Positions 1 to 64,000 of a stretch of 64,000 nt of DNA are shown here, in pieces. The DNA comes from Clostridia bacterium (GTDB taxonomy: Bacteria; Bacillota; Clostridia; Christensenellales; UMGS416): positions 62,001 to 126,000 of the forward strand of contig JAFGUF010000039.1 of the NCBI GenBank assembly GCA_016938675.1, given 5' to 3'. How positions within the stretch are numbered: the first letter of the stretch is position 1; the number at the start of each line of letters is the position of its first letter. The position numbers were made by a program, and so were the translations under genes. Below the pieces are notes generated by a model that saw nothing but the letters and a program-made list of their open reading frames with translations, did no database searches and had not been told where the DNA came from.

Positions 1-274
1 TATGGTTTACATTGGTAAGAAAAAGGCTTGCATTCCCAAAAAGAATATCAAGTTCTGTAATCTGTTCATAATCTATTTCTATTATTGATGTTGAAATGTG
101 GTCTTTGAAATAGTCAGCGATTTTTGCGGTAAGCTCTTCGCACTTTTCCGCAAACCCATTGACTTTTATGCATATTTTTTTGTCAGCTGGATATGGCATT
201 ACAGATAAAATCTGAAAATACTTCAATTGGTCTGTATGTTCAATATAGAAAAACTTGTCGATCTGTGCTGACAT
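1..274 (-). CDS. polC: Probable PolC-type DNA polymerase III, N-terminal fragment
   Basis: This reading frame is open from an ATG at 274 (AAGGGAG eight bases upstream) to the window edge, giving 91 residues that begin MSAQIDKFFY. There is no catalytic motif in this part. The assignment rests on gene order, since polC commonly follows ispG in clostridia, and on general resemblance to the variable N-terminal domain of PolC, including a short pattern of the type QxxxFQIL near residue 20. If correct, the rest of the roughly 1400-residue replicative polymerase lies to the left of the window. It is separated from ispG by 181 bases in which I see no gene. Confidence 0.55.
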   Translation of the reverse strand, partial: MSAQIDKFFYIEHTDQLKYFQILSVMPYPADKKICIKVNGFAEKCEELTAKIADYFKDHISTSIIEIDYEQITELDILFGNASLFLTNVNH

Positions 275-455
275 TTCTTATCTCCCTTTTTCAAATGTGG
301 TTCTAACTTAAACCTTCAGGCTGCCTGTTCGCTGCTTTTCGCATCGGAGATTCCGCCTTGCTTAATCTCACTATTTATGCATAAAAAAATATGTATTTAT
401 ATCATAAGAAACACATATCTTTAAGTCAATAGAAATAGCTGACTATTCCATAGTT

Positions 456-1505
456 TTATTTTTCGCTTTCTAGTATTTCATCTATTTTTTCGCATAATGC
501 GCTAAAGGCCTTGTCATTATTTATCTTCTGCTGCTTTTCACCCTTCGCGAATATTATGGAGTATTCCTTGCCGCCCGCTATGCCGACATCAGCATCCTTC
601 GCTTCGCCCGGTCCGTTTACAATGCAGCCCATTACCGCAACTTTTAGATATCTGCTTTCACCTGCATACTTTTGCTTTATTTTTTCTGCCAGGCTCTCAA
701 CATCTATGCCTTTGCGGCCGCAAGTCGGGCAGGAAACTATGTTAATCCCCCTGTGCCTTAGGTTGACCGCATTCAATATATCCCAAGCAGCATATACTTC
801 CTGCAGAGGGTCTCCACTTAAGGATACTCTCAATGTGTCGCCCACACCTTTGTAAAGCAGGGTACCGATACCTATAGCTGCATTTATATATCCCTGCCTT
901 GCAGAGCCCGCTTCAGTTACGCCGATATGCTGAGGATAGTCATACTTTTTTGCGAACTTCAGGCAGCTGTCTATTGTCTTTACCACGTCTGAGGACTTAA
1001 TTGAAACAACAATATCATTGAAATCAAGTTTTTCAAGCATCTTAACCTGACGGGACGCAGCCTTAACCAATGCCTTCGCGCCGTTTCCATGTTTTTCTAG
1101 TATGTCCTTAGGCAATGAACCCGAATTCACCCCTACTCGTATAGGCACATGATGGCTCTTTGCGCAGTCTACCACCTTTTTTACCCTGTCCTTGCCGCCT
1201 ATGTTGCCGGGGTTGATGCGGATTTTATCTGCTCCGTTTTCCATGGCCGCTATTGCAAGCTTATAGTCAAAATGAATATCCGCAACCAAGGGTATTTTTA
1301 TCTGGTCTTTAATTTTTTTAAAAGCCATAGCGCAGTCTTCATTGTAAACAGACGCCCTGATTATCTCGCAGCCTGCATTCTCAAGCTCATTTATCTGCTT
1401 AACTGTAGCTTCAATATCAGCGGTATCGGTGTTTGTCATCGACTGAACCAGCACAGGGTTGCCTCCGCCTATTATTTTGCTGCCTATTTTTATTTCTCTG
1501 GTCAT
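456..1505 (-). CDS. ispG: 4-hydroxy-3-methylbut-2-enyl diphosphate synthase
   Basis: IspG (GcpE) makes HMBPP from methylerythritol cyclodiphosphate, the sixth step of the MEP isoprenoid pathway, using a [4Fe-4S] cluster and an external electron donor in the cytoplasm. The 349-residue protein has the N-terminal TIM barrel (QSMTNTDT, the DIHFD and RINPGN segments) and the C-terminal cluster domain, with C259 and C262 in CPTCGR, C294 in GCIVNGPGE and E301 as the expected ligands. Length fits the short bacterial form without the plant insert. It starts two bases after the rseP stop with GGCGGA upstream, so it is translated from the frr-to-ispG operon. Dxr, from the same pathway, lies two genes upstream. 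Confidence 0.97.
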   Translation of the reverse strand: MTREIKIGSKIIGGGNPVLVQSMTNTDTADIEATVKQINELENAGCEIIRASVYNEDCAMAFKKIKDQIKIPLVADIHFDYKLAIAAMENGADKIRINPGNIGGKDRVKKVVDCAKSHHVPIRVGVNSGSLPKDILEKHGNGAKALVKAASRQVKMLEKLDFNDIVVSIKSSDVVKTIDSCLKFAKKYDYPQHIGVTEAGSARQGYINAAIGIGTLLYKGVGDTLRVSLSGDPLQEVYAAWDILNAVNLRHRGINIVSCPTCGRKGIDVESLAEKIKQKYAGESRYLKVAVMGCIVNGPGEAKDADVGIAGGKEYSIIFAKGEKQQKINNDKAFSALCEKIDEILESEK

Positions 1506-1507
1506 TT

Positions 1508-2560
1508 TTATCCGCCTGTTATCAGCCTTACTACATCTCTGTACATAAGTATAATTGAAAGCCCGAAGAGAACTATAAATCCTGCAACCTGAATCTTCAT
1601 CTGAGTTTCAAAAGATATCTTCTTTCCTCTTATACCTTCAAATAAGTACATCAGCACCTTGAACCCATCACATGGAGGTATTGGCAAAAGGTTAATGATG
1701 CCTAGGTTAATTGAAATAAACGCCAGAATGTAGAGAAAGTAATATATATCCATCTGCTGGGCTACATCGCTCATAACCGCTACTGCGCCTATAATGCTGC
1801 CCATGTCCTTTGCGCCTTCACCTGTTGATACAAGCCTGCCAAGATAGACAACCAACTCCTTTGTCATGGAGAATACTGCAACAGTTCCTGCTCGTGCAGC
1901 CTCAAAGAAAGATACTTTCTCTCTCTGGTATCTGTTTGCAACCCCTATGTCGATTTTATATTTTCCTTCAGATTCTACATACTCCGGCAATAAAAACAGC
2001 TCCACTTTCTCGCCGTCTCTTATTACTGTAACATTCAGCCCATCTTCATCCTGCAAGGAATCACTGATTACATCATAGTTGCCGTCTACCAGCTGCCCTT
2101 CCATCATGTAGAATACATCGCCGTTTTCCATCCCTGCATCATATGCGGGGCCGCCTTCTATAACGCCTGAAACATAGTATTCCAGAGGTTCATCCACTAG
2201 GTCCACTCCGGACACTGTAAATACACCTATCATTATAATAAGCGCTGCTATTATATTCATTACCGGGCCAGCTAGAATTACGATAAGTCTCTTCCATATA
2301 GGTTTCTTGTCAAAGGAAAGTTCACCGTTTTCTATATTCTTTTCATCATCAAATGCGACAAAGCCGCCCAGCGGGAATGCCCTGATAGAAAAAATCGTGC
2401 CCTTGCTCTCTTTTTTTAATATTTTAGGGCCAAATCCTATAGCAAACTCATAAATATCGAATCCCAGCCACTTGCCAGAAAGGAAGTGTCCGAGTTCATG
2501 TGCTACTACAAGAATACTTAGGGCTAATATCGCAAATAGTATAGTTACTAAATTCATCAT
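1508..2560 (-). CDS. rseP: Site-2-type intramembrane zinc metalloprotease
   Basis: This 350-residue membrane protein is an RseP/RasP-family site-2 protease, which cuts membrane-embedded anti-sigma factors and signal peptide remnants. The zinc site is HELGH at residues 21-25 in the first membrane segment, and the second conserved motif NLLPIPPCDG lies near residue 290 before the last segments. A single PDZ domain sits between them (about 120-200, around EGGPAYDAGMENGD). The ATG at 2560 directly abuts the dxr stop and is preceded by AAAGGAGA. Placement between dxr and ispG is the usual clostridial arrangement. The substrate in this organism cannot be told from the sequence. Confidence 0.94.
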   Translation of the reverse strand: MMNLVTILFAILALSILVVAHELGHFLSGKWLGFDIYEFAIGFGPKILKKESKGTIFSIRAFPLGGFVAFDDEKNIENGELSFDKKPIWKRLIVILAGPVMNIIAALIIMIGVFTVSGVDLVDEPLEYYVSGVIEGGPAYDAGMENGDVFYMMEGQLVDGNYDVISDSLQDEDGLNVTVIRDGEKVELFLLPEYVESEGKYKIDIGVANRYQREKVSFFEAARAGTVAVFSMTKELVVYLGRLVSTGEGAKDMGSIIGAVAVMSDVAQQMDIYYFLYILAFISINLGIINLLPIPPCDGFKVLMYLFEGIRGKKISFETQMKIQVAGFIVLFGLSIILMYRDVVRLITGG

Positions 2561-3724
2561 CTATTGTCTCCTTTTGTGCATAATCTCTCTGCAGAATATC
2601 CTTGTCCTTTTGTCTGTTTCCAGTATGGATGATAAGTCCATTTCATCCGCAGATTCAATTGTGTTATATGCACTTTCAATTATTTCATATATTTTATTGT
2701 ATTTTATTTTTCCCTTAAGGAAAGCCTCCACGGCCTCTTCATTGGCAGAATTGATTACAAGACTCCTGCCTCTTCCTTCCTCCAGCGACCTGTAGGCTAT
2801 TTTTAGGCTGGGGAATTTATCAAAATCCGGCCTTTCGAATTCCAAGCTGCCCGTATTGAAAATATCCAATTCTTCGCTGGGGCAATCTATTCTTTCTGGG
2901 TACATTATAGCATATTGTATGGGAATTCGCATGTCCGGCCTGCCAAGCTGCGCCAGAATTGAATTATCCTTAAACTCAACCATCGAGTGGACTATGCTTT
3001 TTCTGTGGACGCACACCTTTATCATGCTGCTTTCCACATTGAAAAGATACTTCGCCTCTATTACTTCAAGGCCTTTGTTCATCATTGTAGCCGAATCTAT
3101 AGTGATCTTTGCTCCCATCGACCAGTTGGGATGCTTAAGAGCCTGCTCCACGGTTATTTTGTGCATGTCCTCAATTGGCGTATCCACAAATGGCCCGCCG
3201 GAAGCTGTAAGATAAATATTCTTTATACCATTTCTATTGCTTTCATTTTGTATGCATTGGAATATAGCCGAGTGCTCAGAATCAACCGGGTAAATGGGTG
3301 TATTATATTCAGCCGCAAGCTCAGTTACCAGTTTTCCTCCGGCAACAAGCGTCTCCTTGTTCGCAAGGGCTATAGTCATTTTGCTCTCTATGCAGGCGAT
3401 GGTGCTCTTGAGCCCCGCTATGCCTACAATTGCGCACACAGCAATATCTGCGCCGCATACCCTGCACATCTCTATAATGCCCTCATCGCCTGAGAATACT
3501 TTTGTTTTGTCTGAAATTAATTTCTTTTCAAGTGATTCGTCCGCAATGGCGCAGTATGCAGGTTTGAATTTTTGAATTTGTTCATTAAGAAGTTTATAGT
3601 TTTTGTTTCCGCTTATTGCTACAACCTCAAATTTGTCCTTGTGATAATCTATTATATCAAGAGCCTGTGTTCCTATTGAACCCGTGGAACCCAGGATAAT
3701 AATTTTCCTTTTTTCCTGTGTCAA
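2561..3724 (-). CDS. dxr: 1-deoxy-D-xylulose 5-phosphate reductoisomerase
   Basis: Dxr converts DXP to MEP with NADPH, the committed step of the MEP pathway. The 387-residue protein shows the N-terminal NADPH-binding motif GSTGSIGTQ (residues 12-20), the metal-binding acidic motif DSEH at 148-151, and the downstream SGGPF and NKGLEVIEA signatures that form the substrate pocket. Length is normal for the family. The start is most likely a TTG at 3724, with AGGT seven bases before it; no better ATG exists nearby. It sits between cdsA (14-base gap) and rseP in an apparent single transcription unit. Confidence 0.96.
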   Translation of the reverse strand: MTQEKRKIIILGSTGSIGTQALDIIDYHKDKFEVVAISGNKNYKLLNEQIQKFKPAYCAIADESLEKKLISDKTKVFSGDEGIIEMCRVCGADIAVCAIVGIAGLKSTIACIESKMTIALANKETLVAGGKLVTELAAEYNTPIYPVDSEHSAIFQCIQNESNRNGIKNIYLTASGGPFVDTPIEDMHKITVEQALKHPNWSMGAKITIDSATMMNKGLEVIEAKYLFNVESSMIKVCVHRKSIVHSMVEFKDNSILAQLGRPDMRIPIQYAIMYPERIDCPSEELDIFNTGSLEFERPDFDKFPSLKIAYRSLEEGRGRSLVINSANEEAVEAFLKGKIKYNKIYEIIESAYNTIESADEMDLSSILETDKRTRIFCREIMHKRRQ

Positions 3725-3738
3725 TTTATTTACCTAAT

Positions 3739-4563
3739 CTATTTCATTATTATATTAAAGTACACCAATGCTACCATTGAAGAAAACAGAATTGAGTCAA
3801 TTCTGTCCAGCATTCCACCATGGTCTTTCAGGATATTCGAAAAGTCCTTTATATTTGCAAATCTTTTTACCGCTGAGGCGATAAGGTCACCAATCTGCGC
3901 AAATATCGTGCATAGAAGAGCGCATATAAGCACGTGGTACCATTTAACCGACAGTACTACCGGATATCCGGACAATACGTTTGTTTTAAGAAGCACAAAG
4001 TATACCAGCCCTATTACGGCGATACTGAATACTATCCCCCCAATCGCACCCTCAACAGTTTTATTTGGGCTTATGGAAGGGGCCAGCTTTTTCTTCCCGA
4101 ATCTTGAACCCACAAAATATGCCCCCACATCGCTGGCAACCGGAGAAAGAAGCGCAATAATCATCACCAAAACGCTAAGCTCATATGATGCAATCTCTCC
4201 AATCAATATCAGCGCAAGGAAAAATGATCCGGGGTAGCACAGCGTGAAGCTGGATATAATTGCGTCCTCAAATCGAACAGTTTTATCAAAAACTCCCCAT
4301 ATCAGATTGTATGTTACAAGCAGTGCAAAAAGCAGCAGTGTTGCATTGGGGCTAACTAGATATGAAGGATACAATAACAGTCCGAATAACACGGCTGTCC
4401 TTCTGTTTGGATGATATCCCGCGCTGAACATAGCCTTTGTCATCTCATACTGGCTGACTATTGCAATAAGAGTAATAAAGACTATAAAAGGTATGCCTCT
4501 TACAAAAGCCATTGCAATCAAGGCTATACCTATTGGAATTCCTACTATAATTCTGCTTTTCAA
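3739..4563 (-). CDS. cdsA: Phosphatidate cytidylyltransferase
   Basis: CdsA makes CDP-diacylglycerol from CTP and phosphatidic acid, the precursor used by PgsA (encoded in this window on the other strand). The 274-residue protein is almost wholly hydrophobic, with about seven to eight membrane segments, and ends with the family signature around residues 233-262: SAVKRFANIKD, then DHGGMLDRIDS. The start is a TTG at 4563 with AGGAG nine bases upstream. It follows uppS by 10 bases in the same operon, the standard pairing in bacteria. Confidence 0.95.
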   Translation of the reverse strand: MKSRIIVGIPIGIALIAMAFVRGIPFIVFITLIAIVSQYEMTKAMFSAGYHPNRRTAVLFGLLLYPSYLVSPNATLLLFALLVTYNLIWGVFDKTVRFEDAIISSFTLCYPGSFFLALILIGEIASYELSVLVMIIALLSPVASDVGAYFVGSRFGKKKLAPSISPNKTVEGAIGGIVFSIAVIGLVYFVLLKTNVLSGYPVVLSVKWYHVLICALLCTIFAQIGDLIASAVKRFANIKDFSNILKDHGGMLDRIDSILFSSMVALVYFNIIMK

Positions 4564-4573
4564 TCAACTACTC

Positions 4574-5311
4574 CTATTTCACATCGCCGTATCGCCGTTT
4601 TCTTGCGGCAAACTCATTTAGTGCTCTTGCATAGGCTTCATTTCCGAAGTCCGGCCAATGTACATCAGTGAAATAAAACTCCGAATAAGAGGCCTGATAC
4701 AGCATAAAGTTGCTTAGCCTCTGCTCTCCGCTTGTGCGTATTATCAAATCCGGATCCGGCATATGGCTTGTGTCAAGGCAGCTGCTTATCAATTCATCAT
4801 TTATGCTGTCAAGCGAAATTTTATCTTCCTTGTACAATTCTGCTATCTTCTTTACGGCATTTTGTATCTCCAGCCTTGAGCCGTAGTTTAGCGCAATACA
4901 CACCACCAGCCCTGTGTTGCCGCCCGTTCTTTCAAGTGCGTACTCTATCGCGGTCACGCATTTATCCGGAAATCTCGAGATTTCTCCCATAAATGTGATG
5001 CGAACGTTTTCCTTGTCCAGTTCTTCAATTTCATTGTAAAGAAATTCAACCAGAAGGTTCATCAGCACATTTACCTCGTCCTTCGGCCGCTTCCAATTCT
5101 CTGTGGAGAAGGCATAAAGAGTCAGGTATTTCACCCCTATATGGCTGCTCATACGTATTATGTTCCGAAGAGCTTCTACCCCCGCTCTGTGTCCTGCTGA
5201 GCGCGGCAGCAGCCTCTTTTTTGCCCATCTGCCGTTTCCGTCCATTATTATAGCCACATGTTCAGGAAGGTTCTTCGGGATTCCGTGATAGGTGTATCCG
5301 TCTTTTTTCAT
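4574..5311 (-). CDS. uppS: Undecaprenyl diphosphate synthase (cis-prenyltransferase)
   Basis: UppS condenses isopentenyl diphosphate with farnesyl diphosphate to make the C55 lipid carrier for peptidoglycan and polysaccharides. The protein carries the P-loop-like signature MDGNGRWAKKR with the catalytic Asp at residue 24, the conserved STENWKRP block, and a C-terminal RTSGEQRLSNFMLYQ motif. I place the start at the ATG at 5311 (MKKDG...), because AAGGAA lies five bases upstream, inside the end of the preceding small gene; a start at 5338 would add nine residues atypical of the family. The product is then 245 residues, the usual length. The context links isoprenoid supply (dxr, ispG) with its main consumer. 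Confidence 0.96.
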   Translation of the reverse strand: MKKDGYTYHGIPKNLPEHVAIIMDGNGRWAKKRLLPRSAGHRAGVEALRNIIRMSSHIGVKYLTLYAFSTENWKRPKDEVNVLMNLLVEFLYNEIEELDKENVRITFMGEISRFPDKCVTAIEYALERTGGNTGLVVCIALNYGSRLEIQNAVKKIAELYKEDKISLDSINDELISSCLDTSHMPDPDLIIRTSGEQRLSNFMLYQASYSEFYFTDVHWPDFGNEAYARALNEFAARKRRYGDVK

Positions 5312-5312
5312 T

Positions 5313-5519
5313 TTATTCCTTACTAGGGGGAAAACCACTGAATATGATCTCCAGAGAGTTTCCCTTTGTTTGCTTAACGCTTATTACCCTTTTTATTTCA
5401 TATTGATTGTATCTGTCCTTTGTCTCTGCGAATACTGCATCAATATTACACTGCTCGAGATATTCCCTAGCAGCTTCCGGCGATTCGCCTATCAAATTAT
5501 CAAACTGCGAGAATTTCAT
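5313..5519 (-). CDS. Small conserved-looking protein between frr and uppS
   Basis: A 68-residue protein that I do not recognise with confidence. It is supported as a gene because an AAGGAAC ribosome binding site precedes its ATG, it overlaps the end of frr by 20 bases, and its stop lies one base before the uppS start, which is translational-coupling geometry. The layout, an N-terminal LIGESPEAAREYL helix followed by alternating strands ending in IIFSGFPP, loosely resembles the small I78/potato-inhibitor-type fold, but that is a guess from pattern only. There is no signal peptide or membrane segment, so it should be cytoplasmic. Confidence 0.7.
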   Translation of the reverse strand: MKFSQFDNLIGESPEAAREYLEQCNIDAVFAETKDRYNQYEIKRVISVKQTKGNSLEIIFSGFPPSKE

Positions 5520-6066
5520 GTTCCTTGTCTTTTGTCAGGTCGTCAACTTTTTTTATATACTCATCCGTCATATCCTGCAGCTTCTTTTCATCCCTGCGGA
5601 GGTCGTCCTCTGTGATTCCGTTGTCTTTTTCCATTTTTTCGAGATGCTTTTTGATATCGTGGCGTATGCTGCGCACGGCAACTTTTGATTCTTCGGCAAA
5701 TTTATGGACGGACTTAACCAAATCCTTTCTGCGCTCCTCTGTAAGCTCGGGGATTATCAGCCTGATTACCTTGCCGTCATTCATTGGGTTAATACCTATA
5801 TCTGATGTCTGAATAGCTTTCTCAATTGCTCCTATCATGCTGGCATCCCAAGGGGATATAACCAGTACTCTAGGTTCAGGTGCAGAAATATTGCCTACTT
5901 GCGCTATCGGAGTCGGCGTTCCGTAATAATCAACCATTATCCTGTCAAGCAGCTTCGGGTTAGCCCTGCCAGCTCTCATTGACTGCAGTTCGGTTTTATA
6001 GAATTCAACTGCTTTAGCCATACGCTCTTCGCCGTCTTTTAACATTTCGACATTATTCATTGACAT
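5500..6066 (-). CDS. frr: Ribosome recycling factor
   Basis: RRF, with EF-G, splits post-termination ribosomes. The 188-residue protein has the full family pattern: the N-terminal helix with RAGRANPKLLDRI, the PTPIAQVGNIS loop, PMNDGKVIRL, and the C-terminal helices with LVKSVHKFAEESKVAVRSIR. Length matches the usual 185. The ATG at 6066 has GGAGGAAAAATT immediately upstream. Here frr begins the operon, with its own promoter, rather than following rpsB-tsf-pyrH. Confidence 0.97.
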   Translation of the reverse strand: MSMNNVEMLKDGEERMAKAVEFYKTELQSMRAGRANPKLLDRIMVDYYGTPTPIAQVGNISAPEPRVLVISPWDASMIGAIEKAIQTSDIGINPMNDGKVIRLIIPELTEERRKDLVKSVHKFAEESKVAVRSIRHDIKKHLEKMEKDNGITEDDLRRDEKKLQDMTDEYIKKVDDLTKDKEHEILAV

Positions 6067-6102
6067 AATTTTTCCTCCAGAAGTTATAAATCTATTGTAA
6101 AT

Positions 6103-6131
6103 ATTTTACCCTATAAATACTATTATTACAA
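6103..6131 (-). promoter_or_regulatory. Sigma-A-type promoter for the frr operon
   Basis: On the minus strand TTGTAA (6126-6131) and TAAAAT (6103-6108) are separated by 17 bases, about 40 bases before the frr start. This is the only good pair I see in the 213-base divergent region on this strand. Confidence 0.5.
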
Positions 6132-6194
6132 CATAAATCATGCCGCAGGGCAACGATACCTAATAAAATTCGTGGCAATATTTTGCGTATTCGT

Positions 6195-6232
6195 GTAATA
6201 TGTTGTATTACGTGCGGAAGATATGTTAAAAT
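6195..6232 (+). promoter_or_regulatory. Promoter candidate and dyad upstream of ftsK
   Basis: TTGTAT (6203-6208) and TAAAAT (6227-6232) are 18 bases apart. The -35 overlaps an inverted repeat, GTAATA at about 6195-6200 and TATTAC at 6206-6211 around TGTTG, which could be an operator or chance in AT-rich DNA. Confidence 0.4.
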
Positions 6233-6288
6233 AAGCACGTCCTTTAAATATTAAACCCTCAGACTTTTTTAAAGAAAGGATGAAAGTA

Positions 6289-8874
6289 TTGCCAAGCAAA
6301 ACAACAACTAAAAAAAAGACCAGCGCTTCCTCAAAAACAGGGAGCAGAAAAACTACAGGAAACAAAGCTGCTTCAGGCAGAAATACATCGAAGAAGGCAT
6401 TGAATGCAGAAATAAGAAAGAAAGAAATCTCGGCAGGCATAGCTATGCTCCTGTCGGGAATTATTCTTCTTGTTATTGCGTTTCAGCCGCCCATTACAGG
6501 GATGGTCGGCCCAGCTATAAAAGCCGTATTTATGGGCATATTCGGTTCATTCGGGTACGTTATACCTATGGTGCTCATAACGTTGGGTATAGTTCTGCTT
6601 TTCAAAAAAACAGTAGGCATAAACTGGGGACAGGTGATATTATGGAGCATATTTTTCCTTTGCTCTGTTTTACTGTTCCATACATTTTTCCTTCGTGAAA
6701 TATTCGCAGGCAAAAGAGTAGTTGAAGTCGACTATATGATAACGACCTTTTCAGAATATATGAAATCATGCTATAGCTACGGTGCAGATACCGGAAGGGC
6801 AGCCGGCGGGCTTGGCGGGGTTCTTTCATATTGGCTGCTTAAAAACTTCGGCATATTCGGCGTCATTTTTGTGCCGCTAACCTATATACTAATCGTGCTA
6901 ATTTTAAAAAACAAAAGTACGCTCCGTACACTTGCAGAGAGCACAAAAGCACGCATGGACGAAAGCATAGAGCGAAGAATGAGCCAGCAGACCCCTTTGG
7001 AGAAGCTCGGTGCAGAGAAACCGGCTAGAGAGACAGAGCGCAGGCAGATTCAGCCTGAATATCAATCTCAGAGGAGCACGTCCTCGCCCAAAGCAGACAC
7101 GCTCCATGTAATGAAGGAAAGAAAGCAGCCTCTTTATGTGGAAGATATCAGGGTTTCCGAATCCGGATCGCCAGAAGAGGGAGACCTGAATACAGGCTTT
7201 TTGCTCAAGCACAACACAAACCCAATCTCCTCCGGCAGGACAAATAGCTACAGCGTTAATGAAGATCAGTGGTCACAGGCTCTTGAAGAAGAGCACAGCA
7301 AAGAGAGCGTCGGCAGGCACACAAAAGACGAAGCCAAGCCCACCATTCAGATAAACATAACAGACAAAGATGACTATAAAGCGGCAGCAACTGCCAAGCA
7401 GCCGGCTCACGCCACAGAATACCAATTCCCCCCCCTGGATATTATAGCCTTCAGCAACAACAAACTGGATGAAAGCCTTCGTGCGGAATGCCACACCAAC
7501 GCAATGAAGCTAGAAGAGACATTAAGCAGCTTCCGTGTTGACGCGAAAGTAATCAATATTACATGCGGTCCAACCGTAACAAGGTATGAACTGCGGCCCG
7601 CACCGGGAGTGAGAGTTGCCAAGATAAACAACCTCTCAAGAGACCTTGCTATGGCTCTTGCAGCAACAAGCGTAAGAATTGAAGCACCGATTCCAAATAA
7701 AAACGCAGTAGGTATAGAGGTGCCAAACCGCACTCGCTCACTAGTTGGCTTGCGCGACATTTTGGAAGGCTCCAAGTTTAAGACATCAAAATCCCCGCTT
7801 ACTATTTGCGTGGGTAAAGATATAACCGGACGCAACATTGTGGCAGACCTTGCGAAGATGCCGCATATGCTGGTTGCCGGCGCTACAGGGTCAGGAAAGA
7901 GCGTATTTATTAACGCCCTTATTCTCTCTCTCATATATAAGAGCTCGCCGGAGGATGTGCGATTTATAATGGTTGACCCTAAAAAGGTTGAGCTGAATAT
8001 ATACAACGGCATACCGCATCTTCTTATTCCGGTTGTTACTAAGGCCTCTATGGCGGCAAGCGCGCTCAACTGGGCAGTTAAGGAGATGATGAAGCGCTAT
8101 GATATATTCGCTGAAAGCGGTGTGAGAAACCTAGAAGCATATAATAAGCTTGCAGCAACTAAAGGCAGCGGCCTTAAGCCCTTCCCCAGTATTGTAATAA
8201 TTGTTGATGAACTTGCAGATTTGATGCAGGTTGCATCCGCCGAAGTGGAAGACGCCATATATAGGCTTGCCCAGCTTGCACGTGCAGCGGGTATGCATCT
8301 CGTTATCGCCACACAAAGGCCTGATGTAAAGGTTATTACAGGAACAATCAAAGCCAATATCCCCTGCAGGGTGGCCTTCAGCGTAAACCAGCTGGTCGAC
8401 TCAAGGACAATACTCGACGGCAGCGGAGCGGAGCACCTATTAGGCAACGGAGACATGCTATTTAAATTCGGCGGCAAACCTATAAGGCTGCAGGGCGCGT
8501 TTGTTGCGGATAAAGAGGTGGAAAAAGTCTGCGATTTTCTCCGTGCCGAGGGAGTAAAATACGATGACACCGTAATAGAAGATGTCAAGAAAATTGAACA
8601 GCAGTCTCAGGATGGCCCCGGAAGCTTCAGCGGAGAATCTGGTGACGGTTTTGACAGGCTGATGCCCGATGCTGTGAAAGTAATATATGAAAATGATAAA
8701 ACATCCACATCTTTCGTACAAAGGAAACTGCGGATAGGCTACAACAGAGCGGCAAGCATAATGGACGACCTGGAAAGAGTGGGCGTTTTAGGCCCTGCCG
8801 AAGGATCAAGCCCCAGAGAAATAATAGTAACTTACGGAACTGCAATGCAGATAGTATCAGGTGATGATGAATAA
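6289..8874 (+). CDS. ftsK: FtsK/SpoIIIE DNA translocase
   Basis: A DNA-pumping ATPase of the FtsK/SpoIIIE family, which moves chromosomal DNA through the division or sporulation septum. A Lys/Ser-rich leader is followed by about four to five membrane segments (roughly residues 50-210), a low-complexity linker, and the RecA-like motor with Walker A GATGSGKS near residue 535 and Walker B IIIVDELADLM near 640. The C-terminal gamma winged helix (TSFVQRKLRIGYNRAA) reads orienting DNA sequences. An in-frame ATG exists at 6280, but the AAAGGA motif (6275-6280) overlaps it; the TTG at 6289 has correct spacing and is preferred. FtsK and SpoIIIE cannot be told apart from this copy alone. Confidence 0.95.
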   Translation: MPSKTTTKKKTSASSKTGSRKTTGNKAASGRNTSKKALNAEIRKKEISAGIAMLLSGIILLVIAFQPPITGMVGPAIKAVFMGIFGSFGYVIPMVLITLGIVLLFKKTVGINWGQVILWSIFFLCSVLLFHTFFLREIFAGKRVVEVDYMITTFSEYMKSCYSYGADTGRAAGGLGGVLSYWLLKNFGIFGVIFVPLTYILIVLILKNKSTLRTLAESTKARMDESIERRMSQQTPLEKLGAEKPARETERRQIQPEYQSQRSTSSPKADTLHVMKERKQPLYVEDIRVSESGSPEEGDLNTGFLLKHNTNPISSGRTNSYSVNEDQWSQALEEEHSKESVGRHTKDEAKPTIQINITDKDDYKAAATAKQPAHATEYQFPPLDIIAFSNNKLDESLRAECHTNAMKLEETLSSFRVDAKVINITCGPTVTRYELRPAPGVRVAKINNLSRDLAMALAATSVRIEAPIPNKNAVGIEVPNRTRSLVGLRDILEGSKFKTSKSPLTICVGKDITGRNIVADLAKMPHMLVAGATGSGKSVFINALILSLIYKSSPEDVRFIMVDPKKVELNIYNGIPHLLIPVVTKASMAASALNWAVKEMMKRYDIFAESGVRNLEAYNKLAATKGSGLKPFPSIVIIVDELADLMQVASAEVEDAIYRLAQLARAAGMHLVIATQRPDVKVITGTIKANIPCRVAFSVNQLVDSRTILDGSGAEHLLGNGDMLFKFGGKPIRLQGAFVADKEVEKVCDFLRAEGVKYDDTVIEDVKKIEQQSQDGPGSFSGESGDGFDRLMPDAVKVIYENDKTSTSFVQRKLRIGYNRAASIMDDLERVGVLGPAEGSSPREIIVTYGTAMQIVSGDDE

Positions 8875-10204
8875 ATATAAAATAGGCCTTGTTTCCTTGG
8901 GCTGTCCCAAAAACGAAGTGGACGCAGAGGTAATGCTAAAAAAAATTGCTGAATCAGGCCATGAAATAGAAAATGACCCCGCTAAATGCGATGTGGTCAT
9001 AATAAACACATGCGGCTTCCTGCAGTCATCAAAGCAGGAGGCAATAGAAACAATATTTGAAATGTCCGATTTGAAGGGCAGCACAAACCTAAAAAAAATT
9101 ATTGTGTCCGGCTGCTTCAGCGGCAGGTACAGCCAGGTTATCTATGATGAAATGCCTGAAGTGGACACTGTCCTCGGCGTATCGCAATACCCCGATATAG
9201 TAAGCCATGTGGAAAGATGCCTTAACGGCGAAAGGTATGTCTGCGCCGAAATAAACGAGGCCATTATCGGCGAGTCCGGCAGAGTGCTCACAACACCGCC
9301 GCACAGGGCATATCTAAAGATATCCGAGGGCTGCTCAAATAACTGCACATATTGCGCTATACCTTCTATAAGAGGCGGCATGCGCTCCCGAGGAGAAAGC
9401 GAAATATTAGATGAAGCAAAGCTGCTGATTGAAAAAGGAGTAAAGGAAATAACCCTCGTTGCACAAGACACCACAAGATATGGCGAAGATATCGGTAAAT
9501 CCCTTGCCGGACTGCTCGATAAAATGGCGTCCATAGATAAAAATGTGTGGATACGTGTACTCTATATGTACCCTGAAATGGTGACTGACGAGCTTTTGTC
9601 AGTATACAAAAAGCACGAAAACATCTGTAGGTATATGGACATACCGCTTCAGCACGTCAGCGACAAAATACTGAAGCTGATGAATAGGCATGCAAACAAA
9701 GCAGGTATCATTGAAACCTATCATAAAATAAAAACTGCCTTTCCGGAAATGACATTAAGGACAACATACATAACAGGGTTCCCCGGAGAAACGCAGCAGG
9801 ATTTCGATGAGCTGGCTGAATTCGTCAGCAAGTACCCATTCGACAATGTAGGTGTTTTTTCCTATTCCAGAGAAGAGGGAACACCTGCATACAAAATGAA
9901 AAATCAAGTTGCAGACAAAGTAAAGGACGAGCGCAGGGATCTATTGCTGCAATATCAAAGCACAATTTCAGAAGACTTAATGAGCGAAAAAGTGGGAAAA
10001 AAGTATAAAGTGCTTGTTGAAAGTCGGGAAAACGGTTATTATGTAGGGCGAAGCCAGGACTTCACTGCCGAAATCGACGGCGAAATCCTAATAGAAAGTA
10101 GCAGCGAGCTTGCTATCGGCGAATTCTATGATGTATCTATTACGGCTTCATCTATGTATGATTTACAAGGGAGAATAATAAATGAAAATGACAACCGCAA
10201 ATAA
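8867..10204 (+). CDS. rimO: Ribosomal protein uS12 methylthiotransferase
   Basis: RimO adds a methylthio group to the conserved Asp of ribosomal protein S12, using two [4Fe-4S] clusters and SAM. The protein has the N-terminal UPF0004 domain with three cysteines (LGCPKNEVD, NTCGF, SGCFSGRY), the radical SAM CxxxCxxC motif in GCSNNCTYC near residue 155, and a C-terminal TRAM-like domain. LGCPKN and the gene order ftsK-rimO-pgsA favour RimO over the tRNA enzymes MiaB or MtaB. Starts at 8861 (GTG), 8864 and 8867 (ATG) are all possible; all overlap the ftsK stop, implying coupling. Confidence 0.95.
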   Translation: MNKYKIGLVSLGCPKNEVDAEVMLKKIAESGHEIENDPAKCDVVIINTCGFLQSSKQEAIETIFEMSDLKGSTNLKKIIVSGCFSGRYSQVIYDEMPEVDTVLGVSQYPDIVSHVERCLNGERYVCAEINEAIIGESGRVLTTPPHRAYLKISEGCSNNCTYCAIPSIRGGMRSRGESEILDEAKLLIEKGVKEITLVAQDTTRYGEDIGKSLAGLLDKMASIDKNVWIRVLYMYPEMVTDELLSVYKKHENICRYMDIPLQHVSDKILKLMNRHANKAGIIETYHKIKTAFPEMTLRTTYITGFPGETQQDFDELAEFVSKYPFDNVGVFSYSREEGTPAYKMKNQVADKVKDERRDLLLQYQSTISEDLMSEKVGKKYKVLVESRENGYYVGRSQDFTAEIDGEILIESSSELAIGEFYDVSITASSMYDLQGRIINENDNRK

Positions 10205-10751
10205 GCTGACTATCCTCAGGATACTGCTCATCCCAGTATTTATGTACTTTGTATACATGGATACCGATATATCCAAAGTGATAGCTATGTTTGTGTTCAT
10301 AATTGCTTCAGTTACCGATACTCTGGATGGATATATCGCCAGAAAGTACAATCAGGTTACAAACTTCGGGAAAATATTCGACCCAATAGCGGATAAAGTT
10401 CTTGTACTGGCTGCGCTTATCCCTTTAGTTCAGTTCGGTATGCTGGCAGGCTGGGTTGTTATTGTTCTTCTTGCACGGGAATTTATAGTAGGCGGTTTCC
10501 GCAATGTTGTCTCTGCTGCAGGAGGCAAAGTGATTGCTGCCAGCATAATAGGCAAGCTCAAGACAATATCTCAGATAGTATTAATATGTGTTCTTCTAGT
10601 CAGATGGGTCTGGTTCGGTTTTATATCCTTCCCGTTCGAATACATTTTTATAGCAATAACAATAATCCTTTCTTTGTGGAGCATGGCAGACTACATCACA
10701 GGCGGCACAAAGGAACTAAAAAGGCTTGGTATATCACAAAATGAAAGCTGA
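10182..10751 (+). CDS. pgsA: CDP-diacylglycerol-glycerol-3-phosphate phosphatidyltransferase
   Basis: PgsA makes phosphatidylglycerol phosphate, the first step to PG and cardiolipin, in the membrane. The 189-residue, multi-span protein carries the CDP-alcohol phosphotransferase signature: DTLDGYIAR, then GKIFDPIADK, with the expected D-G-AR-G-D-D spacing. The ATG at 10182 has AGGGAG eight bases upstream and overlaps the rimO end by 23 bases. The CDP-DAG substrate is supplied by CdsA, encoded divergently in this window. Confidence 0.95.
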   Translation: MKMTTANKLTILRILLIPVFMYFVYMDTDISKVIAMFVFIIASVTDTLDGYIARKYNQVTNFGKIFDPIADKVLVLAALIPLVQFGMLAGWVVIVLLAREFIVGGFRNVVSAAGGKVIAASIIGKLKTISQIVLICVLLVRWVWFGFISFPFEYIFIAITIILSLWSMADYITGGTKELKRLGISQNES

Positions 10752-11976
10752 AATAATAGCTGTAGGCACAGAGCTGCTGATGGGACAGATCGCTAATACG
10801 AATGCCCAGTTTCTATCCCGCGAACTATCTGAAATGGGCATTGACGTACACTATCATCACGTAGTGGGCGACAATATGCAGCGCGTAGTTGAACTGATTC
10901 AAACTGTTCTAAAAAGATGCGACCTGATAATAACAACCGGCGGCCTGGGGCCGACAATGGATGACCTTACCAAAGACGCCATAGCACAGGCACTGAATAA
11001 AGAAATGGTTCTGGATGAAGAGAGCAAAACAGAAATAGAGAACTTTTTTTCCATGATTCATAAAAACATGACAATAAACAATATGCGCCAGGCATATTTC
11101 CCTGAAGGCTCAATAATACTCAAAAATCCCAACGGAACAGCGCCCGGATGCATAGTTGAAAGCGAAGGGAAGGCTATAGTAGTGCTCCCCGGTCCGCCAA
11201 TGGAGATGCAGCCCATGTTTTATAATCATGTACTGCCCTATCTCAGCAAGAAAACAGGAAGCTTTTTAAGGTCTAAACATATTAAAATATTCGGTATGGG
11301 CGAAAGCTCTTTGGAAACAGCCCTTATGCACCTTATCGACGGACAGACAAACCCCACTCTTGCCACATACGCTACAGGCGGCGAGCTTTTACTCAGAGTG
11401 ACTGCCAAAGCCGAAAGCGAAAAAGAAGCCCTTACCCTGCTTGAGCCGGTATGCGACGAGATATCAGAAATTCTTGGCAGCAAAATATACTCCTATACAA
11501 ATGAGAGCCTAGCACAAGTTGTGATAAACAAACTTTATGAGCAGAAAAAGCATGTTTCCTTTGCCGAAAGCTGCACAGGCGGTATGCTGACAAGTATGCT
11601 GATAGATATTCCCGGCGCATCCAATGTGATAAATGAAAGCTTTGTTACCTATTCTAATGAAGCAAAGATAAACAGGCTGAATGTAGACCCGGCTACACTC
11701 GAAGAACACGGCGCGGTGTCCGAACAGACGGCAGCGGAGATGGCAAAAGGACTACGTGAGGCAACGGGATGCGATATAGCAGTGTCAGTAACGGGTATTG
11801 CCGGGCCGGAAGACGCAGGCGACAAAAAGGCGGGGCTTGTATATATATCACTGTATGATGGTAAGAAGGCCACTACGATAAAATACCAGGGCCGAAGCAA
11901 CAGGGAGTACAATCGGCGTTTCTCATCGTTAAACGCGCTAAATATGGTAAGGCTCTGTTTGTTGGGTGAACAGTAA
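10741..11976 (+). CDS. cinA: CinA-family protein: nucleotide pyrophosphatase/NMN amidase
   Basis: CinA-type proteins join an N-terminal MoaB/MogA-like domain (COG1058, ADP-ribose or related pyrophosphatase) to a C-terminal PncC domain that deamidates nicotinamide mononucleotide. The N-terminal motif AVGTELLMGQIANTN begins at residue 6, the TTGGLGPTMDD and PGPPMEM loops follow, and the C-terminal domain contains FAESCTGGMLTSMLID and VTGIAGPEDAG. I chose the ATG at 10741 because it gives the canonical N-terminus, with an 11-base overlap with pgsA; an upstream TTG at 10726 is less likely. It is the last gene before a hairpin terminator. The competence role of CinA in some Firmicutes is not implied here; recA is not adjacent. 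Confidence 0.93.
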   Translation: MKAEIIAVGTELLMGQIANTNAQFLSRELSEMGIDVHYHHVVGDNMQRVVELIQTVLKRCDLIITTGGLGPTMDDLTKDAIAQALNKEMVLDEESKTEIENFFSMIHKNMTINNMRQAYFPEGSIILKNPNGTAPGCIVESEGKAIVVLPGPPMEMQPMFYNHVLPYLSKKTGSFLRSKHIKIFGMGESSLETALMHLIDGQTNPTLATYATGGELLLRVTAKAESEKEALTLLEPVCDEISEILGSKIYSYTNESLAQVVINKLYEQKKHVSFAESCTGGMLTSMLIDIPGASNVINESFVTYSNEAKINRLNVDPATLEEHGAVSEQTAAEMAKGLREATGCDIAVSVTGIAGPEDAGDKKAGLVYISLYDGKKATTIKYQGRSNREYNRRFSSLNALNMVRLCLLGEQ

Positions 11977-11988
11977 TTAATCAAAAAT

Positions 11989-12017
11989 AAGCTGCACCTT
12001 GATTTATGGTGCAGCTT
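11989..12017. terminator. Bidirectional terminator between cinA and the MFS gene
   Basis: A perfect 10-base stem (AAGCTGCACC / GGTGCAGCTT) with a 9-base loop. On the plus strand it is followed by TTCATTTTATTTT, ending the ftsK-rimO-pgsA-cinA unit; on the minus strand it lies 12 bases after the MFS stop and is followed by TTATTTTTG. Confidence 0.85.
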
Positions 12018-12028
12018 TTCATTTTATT

Positions 12029-13201
12029 TTATTTAGAAGAAATTGCTCTGTTTATTTTTTCCGAACACAATATCATCAGTAAAGCACACAGCATAAGCAT
12101 AAGTGGCAAAATGCTGATTGTTGTATTATTAAATAATACTCCGAATAAAGGCGGCATCGCAGCGCTGCCGATATAGGCAAACGCCATTTCATATCCTATT
12201 ATAGCCTGAGATTTCTCTGCGCCGAATCTTTGAGGGGTCTCGTGAATCATCGCGGGGAATATTGGCGAGAGTCCGAGCCCCAGCGTAATAAATGGCAGTA
12301 TCGCAAGATTTTCCTTTAGTGGGATTAGCATAAGAATCGTTCCGGCAAAGGTGACAACTGCGCCTATTCTTATCAATGTTTTATTGCTTAATTTAAATGA
12401 AACAAAGCCGGAAATGAATCTTCCTACTGTTATGCTGGCGTAATAGACAGAAATCCAGTATGCTGCTGTATCTGCAGATATGCCTTTAGTCCCTATCAAA
12501 AAACTGCTGCCCCACAACCCAACTGAAAGCTCAATTGCGCAGTAAAATAAAAAAACAGCAAGCGCGTATTTGACTCCCTTTATTTTGAATGCGTCCCCGT
12601 CAATAATTTTATGCTTCTCTGTGCTTTTTTCCGGCGTTTTGCCGCTGGTGCTTTGGTGTTTCTTCCAAAGCGGCAGGCTGACTGCAAGAATGAAAGCAAG
12701 AGACAACTGAATAATTGATATAGTTCGGTATCCGCCTCTCCACGAAAGGCTGCTCGTCAATGCTATTCCCATAATCAGCGGGCCAATGGTTGCGCCCACG
12801 CCCCAGAACGAGTGAAGCCAATTCATATGATGGGACTTGAAATGCAAAGCAACATAATTATTAAGCGCGGCATCCACAGTTCCTCCACCTAGTCCTAAAG
12901 GAACACCCAAAATAACAAGCCAAATATATGAAGGCGCAAATGAAAACCCAAGAAGCGAAAGCCCCGTTAACAGGCAGCTTAAAAGAACTATTTTACCCGT
13001 TCCAATCCTCTTAATAAAGTATCCGCTTAAAAAGCTGGAGACTATTGTTCCGCCAACTATAAAAAGAGAGATGCCCCCTGCTCCATCGAGAGGCAGATTC
13101 CACTCCGCCTGCATGGCAGGCCATGCTGTCCCAAGGATTGAATCCGGCAATCCCAGGCTTATAAACGATAAATATATAACAAGTAGTAGAGCAGCTATCA
13201 T
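12029..13201 (-). CDS. MFS transporter, sugar/fucose-permease type
   Basis: A 390-residue protein with about 12 predicted membrane segments and no long soluble part apart from a charged central loop near residues 178-200 (KKHQSTSGKTPEKSTEK), which separates two six-helix halves. The N-terminus LGLPDSILGTAWPAMQ and the segment LGGGTVDAALNNYVALHF are characteristic of the FucP/YfkF-like branch of the major facilitator superfamily. The substrate is unknown; sugar uptake or efflux is the family-level guess. It is flanked by terminators on both sides and looks monocistronic. Confidence 0.8.
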   Translation of the reverse strand: MIAALLLVIYLSFISLGLPDSILGTAWPAMQAEWNLPLDGAGGISLFIVGGTIVSSFLSGYFIKRIGTGKIVLLSCLLTGLSLLGFSFAPSYIWLVILGVPLGLGGGTVDAALNNYVALHFKSHHMNWLHSFWGVGATIGPLIMGIALTSSLSWRGGYRTISIIQLSLAFILAVSLPLWKKHQSTSGKTPEKSTEKHKIIDGDAFKIKGVKYALAVFLFYCAIELSVGLWGSSFLIGTKGISADTAAYWISVYYASITVGRFISGFVSFKLSNKTLIRIGAVVTFAGTILMLIPLKENLAILPFITLGLGLSPIFPAMIHETPQRFGAEKSQAIIGYEMAFAYIGSAAMPPLFGVLFNNTTISILPLMLMLCALLMILCSEKINRAISSK

Positions 13202-13232
13202 ATTAATTCCCTTTATTCTAAATTATTTTAAA

Positions 13233-13248
13233 GGCGCCTTACGGCGCC
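13233..13248 (-). terminator. Terminator after the anchored surface protein gene
   Basis: GGCGCC / GGCGCC with a 4-base loop, extended on both sides by A-T pairs, followed on the minus strand by TTTAAAATAATTT. It lies 10 bases after the stop of the 13258-14451 gene. Confidence 0.8.
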
Positions 13249-13257
13249 TAAAGTATT

Positions 13258-14451
13258 TTAGTTTACGCTGTTTCTTTTTTTCTTAATAATGATCAAAGTA
13301 ACTAATACTGCAATCAAAACGAGCAGCACAGTCGCCAGTAGTAAAGCTGAATAGTTAACTTCTCTTTCGGTTTCTATCTGTGCCGACGTTGGTGTCGGAG
13401 TTGGCGGCGGCGTAAGTGTCGGCGTTGGAGTTGGCTCCGGTGTAGGTGTTGCGAACATCTCTATCAATGCTTCTACATCCATGTTTCCTTCAGATCCTAC
13501 TATACTTTCAGCTGAGACAATATAGTTCCCCGGCGCGAATACCTTCACCGATATGTTTCCGTTTCCGTCGGTATCAGCTGAATTTACATATTCCAGTAAA
13601 CTTATGTTTTTGTATTCTCGATATACATAGATTAAATCGCCTTTAGGTGCTACAAAAGGCTCAATAAGGTAATCCACTATATAGAAAAACTGAGAAGTAT
13701 TATTAACCGTGAATACCAGCATGTCATCCGGTCTTTCAGCGGGAATCAACGTGATGCCCATGTTTACATCATCCATATTCTCGGGTACTACACCAACCTT
13801 GCTTCCGTCTAATACGCATTTAAATGAGCCGTAATCAATAGTAAGAATTACGCTCATGTCCTGTATAGTCTTGAAGGCCTCTGCCGGCACATTTATTTCT
13901 CTTTCTGATTCCGGGTCCATCTCAACCGTTATGCTTCCGCCGTTCTCGACTCTCTTAATTTCACGTATTGCAAGCTCCCACGGTGTTGGCGGAGGCGTCG
14001 GCGTAGGAACAGGAGTTGGCGTTGGTTCAGGAGGCGCAATAACTGTAACCGTTTTTGACCCCGAAATAGTGAACTTACTTACTGTTGATGTATTCGGGTC
14101 AAATGATGAGCCCTGGCCGGATACTGTTATTGTTCCGGTTGAGCCGACAGCGGCGGATGATGGTATGCTCACTGTGATGGTAGCAGTCGCAGTAAGGCTA
14201 GAATTAAGGCCGGAAGATGAATCCTTGCTCCATGTTGCCGAATGGCTGCCCAGCACTCCGCCTGTGGATGCGGTTCCCATTATAGAAGACGCATTCTCAG
14301 ACACTGTAATAGTATATGTATATGAGCTTCCAGCGTACACCTGGCTGTTACCGGAAATCGATACCCCTGCAAATGCCGTTCCTGTAATCAGAGTCGAAAC
14401 TACTGCACCAAATAAAAGAGTCAGCAGCAGCTTCCCTTTCAATTTTAACAT
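13258..14451 (-). CDS. Secreted, membrane-anchored surface protein with beta-sandwich domains
   Basis: 397 residues with a signal peptide (about 1-28), an Ig- or cohesin-like all-beta region (30-138), a Pro-Thr linker (139-157), a second beta-rich region (158-330) beginning with IKRVENGGSITVEM, a second Pro-Thr linker (335-356), and one membrane helix (about 368-390) followed by KKKR. This topology puts both beta domains outside the cell on a stalk. I do not recognise either domain with confidence; the pattern VSIPSSAAVGSTGTITVSG recurs in clostridial surface proteins. It starts 51 bases after the 1837-residue dockerin-like protein on the same strand, with GAGAGGAAAA before the ATG, so the two are probably co-transcribed and this could be the anchor or receptor. 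Binding is inferred from context only. Confidence 0.8.
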   Translation of the reverse strand: MLKLKGKLLLTLLFGAVVSTLITGTAFAGVSISGNSQVYAGSSYTYTITVSENASSIMGTASTGGVLGSHSATWSKDSSSGLNSSLTATATITVSIPSSAAVGSTGTITVSGQGSSFDPNTSTVSKFTISGSKTVTVIAPPEPTPTPVPTPTPPPTPWELAIREIKRVENGGSITVEMDPESEREINVPAEAFKTIQDMSVILTIDYGSFKCVLDGSKVGVVPENMDDVNMGITLIPAERPDDMLVFTVNNTSQFFYIVDYLIEPFVAPKGDLIYVYREYKNISLLEYVNSADTDGNGNISVKVFAPGNYIVSAESIVGSEGNMDVEALIEMFATPTPEPTPTPTLTPPPTPTPTSAQIETEREVNYSALLLATVLLVLIAVLVTLIIIKKKRNSVN

Positions 14452-14502
14452 CTATTTTCCTCTCTTTTTTATGTATATTTATTTCTTATTTCAAATTTTG
14501 TT

Positions 14503-14928
14503 TTAATTATATAATGGCATTACATTCAGAATATGCAGTCTGAGCAGCGTATAATCGACAACATCAATTACAGAATCGTCATTTATATCGGCAACCAACA
14601 GCCTTATTCCATCAAGTTGTGCTACATTCAGAATATGAAGCCTGATCAAAGTATAATCAATTATATCCAGTATGCCGTCTGAGTGCACTTCACCTTCAAT
14701 TAGTATAATTAGCTCATCTACGACTGATTCGTCAACTATCAGCTGAACGTAGTAACCTGTAGATACCACCATATCTCCTGAGATTTCCTGCATAGTCTCA
14801 TTAAATATATGTACTTCACCGCCAGAGTTTTCGATAGCATCCATTATGTTCTGAACTGTCGTTTCAATCGGGATATCCTCAAGGAAACCACCCTCTCTGT
14901 TTACCGTATAGATTGACGATGTTATAAG
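14503..14928 (-). other. X-module plus dockerin-like tail of the caspase-like protein
   Basis: Residues about 1697-1837. The X-module-like part runs from SSIYTVNREGGF to the ILIEGE strand. Two dockerin-like repeats follow, each ending in DYTL(I/L)RLHILNV. The second has a full calcium-loop pattern (DINDDSVIDVVD); the first is degenerate at loop positions 1 and 3 (EVHSDGILDIID). The same arrangement ends the subtilisin at 40568-43606. Confidence 0.75.
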
Positions 14929-17900
14929 CTCATCTGCAATGTTTATCGCGCATTGCGCGCTATAGCCGCCATCTTCCGTTGTAACAGTTATTATAGCGCT
15001 GCCAATTGCATTCGCTGTAACAAAACCTGATGCATCGACTGAGGCTATTGTATCATTACTTGATGCAAATGTCACATTTTTATTCCTTGCATCATCCGGC
15101 AGAACTGTAGCTATCAAAGCCAGTGTGTCGCCTGGAATCATGCTATATTTATCATATTGGAGTTCTACGCTCTCCACAGGCCTATCAACCTTTACCAAGC
15201 AGTTATCAGTAAATCCTCCATCCGTTGTAGTAACAGTTATTGTAGTTGTTCCCAGTGAGTGAGTCCATACTACGCCAATGGCATCTACTGTAGCGATATC
15301 TTCATCACTAGATGAGTATGTGACTGCTTGATTTGTCGCATTCGTTGGAGTTATGACGGGAGTAAATGTATAATTATCGCCTATATTGATTTGTACTTCC
15401 TCCGGCAACAAATCAACCGACTCGACATAATACCCTGAGGTTACTGTGCAAGTGTCTTCATATCCGCCGTCTTCAGTGGTCACTGTAATTGTCGCTGTTC
15501 CTAATGATACGGCTGTTACAAGTCCTGTTGAATCCACTGTGGCTACTGTTTCATCGCTTGTTGTGTAGGTGACAGTTTTGTTTGTGGCGTTTGCTGGTGT
15601 AATCTGAGGTAATAACTGAAGGCTTCTTCCTATGTCAATATGTGCATTCTCCTGAATATTCACCGAAGTTACATAAACATCAGAGCTTAAATTGCCTGCA
15701 TATAATATATGGTCTGAATTTATCGGATAAACCTGTACCTGTTGATATTCATTTATTAAGTCTGCAGTGTAGTGATATATTTCATTCCATGTTATAAAGT
15801 TATCGCCGTTGCTGTCTGCCCATAATTCTAAAAATGGAGTGCTGTCATAAAGGCCGAATCCGTCATGTAATGTTATATTGAAATACCCAAGTATATAATA
15901 TATCTGACTATTCATTACAGTCGGAGTCAGGTTTTCCTCTGCGAATAGCGAACCAGTTATGTCAAAAGCATATTCATAAGAAAGCTGTGATCCAGAGCTG
16001 GCAGTCAAAACATAATATCCAGTTTCAGCCAAACTCTTTACAGCCATTCCTGTTCCAGTTTCAGAGCCGCTGAAAGCTGAAATTACATAGTCATTAAAGC
16101 TTTGCTCTGTCTCCTCTATGCTAAATGATTTGCTTGTCATCTCCCTATCTATAAAGCCACCTGAATAGCAAGCATCAATAATTACTTCTTTCACGCCAGT
16201 ATGAAGTGATAATTTGCCTTCAAGGTCATATACAGAAATTGGCACAAAATCTTTGCCAAATATATATCCCCCATTTGCACCGTGTCCAGAGTATGCAAAC
16301 AAAAGTGTGGCGTCCTCTGGAAGGTAAGACGCTATTGCCTCTACTCTGCTCAAAAGCTCATCAGAAGTATAATCCATGTATTTAAACACTGTATACCCCG
16401 CATACTCAAGCACCGCTTTCATCGCTGTCATGTCGTTTACAGGTCCATTTAGATCGTTATCATCTCCTTCATAATCCGCCACGCCGAAAAGTATCGCTAC
16501 CTTTTGAGAATTCTGTGAAATTACTGTAATATTACAAGTGTCTGTATATCCGCCATCTACGGTGGTTGCTGTAATTACACATGTTCCTTCAGAAACACCT
16601 GATACCACACCGTCTGTGACAGTTGCAACTGATGAATTACTTGTCGACCAGTGAATATCTTTATTAGTTACATTAATGGGCGAGATTTCAGGAGTTAATG
16701 TGACCGTTTCGCTCTCCAGAACATATGCCAGCTCTTTATCCAATTTTATGCCTGTTACAAGAACATCATTAGGACTTTCTTCAGGGTTAAGTGTGAAATA
16801 ATATTCGCCTGCTGATTTTTTTTGCAAATATATAAGCTGATTATTATTAAAGAAAATTTGAACAAAGTTGTCATTTGCAGTAAAAATGTCCTGTACCGCT
16901 CTCATATTATAATCATAAGAAAGCAATACATTCTCATTTGCTGTATAGAAAGCATTGTTATCTAAATCAAAACATATTGAAGTAAATTCATTAATTGTAC
17001 CGTCTAGCAGAACATCATCTTCAAATATGTCAGAGCACGTATATATACCACCGCTTCCGGTAAACATGTATTCCCCGTCAGGAGACATTTTGTGCTCTCC
17101 AAGAGCATAAGAACTCTTATAATTCTCTGAAGTAATAGCTCCATCCTTTATAGTATAAGATGTCAAACAGTTATACAGTTTATTATATTTTTCATTATAG
17201 TCCCATTTTATATTGTAGTAAATTTTATTAAGAGTGCTTATCTTTTCTCCATTGTTTGAATTATATGATTCGACAATAGAAAGTTGACCTGTACCTGAGG
17301 TAATATAAGCATTTCTTGAATTATCTACCGCAATGTCGTATGGATCTAATTCTACATTGAAACAGCTTTCGCCTGCAAACGTAGCTGTATCAATAATTAC
17401 TATAGTCCCGCTTTCATTTCCAGAAGACATAGTATCGTGAGGCTTGTGCATAAGTGTTAAATATATTTTTCCGTTTTTAATATCAAAACGTTCAGCTTGA
17501 TATATAAATTCCATATATATTACTTGCCCAGTATTTACATCAACTCTATATAACAATTTCGAGTCTTTTTTTGTTAGATAAATTACATCTCTTTCAGGAT
17601 CAGCACCACTATCAAGAGGAACAAATCCAAGTTCCTCAAATGCATTTATTGAAGTAGTATAAACTCCAATGACAGGCAAATCTGATACAGTAATAGTACA
17701 TACATCTGTGTAATTTCCATCTAATGTTGTAACTGTAATGTCACATTCTCCCAAAGCATGCGCTGTTATTAACCCATTGTCTACACTTGCAATTGCAGGA
17801 TTACTAGTTGTCCATAATACATTTTTATTTGTTGCATTGTCCGGTGTAACAGTCGCAACTAAATTTTCTTCACCTCCGGGAATCATTTTTGAATCGTTCT

Positions 17901-20016
17901 TATTCAAATATATCCCCTCTGCTCCAACATTTGAGGATGATTCTATTGGATTTGTAGTAAAGAAATATTGATTTAAATTATTCTTCTGAAGACATAGTAC
18001 TTCATCATTCTTATAAAAGATATCAACAAAATCATTTTCGGAATCAAATTGTTCTATTACCTCCAACGTATTGTAATTGTATGTTAATAATGTATTAGCG
18101 TTTGATGTATAGAACTCATTGTTGGAATCAAAACATATTGAATCATACCCTTCTATTTGATCAACAAAAACTAAATCACTCTCTTCATCAGACGCGCAAA
18201 GGAAAATTGTACCTGCTCCATTGAAAAGAAACTGTCCTTCGGGTGAAATATTAATGTAATCATTCATAGGATATTCTCCATGATATGGAGAATTGTAGAA
18301 ATTTGTAATAATTCCATTTAATACTTCAACCACTTCAATATCACGAGGCGTGCCATTATCTGCACACATATATAACTTATTGTAATCATCATGAAACACT
18401 AATTCACTGTAAAATCTGGGAGCAACTGTTGCGTTAAGATTAGTGCCAGTTATTGAATTATAACAATCAATCTTATTGTCATAACTGCCCGTATCTGGAG
18501 AAAGATATACATAACCTTGATTATCTACTGCTATATCATACGGATTTACTGTAACATCAAAAATATTATCTGTAGCAAATAAAGCAGTATCAACAACGGC
18601 TACTCTGCCTGGCGTGACTTGTCCATAAACATAGTCCTGACGCAGTGCAATATATAGTTTCCCATTTTTAACTTCCATGTGTGTCGGCTTGTATTCAAAA
18701 GTTTTATATGTGATATTACCGTTATTTAAGTCAACTCTATAAATACTATATCCATCTACAGCAGTGCAATACACAACATTTCTGTCAGGATCAACTGCAG
18801 CTCTGTTGGGTATAAAACCAAGATTACTAAAAGCTCTACCCGCAGCATTCTCTGTTCTAGTTATATTTAAAATATAGTTATTATATGTAGTTCCATCCTC
18901 AGCTGTGCAGGTAATTGTGAATGTGTTTATTCCTGCATATAGTATTTTAGTACCTAAGTCCCCTGATATTGACATTGACGAATCCTGCACTTGGGCGGCA
19001 ATTTCTATATGATCTGTAGTAAAATCAACCGTAATATCATATGAAAAAACATCGCTAGAAAAGCCGGAAATTGCACTACTGTCTATTGATATATCTGACA
19101 AAATAGCATCAGACGAAGGAGTTCTTGTTACTGCAATTGTATACGTACTAGTTGTAACCCCATCCTCTGCAGTACATATTATACTATATTCATTAATTCC
19201 GACAGCCAATTCATTAGAACCTAAATCACCTGATAATTGCGCATAACTGCTACTTGTTATTGCTATAAACTCAACCACATCTATATCATTTGGCAATTGA
19301 ATTTCATAGTTAAAAACATCACCAGAAAAGTTTTGTATAGTTTCACCATTTATTTTCAAATCATCTATAAACGAATTTGTCGAAGCTTCAGCTCTTGATA
19401 CGTTTAGTAAATAGTTTAGCTCAGTTGCGCCATCTTCTGCGATACATGTAATAATAAATTCATTCAAACCAACTACTAAACTTTGACTACCTGTGTCTCC
19501 TGTGATTTGCGCATTATTATCAGAGGTTGCTGCCCCTATATCAATACTGTCCACTGAATAAGATACTTCTAAATTATAGGTATAAACAGAACTTGAAAAA
19601 CCTTGTATAGTGGAATTATCTATTGACAGGTCAAATAATGAAGCATCACTGGAAGCCTCATTCCTAGTTATATTTACAACATATTCTCTTTGACTGGTAG
19701 TATCCTCAGACACAACAGTAATTGTAAAACTATTTAATCCTACAATTAAGCTTTGATTTCCCGTATCACCGGAGATTTCTGCAAGCGGCTCAGTGGCAGC
19801 AGCCGAAATGTCAATTTCAGTTGTCGACCAATCCACATCAATATTGTACTCCAAAACATCCGGACTAAATCCCGCGACGCTTACACCATCAATAGTTATC
19901 CCACTCAAGCTCGCATCATCCGCAGCCGCATAAGCAATACGAGAAAATGAAAAAATAAGAGTTGTCAGCACCAAAAGAGTAAAAACAATAATTACTCGCC
20001 TATCAACATGCTTCAT
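14503..20016 (-). CDS. Giant secreted caspase-like protease with cadherin-like, propeller, Big2 and X-dockerin-like modules
   Basis: 1837 residues. A signal peptide (about 1-30) is followed by four cadherin-like beta-sandwich repeats (35-117, 123-208, 212-298, 302-388), a first propeller-like region (about 395-690), a Big2 domain (700-778), a second propeller-like region homologous to the first (about 792-1085), another Big2 (1087-1165), and a caspase-like (C14) domain (1170-1360) with catalytic His1245 in YSGHG and Cys1283 in DACYSG. An EF-hand-type loop (DSNGDNFITWNE, 1401-1412), three more Big2 domains (1448-1695), an X-module-like domain and a two-repeat dockerin-like tail (about 1778-1837) complete it. 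Metacaspase-type proteases often need Ca2+. Substrate and partner are unknown. The next gene encodes a membrane-anchored surface protein. Confidence 0.9.
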   Translation of the reverse strand: MKHVDRRVIIVFTLLVLTTLIFSFSRIAYAAADDASLSGITIDGVSVAGFSPDVLEYNIDVDWSTTEIDISAAATEPLAEISGDTGNQSLIVGLNSFTITVVSEDTTSQREYVVNITRNEASSDASLFDLSIDNSTIQGFSSSVYTYNLEVSYSVDSIDIGAATSDNNAQITGDTGSQSLVVGLNEFIITCIAEDGATELNYLLNVSRAEASTNSFIDDLKINGETIQNFSGDVFNYEIQLPNDIDVVEFIAITSSSYAQLSGDLGSNELAVGINEYSIICTAEDGVTTSTYTIAVTRTPSSDAILSDISIDSSAISGFSSDVFSYDITVDFTTDHIEIAAQVQDSSMSISGDLGTKILYAGINTFTITCTAEDGTTYNNYILNITRTENAAGRAFSNLGFIPNRAAVDPDRNVVYCTAVDGYSIYRVDLNNGNITYKTFEYKPTHMEVKNGKLYIALRQDYVYGQVTPGRVAVVDTALFATDNIFDVTVNPYDIAVDNQGYVYLSPDTGSYDNKIDCYNSITGTNLNATVAPRFYSELVFHDDYNKLYMCADNGTPRDIEVVEVLNGIITNFYNSPYHGEYPMNDYINISPEGQFLFNGAGTIFLCASDEESDLVFVDQIEGYDSICFDSNNEFYTSNANTLLTYNYNTLEVIEQFDSENDFVDIFYKNDEVLCLQKNNLNQYFFTTNPIESSSNVGAEGIYLNKNDSKMIPGGEENLVATVTPDNATNKNVLWTTSNPAIASVDNGLITAHALGECDITVTTLDGNYTDVCTITVSDLPVIGVYTTSINAFEELGFVPLDSGADPERDVIYLTKKDSKLLYRVDVNTGQVIYMEFIYQAERFDIKNGKIYLTLMHKPHDTMSSGNESGTIVIIDTATFAGESCFNVELDPYDIAVDNSRNAYITSGTGQLSIVESYNSNNGEKISTLNKIYYNIKWDYNEKYNKLYNCLTSYTIKDGAITSENYKSSYALGEHKMSPDGEYMFTGSGGIYTCSDIFEDDVLLDGTINEFTSICFDLDNNAFYTANENVLLSYDYNMRAVQDIFTANDNFVQIFFNNNQLIYLQKKSAGEYYFTLNPEESPNDVLVTGIKLDKELAYVLESETVTLTPEISPINVTNKDIHWSTSNSSVATVTDGVVSGVSEGTCVITATTVDGGYTDTCNITVISQNSQKVAILFGVADYEGDDNDLNGPVNDMTAMKAVLEYAGYTVFKYMDYTSDELLSRVEAIASYLPEDATLLFAYSGHGANGGYIFGKDFVPISVYDLEGKLSLHTGVKEVIIDACYSGGFIDREMTSKSFSIEETEQSFNDYVISAFSGSETGTGMAVKSLAETGYYVLTASSGSQLSYEYAFDITGSLFAEENLTPTVMNSQIYYILGYFNITLHDGFGLYDSTPFLELWADSNGDNFITWNEIYHYTADLINEYQQVQVYPINSDHILYAGNLSSDVYVTSVNIQENAHIDIGRSLQLLPQITPANATNKTVTYTTSDETVATVDSTGLVTAVSLGTATITVTTEDGGYEDTCTVTSGYYVESVDLLPEEVQINIGDNYTFTPVITPTNATNQAVTYSSSDEDIATVDAIGVVWTHSLGTTTITVTTTDGGFTDNCLVKVDRPVESVELQYDKYSMIPGDTLALIATVLPDDARNKNVTFASSNDTIASVDASGFVTANAIGSAIITVTTEDGGYSAQCAINIADELITSSIYTVNREGGFLEDIPIETTVQNIMDAIENSGGEVHIFNETMQEISGDMVVSTGYYVQLIVDESVVDELIILIEGEVHSDGILDIIDYTLIRLHILNVAQLDGIRLLVADINDDSVIDVVDYTLLRLHILNVMPLYN
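18853..19914 (-). repeat. Four tandem cadherin-like domains (coding repeat)
   Basis: Four units of about 85-90 residues, each with the pattern (S/D)A(S/I)L..(L/I)(S/T)I(D/N)...I.GFS..V..Y.(I/L).V, then SGD(T/L)G...L.(V/A)G(L/I)N.(F/Y)(T/I/S)I.C.AEDG. This is the usual cadherin-like beta-sandwich found in bacterial surface proteins. Confidence 0.75.
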
Positions 20017-20083
20017 AAATACCTCTGTCGAAATATCAGTTATTTTATATAAAATTGTAATATTTTAGAATTAAACTATTGGT

Positions 20084-20111
20084 ATTATACCATATTTAAC
20101 CTTAAATTCAA
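20084..20111 (-). promoter_or_regulatory. Promoter of the caspase-like protein gene
   Basis: Minus strand: TTGAAT (20106-20111), 16-base spacer, TATAAT (20084-20089) with TGG directly before it (extended -10). The -10 sits inside the palindrome TGGTATTATACCA (20080-20092). About 67 bases of AT-rich leader follow before the ATG. Confidence 0.55.
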
Positions 20112-20148
20112 GCTTTTATTATCCTTTATCTTACAAAAAATAAAAAAA

Positions 20149-20179
20149 CTGAACCCTACATTTATTTGCAAAAGTTCAG
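20149..20179 (-). terminator. Terminator of the glycyl radical enzyme operon
   Basis: On the minus strand CTGAAC and GTTCAG pair around a 19-base loop, followed by a T-rich run (TTTTTTTATTTTTT). It lies 70 bases after the stop of the gene at 20250. Confidence 0.6.
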
Positions 20180-20249
20180 CGTTAAAACTATGAAATTATA
20201 CTATTAAAATCAAGAGAATCCGAGCATTTTTGAAAGAATTTTCTTGTTC

Positions 20250-21059
20250 TTAGATTGTGTTTTCCACCGGATAGATATAGCCGTGCACTGGAGGCAAAGA
20301 ATTGTATACTCTTTCAATATCGACATAGCCCATACCAGCCTTAAATCCGTGGAAAGTTCCCTTTACTAGCACATCTTCCATATCCAGGTTCATGCCCATC
20401 ACAGCAACTTTCGTTCCCTCTTTAATACGCGATAGTTCCTTCGAGTATGGGTGCATAGGTATCACTATCTTCCCTTTGTCACAGGCCTGAGCCTGAACTA
20501 TCGGATAAATTCTCGGGAAACCCTCTTCATCAATAAATGAAATGAACTTAAGTGTAGCGATATTTTTGAAGAGATTATATGCCCATGCGGTCAATGCACT
20601 GGGGTCTGTTTTCCTTTTGAATACGGTTTTCACAAAAGAATTCATAAGCCCGTTAATTATTATCCCCGCCATGTCCAGCTTGTGCTTTTCTGATACATCA
20701 AATAAGTCAAAGTAGTGCACGGTATGTATTCCGAAATATGTATTGTACCTGAACATCGGTATCTGATTATACATATCGTAATCTTCGCCGGATGTTTTCT
20801 TGTCTTTCCAGACGGCTGTGCCGTTCCACCACTCTTTGCCAAGGCTCATTACCAGAAAGCCGACTTTATTTCTTTCCTGCATATATCTTTTCGAAAGACC
20901 CGTTATGAATTCGCCGGCAGTCAGTTCAGTCTCATTTTTTGCCTGCAACGTAGTAATGAATGATATGTGCGGCTCGCCCATGTCGTCTATTGAGCTTATT
21001 AACGCCACTTTATATGTTTTTGCAAACTCATTCATTGTTTCTTGATTAATTGATTTCAT
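20250..21059 (-). CDS. Split-barrel (PNPOx-like) flavin-binding family protein
   Basis: A 269-residue cytoplasmic protein that looks like two halves with pyridoxamine-5'-phosphate-oxidase-like split barrels: one around residues 10-70 (VALISSIDDMGEPHISFIT) and one around 165-250 (LKFISFIDEEGFPRIYPIVQAQACDKGKIVIP). Family members bind FMN, F420 or heme, and I cannot say which applies here. The ATG at 21059 has AAGGTGG five bases upstream; an earlier GTG at 21068 overlaps that site. It starts 10 bases after the activase gene and is the last gene of the gntR-GRE-activase operon, so it probably acts on the substrate, product or redox state of that pathway. No characterised homologue comes to mind. 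Confidence 0.7.
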   Translation of the reverse strand: MKSINQETMNEFAKTYKVALISSIDDMGEPHISFITTLQAKNETELTAGEFITGLSKRYMQERNKVGFLVMSLGKEWWNGTAVWKDKKTSGEDYDMYNQIPMFRYNTYFGIHTVHYFDLFDVSEKHKLDMAGIIINGLMNSFVKTVFKRKTDPSALTAWAYNLFKNIATLKFISFIDEEGFPRIYPIVQAQACDKGKIVIPMHPYSKELSRIKEGTKVAVMGMNLDMEDVLVKGTFHGFKAGMGYVDIERVYNSLPPVHGYIYPVENTI

Positions 21060-21069
21060 ATTTACCACC

Positions 21070-22014
21070 TTAAATCTTACTTTCTCCTCCGGTCACAAAC
21101 GCCTTACCATTAAGCTTATGATACTCTCTAAGTATACTTTCGATTTTTTCCAGCTTCTCAGCATTTTGCTTTTTAACGTTTCTAAATTCCCACTTTCTGC
21201 CCAGCCTGTCGTATTTGGACTCGCACAGGTTATTAAAGGCTAAAAGTTCCCATCTTTCCACAGCAGCGCTATTTTGCGAAATAAACTCCGCTATATCCCG
21301 TACGTTCTCTTCAGTGTCTGTAATGCCGGGAATAAGCGGCGTCCTGACCCATATTTTAAAGTCCTGCTTTTCCTGCTGAAGCCTGCATAGCTTTTCGAAG
21401 TTCTCAATAATCAATTCGCTTCCATGTGCAGTATTTTCCTTGTGCAGGTTGCTGTCAAAAATCTTAAGATCATATAGAAACAATGATGCTGCTTCTGCAA
21501 TCTTTTCAATGTTTTCGAATTTCACCTGTCCGCAGGTATCCACAGCCGTGTGAACTCCGCTTTCTTTTAATTTTATAAGCAGTTCATATGCGAAATCCAC
21601 CTGTGCCAGCACTTCTCCTCCCGAAAGGGTAATTCCTCCCTGCTGCCCGAAGTATGCTTTGTCCTTTATCAGCTCATCGTATAGTTCCTGCGCTGTCCAC
21701 GTGCCGCCCTTTGCTTCTAATGCGTTGGTCGGGCAATTCACAGTGCACTCCATGCACTTTTCACATAAGGATTCATCTATAGAAATATGATCATCCACAA
21801 AGGATATTGCCTTATTGCTGCAGGATACTATGCATGTACCGCATCTTATGCACTTCATTTCAAACCATTCGTGCTCTTTAGCGAAATTTATACTTTCCGG
21901 ATTATGGCACCATCTGCATTGCAGGGTGCATCCCTTGAAAAAGACTGTAGTCCGAAGGCCCGGCCCATCCTCAGTGGACATTCTCTGAATATTTAGTATT
22001 GTTCCTTCTTTCAT
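21070..22014 (-). CDS. Glycyl radical enzyme activating enzyme (radical SAM)
   Basis: This activase uses SAM and a [4Fe-4S] cluster to abstract hydrogen from the C-terminal glycine of its partner enzyme. In the longer frame from 22050 the radical SAM motif is C41/C45/C48 (KGCTLQCRWC), followed by two ferredoxin-like clusters, C67-C70-C73-C77 and C96-C99-C102-C106. These are typical of activases for decarboxylase- or lyase-type glycyl radical enzymes and absent from PflA. TLSGGEVLAQ is the SAM-contact motif. I place the start at the ATG at 22014 (MKEGTILNIQ), just after the partner's stop, because the residues before it are atypical. Confidence 0.93.
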   Translation of the reverse strand: MKEGTILNIQRMSTEDGPGLRTTVFFKGCTLQCRWCHNPESINFAKEHEWFEMKCIRCGTCIVSCSNKAISFVDDHISIDESLCEKCMECTVNCPTNALEAKGGTWTAQELYDELIKDKAYFGQQGGITLSGGEVLAQVDFAYELLIKLKESGVHTAVDTCGQVKFENIEKIAEAASLFLYDLKIFDSNLHKENTAHGSELIIENFEKLCRLQQEKQDFKIWVRTPLIPGITDTEENVRDIAEFISQNSAAVERWELLAFNNLCESKYDRLGRKWEFRNVKKQNAEKLEKIESILREYHKLNGKAFVTGGESKI

Positions 22015-22021
22015 TTTGCTC

Positions 22022-24520
22022 TTACATCCCCTGATGCTCTTGCCGTGCAATTATCTCATCCTGCAGGGCTCTTCCTATGGATGCGAAGTAGGCATTGTAG
22101 CCCGTTACCCTGACTAATAGATGTTTATAATTATCCGGGTGCTTCTGCGCGTCCTTAAGCATATTGCTGTCTAGGATATTTATCTGCAGAGCTGTTCCGC
22201 CGTTTTCAATGTATCCTTTAAGGTACGCTTTAAACTTTTCTTTAGATTCATTGTTTTTAAGCAAAGAAGCCGAGAATGTAATCGTATGGCTTGCTCCGTT
22301 AGGCAGAGAATTCTTGTAGTGCTCGAAATCACCCGTTTCCGCTTTTCCGCCCAAAGCTATGCCCACTGAATTCGCATTGGCTGTAGGCCCGTTTATGTCC
22401 GCTCCGTTGGATGGGCATATGGCGTTGGATAAAAATTGTCCCTGCTTTCTTCCGTCTGCGCTGGCTGCCATTACAAAGCCATCTCCAACCCAGTAGTTCC
22501 AGCTAAGCATACCCGGCCGGAATTGCCTGCCCGTACTCTTTGTTGTATGTTTCCAAGTTTCATCCGTCCATATATCCATTACCTTTTGTGCCAGTTCATC
22601 AGCTTCTTTGTCATCCCTTCCATACTTTGGTGCTTTGTTTTTGGCTACTGCCTGCAGGTAATCGCTGTCTTCCCAGTTGTTTTTGAGTATATCTACAAGC
22701 TGCTCTAATGTGCACATCTTCTTATCGTAAACAAGGTACTTAATTGCCAGCAGCGAATCCACCGTAGTAGCGTATGTGACAGCTTCAATTGTGGTCAGGT
22801 TTATCTCAGCACCGCCTTGTGTTATGTCCTTTTTGTTCTGCGCACAGCCTCTTATTAGTGTGGAAAGATATGGCGTCGGAACAAACTCCGCTCTCAGTGA
22901 TTCTGTCATTTCATATACTTCAGCTATTTTATCAACTATATATTCCGTTTGCTTTTTATACGCTTCAAAGAATTTTTCCCACGTATTCAGCTCACTGAAA
23001 CTTCCGGTCTTTGGTCCGTCAGTTTTAATTTTTTCTTCTTTTCCTGTCATAGGGTCAGTAAATGAAAGTAAATCTTTGCCGTTGTTCATTGCAAGCTCAA
23101 CTGCTTTCAAAAGATTAAGGTTGTTATCTACCGTGCCTGATCTGTCATTTCCCACCATTGTATTCTCAAGACATCCCACTGAAGCGTAATCATACACATT
23201 ATCTTCATTTATCATGTGCTCAAGGTTTGCTTCCTTGGCTTCACGCAGCATTCCCGCCATTGAACGCTCATCAAAGTTCAGTAAAAACGGTGCGCCCTGC
23301 GATGAAAGAACCATATCGACAACCTTATCAAGAAGCTTCTCTGGTGAGTTCCTGTGCAGGCGTACATTAGGCTTTGGTTCTAATATCGGGCTCATGTCGT
23401 CTATCATATCAAGAAGGACGTATGTCAGCTCATTTGTCATGTCCTTGCCGCCTTTGCCCATTCCGGATAGATTGAAAAGCTGGCCGAAACCTGCTGTAAT
23501 CCCCTGATTCGCCCCTACCCTTATCTGTGCATCATACACAGTATTGCAATGAAACCAGAAGCTGCCCAGAATATCTTTGGCAAATTCCTCTGTCATTCCG
23601 TTTTCTTTTGATGTTTTGTAATATGGATATAAAATCTGATCCAGTCTGCCGAATGAAACGCCTGGGCCGGGATAGTTTTCATCGGACATTATTAGCATAT
23701 GAGCCATCCACAGGGATTGTATCGCCTGATAAAAATCCTCAGCCGGATGCCAAGGCACCACTTTTAGATTGTTTGCTATTTTTATCAGCTCTTCTTTCCT
23801 CTGCTTGTCTGATTCTGTTTCTGCCATTGCCCTGCACTTGTCTTCATATCTTTTTGCCAGCTTTCTTGGCATATTGGCAGCTATCATCATGGCCTTTATT
23901 TGTGCGCCTTCTCTGCCTTTCTTTTCTTTATCAGTCAGAGATTCAAAGACTTCTTCAAGTTCCTTGTATATTCCCTTGAACCCGATCTTTAATATGCGTT
24001 CATAGTCAGCGATTATGTGCCCGCTGGTTGCGCCTGAGTTGCCGTATCCATGGTCATGGAACCACTTCATAGCATGAGCCGCGCCGTTTTTTCCGTTCAG
24101 CAGTTTGTCTCGCTTTTTCTGCTCCTTTTTTGTAAGGCACATTGATGTAAAGGTATTGAAGTTAGCTCCTGCCAGCAAATCCCTGTCTATTATCTCGCAG
24201 GGCATATATTCATTCATCACTTTGTCTAAAAATTGCGCCTTGCGCACAACCAAAGGCTGCTTCCAGAAATCATCATCCAGTTTAACAACCTTTGCAGCCT
24301 GCTTTGTAGATGCCGTAAATGTCTTGTGGAATGCATACGTTTCGGGGACTATATAATACGGAGTCTCATCATATAGCATGTCCCAGTCCGTCCCTGTCGT
24401 GAAACAACGGAATTCATTGTTCCATTCTCTTTCTGTTCCCTGAAAAAAGTAATCTCTCAGATACTTTACCCTCGGAGATAAATTACCCGGTATTTTCAGT
24501 TTTGCTGCGAATTCACTCAT
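22022..24520 (-). CDS. Glycyl radical enzyme, substrate unassigned (decarboxylase/lyase class)
   Basis: An 832-residue glycyl radical enzyme. The radical glycine is Gly807 in RVTGYNAYF, and the thiyl cysteine is Cys450 in SVGCLENT, followed by Glu452. A single Cys followed by x-Glu excludes pyruvate formate-lyase, which has adjacent cysteines. The sequence after the Cys (NDRSGTVDNNLNL) differs from the GCVEP motif of choline, diol and isethionate lyases. Arylacetate decarboxylases (p-hydroxyphenylacetate, phenylacetate, indoleacetate) also have Cys-x-Glu and are a plausible group, but I cannot assign the substrate. The start has GGAGGTATT upstream and overlaps the gntR stop by four bases. Strictly anaerobic metabolism is implied. 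Confidence 0.92.
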   Translation of the reverse strand: MSEFAAKLKIPGNLSPRVKYLRDYFFQGTEREWNNEFRCFTTGTDWDMLYDETPYYIVPETYAFHKTFTASTKQAAKVVKLDDDFWKQPLVVRKAQFLDKVMNEYMPCEIIDRDLLAGANFNTFTSMCLTKKEQKKRDKLLNGKNGAAHAMKWFHDHGYGNSGATSGHIIADYERILKIGFKGIYKELEEVFESLTDKEKKGREGAQIKAMMIAANMPRKLAKRYEDKCRAMAETESDKQRKEELIKIANNLKVVPWHPAEDFYQAIQSLWMAHMLIMSDENYPGPGVSFGRLDQILYPYYKTSKENGMTEEFAKDILGSFWFHCNTVYDAQIRVGANQGITAGFGQLFNLSGMGKGGKDMTNELTYVLLDMIDDMSPILEPKPNVRLHRNSPEKLLDKVVDMVLSSQGAPFLLNFDERSMAGMLREAKEANLEHMINEDNVYDYASVGCLENTMVGNDRSGTVDNNLNLLKAVELAMNNGKDLLSFTDPMTGKEEKIKTDGPKTGSFSELNTWEKFFEAYKKQTEYIVDKIAEVYEMTESLRAEFVPTPYLSTLIRGCAQNKKDITQGGAEINLTTIEAVTYATTVDSLLAIKYLVYDKKMCTLEQLVDILKNNWEDSDYLQAVAKNKAPKYGRDDKEADELAQKVMDIWTDETWKHTTKSTGRQFRPGMLSWNYWVGDGFVMAASADGRKQGQFLSNAICPSNGADINGPTANANSVGIALGGKAETGDFEHYKNSLPNGASHTITFSASLLKNNESKEKFKAYLKGYIENGGTALQINILDSNMLKDAQKHPDNYKHLLVRVTGYNAYFASIGRALQDEIIARQEHQGM

Positions 24521-25218
24521 TTTTTAATACCTCCATACTTCTTTACCACTGTTTCGCCCTCTGACAACAGCGTGTCAAGCGCGTGAACTGCTCTTTTTTC
24601 ATCGCGGTCTTTAATCGCGTTAACAATGTCTATGTGTTCTACACTTATTTTAAAACTTTCATCTATCATAGAATAGAAAATCTTCAGATACTTTTGCCCA
24701 ATAGGCTCAAATGAATTCATTATAAGTGGATAGACGGGATTATGCCCTGCTACGCACAGCATATGATGGAATCTAAAATCAAGGGCTATCCTGCTTTCCA
24801 TATCTGTAACTTCGTTTTCAGCCTCTATTATCTCGTCCAGCTCTTTCAGGTCTTCATCGGTTCGGTATCTGCACGCCAAAATTACAGATTCTGTTTCCAC
24901 CACTTTTCTGGCGTCCAGTATGCCCTGCATCAGGTTCATATCAACGTTTTCGCCGTTATGCCTTATTACTGAATACAAAACGTCCAGCTTGCCGTCCTTC
25001 ATGTAGTCTGCTACTTTTGTCCATTGCCTTGGATTGATGGATAGAAAGCCCTTCTGGGAAAGTTCAGCAAGCCCGGCGTTAACCACCGTCCTGCTTGTAC
25101 CGAAAGCATCGACAAGCTCCCTTTCCGTGGGAAGTCTGTCGCCAATTTTCCATTCACCGGAAAGAATTTTTTCCTCAATTTCGTTTATAAACTGCTGTTT
25201 TCTGCTTTTTAAAGACAT
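24517..25218 (-). CDS. GntR-family regulator, FadR/FCD subfamily
   Basis: A 233-residue transcription factor with an N-terminal winged helix (residues 7-70; GDRLPTERELVDAFGTSRTVV is the recognition region) and an all-helical FCD effector domain (about 85-220) with the expected metal- or ligand-binding Asp/His residues (DFRFHHMLC, EHIDIVNAI). FCD regulators usually sense organic acids. It is the first gene of the operon, its stop overlaps the start of the glycyl radical enzyme, and two TGGT-ATG-ACCA operators lie between its promoter and its ATG, so it most likely represses its own operon until the substrate appears. AAGGA precedes the ATG. Confidence 0.9.
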   Translation of the reverse strand: MSLKSRKQQFINEIEEKILSGEWKIGDRLPTERELVDAFGTSRTVVNAGLAELSQKGFLSINPRQWTKVADYMKDGKLDVLYSVIRHNGENVDMNLMQGILDARKVVETESVILACRYRTDEDLKELDEIIEAENEVTDMESRIALDFRFHHMLCVAGHNPVYPLIMNSFEPIGQKYLKIFYSMIDESFKISVEHIDIVNAIKDRDEKRAVHALDTLLSEGETVVKKYGGIKK

Positions 25219-25242
25219 ATAAATCCTTAAGATGTGACTTTG

Positions 25243-25303
25243 TGGTATGACCAGCGTGGTATGACCACGTAATCATTATACTCTCGTCTATTGATAATTA
25301 CAA
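25243..25303 (-). promoter_or_regulatory. Promoter and twin GntR operators of the glycyl radical enzyme operon
   Basis: Minus strand: -35 TTGTAA (25298-25303), 17-base spacer, -10 TATAAT (25275-25280). Immediately downstream lie two copies of the palindrome TGGTATGACCA (25243-25253 and 25257-25267), centres 14 bases apart. The promoter-proximal copy extends to a perfect 15-base palindrome, 25255-25269. TGGT-N3-ACCA is the classical FadR-subfamily site, and its position over the start of transcription fits repression. Confidence 0.85.
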
Positions 25304-25313
25304 GGTTTTTATC

Positions 25314-25339
25314 AAAAAAACAGCTGATTATTTCAGCTG
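25314..25339 (-). terminator. Terminator at the end of the copper/PIG-L operon
   Basis: On the minus strand CAGCTG - 7-base loop - CAGCTG followed by seven T residues. The stop codon of the PIG-L gene (25328-25330) lies in the loop. Confidence 0.8.
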
Positions 25340-26179
25340 CTCAATATTGTTAATTATGTCTTTCTTGAAACCATTAATATGCTCTGATATGTATTCTTCT
25401 GGTGATTTGCCGTTAAAAACTATTTCACTCATGTCCATGCCGTATGTGGCGTATTTCATCTCGTCTGCTTTATCTGCCCTGTAAAAAACGGCGTTTGCGC
25501 GTCTTCTTCCCAAGACAGCATCATCATATCTCTTTCCGCCCTTTATCTGCGATTTGAAAGTCCTTATAAGGCTGCGTGCTAGTCTTTGATTTTGCGATGC
25601 GTCAAAAATCAACTTGTCATCATCACTTAGCCAGTCCAGCCCTCGCCACACCTCCAGCCCAACAAATGCTTTCAGCCAAGTTTTATCTTCTATTGCTTTC
25701 AAAGCATCCATAGCTCTCAGCGCTGCTGCCACATGGGTTGGATGCTTGTCTGCAAGGTTATGAGTGAAAATATACTCCGGCTTGCATGCAATAATAATAT
25801 TTGTCAGGTCATCAATTATCCTTTTGTCGTTTCCTCGCAGCTCTCCGCTGGAATACCCCATCTGTATCTGTGCGGAATACTTGCCCACTTTCGCCGCCCT
25901 TTTTTGCTCATTTAAGCGTATTTTTTTTATTTCTTCAGCAGAGTATCTTCTGCTCTCATTTATTTTTTCACTTCCTGCGCCGTCTGTAATAATAATTGAT
26001 GTAAAAAATTTATTCTTTGAATGATAGCATTCTTGAATAGCGTGATATGCCATTATCTCCGCATCGTCCTGATGGGCGGCTATACAAAGGACTGTCGTTC
26101 TCTGAAGAGCGTTTTTTATATCGCTGCCGTCAGGTATGTATAAATCGGATATTTGATTTAATTTCAGGCCATCTGTCAT
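25328..26179 (-). CDS. PIG-L/LmbE family deacetylase
   Basis: A 283-residue zinc-dependent N-deacetylase-like protein of the PIG-L family, whose members remove acetyl groups from GlcNAc conjugates (bacillithiol, mycothiol or cell-wall sugars). The zinc site AHQDDAE (residues 35-41) and the second motif KHPTHVAA (about 146-153) are intact, with ITDGAGSE between them. There is no signal peptide, so it should be cytoplasmic. It follows the histidine kinase gene by 43 bases with AGGAG before the ATG and shares its terminator. BshB-like thiol synthesis is possible, but no other bacillithiol gene is present here. Confidence 0.85.
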   Translation of the reverse strand: MTDGLKLNQISDLYIPDGSDIKNALQRTTVLCIAAHQDDAEIMAYHAIQECYHSKNKFFTSIIITDGAGSEKINESRRYSAEEIKKIRLNEQKRAAKVGKYSAQIQMGYSSGELRGNDKRIIDDLTNIIIACKPEYIFTHNLADKHPTHVAAALRAMDALKAIEDKTWLKAFVGLEVWRGLDWLSDDDKLIFDASQNQRLARSLIRTFKSQIKGGKRYDDAVLGRRRANAVFYRADKADEMKYATYGMDMSEIVFNGKSPEEYISEHINGFKKDIINNIEQLK

Positions 26180-26222
26180 TTATTAGTCTCCTGCTATCAT
26201 TATTATTAGTCAATAAGCAATA

Positions 26223-27602
26223 TCATAAAATTATTTTAACTTTAGTTCCCTTGCCCGGCTCGCTTTCAATCTCTATCTCTCCGCCATGCGCTTCAATAAT
26301 AGTCTTAACTATGGTAAGCCCAATCCCTGCGCCGCCTGTGCGCCTGTTGCGGGATTTATCCGCCCTGTAGAACCGCTCAAATACCATAGGCAGATCCTCA
26401 GCTGATATTCCAATTCCGTTATCTTCAACTGTTATTTTCGTCCTATTTTTATAAGGCTCAACTGATACCTTCACTTCACCGCCATCTGTTGTATACTTTT
26501 TCGCATTGGATATCAAATTAACCATCACCTGATTAATCTTGTCTCTGTCTGCCAATACATTTCTGCTTTCCCCTTCAAACGATATACTCTTGTGCTCTTT
26601 TCTGAAATCGCCTTCAAATGTCTTTACGATGTTTTCTATCGTGTCTGATATATCAAACTCTTCAATATCGAGCTTTGAAGATTCACTTTCATATTTTGAC
26701 AGCTTGCTTAGGTCGTCCACAAGACGGCTGATGCGCAATATCTCCTCATGCATTATGCCTATTCTTTCGCTGTCCATCTCCATAACTCCGTCTAGAGCCG
26801 CCTCCAGATTGCCCTGCACTGTGGTCAGCGGCGTACGCAGCTCATGCGCAATATCTAATGATGCCTGCTTACTCAGCGCTTCCTGCTTCTTCAATGTCTC
26901 CGCCAGATTGTTGACAGCACTTACAAGCTCAACTATCTCCTTTGTATTTGATTCTTCAACAATCTTCTCACCATAGGAGCCATTGGATATTTCGCCTGCC
27001 TTGTGGATTACCCTTGAAACGGGCTTGCTTATCTGGCGTGAAATAATAACCCCAAAGAAAAGAGCCATCACTGTTGAAATAACGGCTGTTAAAATAAGCA
27101 GCTTATTCAATGTATTTATGAAGTCAAGATCATTTTCCGTATAATAATACGGGCCGTAATATCCGATGGTGACCTTTCCTATTTCACCAGTGCTATTTTC
27201 CAGCAGATATGTTTTTTCTTCATAGCCGCCCTCTGCTCTGCCATATCGTCCCTGCATATTGTTTCTCATCGAATTAAGCATCTGCTGGCACATGCCGTCA
27301 TTATGGGCTGTCGTATCCCATACGATGTGGCCGTCACTATCCAAAACTTTTAGAATCATTCCGCTCTCTAGTGCGTTCATGCCTACGCTTTCAAGGTACT
27401 CAGTGTCCCACTTACCTTCGGATATATAGCTTTGCCTTACAAGCAGCGCAAGCTCCGTTTCATTCTGATCCTGCTGACTTATAATATATTCCTTGAATTG
27501 CTTTTCAAGAATCACATTTGTCAATATACTTACAATCGCAACGCCTATCAAAATGATAGCAACATAGGAAAGGGAAAGCTTTGTTCTTAAACTATACTTC
27601 AT
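26223..27602 (-). CDS. Sensor histidine kinase, probably copper-responsive
   Basis: A 459-residue membrane kinase: a first membrane helix (about 9-30), an extracytoplasmic sensor of about 130 residues, a second helix (about 168-190), a HAMP domain, a dimerisation domain with the phosphorylated His in DIAHELRTPL (about residue 253), and a HATPase domain with the N box (NLISNAKKY), DNGIGI and GGAGIGLTIV. Start chosen at the ATG at 27602, with GGAGGGG four bases upstream; it overlaps the response regulator by 11 bases. The sensor domain has Met, Tyr and one Cys-containing segment (GMCQQMLNSMRNNMQ), which could bind Cu(I). The copper role comes mainly from the neighbouring copA. Confidence 0.9.
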   Translation of the reverse strand: MKYSLRTKLSLSYVAIILIGVAIVSILTNVILEKQFKEYIISQQDQNETELALLVRQSYISEGKWDTEYLESVGMNALESGMILKVLDSDGHIVWDTTAHNDGMCQQMLNSMRNNMQGRYGRAEGGYEEKTYLLENSTGEIGKVTIGYYGPYYYTENDLDFINTLNKLLILTAVISTVMALFFGVIISRQISKPVSRVIHKAGEISNGSYGEKIVEESNTKEIVELVSAVNNLAETLKKQEALSKQASLDIAHELRTPLTTVQGNLEAALDGVMEMDSERIGIMHEEILRISRLVDDLSKLSKYESESSKLDIEEFDISDTIENIVKTFEGDFRKEHKSISFEGESRNVLADRDKINQVMVNLISNAKKYTTDGGEVKVSVEPYKNRTKITVEDNGIGISAEDLPMVFERFYRADKSRNRRTGGAGIGLTIVKTIIEAHGGEIEIESEPGKGTKVKIIL

Positions 27603-28296
27603 TTTCCCCTCCAAATTTATAACCCAGACCGTGAACCGTCAGGATATATTGATTGTTTTTTGTATCTTCTTCAATCTTACGCCTCAGGTTTTTAATATGT
27701 GAATCTATTGCCCTGTCGTACCCTGAGAAATCATCTCCCATTGCTATATCAATCAAGTCATCTCTGGAAAATACTCTTTTGGGAGACTTGGCAAGGGTAT
27801 AAAGTATTCTGTATTCATTTGGAGTAAGGTCAATCACTTCTCCTTTTTTTATTACTTCGTATTTTATAGTATCTATAGTAAGCTCACCGGAATTAAAAGA
27901 AAGAAAGGATGATACTGAATAGTTCTCTCCGTCAGTCCTCCTGAGTATAGCCCCCACCCTAGCTACCAGCTGCCTTGGGCTGAAAGGCTTGGTTATGTAG
28001 TCATCCGCTCCAATATCAAGCCCCTTTAATATATTTTCTTCTTCCACTTTTGCTGTCAGCATTATGATCGGAACTCTTGATGATTTTCTTATCTCTGTGC
28101 ATACTTCCTCACCTGTAATATCAGGCATCATCAAATCAAGCACAATAAGGTCAATATTACTTGAATTGAATTTATGCAATGCTTCGCGGCCATTATATGC
28201 CTTTATTACATTATATCCGTTTTTTACAAGGTAGGATTCCACAAACTCAACAATGCGCTCTTCATCATCCACCACAAGTATATTTTTCTTTTCCAT
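27592..28296 (-). CDS. OmpR/PhoB-family response regulator
   Basis: A 234-residue two-component regulator: a receiver domain with phospho-acceptor Asp54 (IVLDLMMPD), the acidic pair D10-D11, and Lys in ITKPFSPRQL; then a winged-helix effector domain ending in YILTVHGLGYKFG. AAGGAG precedes the ATG. It lies 17 bases after copA and overlaps the kinase gene, so this is one operon. A tandem 11-base direct repeat at 30891-30912, between copA and the divergent SHOCT gene, is the best candidate for its binding site. Confidence 0.93.
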   Translation of the reverse strand: MEKKNILVVDDEERIVEFVESYLVKNGYNVIKAYNGREALHKFNSSNIDLIVLDLMMPDITGEEVCTEIRKSSRVPIIMLTAKVEEENILKGLDIGADDYITKPFSPRQLVARVGAILRRTDGENYSVSSFLSFNSGELTIDTIKYEVIKKGEVIDLTPNEYRILYTLAKSPKRVFSRDDLIDIAMGDDFSGYDRAIDSHIKNLRRKIEEDTKNNQYILTVHGLGYKFGGENEV

Positions 28297-28313
28297 CTTT
28301 TTGCTCCTTGCCG

Positions 28314-30746
28314 TCAGCTTCTTTTGGGGTTAAACCTTTTTAGGCTCAACGAATTAGTGACAACTGACACTGAACTGAATGCCATAGCCGCTCCTGCTAT
28401 CATGGGGTTTAAAAATCCCAACGCTGCTACAGGTATTCCAATAACATTGTAGAAGAAAGCCCAGAATAGATTCTGCTTTATCTTCCTCATAGTCTTCTTA
28501 GAGAGCCTTATCGCCGCAGGAATGGCCCTCAGGTCTCCGCTTATCAAAGTAATATCCGCTGCCTCTATCGCCACATCTGTGCCGGTGCCCATTGCCATGC
28601 CAATATCAGCGGAGGCCAGCGCCGGAGCGTCATTAATTCCGTCTCCTGCCATGGCTACTATCCTGCCTTCATTTTTAAGCCTTGCCACTTCGTCTGCCTT
28701 ATTTCCCGGCAGCACTTCCGCCAAAACATGCTCTATTCCCACTTGTGCTGCAATACTTCCAGCTGTTCTCTTATTATCTCCTGTCAGCATATATATATCA
28801 ATACCCAATTTCTTAAGCTGTTTTATTGCTTCTTTGGAGTTTTCCTTTATTGTATCTGCAACTGCTATCACACAAATTATCTCTGAATCCACAGCCAATA
28901 GCATTGCGGTCTTCCCCTGTCCTTCCAATTCAGATACTTGGCTTTCTGCTTTGATTATTGATATGCCGCTCTCGTCCATCAATTTTGATGTGCCTATCAA
29001 TATCTTCATGCCCTGATATTCCGCCGTTACGCCCTTTCCGGGAATGGCCTCGAATTGATCAGGCCCGGGAATGCTTTTGTTTACTTCCAGCGCTTTCTCA
29101 TATATAGCCCTCGCCAGAGGGTGTTCCGAATTTTTCTCCGCGATTGCAGCTAGAAACAGTGCATCTTTATCGCCGCTTCCTTTAAAACTAATTATGTCCG
29201 TAACCTCAGGCTTTCCGTTTGTGATAGTCCCCGTTTTATCGAGTATCACAGTGTCAATTTCATATGCCCTTTCAAGGTGCTCGCCGCCTTTTATAAGTAT
29301 ACCATTTTCTGCTCCCTTGCCTGTACCCACCATGATTGCGGTCGGCGTAGCCAATCCTAAAGCACAGGGGCAGGCGATTACAAGCACTGAAACCATGCTT
29401 ACAAATCCCATTGATGCATTCTTCAATGCTATGTACCATATCAGGAATGTAACTATGGCAATGCCTACAACAACAGGCACAAATATTCCGGATACTTTAT
29501 CAGCAATTTTCTGTATCGGTGCCTTGGAGCCCTGCGCGTCCTCCACCATTCTTATTATCTGCGAAAGCATTGTGTCCCTGCCCACTTTAGCTGCACGGAA
29601 CCGGAAACTGCCCAAAGTGTTTATCGATGCTCCTACCACGCTGTCGCCAGCCTTTTTGTCAACAGGTATGCTCTCTCCTGTAATCATTGATTCATCAACT
29701 GAGGATGTACCTTCAATTATAATTCCGTCTACCGGAATCTTCTCACCCGGGCGAACGGATATTACATCGCCTACCTTAACATCCTCAATGGGAATATCTT
29801 TTTCCACTCCGCCTGATATCACTCTGGCTGTCTTTGCCTGAAGGCCAATGAGCTTCTTTATGGCTTCTGATGTCTTGCCTTTTGCTATTGCTTCAAAATA
29901 TTTACCCAGAAGGATAAGCGTAATGATAACTGCCGCTGACTCAAAATACAAATCCTTCATAGCTCCCTGCTGGAAGAACATGTTGTAGATACTCATGAAG
30001 TACGCAGCGGATGTACCAAGTGCTATCAGCACATCCATGTTTGCGCTCTTAGCCCTTAGCGCATAGAAAGCATTTTTGTAGAATTTAAATCCTATAATAA
30101 ACTGCACCGGCGTTGCTAAAGCTAGCTGAAAATAATGATTATGAAGCAGAGGCACATCTATGCCAACAAGCATCAGAATCATTCCGAGAACTAAAGGGGA
30201 AGAAAGAGCTATTGCCGCTATCAGCTCAACTTTTAATTTCCTTATCTCCTTTTCTCGCCTCAGTTTTTCAACATCACGGTCATTTTCTACAGGCAGCGAC
30301 GCACCGTATCCCATCTCATTAATTCGTGCCACTATTTCATCCACTTTTATTTTGCTTCTATCGAATGTAACTGATGCTTTTTCAGTAGTCAGGTTTACAT
30401 TGGCTGCTTTTATTCCATCCAGTGAATTCAGCACCTTGTCTATAGATGCCGAGCAGGCAGCGCAGGACATACCGGTAATATTTATCTGCACTTTGTCGCT
30501 TTCTCCGCCGCGCTCCTCCCTTATTACGCCATATCCCAGCTTTTCTATTTCATCCATAATCCTCTCTTTTGAAATACTGCTTTCGTCATACTCGACGGAA
30601 GCCTTTTCAAGAGCCAGGTTCACATTTACCTTACTTACTCCTTCGGATTCATTCAGCCTTTTTTCTATAATATTTGCACATGATGCGCACGACATGCCTG
30701 TTATATTTATGTTTTCCTTTTTAATCATTTCTCCACTGCTTTCCAT
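28314..30746 (-). CDS. copA: Copper-transporting P1B-type ATPase
   Basis: An 810-residue Cu(I) export ATPase. Two N-terminal heavy-metal domains each carry GMSCxxC (cysteines near 20/23 and 95/98). Eight membrane segments follow, with the ion-binding CPC motif at 459-461, the actuator loop TGES, phosphorylated D503 in DKTGT, the SEHPLA motif of P1B pumps, [10 protein letters not shown], and the late membrane residues YN and MxxSS. CPC with this HP motif indicates Cu(I) or Ag(I) rather than zinc or cobalt. The first ATG (30746) lacks a good ribosome binding site; the ATG at 30728 has GGAG only two bases away, so the exact start is uncertain. It heads an operon with the two-component pair. Confidence 0.95.
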
Positions 30747-30890
30747 TAAGTTTTTATTTTTACAGTTACCCTATACATAATCAAAATATACTATAAGTAA
30801 TCATATAGAAATATTTTTAGCCTATGCTTACTTTATGATATTCAATATACTATTATTTTATGTATTTTTTGTGTAGAAAAAATTTTATGG

Positions 30891-30912
30891 CTACATAATT
30901 TCTACATATTTG
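30891..30912. promoter_or_regulatory. Tandem direct repeat, candidate response-regulator site
   Basis: CTACATAATTT and CTACATATTTG lie back to back with an 11-base period, the usual geometry for OmpR/PhoB-family dimers. A related CTACA recurs at 30917 and an inverted TGTGTAG at 30869-30875. The 227-base divergent region (30747-30973) is otherwise very AT-rich, and I could not fix a single promoter for either side. Confidence 0.45.
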
Positions 30913-30973
30913 AGTACTACAATACAGACATAAAAAGAATTGAAATAATCTTAATGTATGAAAGGAGCAGAAT

Positions 30974-31207
30974 ATGTGGTTCGGATACAGCAGAAATTTC
31001 TTTGATATGGCTAGGCTTCACTATACTGGTGGATGGCTATTCTTCATAGGAATATTAGTAGTCGCATTAGCAGCATATTTAGTAATTAGAAGCAGCAAGC
31101 GCAGCGCAAGCTTCACAGCATCAGAAGTTCTTCTCAAAGAACGCCTGATAAAGGGCGAAATCAGCGCTGAAGAGTACGAAAAATTACTAGGCCTAATTAA
31201 AAAATAG
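30974..31207 (+). CDS. Small SHOCT-domain membrane protein
   Basis: A 77-residue protein with one membrane helix (about 19-38, GGWLFFIGILVVALAAYLVI), a basic turn (RSSKRS) and a C-terminal SHOCT domain (LLKERLIKGEISAEEYEKLLGLI). SHOCT peptides are common and of unknown exact role, often involved in oligomerisation. The ATG has GAAAGGAGCAG upstream. The gene is divergent from copA and shares a regulatory region with it, and small SHOCT membrane proteins frequently accompany copper and heavy-metal loci, so a copper-stress role is possible. Confidence 0.8.
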   Translation: MWFGYSRNFFDMARLHYTGGWLFFIGILVVALAAYLVIRSSKRSASFTASEVLLKERLIKGEISAEEYEKLLGLIKK

Positions 31208-31346
31208 AATAAACGCAAAGAATGGAACCAGCTGCAGCGAATAATTCCATAAAAACTGCAAGCTATTCCTTTCAACAAAAAATAACCCTCTAATCAATGC
31301 CGAGCCAAATGCTATAAACCATGTTGGCAAAGCTTATCAGATAGAT

Positions 31347-31375
31347 GACGCCGTATGCTTATTGCATACGGCGTC
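31347..31375. terminator. Strong hairpin between the SHOCT and cation exporter genes
   Basis: A perfect 12-base stem, GACGCCGTATGC / GCATACGGCGTC, with a 5-base loop. It lies between convergent genes. Neither side has a long T run, so termination efficiency is uncertain, but the position suits both. Confidence 0.6.
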
Positions 31376-31386
31376 GCTATATTTGC

Positions 31387-32289
31387 TCAATGAGAAACAT
31401 TCTTCTCTTCTTCAGTTTTTTCGAATTCCACTTCTATAGTAGCGTGCTCTATTCCGATTCCTTTTAGGTAATCTCTTATATTCTGCCTCATACTGTTGGA
31501 TGATTCTATATTATCATCAGCATCCAAAACTATATGCATGCTCAGCATATGCTTTTCTCCGTCCAGCGACCATATGTGGGTATGGTATGCTTTTTTGAGG
31601 CTGAACCTCTCCTTTATCTGCTGCTCAATTTCCTTTGCCGAAAATTCAGACGGTGCCCTCTGAAGAAAAATATCAATTACCTGCTTTAAGTTCCGTGCTG
31701 CATTATAAAGGACATAAATAGTAATTCCCACAGAAAGAATCGGGTCAATTAAATAGACATCAAAAAACATAAGTATAATGCTGGCAATAAGCACAGCCGC
31801 CCAGCCCAGCACATCCTCCAGCAGGTGCCACGACACCATTTTTTCATTAAGAGAATCGCCTTTTCTTACCTTCAGCATTGCTGCTAGATTAACAACTATT
31901 CCAAATACTGCGAATATCAACATGCCTTTGGCCTGAACTTCTTCGGGAGAAAAAATCCTTGGTATGGACTTTGATAATACCAATACTGATCCCGCAATGA
32001 GAATAATTCCGTTAATCAAGGCACCGAGTAATGAAAATCTGGCATAGCCGTATGTGAAATCATCATCCGGACTTTTTTGCGATTTCTTCTCGAAATACCA
32101 TGCAATGCCTAGCGACAGAGAATCACCCAAATCATGCAACGCATCGGATAAAATCGCCATGCTGTTTGTCCATATTCCACCTGCAATTTCAAGCAATGTA
32201 AAGCAGAAATTAAGAACAAAGGCTGTCTTTATGTTCTTAACTCCTCCGACTTCATGAGTATGGTTATGTACATGAGGCTCTTTACTCAT
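31387..32289 (-). CDS. Cation diffusion facilitator (Zn/Cd/Co efflux), CzcD type
   Basis: A 300-residue CDF exporter that exchanges divalent metal for protons. Six membrane segments occupy about 22-210, with the metal site made by SDALHDLGD (D49, H52/D53) in helix 2 and HLLED in helix 5. A His-rich N-terminus (HVHNHTHE) and a cytoplasmic ferredoxin-like domain (about 215-290, with THIWSLDG and HATIEVEFE) follow. These features match the ZnT/CzcD group. It is the third gene after the FAH-family enzyme and purine nucleoside phosphorylase, with short gaps; why these would be co-transcribed is unclear. Confidence 0.92.
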   Translation of the reverse strand: MSKEPHVHNHTHEVGGVKNIKTAFVLNFCFTLLEIAGGIWTNSMAILSDALHDLGDSLSLGIAWYFEKKSQKSPDDDFTYGYARFSLLGALINGIILIAGSVLVLSKSIPRIFSPEEVQAKGMLIFAVFGIVVNLAAMLKVRKGDSLNEKMVSWHLLEDVLGWAAVLIASIILMFFDVYLIDPILSVGITIYVLYNAARNLKQVIDIFLQRAPSEFSAKEIEQQIKERFSLKKAYHTHIWSLDGEKHMLSMHIVLDADDNIESSNSMRQNIRDYLKGIGIEHATIEVEFEKTEEEKNVSH

Positions 32290-32320
32290 TACTTTATCTA
32301 TCCTTTTCTGTGTCGAATAC

Positions 32321-33142
32321 TTATACTTCCTTAAAAATATCTAAAATCCATCTTGAAAAATCTACTGACGCTTTTTGAGCAGTTTGCACCACCCGTTCAT
32401 GGGAATGCTTAACCTTTTGTATTCCGGTTGCCATATTGGTTATGCAGGCTATGCCAAGGCAGTCAATGCCCAGATAATTAGCGGCAATAGTCTCGGGTAC
32501 AGTGGACATACCTATAGCATCAGCACCCATCATGCCATATGCTCTTATTTCAGCGGCTGTTTCATAATACGGGCCCATAAAGCCGGCATAGACGCCATGT
32601 TTATAGTTTATGCCTGCTCTCTTACCAGTATTTTCAGCGATATCAATCAGATATTTTTTATATGGCTCCGTCATATCCGGAAACCGGACTCCGAATCTTT
32701 CATCATTTTCTCCAATCAATGGATTCGATCCCATCAGATTGATAAAATCATCTACGATCATCAGCGTGCCCGGCTCAAAATCTTTATTTATGCCTCCGCA
32801 TGAATTGGTTATTATCAGCTTCTTTATTCCAAGCAGCTTCATTACATATATAGGGTATGCCACCTCTTTCATCGTATAGCCCTCATAATAATGAAATCTT
32901 CCCTGCATGGCCAATGTCTTTTTTCCGTTCAATGTTCCCAGACATAGCTTGCCTTCGTGTCCCTTTACAGTAGACTTTGGGAAATTAGGAATATTTTCAT
33001 AGGCTATATATACGCGATTTTCCATTGCCTCTACTATTGCGCCTAGGCCCGTGCCCAGAATAATTCCGATTTCAAAACTCATATTTGAGGTATTCTTGAT
33101 ATATTCGGCGGACTCTAGCGCCTTTTCATACATTCTTTCCAT
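32321..33142 (-). CDS. punA: Purine nucleoside phosphorylase (trimeric type)
   Basis: This enzyme splits inosine and guanosine with phosphate into base and ribose-1-phosphate. The 273-residue protein shows the family blocks GIILGTGLGAIVEAM, FPKSTVKGHEGKL, MQGRFHYYEGYT (phosphate and ribose contacts), LIITNSCGGIN, the base-binding AEIRAYGMMGADAIGMSTVPE, and ITNMATG. Length and motifs are those of low-molecular-mass trimeric PNP rather than hexameric DeoD. CGGAGAAG precedes the ATG, and an 11-base gap follows the FAH-family gene. Confidence 0.95.
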   Translation of the reverse strand: MERMYEKALESAEYIKNTSNMSFEIGIILGTGLGAIVEAMENRVYIAYENIPNFPKSTVKGHEGKLCLGTLNGKKTLAMQGRFHYYEGYTMKEVAYPIYVMKLLGIKKLIITNSCGGINKDFEPGTLMIVDDFINLMGSNPLIGENDERFGVRFPDMTEPYKKYLIDIAENTGKRAGINYKHGVYAGFMGPYYETAAEIRAYGMMGADAIGMSTVPETIAANYLGIDCLGIACITNMATGIQKVKHSHERVVQTAQKASVDFSRWILDIFKEV

Positions 33143-33153
33143 ATTCTTCTCCG

Positions 33154-34014
33154 TTATAGTGACGACTTCACTTCATTTTTTAAGCTGCCGATTCCTTCAA
33201 TAACTACTTCCATCTTGTCGCCCGCCTTTAGGTATTTGGGCGGATTAAACCCATGCCCCACTCCGCTGGGCGTGCCTGTGGCTATCACATCACCGGGATT
33301 TAGTGTCATGCCTTTTGAGAGGCTTACAATCAGCGCTTTAATGTCGTGCATCATAAGGCTCGTGTTGGCATTCTGCCTCAGTTCGCCATTTATAAATGAC
33401 GCTATTTTCAGATTATTTCCGTCCTCTATTTCATCCTTAGTCACAATCCATGGCCCAATGGGGCAATGAGTATCCAGGCTTTTGCCCTTGAACCACTGCT
33501 GATGTGCTGCCTGCAGGTCTCTTGCGGTGACGTCATTCAAAATTGTATAACCGTATACATAATCAAGGGCATCTTCCCTGCTAATATTTATCCCTTTTTT
33601 GCCGATTACTACGGCCAGCTCCGCCTCGTAGTCCACACTGCTGCTTGCGTTTTCATGCAGCAAAACCGGCTGCCCAGACCCTGCTATGCTGGAGAGGGCT
33701 TTTGAAAAGAATATCGGCGTCTCGCGCACTCTTTCCGCTTGGCTGTCGCTGCCGTCAAACTCAATAATATGGTCATAGTAGTTTTTACCAATGCAGAGAA
33801 TGTTCTTTGTCGGTATCACCGGAGCCAATAGCTCTACATCATCAAATGAAATCTCGTCTGTAAATTGACTGCCGTTATCACTAAAGATATCAATTACTTC
33901 AGTGAATACTTTTATCCTGCTCAGGCGTTCAGTATCTGTATATATAATGTTCTTTTCTTCGTCTGCCCTGCCCCAATGTTCCTCACCGTTTATTATAAAC
34001 CTTACAATTTTCAT
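33154..34014 (-). CDS. Fumarylacetoacetate hydrolase family protein
   Basis: A 286-residue FAH-superfamily enzyme; members hydrolyse or decarboxylate 2-keto acids such as acylpyruvates, using Mg2+. The metal ligands are visible in VDYEAELAVVIGKKG (E..E) and the later DVTARDLQ segment, with GKSLDTHCPIGPWI and TGTPSGVGHG completing the site. A short N-terminal domain (about 1-65) precedes the catalytic barrel, as in acylpyruvase-like members. The promoter probably uses the extended -10 TGGTATAAT on the minus strand near 34047-34055. Being near a hexuronate module suggests keto-acid degradation, but the exact substrate is unknown. Confidence 0.88.
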   Translation of the reverse strand: MKIVRFIINGEEHWGRADEEKNIIYTDTERLSRIKVFTEVIDIFSDNGSQFTDEISFDDVELLAPVIPTKNILCIGKNYYDHIIEFDGSDSQAERVRETPIFFSKALSSIAGSGQPVLLHENASSSVDYEAELAVVIGKKGINISREDALDYVYGYTILNDVTARDLQAAHQQWFKGKSLDTHCPIGPWIVTKDEIEDGNNLKIASFINGELRQNANTSLMMHDIKALIVSLSKGMTLNPGDVIATGTPSGVGHGFNPPKYLKAGDKMEVVIEGIGSLKNEVKSSL

Positions 34015-34100
34015 ATTATTCTCACTTTAAAAATTATTACTAATTAATTATACCACAAGCGTATCGTAAATTATCCATTTGGCTAGTATTTAATAATAGT

Positions 34101-34127
34101 AAAAGGGCTGTTGAGGGCAGCCCTTTT
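34101..34127. terminator. Terminator of the aldolase-kinase operon
   Basis: A perfect 10-base stem, AAAAGGGCTG / CAGCCCTTTT, with a 7-base loop, about 60 bases after the KDG kinase stop on the minus strand. The 173 bases between the two genes also hold the FAH gene's promoter; I see no other gene. Confidence 0.8.
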
Positions 34128-34187
34128 ACTGATAATAAGATTGAGCAAAATGCATGTACATCTCGCGCCTTGAATAGCTTTATTTTT

Positions 34188-35216
34188 CTACCTGTTTACT
34201 CTGCCTGAACCGTCGCCCTTCATCAGCTTCTCTACTTCTGCCTTTTTCACCCTGTTGTAGTCGCCGATTATGGAATGCTTCAGGCAGCTGGCCGCCACTG
34301 CAAACTCCAAAGCTTCCTGCCTGTCCTTATATGTGCTGAGGCCATATATCAGGCCGCCCGCGAAGGAGTCTCCTCCGCCCACCCTGTCTAGAATATCACT
34401 TATCATATACCTCTTTGAAAGGTAGAAATTATCTCTGTCATTAAGGCATGCTCCCCAGCCATTAATGTCGGCTGATTTGCTTTCCCTCAAAGTGATTGCT
34501 ATCATTTTAAGGTTAGGGAACACTTCCAGAACCTTGTCCCCCAGAAGTTTATACTTATCAGTGTCTAATGATCCGCTTTTTACGTCCACCTCAACGTTTA
34601 TGCCGAGAGACATCTGGCAGTCCTCTTCGTTGGCTATGCCTACATCAACATACTTTACCAGTTCATTCATTACTTCTACTGCAGTCTCACCGTAGTTCCA
34701 GAGCTTTTTTCGGAAATTAAAGTCACATGATACAGTAACGTTATTTTCCTGTGCCTTTTTTACAGCTTCCAGTGACATTTCCTTGGCTTCCTTGCTTATT
34801 GCCGGAGTAATCCCTGATATATGGAACCATTCTGCATCCTTGAATATTTCATTCCAGTCTATTTCACCCTTCTGCATCAGTGAAATAGACGATTCTGCTC
34901 TGTCGTAGATAACATTTGAAGCCCTTTGGTTTGCTCCTGCTTCCAGGAAATATATGCCCACTCTTCCTTTCCTGCGCACAATTGAACTGGTATCCACACC
35001 AAAGCCTCTTATCTCTCTTATGCATGCATCCGCAATGTCGTTTTCCGGCAATGCCGTAACAAACTTTGCGTCCAGTCCATAATTGGCAAGAGAAACCGCA
35101 ACATTAGCCTCTCCTCCGCCGAAAGTTGCCTCTAATGCGGGAGACTGAAACAGTTTTTCATGATGAGGCGACTTTAGCCTAAGCATAACCTCGCCGAAAG
35201 TAACATATTTGCTCAT
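34188..35216 (-). CDS. kdgK: 2-keto-3-deoxygluconate kinase (PfkB family)
   Basis: This kinase phosphorylates KDG to KDPG, the step before the aldolase encoded just upstream. The 342-residue PfkB-fold protein has the N-terminal [16 protein letters not shown] motif and the C-terminal catalytic motif [17 protein letters not shown], whose Asp is the base. KDG specificity is inferred from pairing with the KDPG aldolase (9-base gap) and the IclR regulator beyond it. AGGAGG precedes the ATG. Fructose or ribose kinase activity would be the alternatives if the context misleads. Confidence 0.92.
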
Positions 35217-35225
35217 ACCTTCCTC

Positions 35226-36185
35226 CTATTTCTGAATCAGATGTACTGCGAATCCGCCGAACTCGTTTTCAAGATAAACCGCTGTCTTTTTACCGTTTTT
35301 TTCAACTGTTGATGATATATCCGCTTTATATCCTCTCTTATCCAGATAATAGAGAGCTCTGTCAATATTATTTGTCCTTACTGCAATATGACCGTTTTTG
35401 CCCTTAAATGGCGTTTTCATAACCTCAAATTGTGTACCTACGAAATTGGAGCTGTTACCTTGCTTAAGTGCCATTCCGAAGGCCTTTGAAACCTCCGCTG
35501 CCAGCTCCAGTGATACTTCCTCATTTTCCATATTTATTCCTATATGTGCAATCTCAAATCCCAGCAACACGTCAATGGATTTCCTGATTGTATCTGTAAT
35601 ATTCGAATATCTGCCTTCAGCCATGTCATTAGCGCTGCAAAGCCAGCCGCCGCCAATTGCATGGATAAAATCCTTATCGGCATATTCAGAAAGATTGCTA
35701 AGGTCAATTCCGCCTGTTGGCACAAACTTAACCATTCTGAACGGGCCATGAAGAGCCTTGCATGCCGGCAAACCTCCATATATGCTAGCAGGGAAAAACT
35801 TAAGTATATTTAGCCCAAATTCCAAAGCATGTGTTATCTCCGTAGGCGTTACACAGCCGGGCGTAACAAGAATATCGTTATTAAGGCAGTACCTGACTAC
35901 ACCATCATCAAATCCCGGGCTTACAATGAATTCACATCCGGCTTCAACAGCCGCCTTTGCCTGCTTAACATTTAGTACCGTGCCTGCGCCGAGAATAATT
36001 TCCGGGTAATTTTTCTTTATCAGCTGCATCGACTCGATAGCTGCATCTGTGCGCAATGTTACCTCCATAACAGGAAGCCCGCCCTCAATCATTGCCTTTG
36101 CAGTGGGCAGTGCGTACTCCACCTTATCGAATACAACAACGGGAATCAGGCCGATATTTCCCAGTTTTGTGCTTAAATCTGACAT
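35226..36185 (-). CDS. eda: KDPG/KHG aldolase fused to a VOC-like domain
   Basis: Residues 1-205 are a class I KDPG/4-hydroxy-2-oxoglutarate aldolase that splits KDPG into pyruvate and glyceraldehyde-3-phosphate: catalytic Glu41 (MEVTLRT), GAGTVLN, the Schiff-base Lys129 in NILKFFPAS, and the phosphate-binding PTGGI. Usual aldolases stop near 205-215. Here about 105 more residues (from EIAHIGINM at 211) form a glyoxalase/VOC-like domain with GHIAVRTNNIDRALYYLDKRGY and a FGGFAVHL strand. The extension has no obvious full metal triad, so its role may be structural or sensory. CGGAGG precedes the ATG. This gene and kdgK form a hexuronate/Entner-Doudoroff unit. Confidence 0.93.
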   Translation of the reverse strand: MSDLSTKLGNIGLIPVVVFDKVEYALPTAKAMIEGGLPVMEVTLRTDAAIESMQLIKKNYPEIILGAGTVLNVKQAKAAVEAGCEFIVSPGFDDGVVRYCLNNDILVTPGCVTPTEITHALEFGLNILKFFPASIYGGLPACKALHGPFRMVKFVPTGGIDLSNLSEYADKDFIHAIGGGWLCSANDMAEGRYSNITDTIRKSIDVLLGFEIAHIGINMENEEVSLELAAEVSKAFGMALKQGNSSNFVGTQFEVMKTPFKGKNGHIAVRTNNIDRALYYLDKRGYKADISSTVEKNGKKTAVYLENEFGGFAVHLIQK

Positions 36186-36198
36186 TTTAACCTCCGTT

Positions 36199-36263
36199 TG
36201 TTCACTATGTGACCACTAGTGCCTTTATATGAACATTATACTATTTTTCATTTTTTCAGTCAA
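36199..36263 (-). promoter_or_regulatory. Promoter and operator of the eda-kdgK operon
   Basis: Minus strand: -35 TTGACT (36258-36263), 17-base spacer, -10 TATAAT (36235-36240), a near-consensus promoter. Downstream, TGTTCA and TGAACA half-sites (36230-36235 and 36199-36204) flank CACTAGTG and GTGACCAC elements. The position right after the -10 suggests repression, plausibly by the adjacent IclR protein. Confidence 0.65.
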
Positions 36264-36273
36264 CCGGTTAAAT

Positions 36274-36306
36274 AAAAAAACAAGATGTTTTTCATCTTGT
36301 TTTTTT
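36274..36306. terminator. Bidirectional terminator after the IclR gene
   Basis: CAAGATG / CATCTTG with a 5-base loop, flanked by A and T runs that extend the stem and give a T tract in both directions. The IclR stop is at its edge. Confidence 0.8.
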
Positions 36307-37057
36307 ATTTCGTATAGCCTATTCTTTTTGATATCTCATCTGCTGTATTTTTAACTAAAGTGATTATACCGCTATCTATTCTTAAGTAATCTCTGTTGTT
36401 TCCTGTTGTGCTTATTGCCGCGATTATCTTTTTTCTGTAGTCATAGACAGGCGCGCCTATGCAAAAAATATTATCCTCATTTTCCTCGTTATCCACGGCG
36501 TACCCGTTTTTTCTAACGATTCGTACTTCATCTAATACGGCTCCTACATCTGTATGCGTGTTTTTTGTTCTTTTTTCCATATTGGTCGATTTGAGTATTC
36601 TTTTTATTTCTTCATCATCAAACTGCGAGAGAAGCACCTTGCCCATCGAGCTTAAGTATACCGGAATTCTTACACCTATTGAAGAATACATGCTTATGGA
36701 GTTTACCGGCTGTATTTTTTCAATATACACTACTTCGCCCTCTGAATATATTCCCATGTGGCAGACCTGATTTGTCTTTAGAGAAAGCTCTCGCAAAAGC
36801 GGCGCAGCCTCTGTTTTCAGTTCAACCTGATTTAGCCTTATGCTGCTTAATTCCACCACCTTTAATCCGAGAGTATATTTACCTGAAGAATCCTTTTCAA
36901 TGTATCCTTTGTTCATCAGAGTAAATACAAGGCGACGCACATTGCTTCTGTTAAATCCGGTGGCCTGCTCTAGCTCCTTCTGGCTCTTGGGCTGAATAGA
37001 TATAATCTCCAGCACCATCAACGCCCTTTCGACCGTCTGCAAAGTCATGTTTTCCAT
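36305..37057 (-). CDS. IclR-family transcriptional regulator (KdgR-like)
   Basis: A 250-residue regulator: N-terminal winged helix (about 8-65, with SQKELEQATGFNRSNVRRLVFTLMNKGYIEKD) and a C-terminal effector-binding GAF-like IclR domain (about 80-245, with GVRIPVYLSSMGKVLL and the GYAVDNEENEDNIFCIGAPVYDY signature). IclR proteins near KDG kinase and KDPG aldolase genes commonly bind 2-keto-3-deoxygluconate and repress the pathway. AGGAGC precedes the ATG. It is transcribed in the same direction but separated from eda by a terminator and the eda promoter. Confidence 0.9.
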   Translation of the reverse strand: MENMTLQTVERALMVLEIISIQPKSQKELEQATGFNRSNVRRLVFTLMNKGYIEKDSSGKYTLGLKVVELSSIRLNQVELKTEAAPLLRELSLKTNQVCHMGIYSEGEVVYIEKIQPVNSISMYSSIGVRIPVYLSSMGKVLLSQFDDEEIKRILKSTNMEKRTKNTHTDVGAVLDEVRIVRKNGYAVDNEENEDNIFCIGAPVYDYRKKIIAAISTTGNNRDYLRIDSGIITLVKNTADEISKRIGYTK

Positions 37058-37152
37058 CGGCTGCTCCTAATTTTATCTTTACGTACGAGTATATAGTTTT
37101 GCACAATTATATTCAAGCCTTAATTATTTCAAACTTTTTATACTATATAATA

Positions 37153-38037
37153 TTATTTGTTGCTATCTTCATGTGCCTGCAGCGCCAGCTGGTAGGCACC
37201 ATAGAGCCCTGCCATCTGACCGTTTTCAGGATATCTTATATATTGGGATAAATCGCCATCCAGTACTCTGTGCTGAACATATCCGTTCATATGCTTTTTA
37301 AATGCTTCACGTATCATCGGAAATATGTGCTCCTGCTGGCTTACACCGCCGCCGATTAGGATAATTTCAGGAGAAAGCACAAGGGTGTATGTCATCAGTG
37401 CCTGCCCAATATAGTCGGCGATATACCCCCATACTTCATGATTTTCAGGCAAGAACTGCGCCTTCTTCCCGCAGCGCTTCTCTATCGCCGGCCCGGAAAC
37501 CAGCCCTTCAAAGCAATTACCATGTGAAGGACAGACGCCTTCGAAATCATCGCCTTCCATCTTCCTTATAAGTATATGCCCCATTTCTGGGTGAGTAAGA
37601 CCTTTAAGTGTTTTGCCTTCCGATACAAATCCTGCTCCTACGCCCGTGCCTATAGTAATATAAAGCACACTTTTTTTGCCCTTGCCTGCGCCCATCTTGT
37701 ATTCGCTCAGTGCCGCCGCATTTACATCAGTATCAATTATTATGGGTACATTGATATCACTTTTTATATATTTAATCAGATTGAAATTACGCCAGTTTAA
37801 TTTCGGAGTATTGAGTATTGTGCCGTATTCTGGCGATTCCGGATCTATATTGACTGGCCCGAATGTGCCAATGCCTAAAGATACAATATCATAATTTCTA
37901 AAAAACTCCACCGTCTTTCCCATTGTATAATCGGGATTAAGTGTATCAATAATAGTTTTCTCAAGTATGTTTGCTTTTTCATCCAGCACTGCACATACGA
38001 ATTTTGTGCCGCCTGCTTCTATTGCGCCATATAGCAT
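37153..38037 (-). CDS. ROK-family sugar kinase, fructokinase-like
   Basis: A 294-residue ROK kinase. It has the phosphate motif GAIEAGGTKFVCAV near the N-terminus, the catalytic Asp in IDTDVNAAALSEY (about 100-112), GTGVGAGFV, and the zinc-binding signature HPEMGHILI...CPSHGNCFEGL. EAGGTKFVCA with LGIGTFGPV is typical of the ScrK/GmuE fructokinase-mannokinase branch rather than glucokinase. AGGAG precedes the ATG; the promoter has an extended -10 (TGGTATAAT, minus strand, near 38068-38076). It looks monocistronic and fits the sugar-catabolic neighbourhood. Confidence 0.88.
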   Translation of the reverse strand: MLYGAIEAGGTKFVCAVLDEKANILEKTIIDTLNPDYTMGKTVEFFRNYDIVSLGIGTFGPVNIDPESPEYGTILNTPKLNWRNFNLIKYIKSDINVPIIIDTDVNAAALSEYKMGAGKGKKSVLYITIGTGVGAGFVSEGKTLKGLTHPEMGHILIRKMEGDDFEGVCPSHGNCFEGLVSGPAIEKRCGKKAQFLPENHEVWGYIADYIGQALMTYTLVLSPEIILIGGGVSQQEHIFPMIREAFKKHMNGYVQHRVLDGDLSQYIRYPENGQMAGLYGAYQLALQAHEDSNK

Positions 38038-38144
38038 TTGCTTTTCTCCTGACTTTGTTTGATATTAATTATACCATACTTAAATTATTTAAAAACCTAA
38101 AACCGTAATGTATATGTATTCCGCTTTCATATATATCTATATAC

Positions 38145-38173
38145 TTGACTTCACATTACTCAAAGTATATAAT
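38145..38173 (+). promoter_or_regulatory. Promoter of the T-box/trpS operon
   Basis: TTGACT (38145-38150), exactly 17 bases, TATAAT (38168-38173). The T-box leader begins shortly downstream. Confidence 0.75.
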
Positions 38174-38189
38174 TACAAAAAATATTTAA

Positions 38190-38449
38190 AGCGTTAAGCA
38201 AAAGAAGTAACTTGTCACATCCTGATTATAGAGAGCTGCCAATGGTGGAAAGGCGGCACCAGCAGATGAGCGAATGGATTTGCGAGTGCAGTTGTGAAGT
38301 GAAAATGTGTAGCATCTGCCGGGATTCCCTTCCGTTACCACTGGGGTGCAGATGATTGTCTGCATACAGAGCGGATTGAAATATAATCAATCAATTTGGG
38401 TGGCACCGCAGAAGCAAGTCTTTTGTCCCATATATGGGACAAGGGGCTT
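38190..38449 (+). ncRNA. T-box leader upstream of trpS
   Basis: The 3' part contains the T-box motif GGGTGGCACCGC (38398-38409), followed by an intrinsic terminator: arms 38416-38430 and 38435-38449 with a TATA loop, then TTTTTTT. The 5' part has the AGAGAG element (38230-38235) and a long structured stem I region. A TGG triplet at 38275-38277, in GCGAATGGATTTGC, is the likely specifier codon for tryptophan and agrees with the downstream gene. Uncharged tRNA-Trp should stabilise the antiterminator and allow read-through. Confidence 0.92.
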
Positions 38450-38496
38450 TTTTTATTACAATAAATCAGGAATTACAAAATAAAGAGGAGAAAGAA

Positions 38497-39507
38497 ATGA
38501 ACAAGAAAAAACGTATACTAACAGGCGACCGTCCCACTGGCAGGCTGCATCTTGGCCACTATGCAGGCAGCCTAGAAAACAGGATAAAACTGCAGGATGA
38601 ATATGAACAGTTCCTTATTATTGCCGATGTACAGGCGTTGACAACGCATTTTGAGAAGCCGGAGATGCTCAGCCGAAACGTAAGAGAGCTGTGCATAGAT
38701 TATCTCTCTGTCGGCATAGACCCTGATGTGACAAAAATATTCGTACAGTCAATGGTGCCTCAGATAGCGGAACTGACTATATTTTTCTCAATGTTTGTAA
38801 TGGTAAACTCCTTAAGGCATAACCCCACAATAAAGACAGAGGCAAAGCAGTACGGCTATAAGGATTTAAGCTACGGTTTCCTTGGCTATCCTGTCAGCCA
38901 AGCGGCGGATATCCTTTTTTGCCGTGCAGACCTGGTGCCAGTGGGCGATGACCAAATACCTGTAATTGAAGTCACTCGAAAAATAGTACGAAGATTTAAC
39001 AGCCTGTATAAGCCCGTATTTGATGAGCCTGATACCCTGCTAAGCAAATGCCCGCGGCTCGTAGGGCTGGACGGAAACGCAAAAATGGGTAAGTCACTGA
39101 ATAACGCTGTCTATCTTTCCGATAGCTCAGATATTATTAAAGAGAAGGTTCAAAAGGCTCTTACTGATACAGGGAGAATCCGGCTTAATGATAGGGGGGA
39201 TCCTGATAACTGCATAGTAAATGAATACCACAGAGTATTCAATAAATCAGAGCATGAAAACATCTGCTCAATGTGCAGGCAGGCTGCGATTAGCTGCACA
39301 GCATGCAAAATAAACCTTGCAGAAAAACTGAATACGCTCCTTGAACCCATTCGTGAAAAAAGAAATCTGTATGAAAAGCAGATTGACTATATTGACGATG
39401 TAATATTATGCGGTACAAAGCAGGCTATTGAAGAGGGCAAAGAAACATTGGCGATGGTGAGGGAAGCTATGCTTATGGATTATTTCGGGGGCTTATCCAA
39501 TAGATAG
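38497..39507 (+). CDS. trpS: Tryptophanyl-tRNA synthetase, iron-sulfur type
   Basis: TrpRS charges tRNA-Trp. The 336-residue class I enzyme has the HIGH-equivalent GRLHLGH (16-22), QAADILF and VPVGDDQ, and the KMSKS-equivalent AKMGKS (195-200). An unusual C-terminal cluster of cysteines, C239-x20-C260-x6-C267-x2-C270, closely matches the [4Fe-4S] motif known from Thermotoga TrpRS. AGAGGAG precedes the ATG at 38497; an upstream in-frame start would sit inside the T-box terminator and is rejected. Expression is governed by the T-box, and an HD-domain gene and a tautomerase gene follow in the same direction. Confidence 0.95.
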   Translation: MNKKKRILTGDRPTGRLHLGHYAGSLENRIKLQDEYEQFLIIADVQALTTHFEKPEMLSRNVRELCIDYLSVGIDPDVTKIFVQSMVPQIAELTIFFSMFVMVNSLRHNPTIKTEAKQYGYKDLSYGFLGYPVSQAADILFCRADLVPVGDDQIPVIEVTRKIVRRFNSLYKPVFDEPDTLLSKCPRLVGLDGNAKMGKSLNNAVYLSDSSDIIKEKVQKALTDTGRIRLNDRGDPDNCIVNEYHRVFNKSEHENICSMCRQAAISCTACKINLAEKLNTLLEPIREKRNLYEKQIDYIDDVILCGTKQAIEEGKETLAMVREAMLMDYFGGLSNR

Positions 39508-39544
39508 CTTTTTGTGTTATAATTAAATAAAAAATGGTGATTTC

Positions 39545-40018
39545 ATGAACAGAATAGACATAGTAATCAATTATCTAAATAAATATATCTATGAAGACAA
39601 CAGAGAGATGCGCAGCATATATTTAATGCACATCTTCGGAGTTGCCCAATTCGCCTCATTGATTGCGCTTAAAAGAGGTTTAGATTCCGAAATCGCAATT
39701 ATTTCGGCTTTGCTCCATGATATACACACATTGCAAACATTAGACCCGGAAAAGCACGCCAAAAAGGGAGCTTTGCTTGCGCGAAGCATACTAAATGAAA
39801 TGAATATTACCGATGATAAAGAAACAGACATAATTTGTACTGCAATACATAACCACAGCAGCAAAGCAAAAGTCCACGGAGAATACGATGAATTGCTTAA
39901 GGATGCCGATGTATTGCAGCACTGCCTGTACAATACCAAAATACCGCCAAGCATGAAGGATGAAGAAAGATTTAGAAAGCTTCTTGCGGAATTCAACCTG
40001 AAGGATCCACATAAATAA
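39545..40018 (+). CDS. HD-domain phosphohydrolase-like protein
   Basis: A 157-residue all-helical protein with the HD-superfamily pattern: a first His near residue 29 (LMHIFGVAQFA), the His-Asp doublet in SALLHDIH (about 57-60), then CTAIHNHSS and a late DADVLQH that supplies the last Asp. Such proteins are metal-dependent phosphohydrolases, often acting on nucleotides, but the substrate cannot be inferred. GGTG lies close before the ATG, 37 bases after trpS. There is no signal peptide. Confidence 0.85.
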   Translation: MNRIDIVINYLNKYIYEDNREMRSIYLMHIFGVAQFASLIALKRGLDSEIAIISALLHDIHTLQTLDPEKHAKKGALLARSILNEMNITDDKETDIICTAIHNHSSKAKVHGEYDELLKDADVLQHCLYNTKIPPSMKDEERFRKLLAEFNLKDPHK

Positions 40019-40092
40019 ATATAATTGAGCTCTCATTGAATTATTCATTATCCAGCAGTATAATAGATAAAAACAAAAAAGGAGGATTAAGA

Positions 40093-40443
40093 ATGCCGTA
40101 TATTTCATTAAGAACTACAAAAAAACTGGTAACAAATGATGAACTTTCCGCGCTTGCAAAGGAAATTACGGACAATATGTCGGGAATTTTAGGCAAAGGC
40201 ACAGACACTATAATGGTGGACATACAGACGGTGGACGGCCTTTTTATGGGAGGCAGCCAGCTGGACTCCGGTGCCGTGGTTGAGATAATGGTCTTTGGCA
40301 AAGCCTCTGACAATGCAAAAGCCGAAGCTAACGATTTCCTCTGCAATATCCTAAAGAGCAAGCTTGGCATAGATAAGAGCAAAATCTACGTAATATATTT
40401 TGATAAAAGCGAATGGGGATATAAAGGCAGCTATATATCCTGA
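40093..40443 (+). CDS. MIF-like tautomerase superfamily protein
   Basis: A 116-residue member of the tautomerase/MIF superfamily. Its start is fixed by AAAGGAGG before the ATG at 40093, and the residue after Met is Pro; after Met removal this Pro1 is the catalytic base of the family. Two beta-alpha-beta repeats are visible (MPYISLRTT...ALAKEI and TIMVDIQTV...DNAKAEANDFLCNILKSKLG), ending with KIYVIYFDKSEWGYKG, as in MIF-type proteins that tautomerise phenylpyruvate. It closes the trpS operon before a strong hairpin. A link to aromatic keto acids is attractive but unproven. Confidence 0.85.
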   Translation: MPYISLRTTKKLVTNDELSALAKEITDNMSGILGKGTDTIMVDIQTVDGLFMGGSQLDSGAVVEIMVFGKASDNAKAEANDFLCNILKSKLGIDKSKIYVIYFDKSEWGYKGSYIS

Positions 40444-40472
40444 TCAATTTCAAATGGAATATTATAATACTG

Positions 40473-40502
40473 AGAGCGGCTCACTAAAATATGAGCCGCT
40501 CT
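40473..40502. terminator. Bidirectional terminator between the trpS operon and the subtilisin gene
   Basis: A perfect 11-base stem, AGAGCGGCTCA / TGAGCCGCTCT, with an 8-base loop, followed on the plus strand by TGCTTTTATTTT. The subtilisin gene ends 65 bases away on the other strand. Confidence 0.85.
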
Positions 40503-40567
40503 TGCTTTTATTTTAAATTGTCTTCTTATTACCTATTTCATCAGTTCCACAGCTAGATTTAGGTGTG

Positions 40568-40996
40568 TCAGTAATACAAATCCATGACCTTCAGAATATG
40601 AAGCCTAACAAGAGTATAGTCAATTATGTCAATCACTCCGTCGTCATTTACGTCTGCAGCCTCCAGCTCTATACCCGCTAAATATGATACTTTCAGTATG
40701 TGCAGCCTTATTAATGTATAGTCAATTATATCTATGATGGTGTCCGGGCTGCAGTCGCCTTCTATAACGATGCGTACCTCATCCAAAGTTTGTCCTGCAA
40801 TTATCAGACGGATATAGTACCCTGTTGAAACATTACCCTCGGTTACTTCTTCCAAAGCGTAATTATACACATGCACTTCACCTGCTAGATGATCCACCGA
40901 ATCAATAATCTCAAGTACAGATGTGTCAATTGCGACGTCTTCATAATATCCGCCTTTTCGGTTAACTGTATAAATGCTGGATGTAATAATCTCTTC
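40568..40996 (-). other. X-module plus dockerin-like tail of the subtilisin
   Basis: Residues about 871-1012. The order is ITSSIYTVNR, a GEVH(V/I)(Y/F)N strand, VSTGYY, IEGD, then two DIIDYTL(I/V)RLHILKV repeats, matching the tail of the caspase-like protein segment by segment. Both calcium loops are intact here. Confidence 0.78.
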
Positions 40997-43606
40997 AACG
41001 ACATGTATCGTGCACGCATCAGTAAGCGCACCGTCTAGCGACTCTGCAGTAATAACGGCGTCCCCCAGGCTGTGCGATGTTACAATCCCTGTTGCGTCCA
41101 CTGTCGCTATCGTTTCATTACTGGAATAATAGATTACATCCTTATATGTGGCGTTTGAAGGCAAAACTTCAGCCTCCAGCTCCAAAGTTTCTCCGACAAC
41201 CATATTGTATGATTCAATATCAAGCTGTACCTCTTCCACATGCTGCACCACAGTAACCAAAGTAGTGTCTGTAAATCCACCGTCTTCCGTAGTCACGGTG
41301 ATTTCCGTTGTTCCTGCAGCGTGCCCCCATACCACCCCGATTGCGTCCACTGTTGCAATTGTTTCATCACTTGATTCATAGGTGACATTTTTATTGGTGG
41401 CATCAACTGGTAAAACCTCAGCTGTCAGCGAGCTGTATCCGTCAATATCTATATATATGGTATCAGGTGAAAGCACAACTGATTCAGCGAAATGCCCCGA
41501 TGTGATTACGCAGGTATCTGTAAAAGAGCCTTCTTCGGTAACTACAGTTATAGTTGCTCTGCCCAGCGAAACCCCGGTTACCAGCCCTGAAGCATCAACT
41601 GAAGCTATCAGCTCATTATCTGATGAATAGGTTACAGTTTTATTGGTGGCATTTGCTGGCGCGAATACAGGGCTGAGCTGCAAGGTGCCGCCTATTTCCA
41701 CCTGGCCGTCGTCAATTGAGACGCCCGTTAAAGGATACCCTATCTGCAGAGTGCATGTATCCGTATACCCACCCTCTTGCGTAGTAACTGTTATTGTTGC
41801 TTCTCCCATTGATTTGCCTGTAACAAGCCCTGATGCATCAACTTCTGCTATTGAATCATCTGATGAAGTATATGTGACATCTTTATTTGTCGCATCCGAC
41901 GGAATAAATTGAGCGGTGAGCTGCAGAGTTTCGCCTACATCAATGTGGCCGCTTTCAGGCGCAAGGTCAACACCTTCAACCCTTGAATCAACTACATATA
42001 CTATGCAAGTATCTGTATACCCGCCGTCTTCTGTTTCTGCGGTTATAATTGCAGTGCCGTTATTTGTGCTGCCTGCCGTTACCAGTCCTGCGGAGTCAAC
42101 CGTCGCTACCGACTCATCATTTGATGAGTATATTACATTTTTATTCGCAGCAACATCCGGGAAAACCTCCGCTGTGAGCTGCAAAGTTTCATTATGATCA
42201 AGCACTGCATCCTCCGGAGTCAGGCTTATTCCGTTCACTGTAAGCAGGCTCTCCACTGCCGCAGCTATATTCAGCCTGCCTGCACCGTATTCATCGCCGC
42301 CTATTGTTTTGCTTTTTGCTGTATCGTCCGCAGAATTGCAAAGTATATCCTTAACTTCCTCTGGAGTAAGTGTATCATCCAGGCTTAATAAAAGCGCCGC
42401 CGCTCCCGCCACTATAGGCGAGGCAAACGAAGTTCCGCTTCCGCTTGAGTATCCACCGCCTATCGCAGTTGATTTCATATATACCCCGGGGGCTGTTATG
42501 CTCTTTACTGTGCCGAAGTTACTGTTAGTCCATAATAAATCATCATCTATTGTAGACGCCATTACCCCTATTACATATGGTGAATCAGAAGGATAATGAG
42601 GCTCACTGCTGTTATCATTGCCACATGCGGCCACAAGGACGATCCCGCTTTCGTATGCTAATTGCAGCTTTGCCTCCAATGCCGGGTCATCATCGCCCAA
42701 TGCCCCGAACGACATGTTTATTACGTCAACATCCTGCTGGATAAGGTAGTCTATTGCTTCGCCAATATCAATTGTAGTTGCTGATGTGGTGGTTGAAAAC
42801 GCATCCACTACTATTAGCTTGCATGAGGGCGCTATTCCTGCGGTGCCCATGCTATTGTTGGCAACAGCAGCAATAAACCCGCATACCATTGTTCCATGGC
42901 CGTTTGTGTCATCGCCACTGCCATCCTCATCTGCGGTGTCGTAGTGCGCCAGTATATTTGCCTGAAGGTCAGGATGGTCTATGTCCACTCCCGTGTCAAT
43001 TACGCCGATTACAACATCGCTGTCTCCAAATCCGTAATCCCATGCGGAAAACACATCAACTGTATAAAAAAACCAGCCATTATTCACTGTGTTCGTGTTT
43101 GGAACTGAGTCATTCACAGTTGCATCTATCGTGTAAATATAGTTTGGCTGAATGTATTTAACGCCCGGCTGATTAGCGGCCTCATCAATATATTCATCTA
43201 TGGTTATGCCTTCTTGAATCTCAACAACAAGAGCATTCTTGTTTCGCTTGACAGTCTTTCCCTTGCTTAAATAGCTTTCTTTCTTTTCTTTTGTCTTTTC
43301 ACTAGTACCATCACCAGATGAGGAGCTATCATCGGTAAAGCCCTCAATTTCTTCCGATTTCTCGGTTATATCTGTTTCCCAGCTGGATTCCTCCATGATT
43401 TCTTCCGATTCTTGCGCCAGCAGACTGTCATCATAAACTATAATAACCTGATTAGGCACGCACTCCCTGCCTTTATAATATGACGGATTGTCATCATTTC
43501 CATTTTTTTCGTCCGTTGCGTACACAAATGCATTGCCCGCCTGTGCTGCAGCGGCAGCCAGAAAAGCAATCACAAGAAATATCAGAATTAGTTTGGTCTT
43601 TTTCAT
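40568..43606 (-). CDS. Secreted subtilisin-like protease with five Big2 domains and X-dockerin-like tail
   Basis: 1012 residues: a signal peptide (about 1-29), an acidic Ser-rich propeptide (to about 165), and an S8 catalytic domain (about 170-450) with Asp204 (GVIDTGVDIDH), His237 (NGHGTMV), oxyanion Asn330 and Ser393 (GTSFASP). Five Big2 domains follow (about 456-870), then an X-module-like domain (from SSIYTVNRKGGY) and two dockerin-like repeats with full calcium-loop patterns (DCSPDTIIDIID, DVNDDGVIDIID). There is no sortase signal or membrane anchor, so it is released or held by a dockerin partner. The tail is closely similar to that of the caspase-like protein at 14503-20016. It appears monocistronic. 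Confidence 0.93.
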   Translation of the reverse strand: MKKTKLILIFLVIAFLAAAAAQAGNAFVYATDEKNGNDDNPSYYKGRECVPNQVIIVYDDSLLAQESEEIMEESSWETDITEKSEEIEGFTDDSSSSGDGTSEKTKEKKESYLSKGKTVKRNKNALVVEIQEGITIDEYIDEAANQPGVKYIQPNYIYTIDATVNDSVPNTNTVNNGWFFYTVDVFSAWDYGFGDSDVVIGVIDTGVDIDHPDLQANILAHYDTADEDGSGDDTNGHGTMVCGFIAAVANNSMGTAGIAPSCKLIVVDAFSTTTSATTIDIGEAIDYLIQQDVDVINMSFGALGDDDPALEAKLQLAYESGIVLVAACGNDNSSEPHYPSDSPYVIGVMASTIDDDLLWTNSNFGTVKSITAPGVYMKSTAIGGGYSSGSGTSFASPIVAGAAALLLSLDDTLTPEEVKDILCNSADDTAKSKTIGGDEYGAGRLNIAAAVESLLTVNGISLTPEDAVLDHNETLQLTAEVFPDVAANKNVIYSSNDESVATVDSAGLVTAGSTNNGTAIITAETEDGGYTDTCIVYVVDSRVEGVDLAPESGHIDVGETLQLTAQFIPSDATNKDVTYTSSDDSIAEVDASGLVTGKSMGEATITVTTQEGGYTDTCTLQIGYPLTGVSIDDGQVEIGGTLQLSPVFAPANATNKTVTYSSDNELIASVDASGLVTGVSLGRATITVVTEEGSFTDTCVITSGHFAESVVLSPDTIYIDIDGYSSLTAEVLPVDATNKNVTYESSDETIATVDAIGVVWGHAAGTTEITVTTEDGGFTDTTLVTVVQHVEEVQLDIESYNMVVGETLELEAEVLPSNATYKDVIYYSSNETIATVDATGIVTSHSLGDAVITAESLDGALTDACTIHVVEEIITSSIYTVNRKGGYYEDVAIDTSVLEIIDSVDHLAGEVHVYNYALEEVTEGNVSTGYYIRLIIAGQTLDEVRIVIEGDCSPDTIIDIIDYTLIRLHILKVSYLAGIELEAADVNDDGVIDIIDYTLVRLHILKVMDLYY

Positions 43607-43678
43607 AGCGGTTTTATCCCCATCTCCAAAAAAGGAAGGCTTACGCGTGCCATTGTATACATTGTATATTTTATATAT

Positions 43679-43687
43679 ATTATACCA
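43679..43687 (-). promoter_or_regulatory. Extended -10 of the subtilisin gene
   Basis: Minus strand TGGTATAAT within AAATATGGTATAAT, the same 14-base string that forms the promoter core of the caspase-like gene. The -35 is poor. The TGG-extended -10 also occurs before other genes here, so shared regulation is not proven. Confidence 0.4.
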
Positions 43688-43802
43688 TATTTTCAGAAAG
43701 TTAATCTAAAATTGTATCTGGAATTTTTAAAAGGCATTTTGTACTGGTCTCATATATTTATATATGCTATAATAAATTCAGCTGATTCTGGAAGGAAACA
43801 TA

Positions 43803-44204
43803 GTGAAAGAGAATTTTAAAGAGCTTTTCAGATATGTACTAGTAGGAGGGCTGGCATTTTTAGTGGATGCCGGGGTTCTTCACTTAGTAATGATTCTATT
43901 TCCCGACTGGAGATATACATTGTATTTTGCAGTAGGTGCGGGGTTTGTATTCGGCCTTACAGTTAACTATATTTTATCAATTTTGTTTGTTTTCAAAAAC
44001 GCGAAAGAAAAAACCGAAAATCGGAAAGTAATCACCTTTATTATTTTTGCGGTAATCGGGCTTATTGGTCTGGGCCTTACTGAGCTTGGCATGCATATAT
44101 GCGTCGTTATCCTCGGCTTTCATCATCTGATAGTTAAGGTTTTTGTGGCGGGAGCCGTTCTGCTTTGGAATTACATAGCAAGAAAAGTGATAATCTTCAG
44201 CTAA
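43803..44204 (+). CDS. GtrA-family membrane protein
   Basis: A 133-residue protein with four membrane helices and the GtrA pattern (FRYVLVGGLAFLVDAGVL; VNYILSILFVFKN; a final NYIARKVIIF). GtrA proteins are thought to help flip or present lipid-linked sugars for glycosylation of cell-surface polymers. The start is GTG at 43803, with GGAAGGAAA upstream. A promoter with an extended -10 (TGCTATAAT, ending at 43773) lies just before. It is followed by a flavoprotein and a GT-C-like glycosyltransferase in the same direction. Confidence 0.88.
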   Translation: MKENFKELFRYVLVGGLAFLVDAGVLHLVMILFPDWRYTLYFAVGAGFVFGLTVNYILSILFVFKNAKEKTENRKVITFIIFAVIGLIGLGLTELGMHICVVILGFHHLIVKVFVAGAVLLWNYIARKVIIFS

Positions 44205-44257
44205 TTATGCCCAAATATTTGCTTGGCAATAACTTATAGATTAAAAGAGGGATTTGA

Positions 44258-45811
44258 ATGCAGGATGTTGTAATAATCGGGGCAGGCCCGGCCGGGCTGA
44301 GTGCCGCATATAAACTGCTTAAGCAAAATAAAAACCTGAATGTTACGATTCTTGAGGCATCCGGACACATTGGCGGCATCTCAAGAACACAGGTTTTCGA
44401 GGATAACCGGATGGATTTAGGCGGACACCGATTCTTCACAAAAAGCAAGGAAGTAATGGACCTGTGGACAGAAATAATGCCGCTGCAGGGAGCCCCCTCA
44501 AAAGATGATATTCTACTAAACAGAGAAGTGGAAGTTAATGAAGGTGGCCCAGATCCTGAAGCAACAGATAAAGTACTGCTCAGACGGCGCAGAATATCCC
44601 GTATATATTTCCTTAAAAAATTCTTTGACTACCCTCTAAGCCTTAAAATGCAGACATTTGCAAATATGGGGCTTCTGCGCACTCTGAATGCCGGATTCGG
44701 ATATGTATACGCCTCCATATTCAAAAGGCCTGAAAAAACCCTTGAAGATTTTTATATTAATCGGTTCGGAAAGCCTCTTTACGAGATGTTCTTTGAAGGC
44801 TACACGGAGAAAGTATGGGGCATACATCCGTCTGAAATCTCGCCGGACTGGGGAGCGCAGAGAGTAAAAGGGCTTTCTCTATTTAAAGCTTTGCTAAATG
44901 TCCTTCTAAAACCTTTCAAAAAAAGCGGTAAAGTTGAAACATCCCTCATAGAGGAGTTCTTCTACCCTGCCAAAGGACCTGGCAGCCTATACGAGCATAT
45001 GCATGATGAAATTGTCAAAATGGGCGGAAATGTTGAGCTGCACCGCACTGTAAACAAAATAGAAACTTCAGAAAACGAAATAATGAAAATTTGGGCTGAA
45101 GACGAAAAAGGAAGCTCATATGAATACAATCCCGGAGCAGTTTTTTCCTCCATGCCAGTAAAGGATTTAATTTACGCTGCAGGAAGCAACGCACCCAGTA
45201 ATGTTGCTGAAATTGCAGATAATCTTCCCTATCGAGATTTTATGACAGTTGGCCTTCTGGTAGACAGCCTCGCAATAAAGAATAATTCCGGCATTAAAAC
45301 CATTTCAGACATTGTCCCTGACTGCTGGATATATGTGCAGGACAGAGATGTCAGGCTTGGGAGAGTGCAGATATTCAATAACTGGTCGCCATATATGGTG
45401 TCTGACTACAAAGAAACAGTATTTATCGGCCTTGAATATTTTTGCAGCGAAGGCGACGAATTATGGACAATGAAAGATAGTGATTTCATTCAAATGGCAA
45501 TAGAGGAAGTATCGCAAATCGGAATGATAAAAAAGGAATCTGTTCTGAAAAGCACTCTAGTACGGCAGAAAAAGGCATACCCTGCCTACTTCGGGGCTTA
45601 TAAAGATTTTGATAAAGTAAAAGCTTATCTTGATACGCTGGATAACCTTTACTGCATAGGCAGGAACGGACAGCACAGGTATAACAATATGGATCACTCA
45701 ATCCTTACTGGAATGCATGCCGTTGATGTATACTTATCCGGAAGCAAAAACAAAGAGCAAATTTGGCAGATAAATACCGAGGAAGAATACCATGAAACAA
45801 GCAAAGAATGA
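44258..45811 (+). CDS. FAD-dependent oxidoreductase, UDP-galactopyranose mutase/protoporphyrinogen oxidase-like
   Basis: A 517-residue flavoprotein with the N-terminal dinucleotide fold VVIIGAGPAGLSAAYKLL and the second motif LGGHRFFTKS, which together place it among amine-oxidase-like FAD proteins such as UDP-galactopyranose mutases and carotenoid or protoporphyrinogen oxidases. The C-terminal segment LYCIGRNGQHRYNNMDHSILTG contacts FAD in this group. Proteins of this type are common in bacterial polysaccharide clusters. Its position between GtrA and a GT-C protein (20-base overlap) suggests sugar-nucleotide or lipid-linked sugar modification, but the reaction is unknown. There is no signal peptide. 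Confidence 0.85.
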   Translation: MQDVVIIGAGPAGLSAAYKLLKQNKNLNVTILEASGHIGGISRTQVFEDNRMDLGGHRFFTKSKEVMDLWTEIMPLQGAPSKDDILLNREVEVNEGGPDPEATDKVLLRRRRISRIYFLKKFFDYPLSLKMQTFANMGLLRTLNAGFGYVYASIFKRPEKTLEDFYINRFGKPLYEMFFEGYTEKVWGIHPSEISPDWGAQRVKGLSLFKALLNVLLKPFKKSGKVETSLIEEFFYPAKGPGSLYEHMHDEIVKMGGNVELHRTVNKIETSENEIMKIWAEDEKGSSYEYNPGAVFSSMPVKDLIYAAGSNAPSNVAEIADNLPYRDFMTVGLLVDSLAIKNNSGIKTISDIVPDCWIYVQDRDVRLGRVQIFNNWSPYMVSDYKETVFIGLEYFCSEGDELWTMKDSDFIQMAIEEVSQIGMIKKESVLKSTLVRQKKAYPAYFGAYKDFDKVKAYLDTLDNLYCIGRNGQHRYNNMDHSILTGMHAVDVYLSGSKNKEQIWQINTEEEYHETSKE

Positions 45812-47507
45812 TATTAAATCCTTCCTGAATAAATTTGAAAATTCCGATGACAGATGGGGATGGGCTGTACTTTTTTTATACATTGCAGCAATTTCAATCA
45901 TCAGCGTATTTCATGAACCATGGTTTGATGAAGCTCAGGCATGGATCATAGCAAGAGACGTCTCTTTTTTTGATATTATTTTCTCCATACCCCATTATGA
46001 AGGCCACCCTCCGCTTTGGCACTTGTACCTTGCGCTGTTTGCAAAATCAGGCATACCCTATGAGCTCGGACTTAAGTCAGCGGCAATTATAATAAATTCA
46101 ATCGCTGCTGCCCTGATCATATTCAAATCACCCTTTAAGAAAATCATACGCTACCTTATACCATTCACATATTACTTTTTCTATATATATGGTGTTGTAA
46201 GCAGGTGCTACAGCTTCACGCTCCTTGGCTTTGTACTTTTGGCTGTCACATACAGAGACCGGAATGCAAAGCCTTTACTTTATGTCCTCTCAATGCTTGT
46301 ATTGTGCCTTTCCATGGCATACGGCCTTCTATTCAGCGCAGGAATAGCTCTTATATGGCTTATCGAAATAATGAAGGACAAGGAACTAAAAAGTTTTTTT
46401 CCATCATTAATCAAAGACAAGCGTATTTATGCTCTGGTTCTACTTTTCATCAGCGCTCTAGCAATTGTATACATAATCATGCCTACAGAAAATACCTTCG
46501 CAGCTAACCTTAGTGACTACGAAAGCCCGTTTATCATAAGACTGGTTTATATGCTTCTAATTGCCCCTGTTGATGCCGCTTTCTTCACATCAATACCCGG
46601 CAACTATACTCTTATGTATTGTGAAATCACCCCTTCAATCATAATAATTGGTTCATTTGTTTTTGCAGTGTTTGCATTCGCTGTATACATAATTGGCAAA
46701 ACGCACGGAACGCTTCCTATTTTAATTATTCCATACATTCTTTTTGCGGCGTTTGCCGGCTTGATGTATTTTACAGAGCACCATCTTAGCATCATCGCGT
46801 ATTTTTTCCTTTTCTGGTTCTGGATAAGCATCGGCAGCGATAAAAAATATCCCCTGCCTGAATCCATAACAAAAAAAATACGAGCAAATGATATCATCAA
46901 ACTTAGAAAGCTGGCCTGGATATTCCCCGCTGTGCTGATTGGCTTCCCTCTCTACTGGAATATTTCCGCGTGCGCTATGGAAATTGGCACACCCTATTGC
47001 TCAGCCAGAGAAATAGCTGAGTTTATATCTGAAAATGGATTTGAAGATAGGCTCATTATGGCTGAATGGCTTAGCGAAAACTCTCTTGGTAACAGTGACC
47101 AGGTAAATATAGACTACCAATGGACACCGGCATACCTCGCCTATTTCGACAAAAACATCGTTTATAATTTCAACCGCGGAGATGAAGGACTGTGCTACAA
47201 CACCCACATAATTCCCACTGATGAAGAAGTGCTGGCGGAATATGATAGATTGCGTAGCATAGGCGCGCCAGATATTCTAATTGGTTTTCCGGATTTATAC
47301 TCCATATTCGGCGATACTGTAAGTTTTAATGATTATACTCTGGTCAAGGTTATAATCGAAAAGCGGATAACAAAAGACGACCACTTCCGGCTTGGCAACA
47401 TGCTCAAAATCTATGTCAAAAATGACCTGGCTCAAGAATATGAACTCCCTTCTGAAGATGAGGACTATTGGACAGAAGTTCTTATCGGCAATATAAAACA
47501 CAAATAA
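45792..47507 (+). CDS. GT-C-fold membrane glycosyltransferase-like protein
   Basis: A 571-residue polytopic protein with about 10-11 membrane helices and a C-terminal globular part (about 390-571). The first extracytoplasmic loop carries FHEPWFDEAQAW and is followed by EGHPPLWHLYLAL, the acidic loop and HPPL motif typical of GT39/GT83-like enzymes that use polyprenyl-phosphate sugars. The family is not assigned precisely. It overlaps the flavoprotein gene by 20 bases and is the last of the trio. Together with GtrA it suggests decoration of a surface glycan or protein outside the membrane. Confidence 0.82.
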   Translation: MKQAKNDIKSFLNKFENSDDRWGWAVLFLYIAAISIISVFHEPWFDEAQAWIIARDVSFFDIIFSIPHYEGHPPLWHLYLALFAKSGIPYELGLKSAAIIINSIAAALIIFKSPFKKIIRYLIPFTYYFFYIYGVVSRCYSFTLLGFVLLAVTYRDRNAKPLLYVLSMLVLCLSMAYGLLFSAGIALIWLIEIMKDKELKSFFPSLIKDKRIYALVLLFISALAIVYIIMPTENTFAANLSDYESPFIIRLVYMLLIAPVDAAFFTSIPGNYTLMYCEITPSIIIIGSFVFAVFAFAVYIIGKTHGTLPILIIPYILFAAFAGLMYFTEHHLSIIAYFFLFWFWISIGSDKKYPLPESITKKIRANDIIKLRKLAWIFPAVLIGFPLYWNISACAMEIGTPYCSAREIAEFISENGFEDRLIMAEWLSENSLGNSDQVNIDYQWTPAYLAYFDKNIVYNFNRGDEGLCYNTHIIPTDEEVLAEYDRLRSIGAPDILIGFPDLYSIFGDTVSFNDYTLVKVIIEKRITKDDHFRLGNMLKIYVKNDLAQEYELPSEDEDYWTEVLIGNIKHK

Positions 47508-47693
47508 ACTAATATACTTTTTTTTAATATGCTTTGAACCTCCTGAATTCTACTAGATTTTAGGGGATTGCTCTTTTTGAAATTAAAAATTCATTTTATA
47601 CCTGCCTATCCTGCCGAAAAAGTGGGCTTATCATTTCATTAGCTCCAAATCTTTGCATACAAGCACAATATCAGGATGAATAAAAAAACTTAA

Positions 47694-47721
47694 TTGACAA
47701 GTATATGGATTTGTGTATAAT
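47694..47721 (+). promoter_or_regulatory. Promoter of the riboswitch-antiporter unit
   Basis: TTGACA (47694-47699), 16-base spacer, TATAAT (47716-47721), the closest to consensus in the window, just before the riboswitch. The part of the 375-base gap before it (47508-47693) shows nothing I can name. Confidence 0.8.
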
Positions 47722-47727
47722 ACTAAT

Positions 47728-47847
47728 TGTTTGAGGGAGTACCTAACCTTTACAAGGGATTAAAGTCGTCATCTCGGAAATTATTTTCCCGGCTTTAGTG
47801 ACAATGTCTAGCGAGACTCAATACAGTGAATTCTGCTGTATTGAGTC
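47728..47847 (+). ncRNA. yybP-ykoY-type (Mn2+) riboswitch with terminator
   Basis: The conserved blocks are present in order: GAGGGAGTA (47733-47741), GTCGTCA (47765-47771), an internal stem CTCGG...CCGG, and AGCGAGAC (47810-47817). P1 can form between TTGAG (47731-47735) and CTCAA (47817-47821). The same 3' strand starts a terminator with 12-base arms 47815-47826 and 47836-47847 and a T run. P1 and terminator are mutually exclusive, so metal binding should turn the downstream transporter on. This class is known to sense Mn2+. Confidence 0.85.
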
Positions 47848-47882
47848 TTTTTATTTTGCTTTTTAGAAACGGAGATTAAATA

Positions 47883-48923
47883 ATGGATGTACAAATCTAT
47901 AATGTATTAAACAGCCAGCCTACATTGATACTTGCACTTGCAATAGCAGTAATGCTTTATATTTTGAGCAAGGGAGCAGATATTTTGGTAGATAATGCGG
48001 TTAGCCTGTCTATACACTGGGGAGTTCCTAAAATGATAATTGGTGCAACAATAGTATCATTAGGAACTACCCTGCCGGAGGCAACTGTTTCTGTACTTGC
48101 AGCCTTAAAAGGGAATCCTGACCTTGCATTAGGCAATGCAATTGGCTCTATTATTGCAGATACAGGCTTAATTATTGGCCTTGCAGCACTGCTGGGCACC
48201 TTACCGGTAGATAGAATAATTGTTAAGAGGCAAGGAAGAATACAACTGGCTGCCGGATTTTTATTAGCTATTGTCTGCTTGCCATTTCTATCAAGAAATA
48301 ACGGAAATATAAGTCAAATGGTAGGATTGCTATTCATTGCCTTGCTAATCATATATATATATTTCTCTATAAGATGGACAAGGAATCCGCTATCAATTAA
48401 TTCACCTGATCCTTCTCATGCAAACAATAATACATCTTCATCTGTGTTAGTAGAAGAAAAGGGTCCGTTAATAGTACAAATAGCAAAATTATTTGGTGGA
48501 ATATTGCTTGTTATTGCTTCATCTAAAATATTAATACCTTCTGTTGAAATAACTGCAGTCCGTATCGGAATACCACAAAGTATAATCGCTGCAACTTTAG
48601 TTGCTCTAGGCACAAGCTTACCTGAATTAGTTACAGCAATTTCAGCAGTAAGAAAAGGCCATGGTGAACTAGCTGTCGGTAACATTGTTGGGGCAGACAT
48701 TTTAAACGTTTTGTTCGTCGTAGGCAGTGCAGCAGCGGTGACATCAGGCGGTTTAGATGTGCCTATTGATTTCTACAAACTTCAGATACCAACTATGCTT
48801 ATTATACTTTTTGTATTCAGAATATTTACTCGAGGTAAGAATGAAAAGATCACAAAGCTTGAAGGGTCTGTACTACTATCAATATATATTACATACATTG
48901 TGCTTAACTATACTTGGTTATAG
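47883..48923 (+). CDS. CaCA-family cation antiporter (YrbG-like), probably Mn2+-linked
   Basis: A 346-residue membrane protein with two inverted halves of five helices, each carrying an alpha-repeat: IVSLGTTLPEATVS...GNAIGSIIADTGL and LVALGTSLPELVTA...GNIVGADILNVLF. These GT(T/S)LPE and GN.(I/V)G motifs define the Ca2+/Na+ antiporter superfamily. The cation cannot be read from the sequence, but control by a yybP-ykoY riboswitch implies Mn2+ efflux or a response to Mn2+ excess. ACGGAG precedes the ATG, 35 bases after the terminator hairpin. It is monocistronic. Confidence 0.92.
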   Translation: MDVQIYNVLNSQPTLILALAIAVMLYILSKGADILVDNAVSLSIHWGVPKMIIGATIVSLGTTLPEATVSVLAALKGNPDLALGNAIGSIIADTGLIIGLAALLGTLPVDRIIVKRQGRIQLAAGFLLAIVCLPFLSRNNGNISQMVGLLFIALLIIYIYFSIRWTRNPLSINSPDPSHANNNTSSSVLVEEKGPLIVQIAKLFGGILLVIASSKILIPSVEITAVRIGIPQSIIAATLVALGTSLPELVTAISAVRKGHGELAVGNIVGADILNVLFVVGSAAAVTSGGLDVPIDFYKLQIPTMLIILFVFRIFTRGKNEKITKLEGSVLLSIYITYIVLNYTWL

Positions 48924-49072
48924 GTAAACATAATAATCCGCTAGCATATTTCAAACTCAACTTTACAATAATTAAGCCAGTCTAAATACAATAATTATAT
49001 TTTATGCCTAAAAAACAGATAAAAATACATTTTGCGCGATATTTCCAGATGATTACATTTAAATATTTACGA

Positions 49073-49101
49073 TTGTATATACCGAACATATGTGCTATAA
49101 T
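49073..49101 (+). promoter_or_regulatory. Promoter with LexA/SOS-box-like operator
   Basis: TTGTAT (49073-49078), 17-base spacer, TATAAT (49096-49101). The spacer holds CGAACATATGTGCT (49083-49096), which matches the Firmicute LexA consensus CGAACRNRYGTTYC at 12 of 14 positions by my count. Placement between -35 and -10 suits repression of the DNA-repair pair that follows. Confidence 0.65.
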
Positions 49102-49133
49102 TAAGCAAATATAATCAACAGGTGGGACGGCAG

Positions 49134-50405
49134 ATGGAACTGATAGACAAACTGGAAATATTGGGAGACGCAGCGAAATATGACGCCTCCTGCTCCTCCA
49201 GCGGCAGCAGCAGGAAGGGCAGCACTGGCTCAGCAGCGCTTCCGGGCATATGCCACTCCTGGGCAGCTGACGGCAGATGCATATCCCTTTTAAAGGTGCT
49301 CATGGATAACCGCTGCCTCTATAACTGCGCCTATTGCAAAAACTCCAGAAGCAGTGACACCAAAAGAGCCGGCTTCGAGCCGCAGGAAGTATATGAAATA
49401 ACCATGAACTTCTACAAGCGCAACTATATTGAGGGGCTTTTTTTGAGCTCCGGCGTCTTCAGAAGCCCGGACTACACCATGGAAAAGATGATAAAAGCCG
49501 TAGAACTTTTAAGGAACAATGGCTTCGGCGGATATATACACTTCAAGGCAATACCCGGGGCATCAAAGGAGCTGATTGAAAGGGCAGGATTCCTATCAGA
49601 TAGAATGTCCGTTAATGTAGAGCTGCCCACAAATGACAGCCTGATGCTTTTAGCTCCCGAAAAGAGCAAACAAAATATTTTCCTTCCCATGGGTCAGATA
49701 GCCGCATCCATAACGTCGAATAAGAATAACTTTCTAGATAAAGATAAATTCGCACCTGCAGGGCAAAGCACGCAGATGATAGTTGGGGCAACACAGGACA
49801 GCGATTACCAGATACTTCGGCTGTCTCAGTATATGTACAAATATTATGAACTGAAACGAGTATACTACTCAGCCTACGTTCCCGTTAACCAAAATAAGCT
49901 GCTCCCTGTAATAGACAAGCCGCCGCTTTTGCGCGAGCACCGGTTGTATCAGGCCGACTGGCTGCTCAGATTCTACGGCTTTGACGCAAGCGAGATATTA
50001 GACGAAAGATTCCCCATGCTCGATAACAGCCTAGACCCTAAATGCGTGTGGGCGCTTAGGCATCGAGAATTCTTCCCCGTAGAAATCAACAAAGCCGACC
50101 TGCTTGTGCTGCTTCGCGTGCCCGGAATAGGCAATATATCAGCCCGCAGGATAATATCAGCCCGGCGAATGGGGCCGCTTAGCTTCGAAGATTTGAAAAA
50201 AATAGGTGTTGTTATGAAAAGGGCAAAATACTTCATTACCTGCAGCGGAAAGTACATGAATGGGATATTTCTATCTACTCCACAGATATATAACAGCTTG
50301 GTTACATATGAAAAACCTTTGTTCCTGCCCCTCGGCATGCAGACAACTATGTTCGAACGCGAAAACATGGAAAACGCAAAAAAGATAATTACGGGGGTGT
50401 ATTAA
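49134..50405 (+). CDS. Putative DNA modification/repair radical SAM protein
   Basis: A 423-residue radical SAM protein with the SAM cluster motif C61-x3-C65-x2-C68 (RCLYNCAYCKN), followed by FLSSGVFRSPDYT and FKAIPGASKELI, and a C-terminal helix-hairpin-helix (LLRVPGIGNISARRIISARRMG), a nonspecific DNA-binding element. This is the arrangement of the family annotated as the uracil-DNA-glycosylase-linked radical SAM protein, which occurs with the DUF4130-type protein encoded next. A direct DNA lesion-reversal role is the usual proposal; the reaction is not known. The start at 49134 has AGGTGG upstream, and the stop overlaps the next start by one base. Confidence 0.9.
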   Translation: MELIDKLEILGDAAKYDASCSSSGSSRKGSTGSAALPGICHSWAADGRCISLLKVLMDNRCLYNCAYCKNSRSSDTKRAGFEPQEVYEITMNFYKRNYIEGLFLSSGVFRSPDYTMEKMIKAVELLRNNGFGGYIHFKAIPGASKELIERAGFLSDRMSVNVELPTNDSLMLLAPEKSKQNIFLPMGQIAASITSNKNNFLDKDKFAPAGQSTQMIVGATQDSDYQILRLSQYMYKYYELKRVYYSAYVPVNQNKLLPVIDKPPLLREHRLYQADWLLRFYGFDASEILDERFPMLDNSLDPKCVWALRHREFFPVEINKADLLVLLRVPGIGNISARRIISARRMGPLSFEDLKKIGVVMKRAKYFITCSGKYMNGIFLSTPQIYNSLVTYEKPLFLPLGMQTTMFERENMENAKKIITGVY

Positions 50406-51166
50406 TGGAAAATGCCGAATTTATCTATATCTGCGACGGAACTATCGAAGGGCTGCTAAGTGCAGTATACAAAAGCTATTACAGCCATGAAAATGTATTC
50501 GATATCATTGCATCGGACGATTTTCAAAGCAGCTTTGCCTATGAGTATAGAAATATCACTACTGATTTTAAGCAAGCGCAGAAAGTAGCCTATTCAATTA
50601 AAAGCAAAATATCACGCCAAGCATTTGAAACCGTAGTAAATGTATGGCTGACAGAGAGTGAGCTTCGAGGGCATCATATTCTTGAATATATTAAGCTTGG
50701 ATTCAAAAAAGGACGAGATGTGGACTGTATGCTGACACAGGAAAATGTAGCCTTCATGCAGATGATGTCCCGGAAAGTCGAATTTGAAGTGCACAGGTTT
50801 CTGGGGATACTCCGCTTTTCAAAGCTGCATGACGGATCGTTTTTTTCATCCATAAGCACCGATTATAATATTCTTTCGCTGATTGCCGAGCATTTCTCCC
50901 AAAGGCTGTCTGAAGACAGGTTGATAATATACGATGAAAAGCGCAAAAACGCAATTCTTTCTGACCGCGGTGAATGGATACTCGTTAACGGAATTAAAAT
51001 GGGTGAAGTAACTCTAAGCCACGAGGAAACATCCTTCCGTGACATGTGGCAGAGGTATTTTGAGGCTATTGCCATCAAGGAAAGGACAAACAAGAAGCTG
51101 CAGAGAAGCTTTATACCCGTAAGGTACTGGAGCAATGTAACAGAGCTAAAAAAAGAGCTGCAATAA
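50405..51166 (+). CDS. DUF4130-type protein, partner of the radical SAM repair protein
   Basis: A 253-residue soluble protein of the family paired with the radical SAM DNA-modification protein; in some species it is fused to uracil-DNA glycosylase. Recognisable blocks are the N-terminal YICDGTIEGLLSAVYKSY, the central MQMMSRKVEFEVHRFLGILRF, and the C-terminal IPVRYWSNVTEL. Translation is coupled to the radical SAM gene (TAATG overlap). Function is unknown beyond association with DNA metabolism. A hairpin terminator overlaps its 3' end. Confidence 0.88.
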   Translation: MENAEFIYICDGTIEGLLSAVYKSYYSHENVFDIIASDDFQSSFAYEYRNITTDFKQAQKVAYSIKSKISRQAFETVVNVWLTESELRGHHILEYIKLGFKKGRDVDCMLTQENVAFMQMMSRKVEFEVHRFLGILRFSKLHDGSFFSSISTDYNILSLIAEHFSQRLSEDRLIIYDEKRKNAILSDRGEWILVNGIKMGEVTLSHEETSFRDMWQRYFEAIAIKERTNKKLQRSFIPVRYWSNVTELKKELQ

Positions 51167-51181
51167 TTTTTGCAACTCTTT
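51152..51181. terminator. Terminator between the repair pair and the zinc operon
   Basis: AAAGAG-TGCAA / TTGCA-CTCTTT with one bulge on each side. On the minus strand it is followed by TTTTTTAG, ending the zinc operon; on the plus strand it contains the stop region of the DUF4130 gene. Confidence 0.65.
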
Positions 51182-51186
51182 CAATT

Positions 51187-51795
51187 TCATTCGAACAAAT
51201 CTTCAATTCTTTGATTGCAGTTTCCTTCAATATGCGGCCCGTGTCCCGGGCATATTATGCTAATATCATACTCTGACAGCACCTTAACATTCTTTTCAAA
51301 AAGCTCAGTATCATCATTGAACTTTACAGGCGGCAGTGATAACCCTTTGTTATTAAAAAGGCAGTCACCTGAAAAAAGTATACCGCTTCTTTTTGCATAA
51401 AAAGCCATGTTGCCTTTAGAATGGCCAGGAATGTGTATTGCCTGAATGCCTCCCAAAATATCCAGTTCTTCTCCGCCTTCAAGGAGATTTATCTGCGCAG
51501 GGTCTGCCTTGCCATCAATTCTTTCCAAATCATCTGCGTGCACAAATATTTTTGCGCCTGATATCTTGCTGAGTTTCTTCAAATTGGCTATATGGTCCAT
51601 ATGTCCATGAGTGATGATTATATAATTGATATTTTCAGGCTCAATTCCTATTTCATTCAGCTGATTTTTAATATTCGCGTATTCCCCGGCAAAGCCTGTA
51701 TCAATAATGGTTACTTGCTCACCATCTTTAATAAGGTAAACCTGGCTGACCAACATCTTTTCGAGTTTGAAAACATTCTCAGCAATTTTTATCAT
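51187..51795 (-). CDS. MBL-fold metallo-hydrolase
   Basis: A 202-residue metallo-beta-lactamase-fold protein with the metal motif THGHMDH (about 61-67), HIPGHSKGNMAFY (about 131-143), FSGDCLF (about 153-159) and a last His in CPGHGPHI. It resembles glyoxalase II-like small hydrolases; the substrate is unknown. Two zinc or iron ions are expected. It is the last gene of the zinc-uptake operon, 20 bases after the NusG-II protein gene, with AAAAGGGG before the ATG. Confidence 0.88.
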   Translation of the reverse strand: MIKIAENVFKLEKMLVSQVYLIKDGEQVTIIDTGFAGEYANIKNQLNEIGIEPENINYIIITHGHMDHIANLKKLSKISGAKIFVHADDLERIDGKADPAQINLLEGGEELDILGGIQAIHIPGHSKGNMAFYAKRSGILFSGDCLFNNKGLSLPPVKFNDDTELFEKNVKVLSEYDISIICPGHGPHIEGNCNQRIEDLFE

Positions 51796-51815
51796 TGTAA
51801 ACCCCTTTTATACTT

Positions 51816-52160
51816 TCAGTTCCACGCAATTATCTCAACCACCATCTTATGCGGCAAGCATACGATCAAATCTCCTATCTCTACAGCTTCCTTGGTTTCT
51901 ACACATATTTGATTAGGGCAGTCAGCATAGACAACATCTACAGAGCCATTTGAAATAATGACTTCATTTGTTCCATATACCGTCTCAACCATTATTACCA
52001 TCTCAGTATTTTCCGTCAGTTTTACTTTTCTGTATTCCTCGCCGTCAACAGTGATAAGCACACCTTTTGCCTCACCTGCTGTGGCTAATCTTACTGCGAA
52101 TATGCTGATTACAGCAACCGCAAGTATGATTGCAAATATTATAATTTCTTTCTTCTTCAT
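51816..52160 (-). CDS. NusG domain II (KOW-like) membrane-anchored small protein
   Basis: A 114-residue protein with one N-terminal membrane helix (about 6-27) and an all-beta domain of the NusG_II type (from GVLITVDGEEYRKVKL, with the conserved VVYADCPNQICV and DLIVCLPHKMVVEI). The conserved CPNxIC...CLPHK cysteines and His suggest a metal or redox role outside the membrane. Such proteins often sit near electron-transport or thiamine/FAD transfer genes; here it follows znuB by 15 bases in the zinc operon. Function is unknown. Confidence 0.85.
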   Translation of the reverse strand: MKKKEIIIFAIILAVAVISIFAVRLATAGEAKGVLITVDGEEYRKVKLTENTEMVIMVETVYGTNEVIISNGSVDVVYADCPNQICVETKEAVEIGDLIVCLPHKMVVEIIAWN

Positions 52161-52175
52161 ATTCGGTACCTGCCT

Positions 52176-53048
52176 TTACTTCCGATGCGCCAGCTCGTTT
52201 TCGCAGTTGTTCATATGGTGCATCTTCCTGTTATGGAGTCTTTTCTGCATGGCAGACCTTGCAAATGACAATACAAGATAGACAACTGTAGAAAAGAGTA
52301 TGATGCAAACTCCCGATGGAATATTTACATAATAGGATATTAAGAGGCCTGATATACAGAAAAACATACTGATGAAAACCGAGGATACAACCACCTTGCC
52401 AAAGGACTTAAAAAACAGCTTAGCGATAGATGTGGGTATGCTCATCAAGGCTATAGTCAGAATGATGCCTACTATCCTGATAAGTACTATTATTCCCACA
52501 GGAATCATTAGATATACAAGCGCTCTGATTATCCCTACATTTATTTTTCTGGCCTTGGCGTAATCTTCGTCAAAAAGATATATGATCCAGTAGTTATATA
52601 GCATAACAAAGAGCAATAGTATTATCGCAGTAAACACAGCCATAAATACAATGGAACTTTTGGATATCGATAAAATATCTCCGAAAAGATAGCTAGTCAT
52701 ATCAGGCATATATCCGGGAGTCAAAGCAATGAACAGAATCCCAAGAGCCATGCCAAAAGACCACAGTATCCCGGTTAAAGTGTCAGCCTTAATTTTTTTA
52801 TTCTGTGATATATTCGATATCAAAGCAGAGGCTCCGACTGCGAAAAGCAAGCCTCCCCATATGGGCTCAAATCCCAGCCAGTAGCCGAGGCCAATGCCGC
52901 CGAATGATGCGTGAGCTATCCCGCCGGACATGCTAATGAGCTTCTTCTCAATTGCTATTGTCCCAATAATGCCCGTTACAATGCTTGCAAGTACAGCAGC
53001 TATGAGGGCATTCTGCATGAAGGTATAATTGAATATTGCGTTTATCAT
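52176..53048 (-). CDS. znuB: Zinc/manganese ABC transporter permease
   Basis: A 290-residue membrane subunit of the ABC-3 (ZnuB/MntB) family, with about eight to nine helices. The family signature is visible in the N-terminal segment SMSGGIAHASFGGIGLGYWLG and in the central TLTGILWSFGMALGILF. The C-terminal tail is short and charged, with several His residues (HNRKMHHMNN). The start overlaps the znuC stop by four bases (ATGA). With ZnuC and ZnuA it imports zinc, or possibly manganese. Confidence 0.93.
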   Translation of the reverse strand: MINAIFNYTFMQNALIAAVLASIVTGIIGTIAIEKKLISMSGGIAHASFGGIGLGYWLGFEPIWGGLLFAVGASALISNISQNKKIKADTLTGILWSFGMALGILFIALTPGYMPDMTSYLFGDILSISKSSIVFMAVFTAIILLLFVMLYNYWIIYLFDEDYAKARKINVGIIRALVYLMIPVGIIVLIRIVGIILTIALMSIPTSIAKLFFKSFGKVVVSSVFISMFFCISGLLISYYVNIPSGVCIILFSTVVYLVLSFARSAMQKRLHNRKMHHMNNCENELAHRK

Positions 53049-53731
53049 ATTATCATACCCTCCTTAAGCTTTTCCTTGAGTTCCTGCGGGTTTTCAAAAA
53101 ACCTCGCAGTTTTATTTATATATACAGCAGTGTCTGATATATCCAGTATAAAATCAATATTATGGCTTGCAACAATAATGGTTTTGCTGTCCTTCAGGTC
53201 TTTAAGCAGCTGATAGAGATCTTTTACAGCTTCTATATCCAGGTTGCTGTCCGGTTCGTCAAGAACCAGTATCTCCGCATCAGAAGCCAATGCCCTAGCT
53301 ATAACCACTCGCTTTAGCTGCCCCCCTGAAAGCTGGCTAACGCCCCTTTTTTCAAATCCCTTTAGGCCCACCTTTTCAATAGCTTCTTCTGCCTTTTTGT
53401 GCTGCTCTTTTGAATACTTTTTAAATGGCAGTATCTTTTTATCAAGCGTTCCTGTAAGGACGATTTCCTTTACCGTAATAGGGAAACTATCGTCAAAGCC
53501 AAAGCCCTGTGCCACATACCCTATTGCTCCGTTGTTTTCAACATCAACACTGCCCTTATCCGGCTTTAGAAATCCCGAAAGCAATTTTATCAGTGTGCTT
53601 TTGCCTCCGCCGTTTGGCCCAACGAATATAGTAAGGCTGCCCCTCTTTATCTCAAAATCTGCGTTATGAATAGCGCAGACTTCGCCGTAGCAGTACCTTA
53701 CATCATTAAATTTTACATTGTTCTCTGTCAA
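53045..53731 (-). CDS. znuC: Zinc/manganese ABC transporter ATP-binding protein
   Basis: A 228-residue ABC ATPase with Walker A GPNGGGKST (about 37-45), the LSGGQLKRVVIARAL signature (about 137-151), Walker B EILVLDEPDSNLD and the H-loop ASHNID. The metal-family placement comes from the operon. It lies three bases after znuA and overlaps znuB. Confidence 0.95.
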   Translation of the reverse strand: MTENNVKFNDVRYCYGEVCAIHNADFEIKRGSLTIFVGPNGGGKSTLIKLLSGFLKPDKGSVDVENNGAIGYVAQGFGFDDSFPITVKEIVLTGTLDKKILPFKKYSKEQHKKAEEAIEKVGLKGFEKRGVSQLSGGQLKRVVIARALASDAEILVLDEPDSNLDIEAVKDLYQLLKDLKDSKTIIVASHNIDFILDISDTAVYINKTARFFENPQELKEKLKEGMII

Positions 53732-53734
53732 GTG

Positions 53735-54667
53735 TTATTCTCCGTTATCCGATAATGCCGCAGCAAAATCTCTTAATTCCTTTATGTAGTCCGCTGATAG
53801 CGGTGCAGCTCTCATTACTGTTCCGCCGATTTCCTCAGCAATAGTTCTTGCCTGAGTATCTGCGAATTCATCCTGATAGAAAATGGACTTTATATCCTGC
53901 TCAAGAGCAAGGTCTATAACTTCCTGCATCTTCACGGCTGTGGCTGCTTTGCCGTCAGATTCCAGCGAAACCATATTCAATCCGTAGTCGTCTGCAAAAT
54001 ATCCGTAGGAGCCATGATATATCATAAATGTCTTGTTTTCAAGCCCTGCTACCATTGCGTCTATTTCGCTGTCTAAAGATTGCAGTTCCTCAATATATTT
54101 CTTTGCATTGGCTGAATATATCTCCGCATTTTCTTCATCCAGCTTTGAAAGTTCCTCAGCTATTGTATTAACCATTACTATTACACGCCTTGGAGAAAGC
54201 CAGATATGCGGATCCACTGATTCTTCCTCAGCATGCTCATCATCGGTGTGTTCATCCTCTGCCGTTTCTTCTTCATCTCCATGGTCATGGCCCAGAATAT
54301 GCCGCAAGGGGTATTCCGCGCTTACTGCATCTCGCAGATTAACCATTATAATATCCTCATTAAAGTCCGCTATTTTAGGCAGGATATTGGCTTCTTCGGT
54401 GGGAACCTGCATCACAAAATATATGTCCGCATCCGATATGGCCTGCATCTCCTTGGTTGTAGGCAGGTAGTTCGCAGGGCTGTTCCCCGGGGGAATCAAC
54501 GTAACGATATCCACCAAGTCTCCGGCGACTGCCTCAACAAAGGTCGCCTCCGGCACAACGCTTACTACAACCGTTATTTTGTCTATTTTGCCTTCTTTAT
54601 CTCCAGTGCTGCAGCCTGCTGCCAAAGTCATAGCAGCCATCATCATAAGTAAAATTATCTTTTTCAT
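53735..54667 (-). CDS. znuA: Zinc ABC transporter substrate-binding lipoprotein
   Basis: A 310-residue lipoprotein (lipobox LAAGC, Cys19) of the cluster A-I zinc/manganese binding proteins. A His- and acid-rich flexible loop (HILGHDHGDEEE to about HAEEE, residues 127-155) is the hallmark of ZnuA-type zinc capture, followed by DPHIWLSPRR and the ligand residues in IYHGSYGYFAD and FYQDEFADTQ. The ATG at 54667 is preferred to the TTG at 54676 for spacing. It is the first gene of the operon, under a promoter with an inverted repeat. Confidence 0.93.
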   Translation of the reverse strand: MKKIILLMMMAAMTLAAGCSTGDKEGKIDKITVVVSVVPEATFVEAVAGDLVDIVTLIPPGNSPANYLPTTKEMQAISDADIYFVMQVPTEEANILPKIADFNEDIIMVNLRDAVSAEYPLRHILGHDHGDEEETAEDEHTDDEHAEEESVDPHIWLSPRRVIVMVNTIAEELSKLDEENAEIYSANAKKYIEELQSLDSEIDAMVAGLENKTFMIYHGSYGYFADDYGLNMVSLESDGKAATAVKMQEVIDLALEQDIKSIFYQDEFADTQARTIAEEIGGTVMRAAPLSADYIKELRDFAAALSDNGE

Positions 54668-54700
54668 GTTATTCAAGCTCTTTATAAATTTCTATTTTTT

Positions 54701-54749
54701 AATATATCATAGGCACTTTTTTTAGTCAATTTATTGCTAGCACCTATGC
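54701..54749 (-). promoter_or_regulatory. Promoter and dyad operator of the zinc operon
   Basis: Minus strand: -35 TTGACT (54724-54729), 17-base spacer, -10 TATATT (54701-54706). CATAGGTGCT (54740-54749) and AGTGCCTATG (54708-54717) form an inverted pair, matching at 8 of 10 positions; one half lies in the spacer and one upstream of the -35. A metal repressor is likely; the half-site does not match the Zur, AdcR or MntR consensus I know. Confidence 0.55.
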
Positions 54750-54804
54750 TATTTTAACATACCGCAAATTAAAACAATATTGTTCCTATTATATTTATTA
54801 CACA

Positions 54805-56007
54805 TCAGTCACGATTTTTTATCGAAACGTCCTCAATCGAGCCAATCATAATCTGATACATATCTCCGTACTGTCCTACATTTCCTGTTACATCTATTAC
54901 ATCGCCAATTTGAAAAGCCTCCGGCTCAATATAAGGTTCAAGATATTTATCAATTCGTATAACACCTGATGCATTTTCACCTGTCACATACACATTGTAT
55001 CCTTTTTTCCCATCTGTGTACACGATATCCGTTATAGTAAGATCATCAATTCTGATATATTTGCCCTCGTTTTCTTCATTTACTTCACTTAGGCTTATAC
55101 GCTTCGGTTCAACATAGTTTCCCTTTGCAATTAATAATATACCATTTTTGTCAATGTTAGAAATTTCCAGCAGTCCGTTATAGTCCAGAATGCACCCCGT
55201 TATCTGCAATTCAGCGCCTTTTTTCAGCTCATCATAATGCTGCCTATTGGTATATATGTGTATCGCTGCTGTATTGTCCTCAATGAAAGCATTCTCTCCA
55301 AAAAGATTTGTTATCACTCCCTTAACAGATACAATCGTTCCTATATCCATATTTCTCGCTGACGCAATATCAGTCTCTATGGCTATGCCGGAGTAGTCAT
55401 AATCCGGGTCTTCACCGCTCCATATTTTTAAACCAAGCCTTTGCGCCTCTTCCTGGGCCTTAAGCATAGCTTCGTTATATTGATAGTCTCCATACAGGTA
55501 CTTTACCTCAGCAAACCCTTCTGATACCATTCTGTAATTAATCAGTTCGCCATCTGCCCATACCCACGCAAGGAGCCTATCATATTTATCATAGATATCG
55601 CTTTCCTGATCAATCTCCAGTACTATTTTCTTTGCGCCTTCAAGGCAGCTGATAAGGTATTCTTTTGATGCAATTGCCCATGGCTGCAGTCCTTCATCTG
55701 AATTCATTTCAGGGGCATCTATTGCAAGCATTCGCACAATGACCGCTTCGCCGTTTATCAAAAACTCCGCTGTGTCGCCGTCTGCAGCGCCTAGAAACTC
55801 AACTGTCTCATACCCATCTTTATATAGCTCCATGTCATCTGATATTTCAGGCAGCTGCAAAGAAAATAAATGAGCGGTTTCCGTGGATATATCAGTCGGC
55901 TGAACGACAGGAGTTGCCATGATAAGTTCGTCCATATCAGTATTGTGCCTGCATCCTGCAAATGCCGAAATTATTAAAACAGCTGCTGCTATTAATGCTT
56001 GTTTCAT
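54805..56007 (-). CDS. Secreted nuclease lipoprotein: SNase domain plus OB-fold domains
   Basis: A 400-residue lipoprotein (lipobox AFAGC, Cys19; start at 56007 with CGGAGAGA upstream rather than 56028). Residues about 65-190 are a staphylococcal-nuclease domain with the catalytic Arg92, Asp97, Glu100 (VRMLAIDAPE) and Arg144 (KYDRLLAWVW). The C-terminal half (about 205-400) holds two OB-fold-like nucleic-acid-binding domains of the YhcR type (IGTIVSVKGVITNLFGENAFIEDN; GKYIRIDDLTI...VIDVTGNVGQYGDMYQIMI). It should degrade extracellular DNA or RNA at the surface in a Ca2+-dependent way. It is monocistronic and divergent from the exopolymer cluster. Confidence 0.88.
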   Translation of the reverse strand: MKQALIAAAVLIISAFAGCRHNTDMDELIMATPVVQPTDISTETAHLFSLQLPEISDDMELYKDGYETVEFLGAADGDTAEFLINGEAVIVRMLAIDAPEMNSDEGLQPWAIASKEYLISCLEGAKKIVLEIDQESDIYDKYDRLLAWVWADGELINYRMVSEGFAEVKYLYGDYQYNEAMLKAQEEAQRLGLKIWSGEDPDYDYSGIAIETDIASARNMDIGTIVSVKGVITNLFGENAFIEDNTAAIHIYTNRQHYDELKKGAELQITGCILDYNGLLEISNIDKNGILLIAKGNYVEPKRISLSEVNEENEGKYIRIDDLTITDIVYTDGKKGYNVYVTGENASGVIRIDKYLEPYIEPEAFQIGDVIDVTGNVGQYGDMYQIMIGSIEDVSIKNRD

Positions 56008-56230
56008 GTCTCTCCGTATGTCAGGCAAATAAATATCAGTAGAGGTATTATCTGCCTATTTCTGTTTTTACTTTATTTTACACTCATTTGCTGGTATGCA
56101 CAATATAAATCCCGTGTTTAGATGTATGTAAAACTGTTTATTAGTATATCGTATTATTATAATATATAAATATCCTGCATTTTGTGCTCAAGAAAGCAGC
56201 AAAAATACCGAGAGCAGGAATAAAATGTGT

Positions 56231-56259
56231 TTAATAGATTATACATAGGATTATATAAT
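56231..56259 (+). promoter_or_regulatory. Candidate promoter of the exopolymer operon
   Basis: TTAATA (56231-56236), 17-base spacer, TATAAT (56254-56259). The 322-base divergent region (56029-56350) is very AT-rich, so other positions are possible. Near its end is a small palindrome, TTCAGCTTGCTGAA, followed by AGCTTGGCGG before the ATG. I looked for a c-di-GMP riboswitch here and found no match. Confidence 0.35.
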
Positions 56260-56350
56260 AATAATTAAATAGTAAAATACACTAATTATATAGATATAAC
56301 ATATAAGGAGCAAAAATTTTTTCAGCTTGCTGAAGCTTGGCGGTAAATAA

Positions 56351-57163
56351 ATGGACATAAACGAGAGGCGCAAAAGAGCCAATATCTACTTTTCTCGTAC
56401 ATATAGACGTTTTAAAGTTAATTCAAAGGAACAGCTGATATACATGTTTGCACTAGTTCTGCCAACAATGTTGCTGTTCCTTTTGTTCTATAGAGAAATT
56501 AGCAAATTCATCACAATATTAGTCAGCAGACCACTAAGCATGGTTCTGCCTGCAGGAAATGTAAAGATAGTTTCATCAAGCTTTCTTCCTGTTTTCGGCG
56601 GCGTATACCATCTTAGCCTGCCTAGTGTTCTTCCAAGTTATACAGAAATTCTTATTAACTTGGCTGTTACGATTGTACTCCTCGGAGTCAGTCTGTATTC
56701 ATCAAAGAGAGAGCACAAAAAGACCCCCCTTCCGATATATTTCTCATTCATTCTGATCATTCATTTGATTTCGAGTATATATTTCCTGTTTGCGAGAAGT
56801 TATTTTCCTTTCTCTTCAACAGAGTATTTCGAATTATATATGAAACAGCAGATAGTAATGTGGTTTTCCCTGATCGTATTAGCCGGCTTTGTGCTCGGTG
56901 TAATAGGGTTTGGCAAAATGAGACGGCGTGTACTATTGTTTTTCATACTTTTAGTTTACGCATTCATTTTCGGAATTGTAAGATATCTTGCCTTCAGCTA
57001 CATAATAGCTGTCGGCTCATCACTATACATGGCTTTCCTGTTTTTTGCACTTGGGCCATTGTATGAATTTATATACTTTGTATTTTTCTATTCAATCTTT
57101 ATTAATAGAGAAATACGGTATTTCGGCTACGGTGAAGGGAGAAATGATTGGCAATGGTTATAA
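56351..57163 (+). CDS. Polytopic membrane protein, first gene of the exopolymer cluster
   Basis: A 270-residue protein with a basic N-terminus (NERRKRANIYFSRTYRRF) and about seven membrane helices. No catalytic motif or known domain is recognised. The second extracytoplasmic stretch, between helices 1 and 2, includes LPAGNVKIVSSSFLPVFGGVYHLSLP. It overlaps the GT2 synthase gene by 16 bases, so it is likely translated with it and may be a partner subunit, exporter or regulator. The ribosome binding site is weak (GGCGG), unlike the strong ones inside the cluster. Confidence 0.75.
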   Translation: MDINERRKRANIYFSRTYRRFKVNSKEQLIYMFALVLPTMLLFLLFYREISKFITILVSRPLSMVLPAGNVKIVSSSFLPVFGGVYHLSLPSVLPSYTEILINLAVTIVLLGVSLYSSKREHKKTPLPIYFSFILIIHLISSIYFLFARSYFPFSSTEYFELYMKQQIVMWFSLIVLAGFVLGVIGFGKMRRRVLLFFILLVYAFIFGIVRYLAFSYIIAVGSSLYMAFLFFALGPLYEFIYFVFFYSIFINREIRYFGYGEGRNDWQWL

Positions 57164-58428
57164 CCATTCTTAAAATATATATTATTTTCATCTTTGTATT
57201 AATGTTGATTTATGCGGTGAGGCACGCTATATTTGCATATCATCGCATCTACAAAAAGCAGAGAATCTACTATGGCAGCATTCAGGACAGCGAAATGCCT
57301 CCTGTGACTATCCTTATACCAATGTATAATGAAGAGCAGGTGCTAGAGTATGTTCTTGATTCGCTAATAGACAGCTATTATCCTCAGGAACTGATGGAAA
57401 TAATCCCTATAAATGATAATTCAACGGATAAAACAAAGGAATTGCTGGATGAATACGCAGAAAAATACAGCTTTATTAATCCAATACACAGGCAGTCCGA
57501 CCTAAGAGGCAAGGTAGCTGCGCTGAATGACGCTCTAAAAGTAGCGAGAAATGAAATAATACTTGTTTTCGATGCGGACTACAGGCCCAGCAAAGAACTG
57601 ATACATCAGCTGGTAGCAGCCTTCAAGGACCCCGAGGCAGGAGCAGTAATGGGCAGGGTTATACCCCATAACGCGGCCAAAAACTGGCTTACCCGGCTCC
57701 TAAACCTAGAACGGTCCGGCGGCTATCAGGCAGACCAGCAGGCACGGTACAATTTACGGACAGTACCTCAATATGGCGGCACCGTAGGTGGATTCAGAAA
57801 AAGCCTCGTAATGGCAGAGGGCGGATTCGACACCCGTGTGCTTGCAGAGGATACAGAGCTTACATTCCGGCTTTTTACAAAAGGCTGGAAAGTAATATAT
57901 GCCAATTCTGCGGAATGCTATGAAGAAGTGCCGGAAAACTGGAATGTACGGGCAAGGCAGATACGCAGGTGGTCAAGAGGCCACAATCAGGTAATGTTTA
58001 AATATTTTTTCCCTGTTATGTTTTCAAAGCATATGAACGCAAGGGAAAAGCTAGACGGCCTGCTTCTGCTTATAATATACCTTGTGCCCTTCCTTTTTAT
58101 GCTGGGGCTCATTGATTCAATAATACTCTTTTTCCTAGGCGAAATAGGAATACTTACCGGATGGTGGGTGATTTTGTTCCTCGGCGCATACAACAGCTAC
58201 GGAAACTTTGCGCCATTTTATGAAATTGCCACAGCAGCGCTTATTGACGGAATAAAAAACGACGTACTTCTTCTGCCGCTGCTTACATTCAATTTCTATT
58301 TTTACCTTTGGAATATAACATTGGGATTTTTCGACGCTGTAGCGGACTCAGTTTCGGGAAGATACGTGCACTGGGCCAAAACAGAAAGATTCGCAAAATC
58401 TAAACGCCAGAAGGAGACGACAAAATGA
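57148..58428 (+). CDS. Processive family-2 glycosyltransferase (cellulose/PNAG-synthase-like)
   Basis: A 426-residue membrane glycosyltransferase: one N-terminal helix, a GT-A domain (about 52-290), then about three to four helices. Active-site features are Asp90 (IND), the DAD motif at 142-144, Asp235 in AEDTE and Q271-IRRW in RARQIRRWSRGH. The D,D,D,QxxRW set marks processive polymerising enzymes such as BcsA, IcaA and hyaluronan synthase. There is no PilZ domain, so direct c-di-GMP control is not expected. The start is TTG at 57148 (GGGAG six bases upstream). It synthesises and probably extrudes a beta-linked polysaccharide; the sugar is unknown. Confidence 0.9.
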   Translation: MAMVITILKIYIIFIFVLMLIYAVRHAIFAYHRIYKKQRIYYGSIQDSEMPPVTILIPMYNEEQVLEYVLDSLIDSYYPQELMEIIPINDNSTDKTKELLDEYAEKYSFINPIHRQSDLRGKVAALNDALKVARNEIILVFDADYRPSKELIHQLVAAFKDPEAGAVMGRVIPHNAAKNWLTRLLNLERSGGYQADQQARYNLRTVPQYGGTVGGFRKSLVMAEGGFDTRVLAEDTELTFRLFTKGWKVIYANSAECYEEVPENWNVRARQIRRWSRGHNQVMFKYFFPVMFSKHMNAREKLDGLLLLIIYLVPFLFMLGLIDSIILFFLGEIGILTGWWVILFLGAYNSYGNFAPFYEIATAALIDGIKNDVLLLPLLTFNFYFYLWNITLGFFDAVADSVSGRYVHWAKTERFAKSKRQKETTK

Positions 58429-59468
58429 TTTACATCGTAATTTCAATTGTGCTCTTCTTCGCTATGGCGCTTTTCCCTATAACTTACAGCTTAATTGTAC
58501 TAAAGAAGCGTACTAGCGAAGAATTGATTATACCTACTTTGCTGGTAGATGACCCAAAATACTTTACAGACCTCTACAGGAGCGCTTTCCGCTCTAAGCT
58601 GGCTGCAATGGACTCTGAAAACATTGTGGAGTATACATTCAAGCCAAGCGAAAAAATAGTGGAAGCCGACAAGACAATTGAGTATCCTGTGATATGTAAT
58701 TATATAATATATGCTGAAAACTATGACTTTGTCCCGCCTGAAGGAATGACATTCAATAAGGAAATATACGCAAATAAAAATGTATACTTAGTCGGAGTAA
58801 AGACACTGCTGGGCATCTACTGCAAGAAGAACCTGCTGATCGGCAGCGGGATAGACATCATACGCTGGGTTGATTCAGGCGGCGAGATAACAGTTGAGGA
58901 TAACTGCAGCCTGGGGATAATAACAACCAGCAACACAAGGATTATTACAGGGGAAAACTGCCTTTTCGCAAGGATGCTTGCACCGCAGATATTCCTAGGA
59001 TTCACTAAGGACACGGATTTTAAGACAGTGTCTAAAGCCTTAACAAACAACGAAGACTATGTAAGCCAGGAAGTAATTCGCAACATTAAGAGTGTCGACG
59101 ACGACATCACTGACGAAAACCAGGAACTGCATAAATCCATAATAACAAAATATGACCTTTCCATATTGGACGGCATGAAAGTAAAAGGCAGCATCCGAAG
59201 CCACAAAACAATTCGAGTCGGCGACAACGCAATAGTTTATGGAAATGTATTCGCAGAGGGCGATATATACCTTGGAAAAGGCTCAAGAATTTTGGGGAAT
59301 ATATTTACTCAGAATAATATATATACAGAAGAAAATGTTGAGATTGGCCAAAACGGAAAAATTAAGTCCATTATTGCAAAAGAGAAAATATCATTTTCTA
59401 GGCGCTGTGTTGTCTATGGTTATATTGAAAGCGGCAATGTATGTGAAGTATGCTTAGATGAACAGTAA
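58425..59468 (+). CDS. Membrane-anchored bactofilin-like polymer-forming protein
   Basis: A 347-residue protein with one N-terminal membrane helix (about 2-23), then mixed sequence, then at about 245-340 a right-handed beta-helix pattern typical of bactofilins (IRVGDNAIVYGNVFAEGDI, KGSRILGNIF, IGQNGKIKSIIAKEKI). A second short beta-helix-like stretch lies near 150-185. Bactofilins form cytoskeletal filaments that place cell-wall and polymer-synthesis enzymes. The start overlaps the GT2 stop by four bases. It may organise the synthase, an inference from context. Confidence 0.82.
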   Translation: MIYIVISIVLFFAMALFPITYSLIVLKKRTSEELIIPTLLVDDPKYFTDLYRSAFRSKLAAMDSENIVEYTFKPSEKIVEADKTIEYPVICNYIIYAENYDFVPPEGMTFNKEIYANKNVYLVGVKTLLGIYCKKNLLIGSGIDIIRWVDSGGEITVEDNCSLGIITTSNTRIITGENCLFARMLAPQIFLGFTKDTDFKTVSKALTNNEDYVSQEVIRNIKSVDDDITDENQELHKSIITKYDLSILDGMKVKGSIRSHKTIRVGDNAIVYGNVFAEGDIYLGKGSRILGNIFTQNNIYTEENVEIGQNGKIKSIIAKEKISFSRRCVVYGYIESGNVCEVCLDEQ

Positions 59469-59477
59469 GGTACTAGT

Positions 59478-60581
59478 ATGAACATCAGCAGTAAATTTTC
59501 ACTTTGGGTTCTTTCTCTTGTTGCTGTTGTTGCAGTAAGTATTGCTGCGACTTTATTGTACGCAGGTATACGGCAGCATGATATTGAATTGACCGAAAAA
59601 GCAAAAGAAGAACAAAAAACTGTCTACGGCGCTGACGGCAAAACAAACGGAGAAGCTCTATCAGATACTCCTATAAGAATAACAGATGAATATATCTATT
59701 ATGATGACAGGGTTGTTATGAGATATGCCTATGCGGAGGCAGACGTCATAGTGGCTGCAAATGCTATAAACGCTGCTGCAGAGTGGATGCCGGATGATAT
59801 AAACATGTATTTGTCAGTGATCCCCGGAAGGATAGCATTCGATTATATCCCTTCCATAGAGGACGCCGATGCACTGCAGCAGGCAACAGAAGAAATACAC
59901 AGCAGTATTGACACAAAAATAGATGTTATAGACGCCCAGTCCGTACTGGAAAGCAAAAAAACCGAATATATATATTTCAGGACAGATGAGACTTGGACGG
60001 CGCTTGGAGCATATTTTCTGGCGGAGGAATTCCTGCAGCATAAAGGAACGCAGATTATACCGCTCGCTGACTATGACGAATGGATATTCGAAGGATATTC
60101 AGGCACATACCGATTTCTGGCGGGTGCTGATAAAGCGCTTACCCTGCCTGACACTGTTTCATACTATATTCTAAAAGGCAGCAGCAACAGCCAGGAGATA
60201 ACATCCTATGACGACAGTGAATACAGAACATATAATTCTCCCGTTATCGCGCTTTCAAGAAGGGCAACGGATATCTTTATAGGAGAATTCTTCTCTCACA
60301 CAATAATAGAGGGCGACGGCGAAAGCGAAAGCTCCGTTATGGTAATGGGCGGCAAGCAGGCAAAATTCCTTGCACCTTGGCTTATACCCTATTACGATAA
60401 GGTCTGCCTAGTAGACCCGGCATTTTTCTATTCAGACGGTGATGCATTACTTGAGATGATGAAGACATACAACGTAACAGATTTTCTGATTATCGAAAGT
60501 ATAATGTCGCCTTATTACATGGTGGAAAACCAAAAAATGATTGAGATTTTTGCTCAATCTACTCTTAACACGGAGGAATAG
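59478..60581 (+). CDS. DHHW-family-like surface polymer protein
   Basis: A 367-residue protein with an N-terminal membrane helix (about 9-30) and an extracytoplasmic domain resembling DHHW/AlgJ-like proteins, which are SGNH-fold relatives linked to polysaccharide acylation. The signature DHHW is degenerate: TDETWTALGAYF (around residue 172) keeps the Asp and Trp but lacks both His. SVIPGRIAFDYIP earlier and VMGGKQAKFLAPWL later also fit the family layout. It may be a non-catalytic member or have another role. AAGGT precedes the ATG. Confidence 0.75.
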   Translation: MNISSKFSLWVLSLVAVVAVSIAATLLYAGIRQHDIELTEKAKEEQKTVYGADGKTNGEALSDTPIRITDEYIYYDDRVVMRYAYAEADVIVAANAINAAAEWMPDDINMYLSVIPGRIAFDYIPSIEDADALQQATEEIHSSIDTKIDVIDAQSVLESKKTEYIYFRTDETWTALGAYFLAEEFLQHKGTQIIPLADYDEWIFEGYSGTYRFLAGADKALTLPDTVSYYILKGSSNSQEITSYDDSEYRTYNSPVIALSRRATDIFIGEFFSHTIIEGDGESESSVMVMGGKQAKFLAPWLIPYYDKVCLVDPAFFYSDGDALLEMMKTYNVTDFLIIESIMSPYYMVENQKMIEIFAQSTLNTEE

Positions 60582-60585
60582 TATT

Positions 60586-61203
60586 TTGAATAGTGCTTTT
60601 TATATAATATTAATGAAACTCGGAGAAGCCACAGGCCTAGGTGCGCAGTTCAGCGGGGCATCGCCGGCAATATCACTCGGAATAATTGTGCTGGCGGTTC
60701 TCCTATGTTTCTTCGGAATCAAGATTTTCAGGCCAACGAGCTCGGCAATCATGTTTTTAATGACTGCTCTGTTTCTGACTTTTGCAATGAGAAAAATTTC
60801 AATGGGACAGATAGTAACCGCGTTCACAGTTATAGGCCTCATAATGGCAGCAATTACATACAAATGGTACAGGCTAAGCGCCTTTATAATAGGTTTATTC
60901 ATTGGGTTCAGTATAACTGCACCATTGGTTGATAACTTCTGGATTAATGTTTCAGTTGGCATAGCCCTCGGAATAATTGCGAACATATTCCCAGTAATGG
61001 CCGTAATGGTGATGACTTCGGTATGGGGCGGGCTTTATGCAGTGCTTGCCGGGATTGAATTGCTTGGCATAAACGCATCCGTATTTATTACGTTGATTTT
61101 GTGCGCCGCAGCCGCCTTTGCAGGTATAGTTGTTCAGTATCTGCTCACAAAGCAGCTTCTAAGCCTTCCATTGAAGGAGCGGCGGCTTGCTGCTTTCAGC
61201 TAG
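60586..61203 (+). CDS. DUF4203/TMEM198-like membrane protein
   Basis: A 205-residue protein of about seven membrane helices with small-residue-rich segments (GLIMAAITYKWYRLSAFIIGLFIGFSI; GIALGIIANIFPVMAVMVMTSVWGG) like those of the DUF4203/TM7S3-TM198 family. The best start is TTG at 60586 with GGAGGAATA eight bases upstream, five bases after the previous gene; the longer frame from 60541 has no such site. Function is unknown; it may help move polymer or ions across the membrane. Confidence 0.75.
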   Translation: MNSAFYIILMKLGEATGLGAQFSGASPAISLGIIVLAVLLCFFGIKIFRPTSSAIMFLMTALFLTFAMRKISMGQIVTAFTVIGLIMAAITYKWYRLSAFIIGLFIGFSITAPLVDNFWINVSVGIALGIIANIFPVMAVMVMTSVWGGLYAVLAGIELLGINASVFITLILCAAAAFAGIVVQYLLTKQLLSLPLKERRLAAFS

Positions 61204-61218
61204 ACAAAGGAATAGTTT

Positions 61219-61902
61219 ATGAATAATATCGGCAGGAAAGAGCTAAAATATGTAATAACTGTGTCGGAGTTTATGAGGCTGAAGCGAAAGATAGGCGCTT
61301 ACCTTCGGGCCGATAAACATATGAAGAATGGCTTTTATCTGGTAAGGTCACTCTATTTTGATACATTTAACAATGTGGATTTGTTTGACTCCATAATAGG
61401 AAGCAGCGAAAAAAGCAAAATCCGGCTTAGGGTTTATCCGCCGGACACTGCATTTATAAATCTGGAGCTTAAGGAAAAGAACGGTTCCGACGGATTCAAG
61501 ACATCCGTTGACATTACCCGCGAGGAAGCAGACAGCCTATTGAAGTCGCGCTATAGTTTTCTGCTCAAAAAACAAAGTCCTGCAGCTATACGAATTTATA
61601 CACGCCTTGCTTCAGAGGGCTACTTCCCAAAATCAATAGTAGAATACAAAAGGAGCGCCTTTTACCTTCCGGTCAGCGATACACGAATTACATTCGATTA
61701 TGATGTAGGCGTTTCGCCCATACCGTCACTGTTTTTTAACAAAAAAATATTAACTACAGCTGTAAGCGAGAAAGACATCGGAGTATTGGAAATAAAATAT
61801 AATGATTTTCTTTTGGGCGCACTAAAAGATGTGCTTAAAAACATAGATAATTTGAATGAAGCTAACAGCAAATATTTGCAGTCGAGACTGCTTTTTAACT
61901 GA
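61219..61902 (+). CDS. VTC-domain (polyphosphate-polymerase-like) protein
   Basis: A 227-residue soluble protein of the VTC/CYTH-like tunnel fold. It begins GRKELKYVI, and shows SLYFDTFNN, KIRLRVYPP, NLELKEKN, VEYKRSAFYL and LEIKYNDF, the alternating basic and acidic strands that line the active tunnel in VTC4 polyphosphate polymerase. Bacterial VTC-only proteins are commonly encoded beside DUF4956 and CotH genes, as here. Whether it makes polyphosphate, or acts on another phosphorylated substrate for CotH, is not known. AAAGGAATAG precedes the ATG. Confidence 0.9.
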   Translation: MNNIGRKELKYVITVSEFMRLKRKIGAYLRADKHMKNGFYLVRSLYFDTFNNVDLFDSIIGSSEKSKIRLRVYPPDTAFINLELKEKNGSDGFKTSVDITREEADSLLKSRYSFLLKKQSPAAIRIYTRLASEGYFPKSIVEYKRSAFYLPVSDTRITFDYDVGVSPIPSLFFNKKILTTAVSEKDIGVLEIKYNDFLLGALKDVLKNIDNLNEANSKYLQSRLLFN

Positions 61903-61920
61903 AAGAGAGGAAATTAGGGA

Positions 61921-62601
61921 ATGAGTGATTTTTTATTAAGCAGCGTTACCGATCTGGCTAACTTAAGCCTAAAAACTATTTTATTGAATAATGCAGTAAC
62001 CATAGTAATGACAGCGTTTATAATGATTACCTACAGAATAACATATACAGGAGCAGCGTACAGCAAGAAATTCAATGTATCGCTGGGTATGATGACAATC
62101 GTAACAACATTTATAATGAGCGTAATAAGCAACAACATAGCATTATCTTTGGGTATGGTGGGGGCTTTGTCTATAGTCAGGTTCCGCACAGCTGTGAAGG
62201 ACGTGCGTGACACAACCTATATATTCTGGGGAATAGCAGTTGGAATCAGCTGCGGCGTATCGCAGTATATGCTGGCGGCAATAACATCAGTTGTTGTCTT
62301 TGCATTTCTGCTGATTATGGGGCAGACCAAGCAGGAAGGCAAAATAACGCTTATCGTATCCTGCACACCGGATTCACAGAATAAAGTGCAGAATGCGGTC
62401 GAAAAATACTTTGAAAAAATCGCAGTCCAGAAAATGAAAAATGCCGATCATGAATCCTGCGAAATGGTATACGAAATCAAGAAAAGCAGCTACGACAAAA
62501 TAAGAGCTGTAAACCAGGCGGACATAGTGGAGAGGCTGCTGAAAGTGGAGGGAGTACTAAATGTCAACCAGACACACCAGGCAGAGGATCTTTCCAGATA
62601 A
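61921..62601 (+). CDS. DUF4956 membrane protein
   Basis: A 226-residue protein with four N-terminal membrane helices (about 20-130) and a cytoplasmic C-terminal domain (about 140-226). The conserved MVGALSIVRFRTAVKDVRDTTYIFWGIAVG in the third and fourth helices is the DUF4956 hallmark. The C-terminal part looks like a small alpha/beta domain. It lies between VTC and CotH genes, a recurring trio, with GAGAGGAAAT upstream. Its role is unknown; MgtC-like topology suggests small-molecule or ion handling. Confidence 0.9.
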   Translation: MSDFLLSSVTDLANLSLKTILLNNAVTIVMTAFIMITYRITYTGAAYSKKFNVSLGMMTIVTTFIMSVISNNIALSLGMVGALSIVRFRTAVKDVRDTTYIFWGIAVGISCGVSQYMLAAITSVVVFAFLLIMGQTKQEGKITLIVSCTPDSQNKVQNAVEKYFEKIAVQKMKNADHESCEMVYEIKKSSYDKIRAVNQADIVERLLKVEGVLNVNQTHQAEDLSR

Positions 62602-62616
62602 AGATAAGGGCTTATC

Positions 62617-63987
62617 ATGAAAAAACTAATTGCTTACATAGCAATAGCCGCTGTTATGCTCTCTTTGGTTTTTGCGCTGAATGAAATCTACACAAATTCG
62701 GGTAATGTGTTAAGTGAGCCATCGCAGGATAATACTCAGCAAAGCAATAATGTAGAATCCGGCTCGTCTTTATATATTCCTGTAGTAGAAATCAATACAA
62801 ACGGACAAAGAATATCAAAGGACGAAGAAATTCTCGTACAGATAAAAATATCCGAACAGGCAGTTGACCAGTCCGAAATACTCACACGGACATTAACCGC
62901 GGCAATTACATACAGAGGCAACTCATCCTATTATACGTTTGATAAGAAGCAGTACCGAATCGAATTCCGTAAAGATAAAGATCCAGAGCAGAATTCGGAG
63001 CATTCTATCGCCGGTATGCCGGCAGCAAGCGATTGGGTGCTGAACGGGCCGTTTCTCGACAGGTCACTTTCAAGAAATTACCTTGGATACAAAGTATCCC
63101 GCGAGCTTCTGCCATGGGCACCACAGACAGAATACTGCGAAGTGTACTTAGACGGCGAATACCAAGGACTTTACCTAATAATAGAGCCTGTCACAAACGA
63201 TATAGGAAGGCTTAGCATGAGTGATTATTCGCTGGTTTCCGGCAGGTGCTCATATATAGCTAAATTCGACCGTATAGGCGAAGAGGAAAACGCCTTGCAG
63301 ACATTCGGAATGACAAGCGGGTATACATCAAATGAAATAAGTATCAGCTACCCCACAGCAGGCAACCTTACATCTCCTCAGAAAGAATATATAGCAAATG
63401 ACATAAACGCATTTGAAACAGCTTTGTATTCTGATCATTTCGCTGACGAAGAAACAGGCTATGCAAAGTATATAGATGTGAGCTCATTTGTCGATTACTT
63501 TATAATTTCTGAAATGATGCTGATAACCGACGCAGGGTATCTTTCGACTTACTTTTACAAGGATATGGCTCCGGATTCAAAGATTAAAATGACCACATGG
63601 GATTTTAATAACTCCTATGACAATATACCATGGGAAGAAAAATCCAATGAGGCATTCTATCTGGTGGATACCAATTGGTTCAGCCGATTAGTACAGGATA
63701 GGAGCTTCGTTCAGAAAGTAATAGCACGCTATAGAGAACTGCGCCGCAATACATTAAGCAACGAATCCCTGCTTAACGCTATTGACGAAAATGTTGCCTT
63801 TTTAGGTGACTCAATAGATAGAAATTTTGAAGTCTGGGGATATACTTTTCACGAAAACATGCTCAGCAATCACAGAGACCCTGAAAGCTTCGAGGAAGCA
63901 ATATCCATGCTGAAGGATGCCATTGTGCAGCGAGGCGACTTCTTGGATAACAATATAGATAAACTACTTGACTACTGCACAAATTAG
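62617..63987 (+). CDS. CotH-family protein kinase-like protein, extracytoplasmic
   Basis: A 456-residue protein with a signal anchor (about 3-22) and a CotH domain (about 60-440), an atypical kinase fold that phosphorylates secreted or spore-coat proteins in Bacillus. Recognisable segments are ITYRGNSS, KKQYRIEF (nucleotide-binding Lys region), GPFLDRSLSRNYLGYKVSREL, the strand CEVYLDGEYQGLYLIIEPV, and the metal-binding Asp in TTWDFNNSYD. There is no typical CotH recognition substrate in the window. It is the last gene seen and may not end the operon; the window stops 13 bases later. Confidence 0.92.
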   Translation: MKKLIAYIAIAAVMLSLVFALNEIYTNSGNVLSEPSQDNTQQSNNVESGSSLYIPVVEINTNGQRISKDEEILVQIKISEQAVDQSEILTRTLTAAITYRGNSSYYTFDKKQYRIEFRKDKDPEQNSEHSIAGMPAASDWVLNGPFLDRSLSRNYLGYKVSRELLPWAPQTEYCEVYLDGEYQGLYLIIEPVTNDIGRLSMSDYSLVSGRCSYIAKFDRIGEEENALQTFGMTSGYTSNEISISYPTAGNLTSPQKEYIANDINAFETALYSDHFADEETGYAKYIDVSSFVDYFIISEMMLITDAGYLSTYFYKDMAPDSKIKMTTWDFNNSYDNIPWEEKSNEAFYLVDTNWFSRLVQDRSFVQKVIARYRELRRNTLSNESLLNAIDENVAFLGDSIDRNFEVWGYTFHENMLSNHRDPESFEEAISMLKDAIVQRGDFLDNNIDKLLDYCTN

Positions 63988-64000
63988 TCAGTTTAAGCTG

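Follow-up and report, generated by a model that had tools for sequence, protein, structure and literature searches.

We propose, with a probability of about 0.68, that the gene at 14503..20016 on the (−) strand encodes a secreted metacaspase-type protease docked by an X-dockerin on a diverged, membrane-anchored cohesin, itself the product of the neighboring gene. The window, that is, the whole 64,000-nucleotide stretch of Clostridia DNA analyzed here, carries both genes.

Domain architecture and the C14 domain

The protease gene is one unbroken ORF of 1837 residues with the following features.

14503..20016 (−): caspase-dockerin gene (ORF and Pfam architecture)
20084..20111 (−): promoter-like site, TTGAAT-16-TATAAT with extended TG (consensus match only)
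19924..20016 (−): signal peptide, approximately residues 1–31 (..SRIAYA/AADD..), judged from sequence
18856..19917 (−): four cadherin-like β-sandwich domains, approximately residues 34–387 (PF12733, 4 stretches, 3.3e-29)
17926..18834 (−): propeller-like region 1, residues 395–697 (37% identical to region 2, 6e-65)
17683..17919 (−): Big_2 domain 1, approximately residues 700–778 (PF02368; borders are estimates)
16762..17643 (−): propeller-like region 2, residues 792–1085 (homology to region 1)
16513..16755 (−): Big_2 domain 2, approximately residues 1088–1168 (PF02368; borders are estimates)
15697..16503 (−): C14 (metacaspase-type) protease domain, residues 1172–1440 (PF00656, 4.9e-17; 6w8s, 5.4e-15 with profile A6)
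16282..16284 (−): predicted catalytic His1245 in YSGHG (alignments and direct position check)
16168..16170 (−): predicted catalytic Cys1283 in IIDACYSGG, preceded by Asp1281 of D-x-C (alignments and direct position check)
15781..15816 (−): EF-hand-type loop D1401–E1412, DSNGDNFITWNE (end residues invariant in 5/5 aligned proteins)
14932..15672 (−): Big_2 domains 3–5, approximately residues 1449–1695 (PF02368)
14719..14919 (−): X-module, approximately residues 1700–1766 (aligns with the corresponding region in ten further dockerin proteins)
14518..14706 (−): type I dockerin, residues 1771–1833, loop 1 degenerate and loop 2 canonical (Pfam, PDB matches, and alignments)

The domain order is signal peptide, four cadherin-like domains, propeller-like region 1, Big_2, propeller-like region 2, Big_2, C14, three Big_2 domains, X-module, and dockerin. 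Pfam bears out the four cadherin-like repeats and the Big2 domains (five stretches, 1.5e-72) of an initial annotation that was made from the sequence alone. That annotation also described two homologous propeller-like regions; the homology stands, extending over approximately 300 residues and pointing to a clear duplication, whereas a propeller fold is weakly suggested by an SBBP match (0.015).

Residues 1172–1358 match PF00656 (Peptidase_C14) with 62.8 bits against a curated cut-off of 21.4. A five-member profile of the domain (A6), searched against the PDB, finds Arabidopsis metacaspase-4 (6w8s), in which the SGHG and D-x-C motifs align with His1245 and Cys1283. These are the residues first named as an intact dyad, and their numbering is exact; PDB entry 6w8r has alanine at the position of the catalytic cysteine. 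The His–Cys dyad is invariant in an alignment of five distant, diverged secreted C14 proteins. By sequence, the domain is assigned to peptidase family C14, metacaspase-type and C14B-like, and is thus related to the metacaspases of plants and yeast; the dyad together with the homology to metacaspases supports the protease identity put forward initially. The structure prediction for the domain, made from four sequences, had a mean pLDDT of 48.5 and was too poor for dyad geometry.

Metacaspases and orthocaspases of C14B have the dyad and both motifs in common with this domain, and a basic P1 preference and calcium dependence would be expected (PMC4357240, PMC3501461); metacaspases are in general activated by calcium and take Arg as well as Lys (PMC4357240). 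By analogy, the predicted C14 enzyme would most likely cleave after Arg or Lys, with calcium. Calcium dependence is plausible from the EF-type loop, the dockerin loop, and the metacaspase precedent (PMC4357240). The EF-hand-type loop had been noted before; it is situated at the C14 domain's C-terminal end, and all five aligned proteins keep the Asp that opens it and the Glu that closes it. As these ends are invariant in such distant proteins, the loop is part of the enzyme of this caspase subfamily and not a separate module. The C14 domain might instead be a non-catalytic binding or regulatory domain, given that pseudo-orthocaspases exist (PMC6426788) and that adhesion-type domains dominate the protein. 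This is very unlikely, as both His and Cys sit in conserved motifs, the aspartate of D-x-C included, and the dyad has been retained through the divergence of the five proteins.

The genome encodes one C14 protein, the 1837-residue protein described here, and a search of genome contigs found no named relatives of its caspase domain. Relatives were sought in genomes of the order (297), class (391), and phylum (398), with overlaps between the samples kept; an X-dockerin tail was present on 0 of 33 other C14 ORFs, most of them viewed with only 1.5 kb of flanking sequence. A role in anti-phage defense was considered and rejected: the PADLOC "caspase" and "subtilase" profiles match no more than the enzyme domains, and a secreted multidomain protein is at odds with such a role.

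The X-dockerin tail

Dockerin_1 matches residues 1777–1829 with 25.5 bits in the genome scan (cut-off 22.9) and with 18.1 bits, under the same cut-off, in the whole-protein scan. In the PDB, the tail is matched, among others, by dockerin 4dh2 and by 8x39/8x3a (2.8e-5), two chains deposited as "serine protease". By these matches and the alignments, the tail is a type I dockerin with two repeats, of which loop 2 is canonical (DINDDSVIDVVD) and loop 1 degenerate (EVHSDGILDIID).

Three proteins of the genome exceed the dockerin cut-off (caspase, subtilisin, and SpoIID), and all three carry an X-dockerin tail. The SpoIID protein is encoded on a different contig, and the subtilisin lies within the window.

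40568..43606 (−): second dockerin protein, subtilisin (S8) with five Big_2 domains and X-dockerin (84/154 tail residues identical with those of the caspase)

The three tails are 52–60% identical to one another. Identity peaks in two DYTLxRLHIL-type helices, a pattern that suggests a single receptor for all three. The X-module and two-repeat dockerin-like end of the initial annotation therefore holds in its main part (Dockerin_1 match, an X-module common to the two other proteins, canonical loop 2), with the qualification that loop 1 is degenerate. That degenerate loop would suit a tail acting as a structural cap or self-association module that does not bind cohesin, leaving the protein a free secreted enzyme or adhesin; in the double dockerin of an S8 protease, the modules pack on each other and the function of the second is ambiguous (review PMC12484212). 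With loop 2 canonical, both helices kept, and all three tails of the genome in agreement there, we consider a cap function quite unlikely.

The initial annotation held that dockerins normally carry plant-polysaccharide enzymes. This is too narrow, since dockerin-borne proteases have been described (PMC12484212, PMC3573020) and none of the three dockerin proteins of this genome (0/3) is a plant-polysaccharide glycoside hydrolase. The genome search for cohesins that it proposed returned none over the Pfam cut-off anywhere in the genome (95.98% complete, 45 contigs). Since cellulosomes are known to include proteases with dockerins (PMC12484212), the protein could be an accessory of a cellulosome or of another plant-polysaccharide-degrading complex. 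With only three dockerin proteins, no such hydrolase among them, and no cohesin over cut-off, this is extremely improbable, and cellulosome membership was rejected.

The neighboring anchor and its homologs

The next gene downstream, on the same strand and 52 bp past the protease stop, encodes a membrane anchor. A ribosome-binding site of its own precedes it, and the 52-bp gap contains no called terminator.

13258..14451 (−): 397-aa membrane anchor gene, candidate diverged cohesin receptor (ORF, neighborhood, and homology searches)
14032..14364 (−): N-terminal β-sandwich (cohesin-like), residues 30–140 (AlphaFold2 pLDDT approximately 88; VIA matches; homology chain)
13477..13974 (−): second domain, approximately residues 160–325 (module shared with further surface proteins of clostridia)
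13285..13353 (−): C-terminal membrane helix, followed by KKKRNSVN (from sequence)
13232..13249 (−): palindromic hairpin 3′ of the anchor gene, called terminator-like on the + strand (may mark where the gene pair ends)

The anchor comprises a signal peptide, the β-sandwich, a proline linker, the second domain, a C-terminal membrane helix, and a basic tail, and its C-terminus lacks an LPXTG motif. No second copy of the N-domain was found in the genome, which has one such anchor only. Matches in three further genomes (G473, G458, G362) were rejected as anchor relatives, being confined to the second domain, a common surface-protein module.

The weakest link of our reading is the cohesin assignment of this anchor, which has no direct cohesin profile match and a non-diagnostic fold. 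Pfam Cohesin does not match it, and a profile of the N-domains of the window anchor and of its homologs in genomes G027 and G002 (A1) matched no cohesin in the PDB. Comparison of the diverged with the canonical anchor set by hhalign gave 1.8%, and a canonical cohesin profile built from neighbors of dockerin genes reached the window anchor with E = 3.7. The anchor model resembles the cohesins 2jh2 (Z 9.0) and 4uyp (Z 8.8) at 19% identity, tied with unrelated β-sandwiches; the modeled fold is compatible with a cohesin and is not diagnostic of one.

Indirect support for common descent with cohesins comes from a chain of homology. The N-domain of the window anchor is linked to that of G027 at 3e-13 and to that of G002 at 1.3e-3, the weak link of the chain; G002 is linked to G361 at 5e-27, and G361 scores 2.7e-4 (21.6 bits, under the cut-off of 24.1) against Pfam Cohesin. 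The G002 domain is also found, at 2e-8, by a profile of the neighbors' own cohesins. Over their full length, the anchors of G002 (4.1e-22) and G027 (2.4e-35) are clearly homologous to the window anchor. Each stands directly downstream of dockerin genes: subtilisin-SpoIID-dockerin in G002 (contig JAGLOK010000145.1), and SpoIID-dockerin and NlpC/P60-dockerin in G027 (contig JABGQS010000021.1).

The arrangement recurs in a dockerin survey of the 297 genomes of the order. Twenty contexts were picked by dockerin score, mostly from few-dockerin genomes, and in seven a gene for a signal peptide, cohesin, and membrane helix lies immediately downstream of the dockerin gene (in one, L073, the contig ends before the helix). 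G265 makes an eighth case, with the gene of a cohesin-membrane protein just upstream instead. Four of the seven downstream pairs are from genomes of family f31 and the others from f16, f21, and f5, so that not all are independent. By a hand estimate that assumes 2000 genes with four cohesin genes, the chance of seven adjacent pairs in 20 is near 1e-14, and that for four families among approximately fourteen is near 1e-8. The protein at this position in other Clostridia is usually recognizable as a cohesin. One neighbor, that of G003, exceeds the Pfam Cohesin cut-off; Pfam Cohesin matches five of the nine neighbor domains of set A2, and the best PDB matches of the A2 profile are cohesins. Cargo of the paired dockerin genes is SpoIID, Amidase_3, SH3-type, or unidentified. 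Further pairs, in G361 and G453, were found via the anchor and are not independent of it.

The strongest additional evidence for a cohesin-type anchor is the co-variation of dockerin and anchor sequences. Over 12 neighboring pairs, the two distance matrices correlate with r = 0.82 (permutation p = 0.0002). Shared species history could lie behind part of this correlation. It does not explain the matching in G027, which has two pairs of different subtype: a window-like dockerin (ITDYTLLRLHILG) with a window-like anchor, and a different dockerin with a canonical cohesin anchor.

An alternative is that the X-dockerin does dock the protease, but on another, unrecognized receptor, the neighbor being a surface protein of other function. 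No direct profile recognizes the neighbor's N-domain as a cohesin, and, the genome being possibly incomplete, the gene for a canonical cohesin could have been missed. Set against this are the conserved place of the homologs beside dockerin genes, the homology chain to cohesins, and the co-variation of subtypes, and we regard another receptor as unlikely, if still worth weighing. The window anchor is probably a diverged, membrane-anchored receptor of cohesin type. Of the tethering proposed initially, to the cell surface or to a scaffold, the surface is favored by such a receptor in the next gene, and a polymeric scaffold is not, there being no cohesin over cut-off and a single anchor.

Proposed mechanism and relation to known systems

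In the proposed mechanism, the C14 enzyme would be exported and fold with calcium, and its X-dockerin would plug into the diverged cohesin domain of the anchor, keeping the protease at the membrane. Three Big_2 domains and the X-module would form a spacer between protease and docking joint, and the cadherin-like and propeller-like domains an outward arm, probably presenting substrates or partners to the C14 domain, which would cleave from mid-protein. The single anchor is probably also the receptor for the subtilisin and the SpoIID-type peptidoglycan enzyme; with one tail shared by three cargoes and one anchor seen, the three would compete for, or share, this receptor. A role in surface-protein processing or envelope remodeling may be envisaged, and would fit the cargo of the relatives.

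Dockerin-proteases, single membrane cohesins, and non-cellulosomal cohesin–dockerin systems are already known. In Ruminococcus flavefaciens, RflaF_05439 likewise brings cysteine-peptidase-type cargo on an X-dockerin to a single surface-anchored cohesin, ScaE (PMC3573020). However, its domains are NlpC/P60 (papain-like) and not C14, and ScaE, unlike the window anchor, is sortase-anchored and within a full cellulosome. The S8 protease of Clostridium thermocellum with the double dockerin dDoc_0689, probably the protein behind the PDB matches 8x39/8x3a, is also a secreted protease with a related dockerin, thought to be docked to a cell-bound cohesin (ScaD); in contrast to the caspase protein, it is a serine protease with two dockerins from a cellulosome producer (review PMC12484212). 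Single-cohesin proteins of "scaffoldin-containing" microbes share with the window anchor one cohesin, one C-terminal membrane helix, and a presumably non-cellulolytic host, but are recognized by standard cohesin models; in the passages considered, neither peptidoglycan enzymes nor a caspase appear as their gene partners (PMC11557425). The planctosome of freshwater Planctomycetes (PMC6461901) and the mucinolysome of Limousia (PMC12997984) are likewise non-cellulosomal cohesin–dockerin systems with peptidases. They differ in using metallopeptidases or mucin enzymes within larger assemblies, and no caspase-type domain is mentioned for them.

C14 cargo on a dockerin was found nowhere else in the genomes and literature searched. 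The titles and abstracts searched contained no natural protein combining a caspase-type protease with a dockerin, and survey text on prokaryotic caspase homologs listed no dockerin or cadherin-like partner domains. In the literature and genome-sample searches, no counterexample emerged to the initial statement of an undescribed domain order. The protein and its anchor are best read as a minimal non-cellulosomal system in which the caspase is one cargo, the cargo elsewhere being peptidoglycan enzymes and proteases.

More broadly, and tentatively, with the chances a little below even, the pair may belong to a cellulose-independent two-gene display system, widespread among Clostridia, of a single membrane cohesin with peptidoglycan enzymes or proteases. 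In this lineage a metacaspase would have been recruited as cargo, and the cohesin would have diverged past profile recognition together with its dockerins, yielding a surface-tethered, calcium-gated processing enzyme of caspase type. The recurrence, in few-dockerin Clostridia, of a membrane cohesin paired with dockerin-borne SpoIID, amidase, NlpC/P60, SH3, or protease suggests that docking serves cell-envelope enzymes. Pfam searches would undercount such systems if cohesins of this kind escape standard models, and the adjacency of the genes makes docking directly testable with two recombinant proteins. Discussion of bacterial caspase homologs has mostly concerned proteins inside the cell or proteins of cell death. 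Tethering a caspase-type protease outside the cell by a cohesin–dockerin joint would, if true, put both modules to a different use.

Dockerin proteins and other genes of the window genome

The dockerin proteins encoded in this genome apart from the caspase-like protease are as follows.

window 40568-43606 (-): subtilisin with five Big_2 domains, ending in the X-dockerin tail that the caspase protein also carries
L032:8325-11210 (genome contig G000:C26): SpoIID domain, Big_2 and X-dockerin, the third dockerin protein

The subtilisin-dockerin gene lies approximately 20 kb from the caspase gene, and its VIDTGVD, NGHGT and SGTSFASP motifs are all intact. No cohesin-type gene is present beside the SpoIID-dockerin gene at its locus. 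Further genes were noted.

window 21070-24520 (-): PFL-like glycyl radical enzyme and its radical SAM activase
L031:17117-18595 (genome contig G000:C3): secreted protein with a single membrane helix and CARDB/DUF11-like domains

A GntR-like regulator gene lies upstream of the enzyme and activase genes. The cohesin signal in the L031 protein is very weak (E 0.8).

A match to the propeller-like regions

Part of a plasmid-borne trypsin-like peptidase of Anoxybacillus amylolyticus (NZ_CP015439.1) resembles the propeller-like region of the caspase protein (window 17926-18834 and 16762-17643, -), with 27.6% identity (9e-21).

Fused cargo and dockerin-anchor pairs in comparison genomes

In genome G002, a single chain combines cargo types that the window genome encodes as separate proteins.

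L027:5194-9732 (contig shared with L113): subtilisin, SpoIID, SH3, five Big_2 domains and dockerin in one protein

A membrane anchor gene follows the fusion gene after approximately 10 bp. At locus L076 (G053), a SpoIID-dockerin gene adjoins the start of a subtilisin-like gene in divergent orientation, and a gene nearby encodes a Big_2 protein in which a weak dockerin lies internally. An SH3-type dockerin protein followed by a cohesin-membrane protein was observed at L070, L071, L072, L074 and L077, an arrangement spanning two families; at L070, the SH3 and dockerin parts are split over two frames. Genome G027 carries two distinct dockerin-anchor pairs (L026 and L080) of differing subtypes, and their presence inside one genome is a natural test of specificity.
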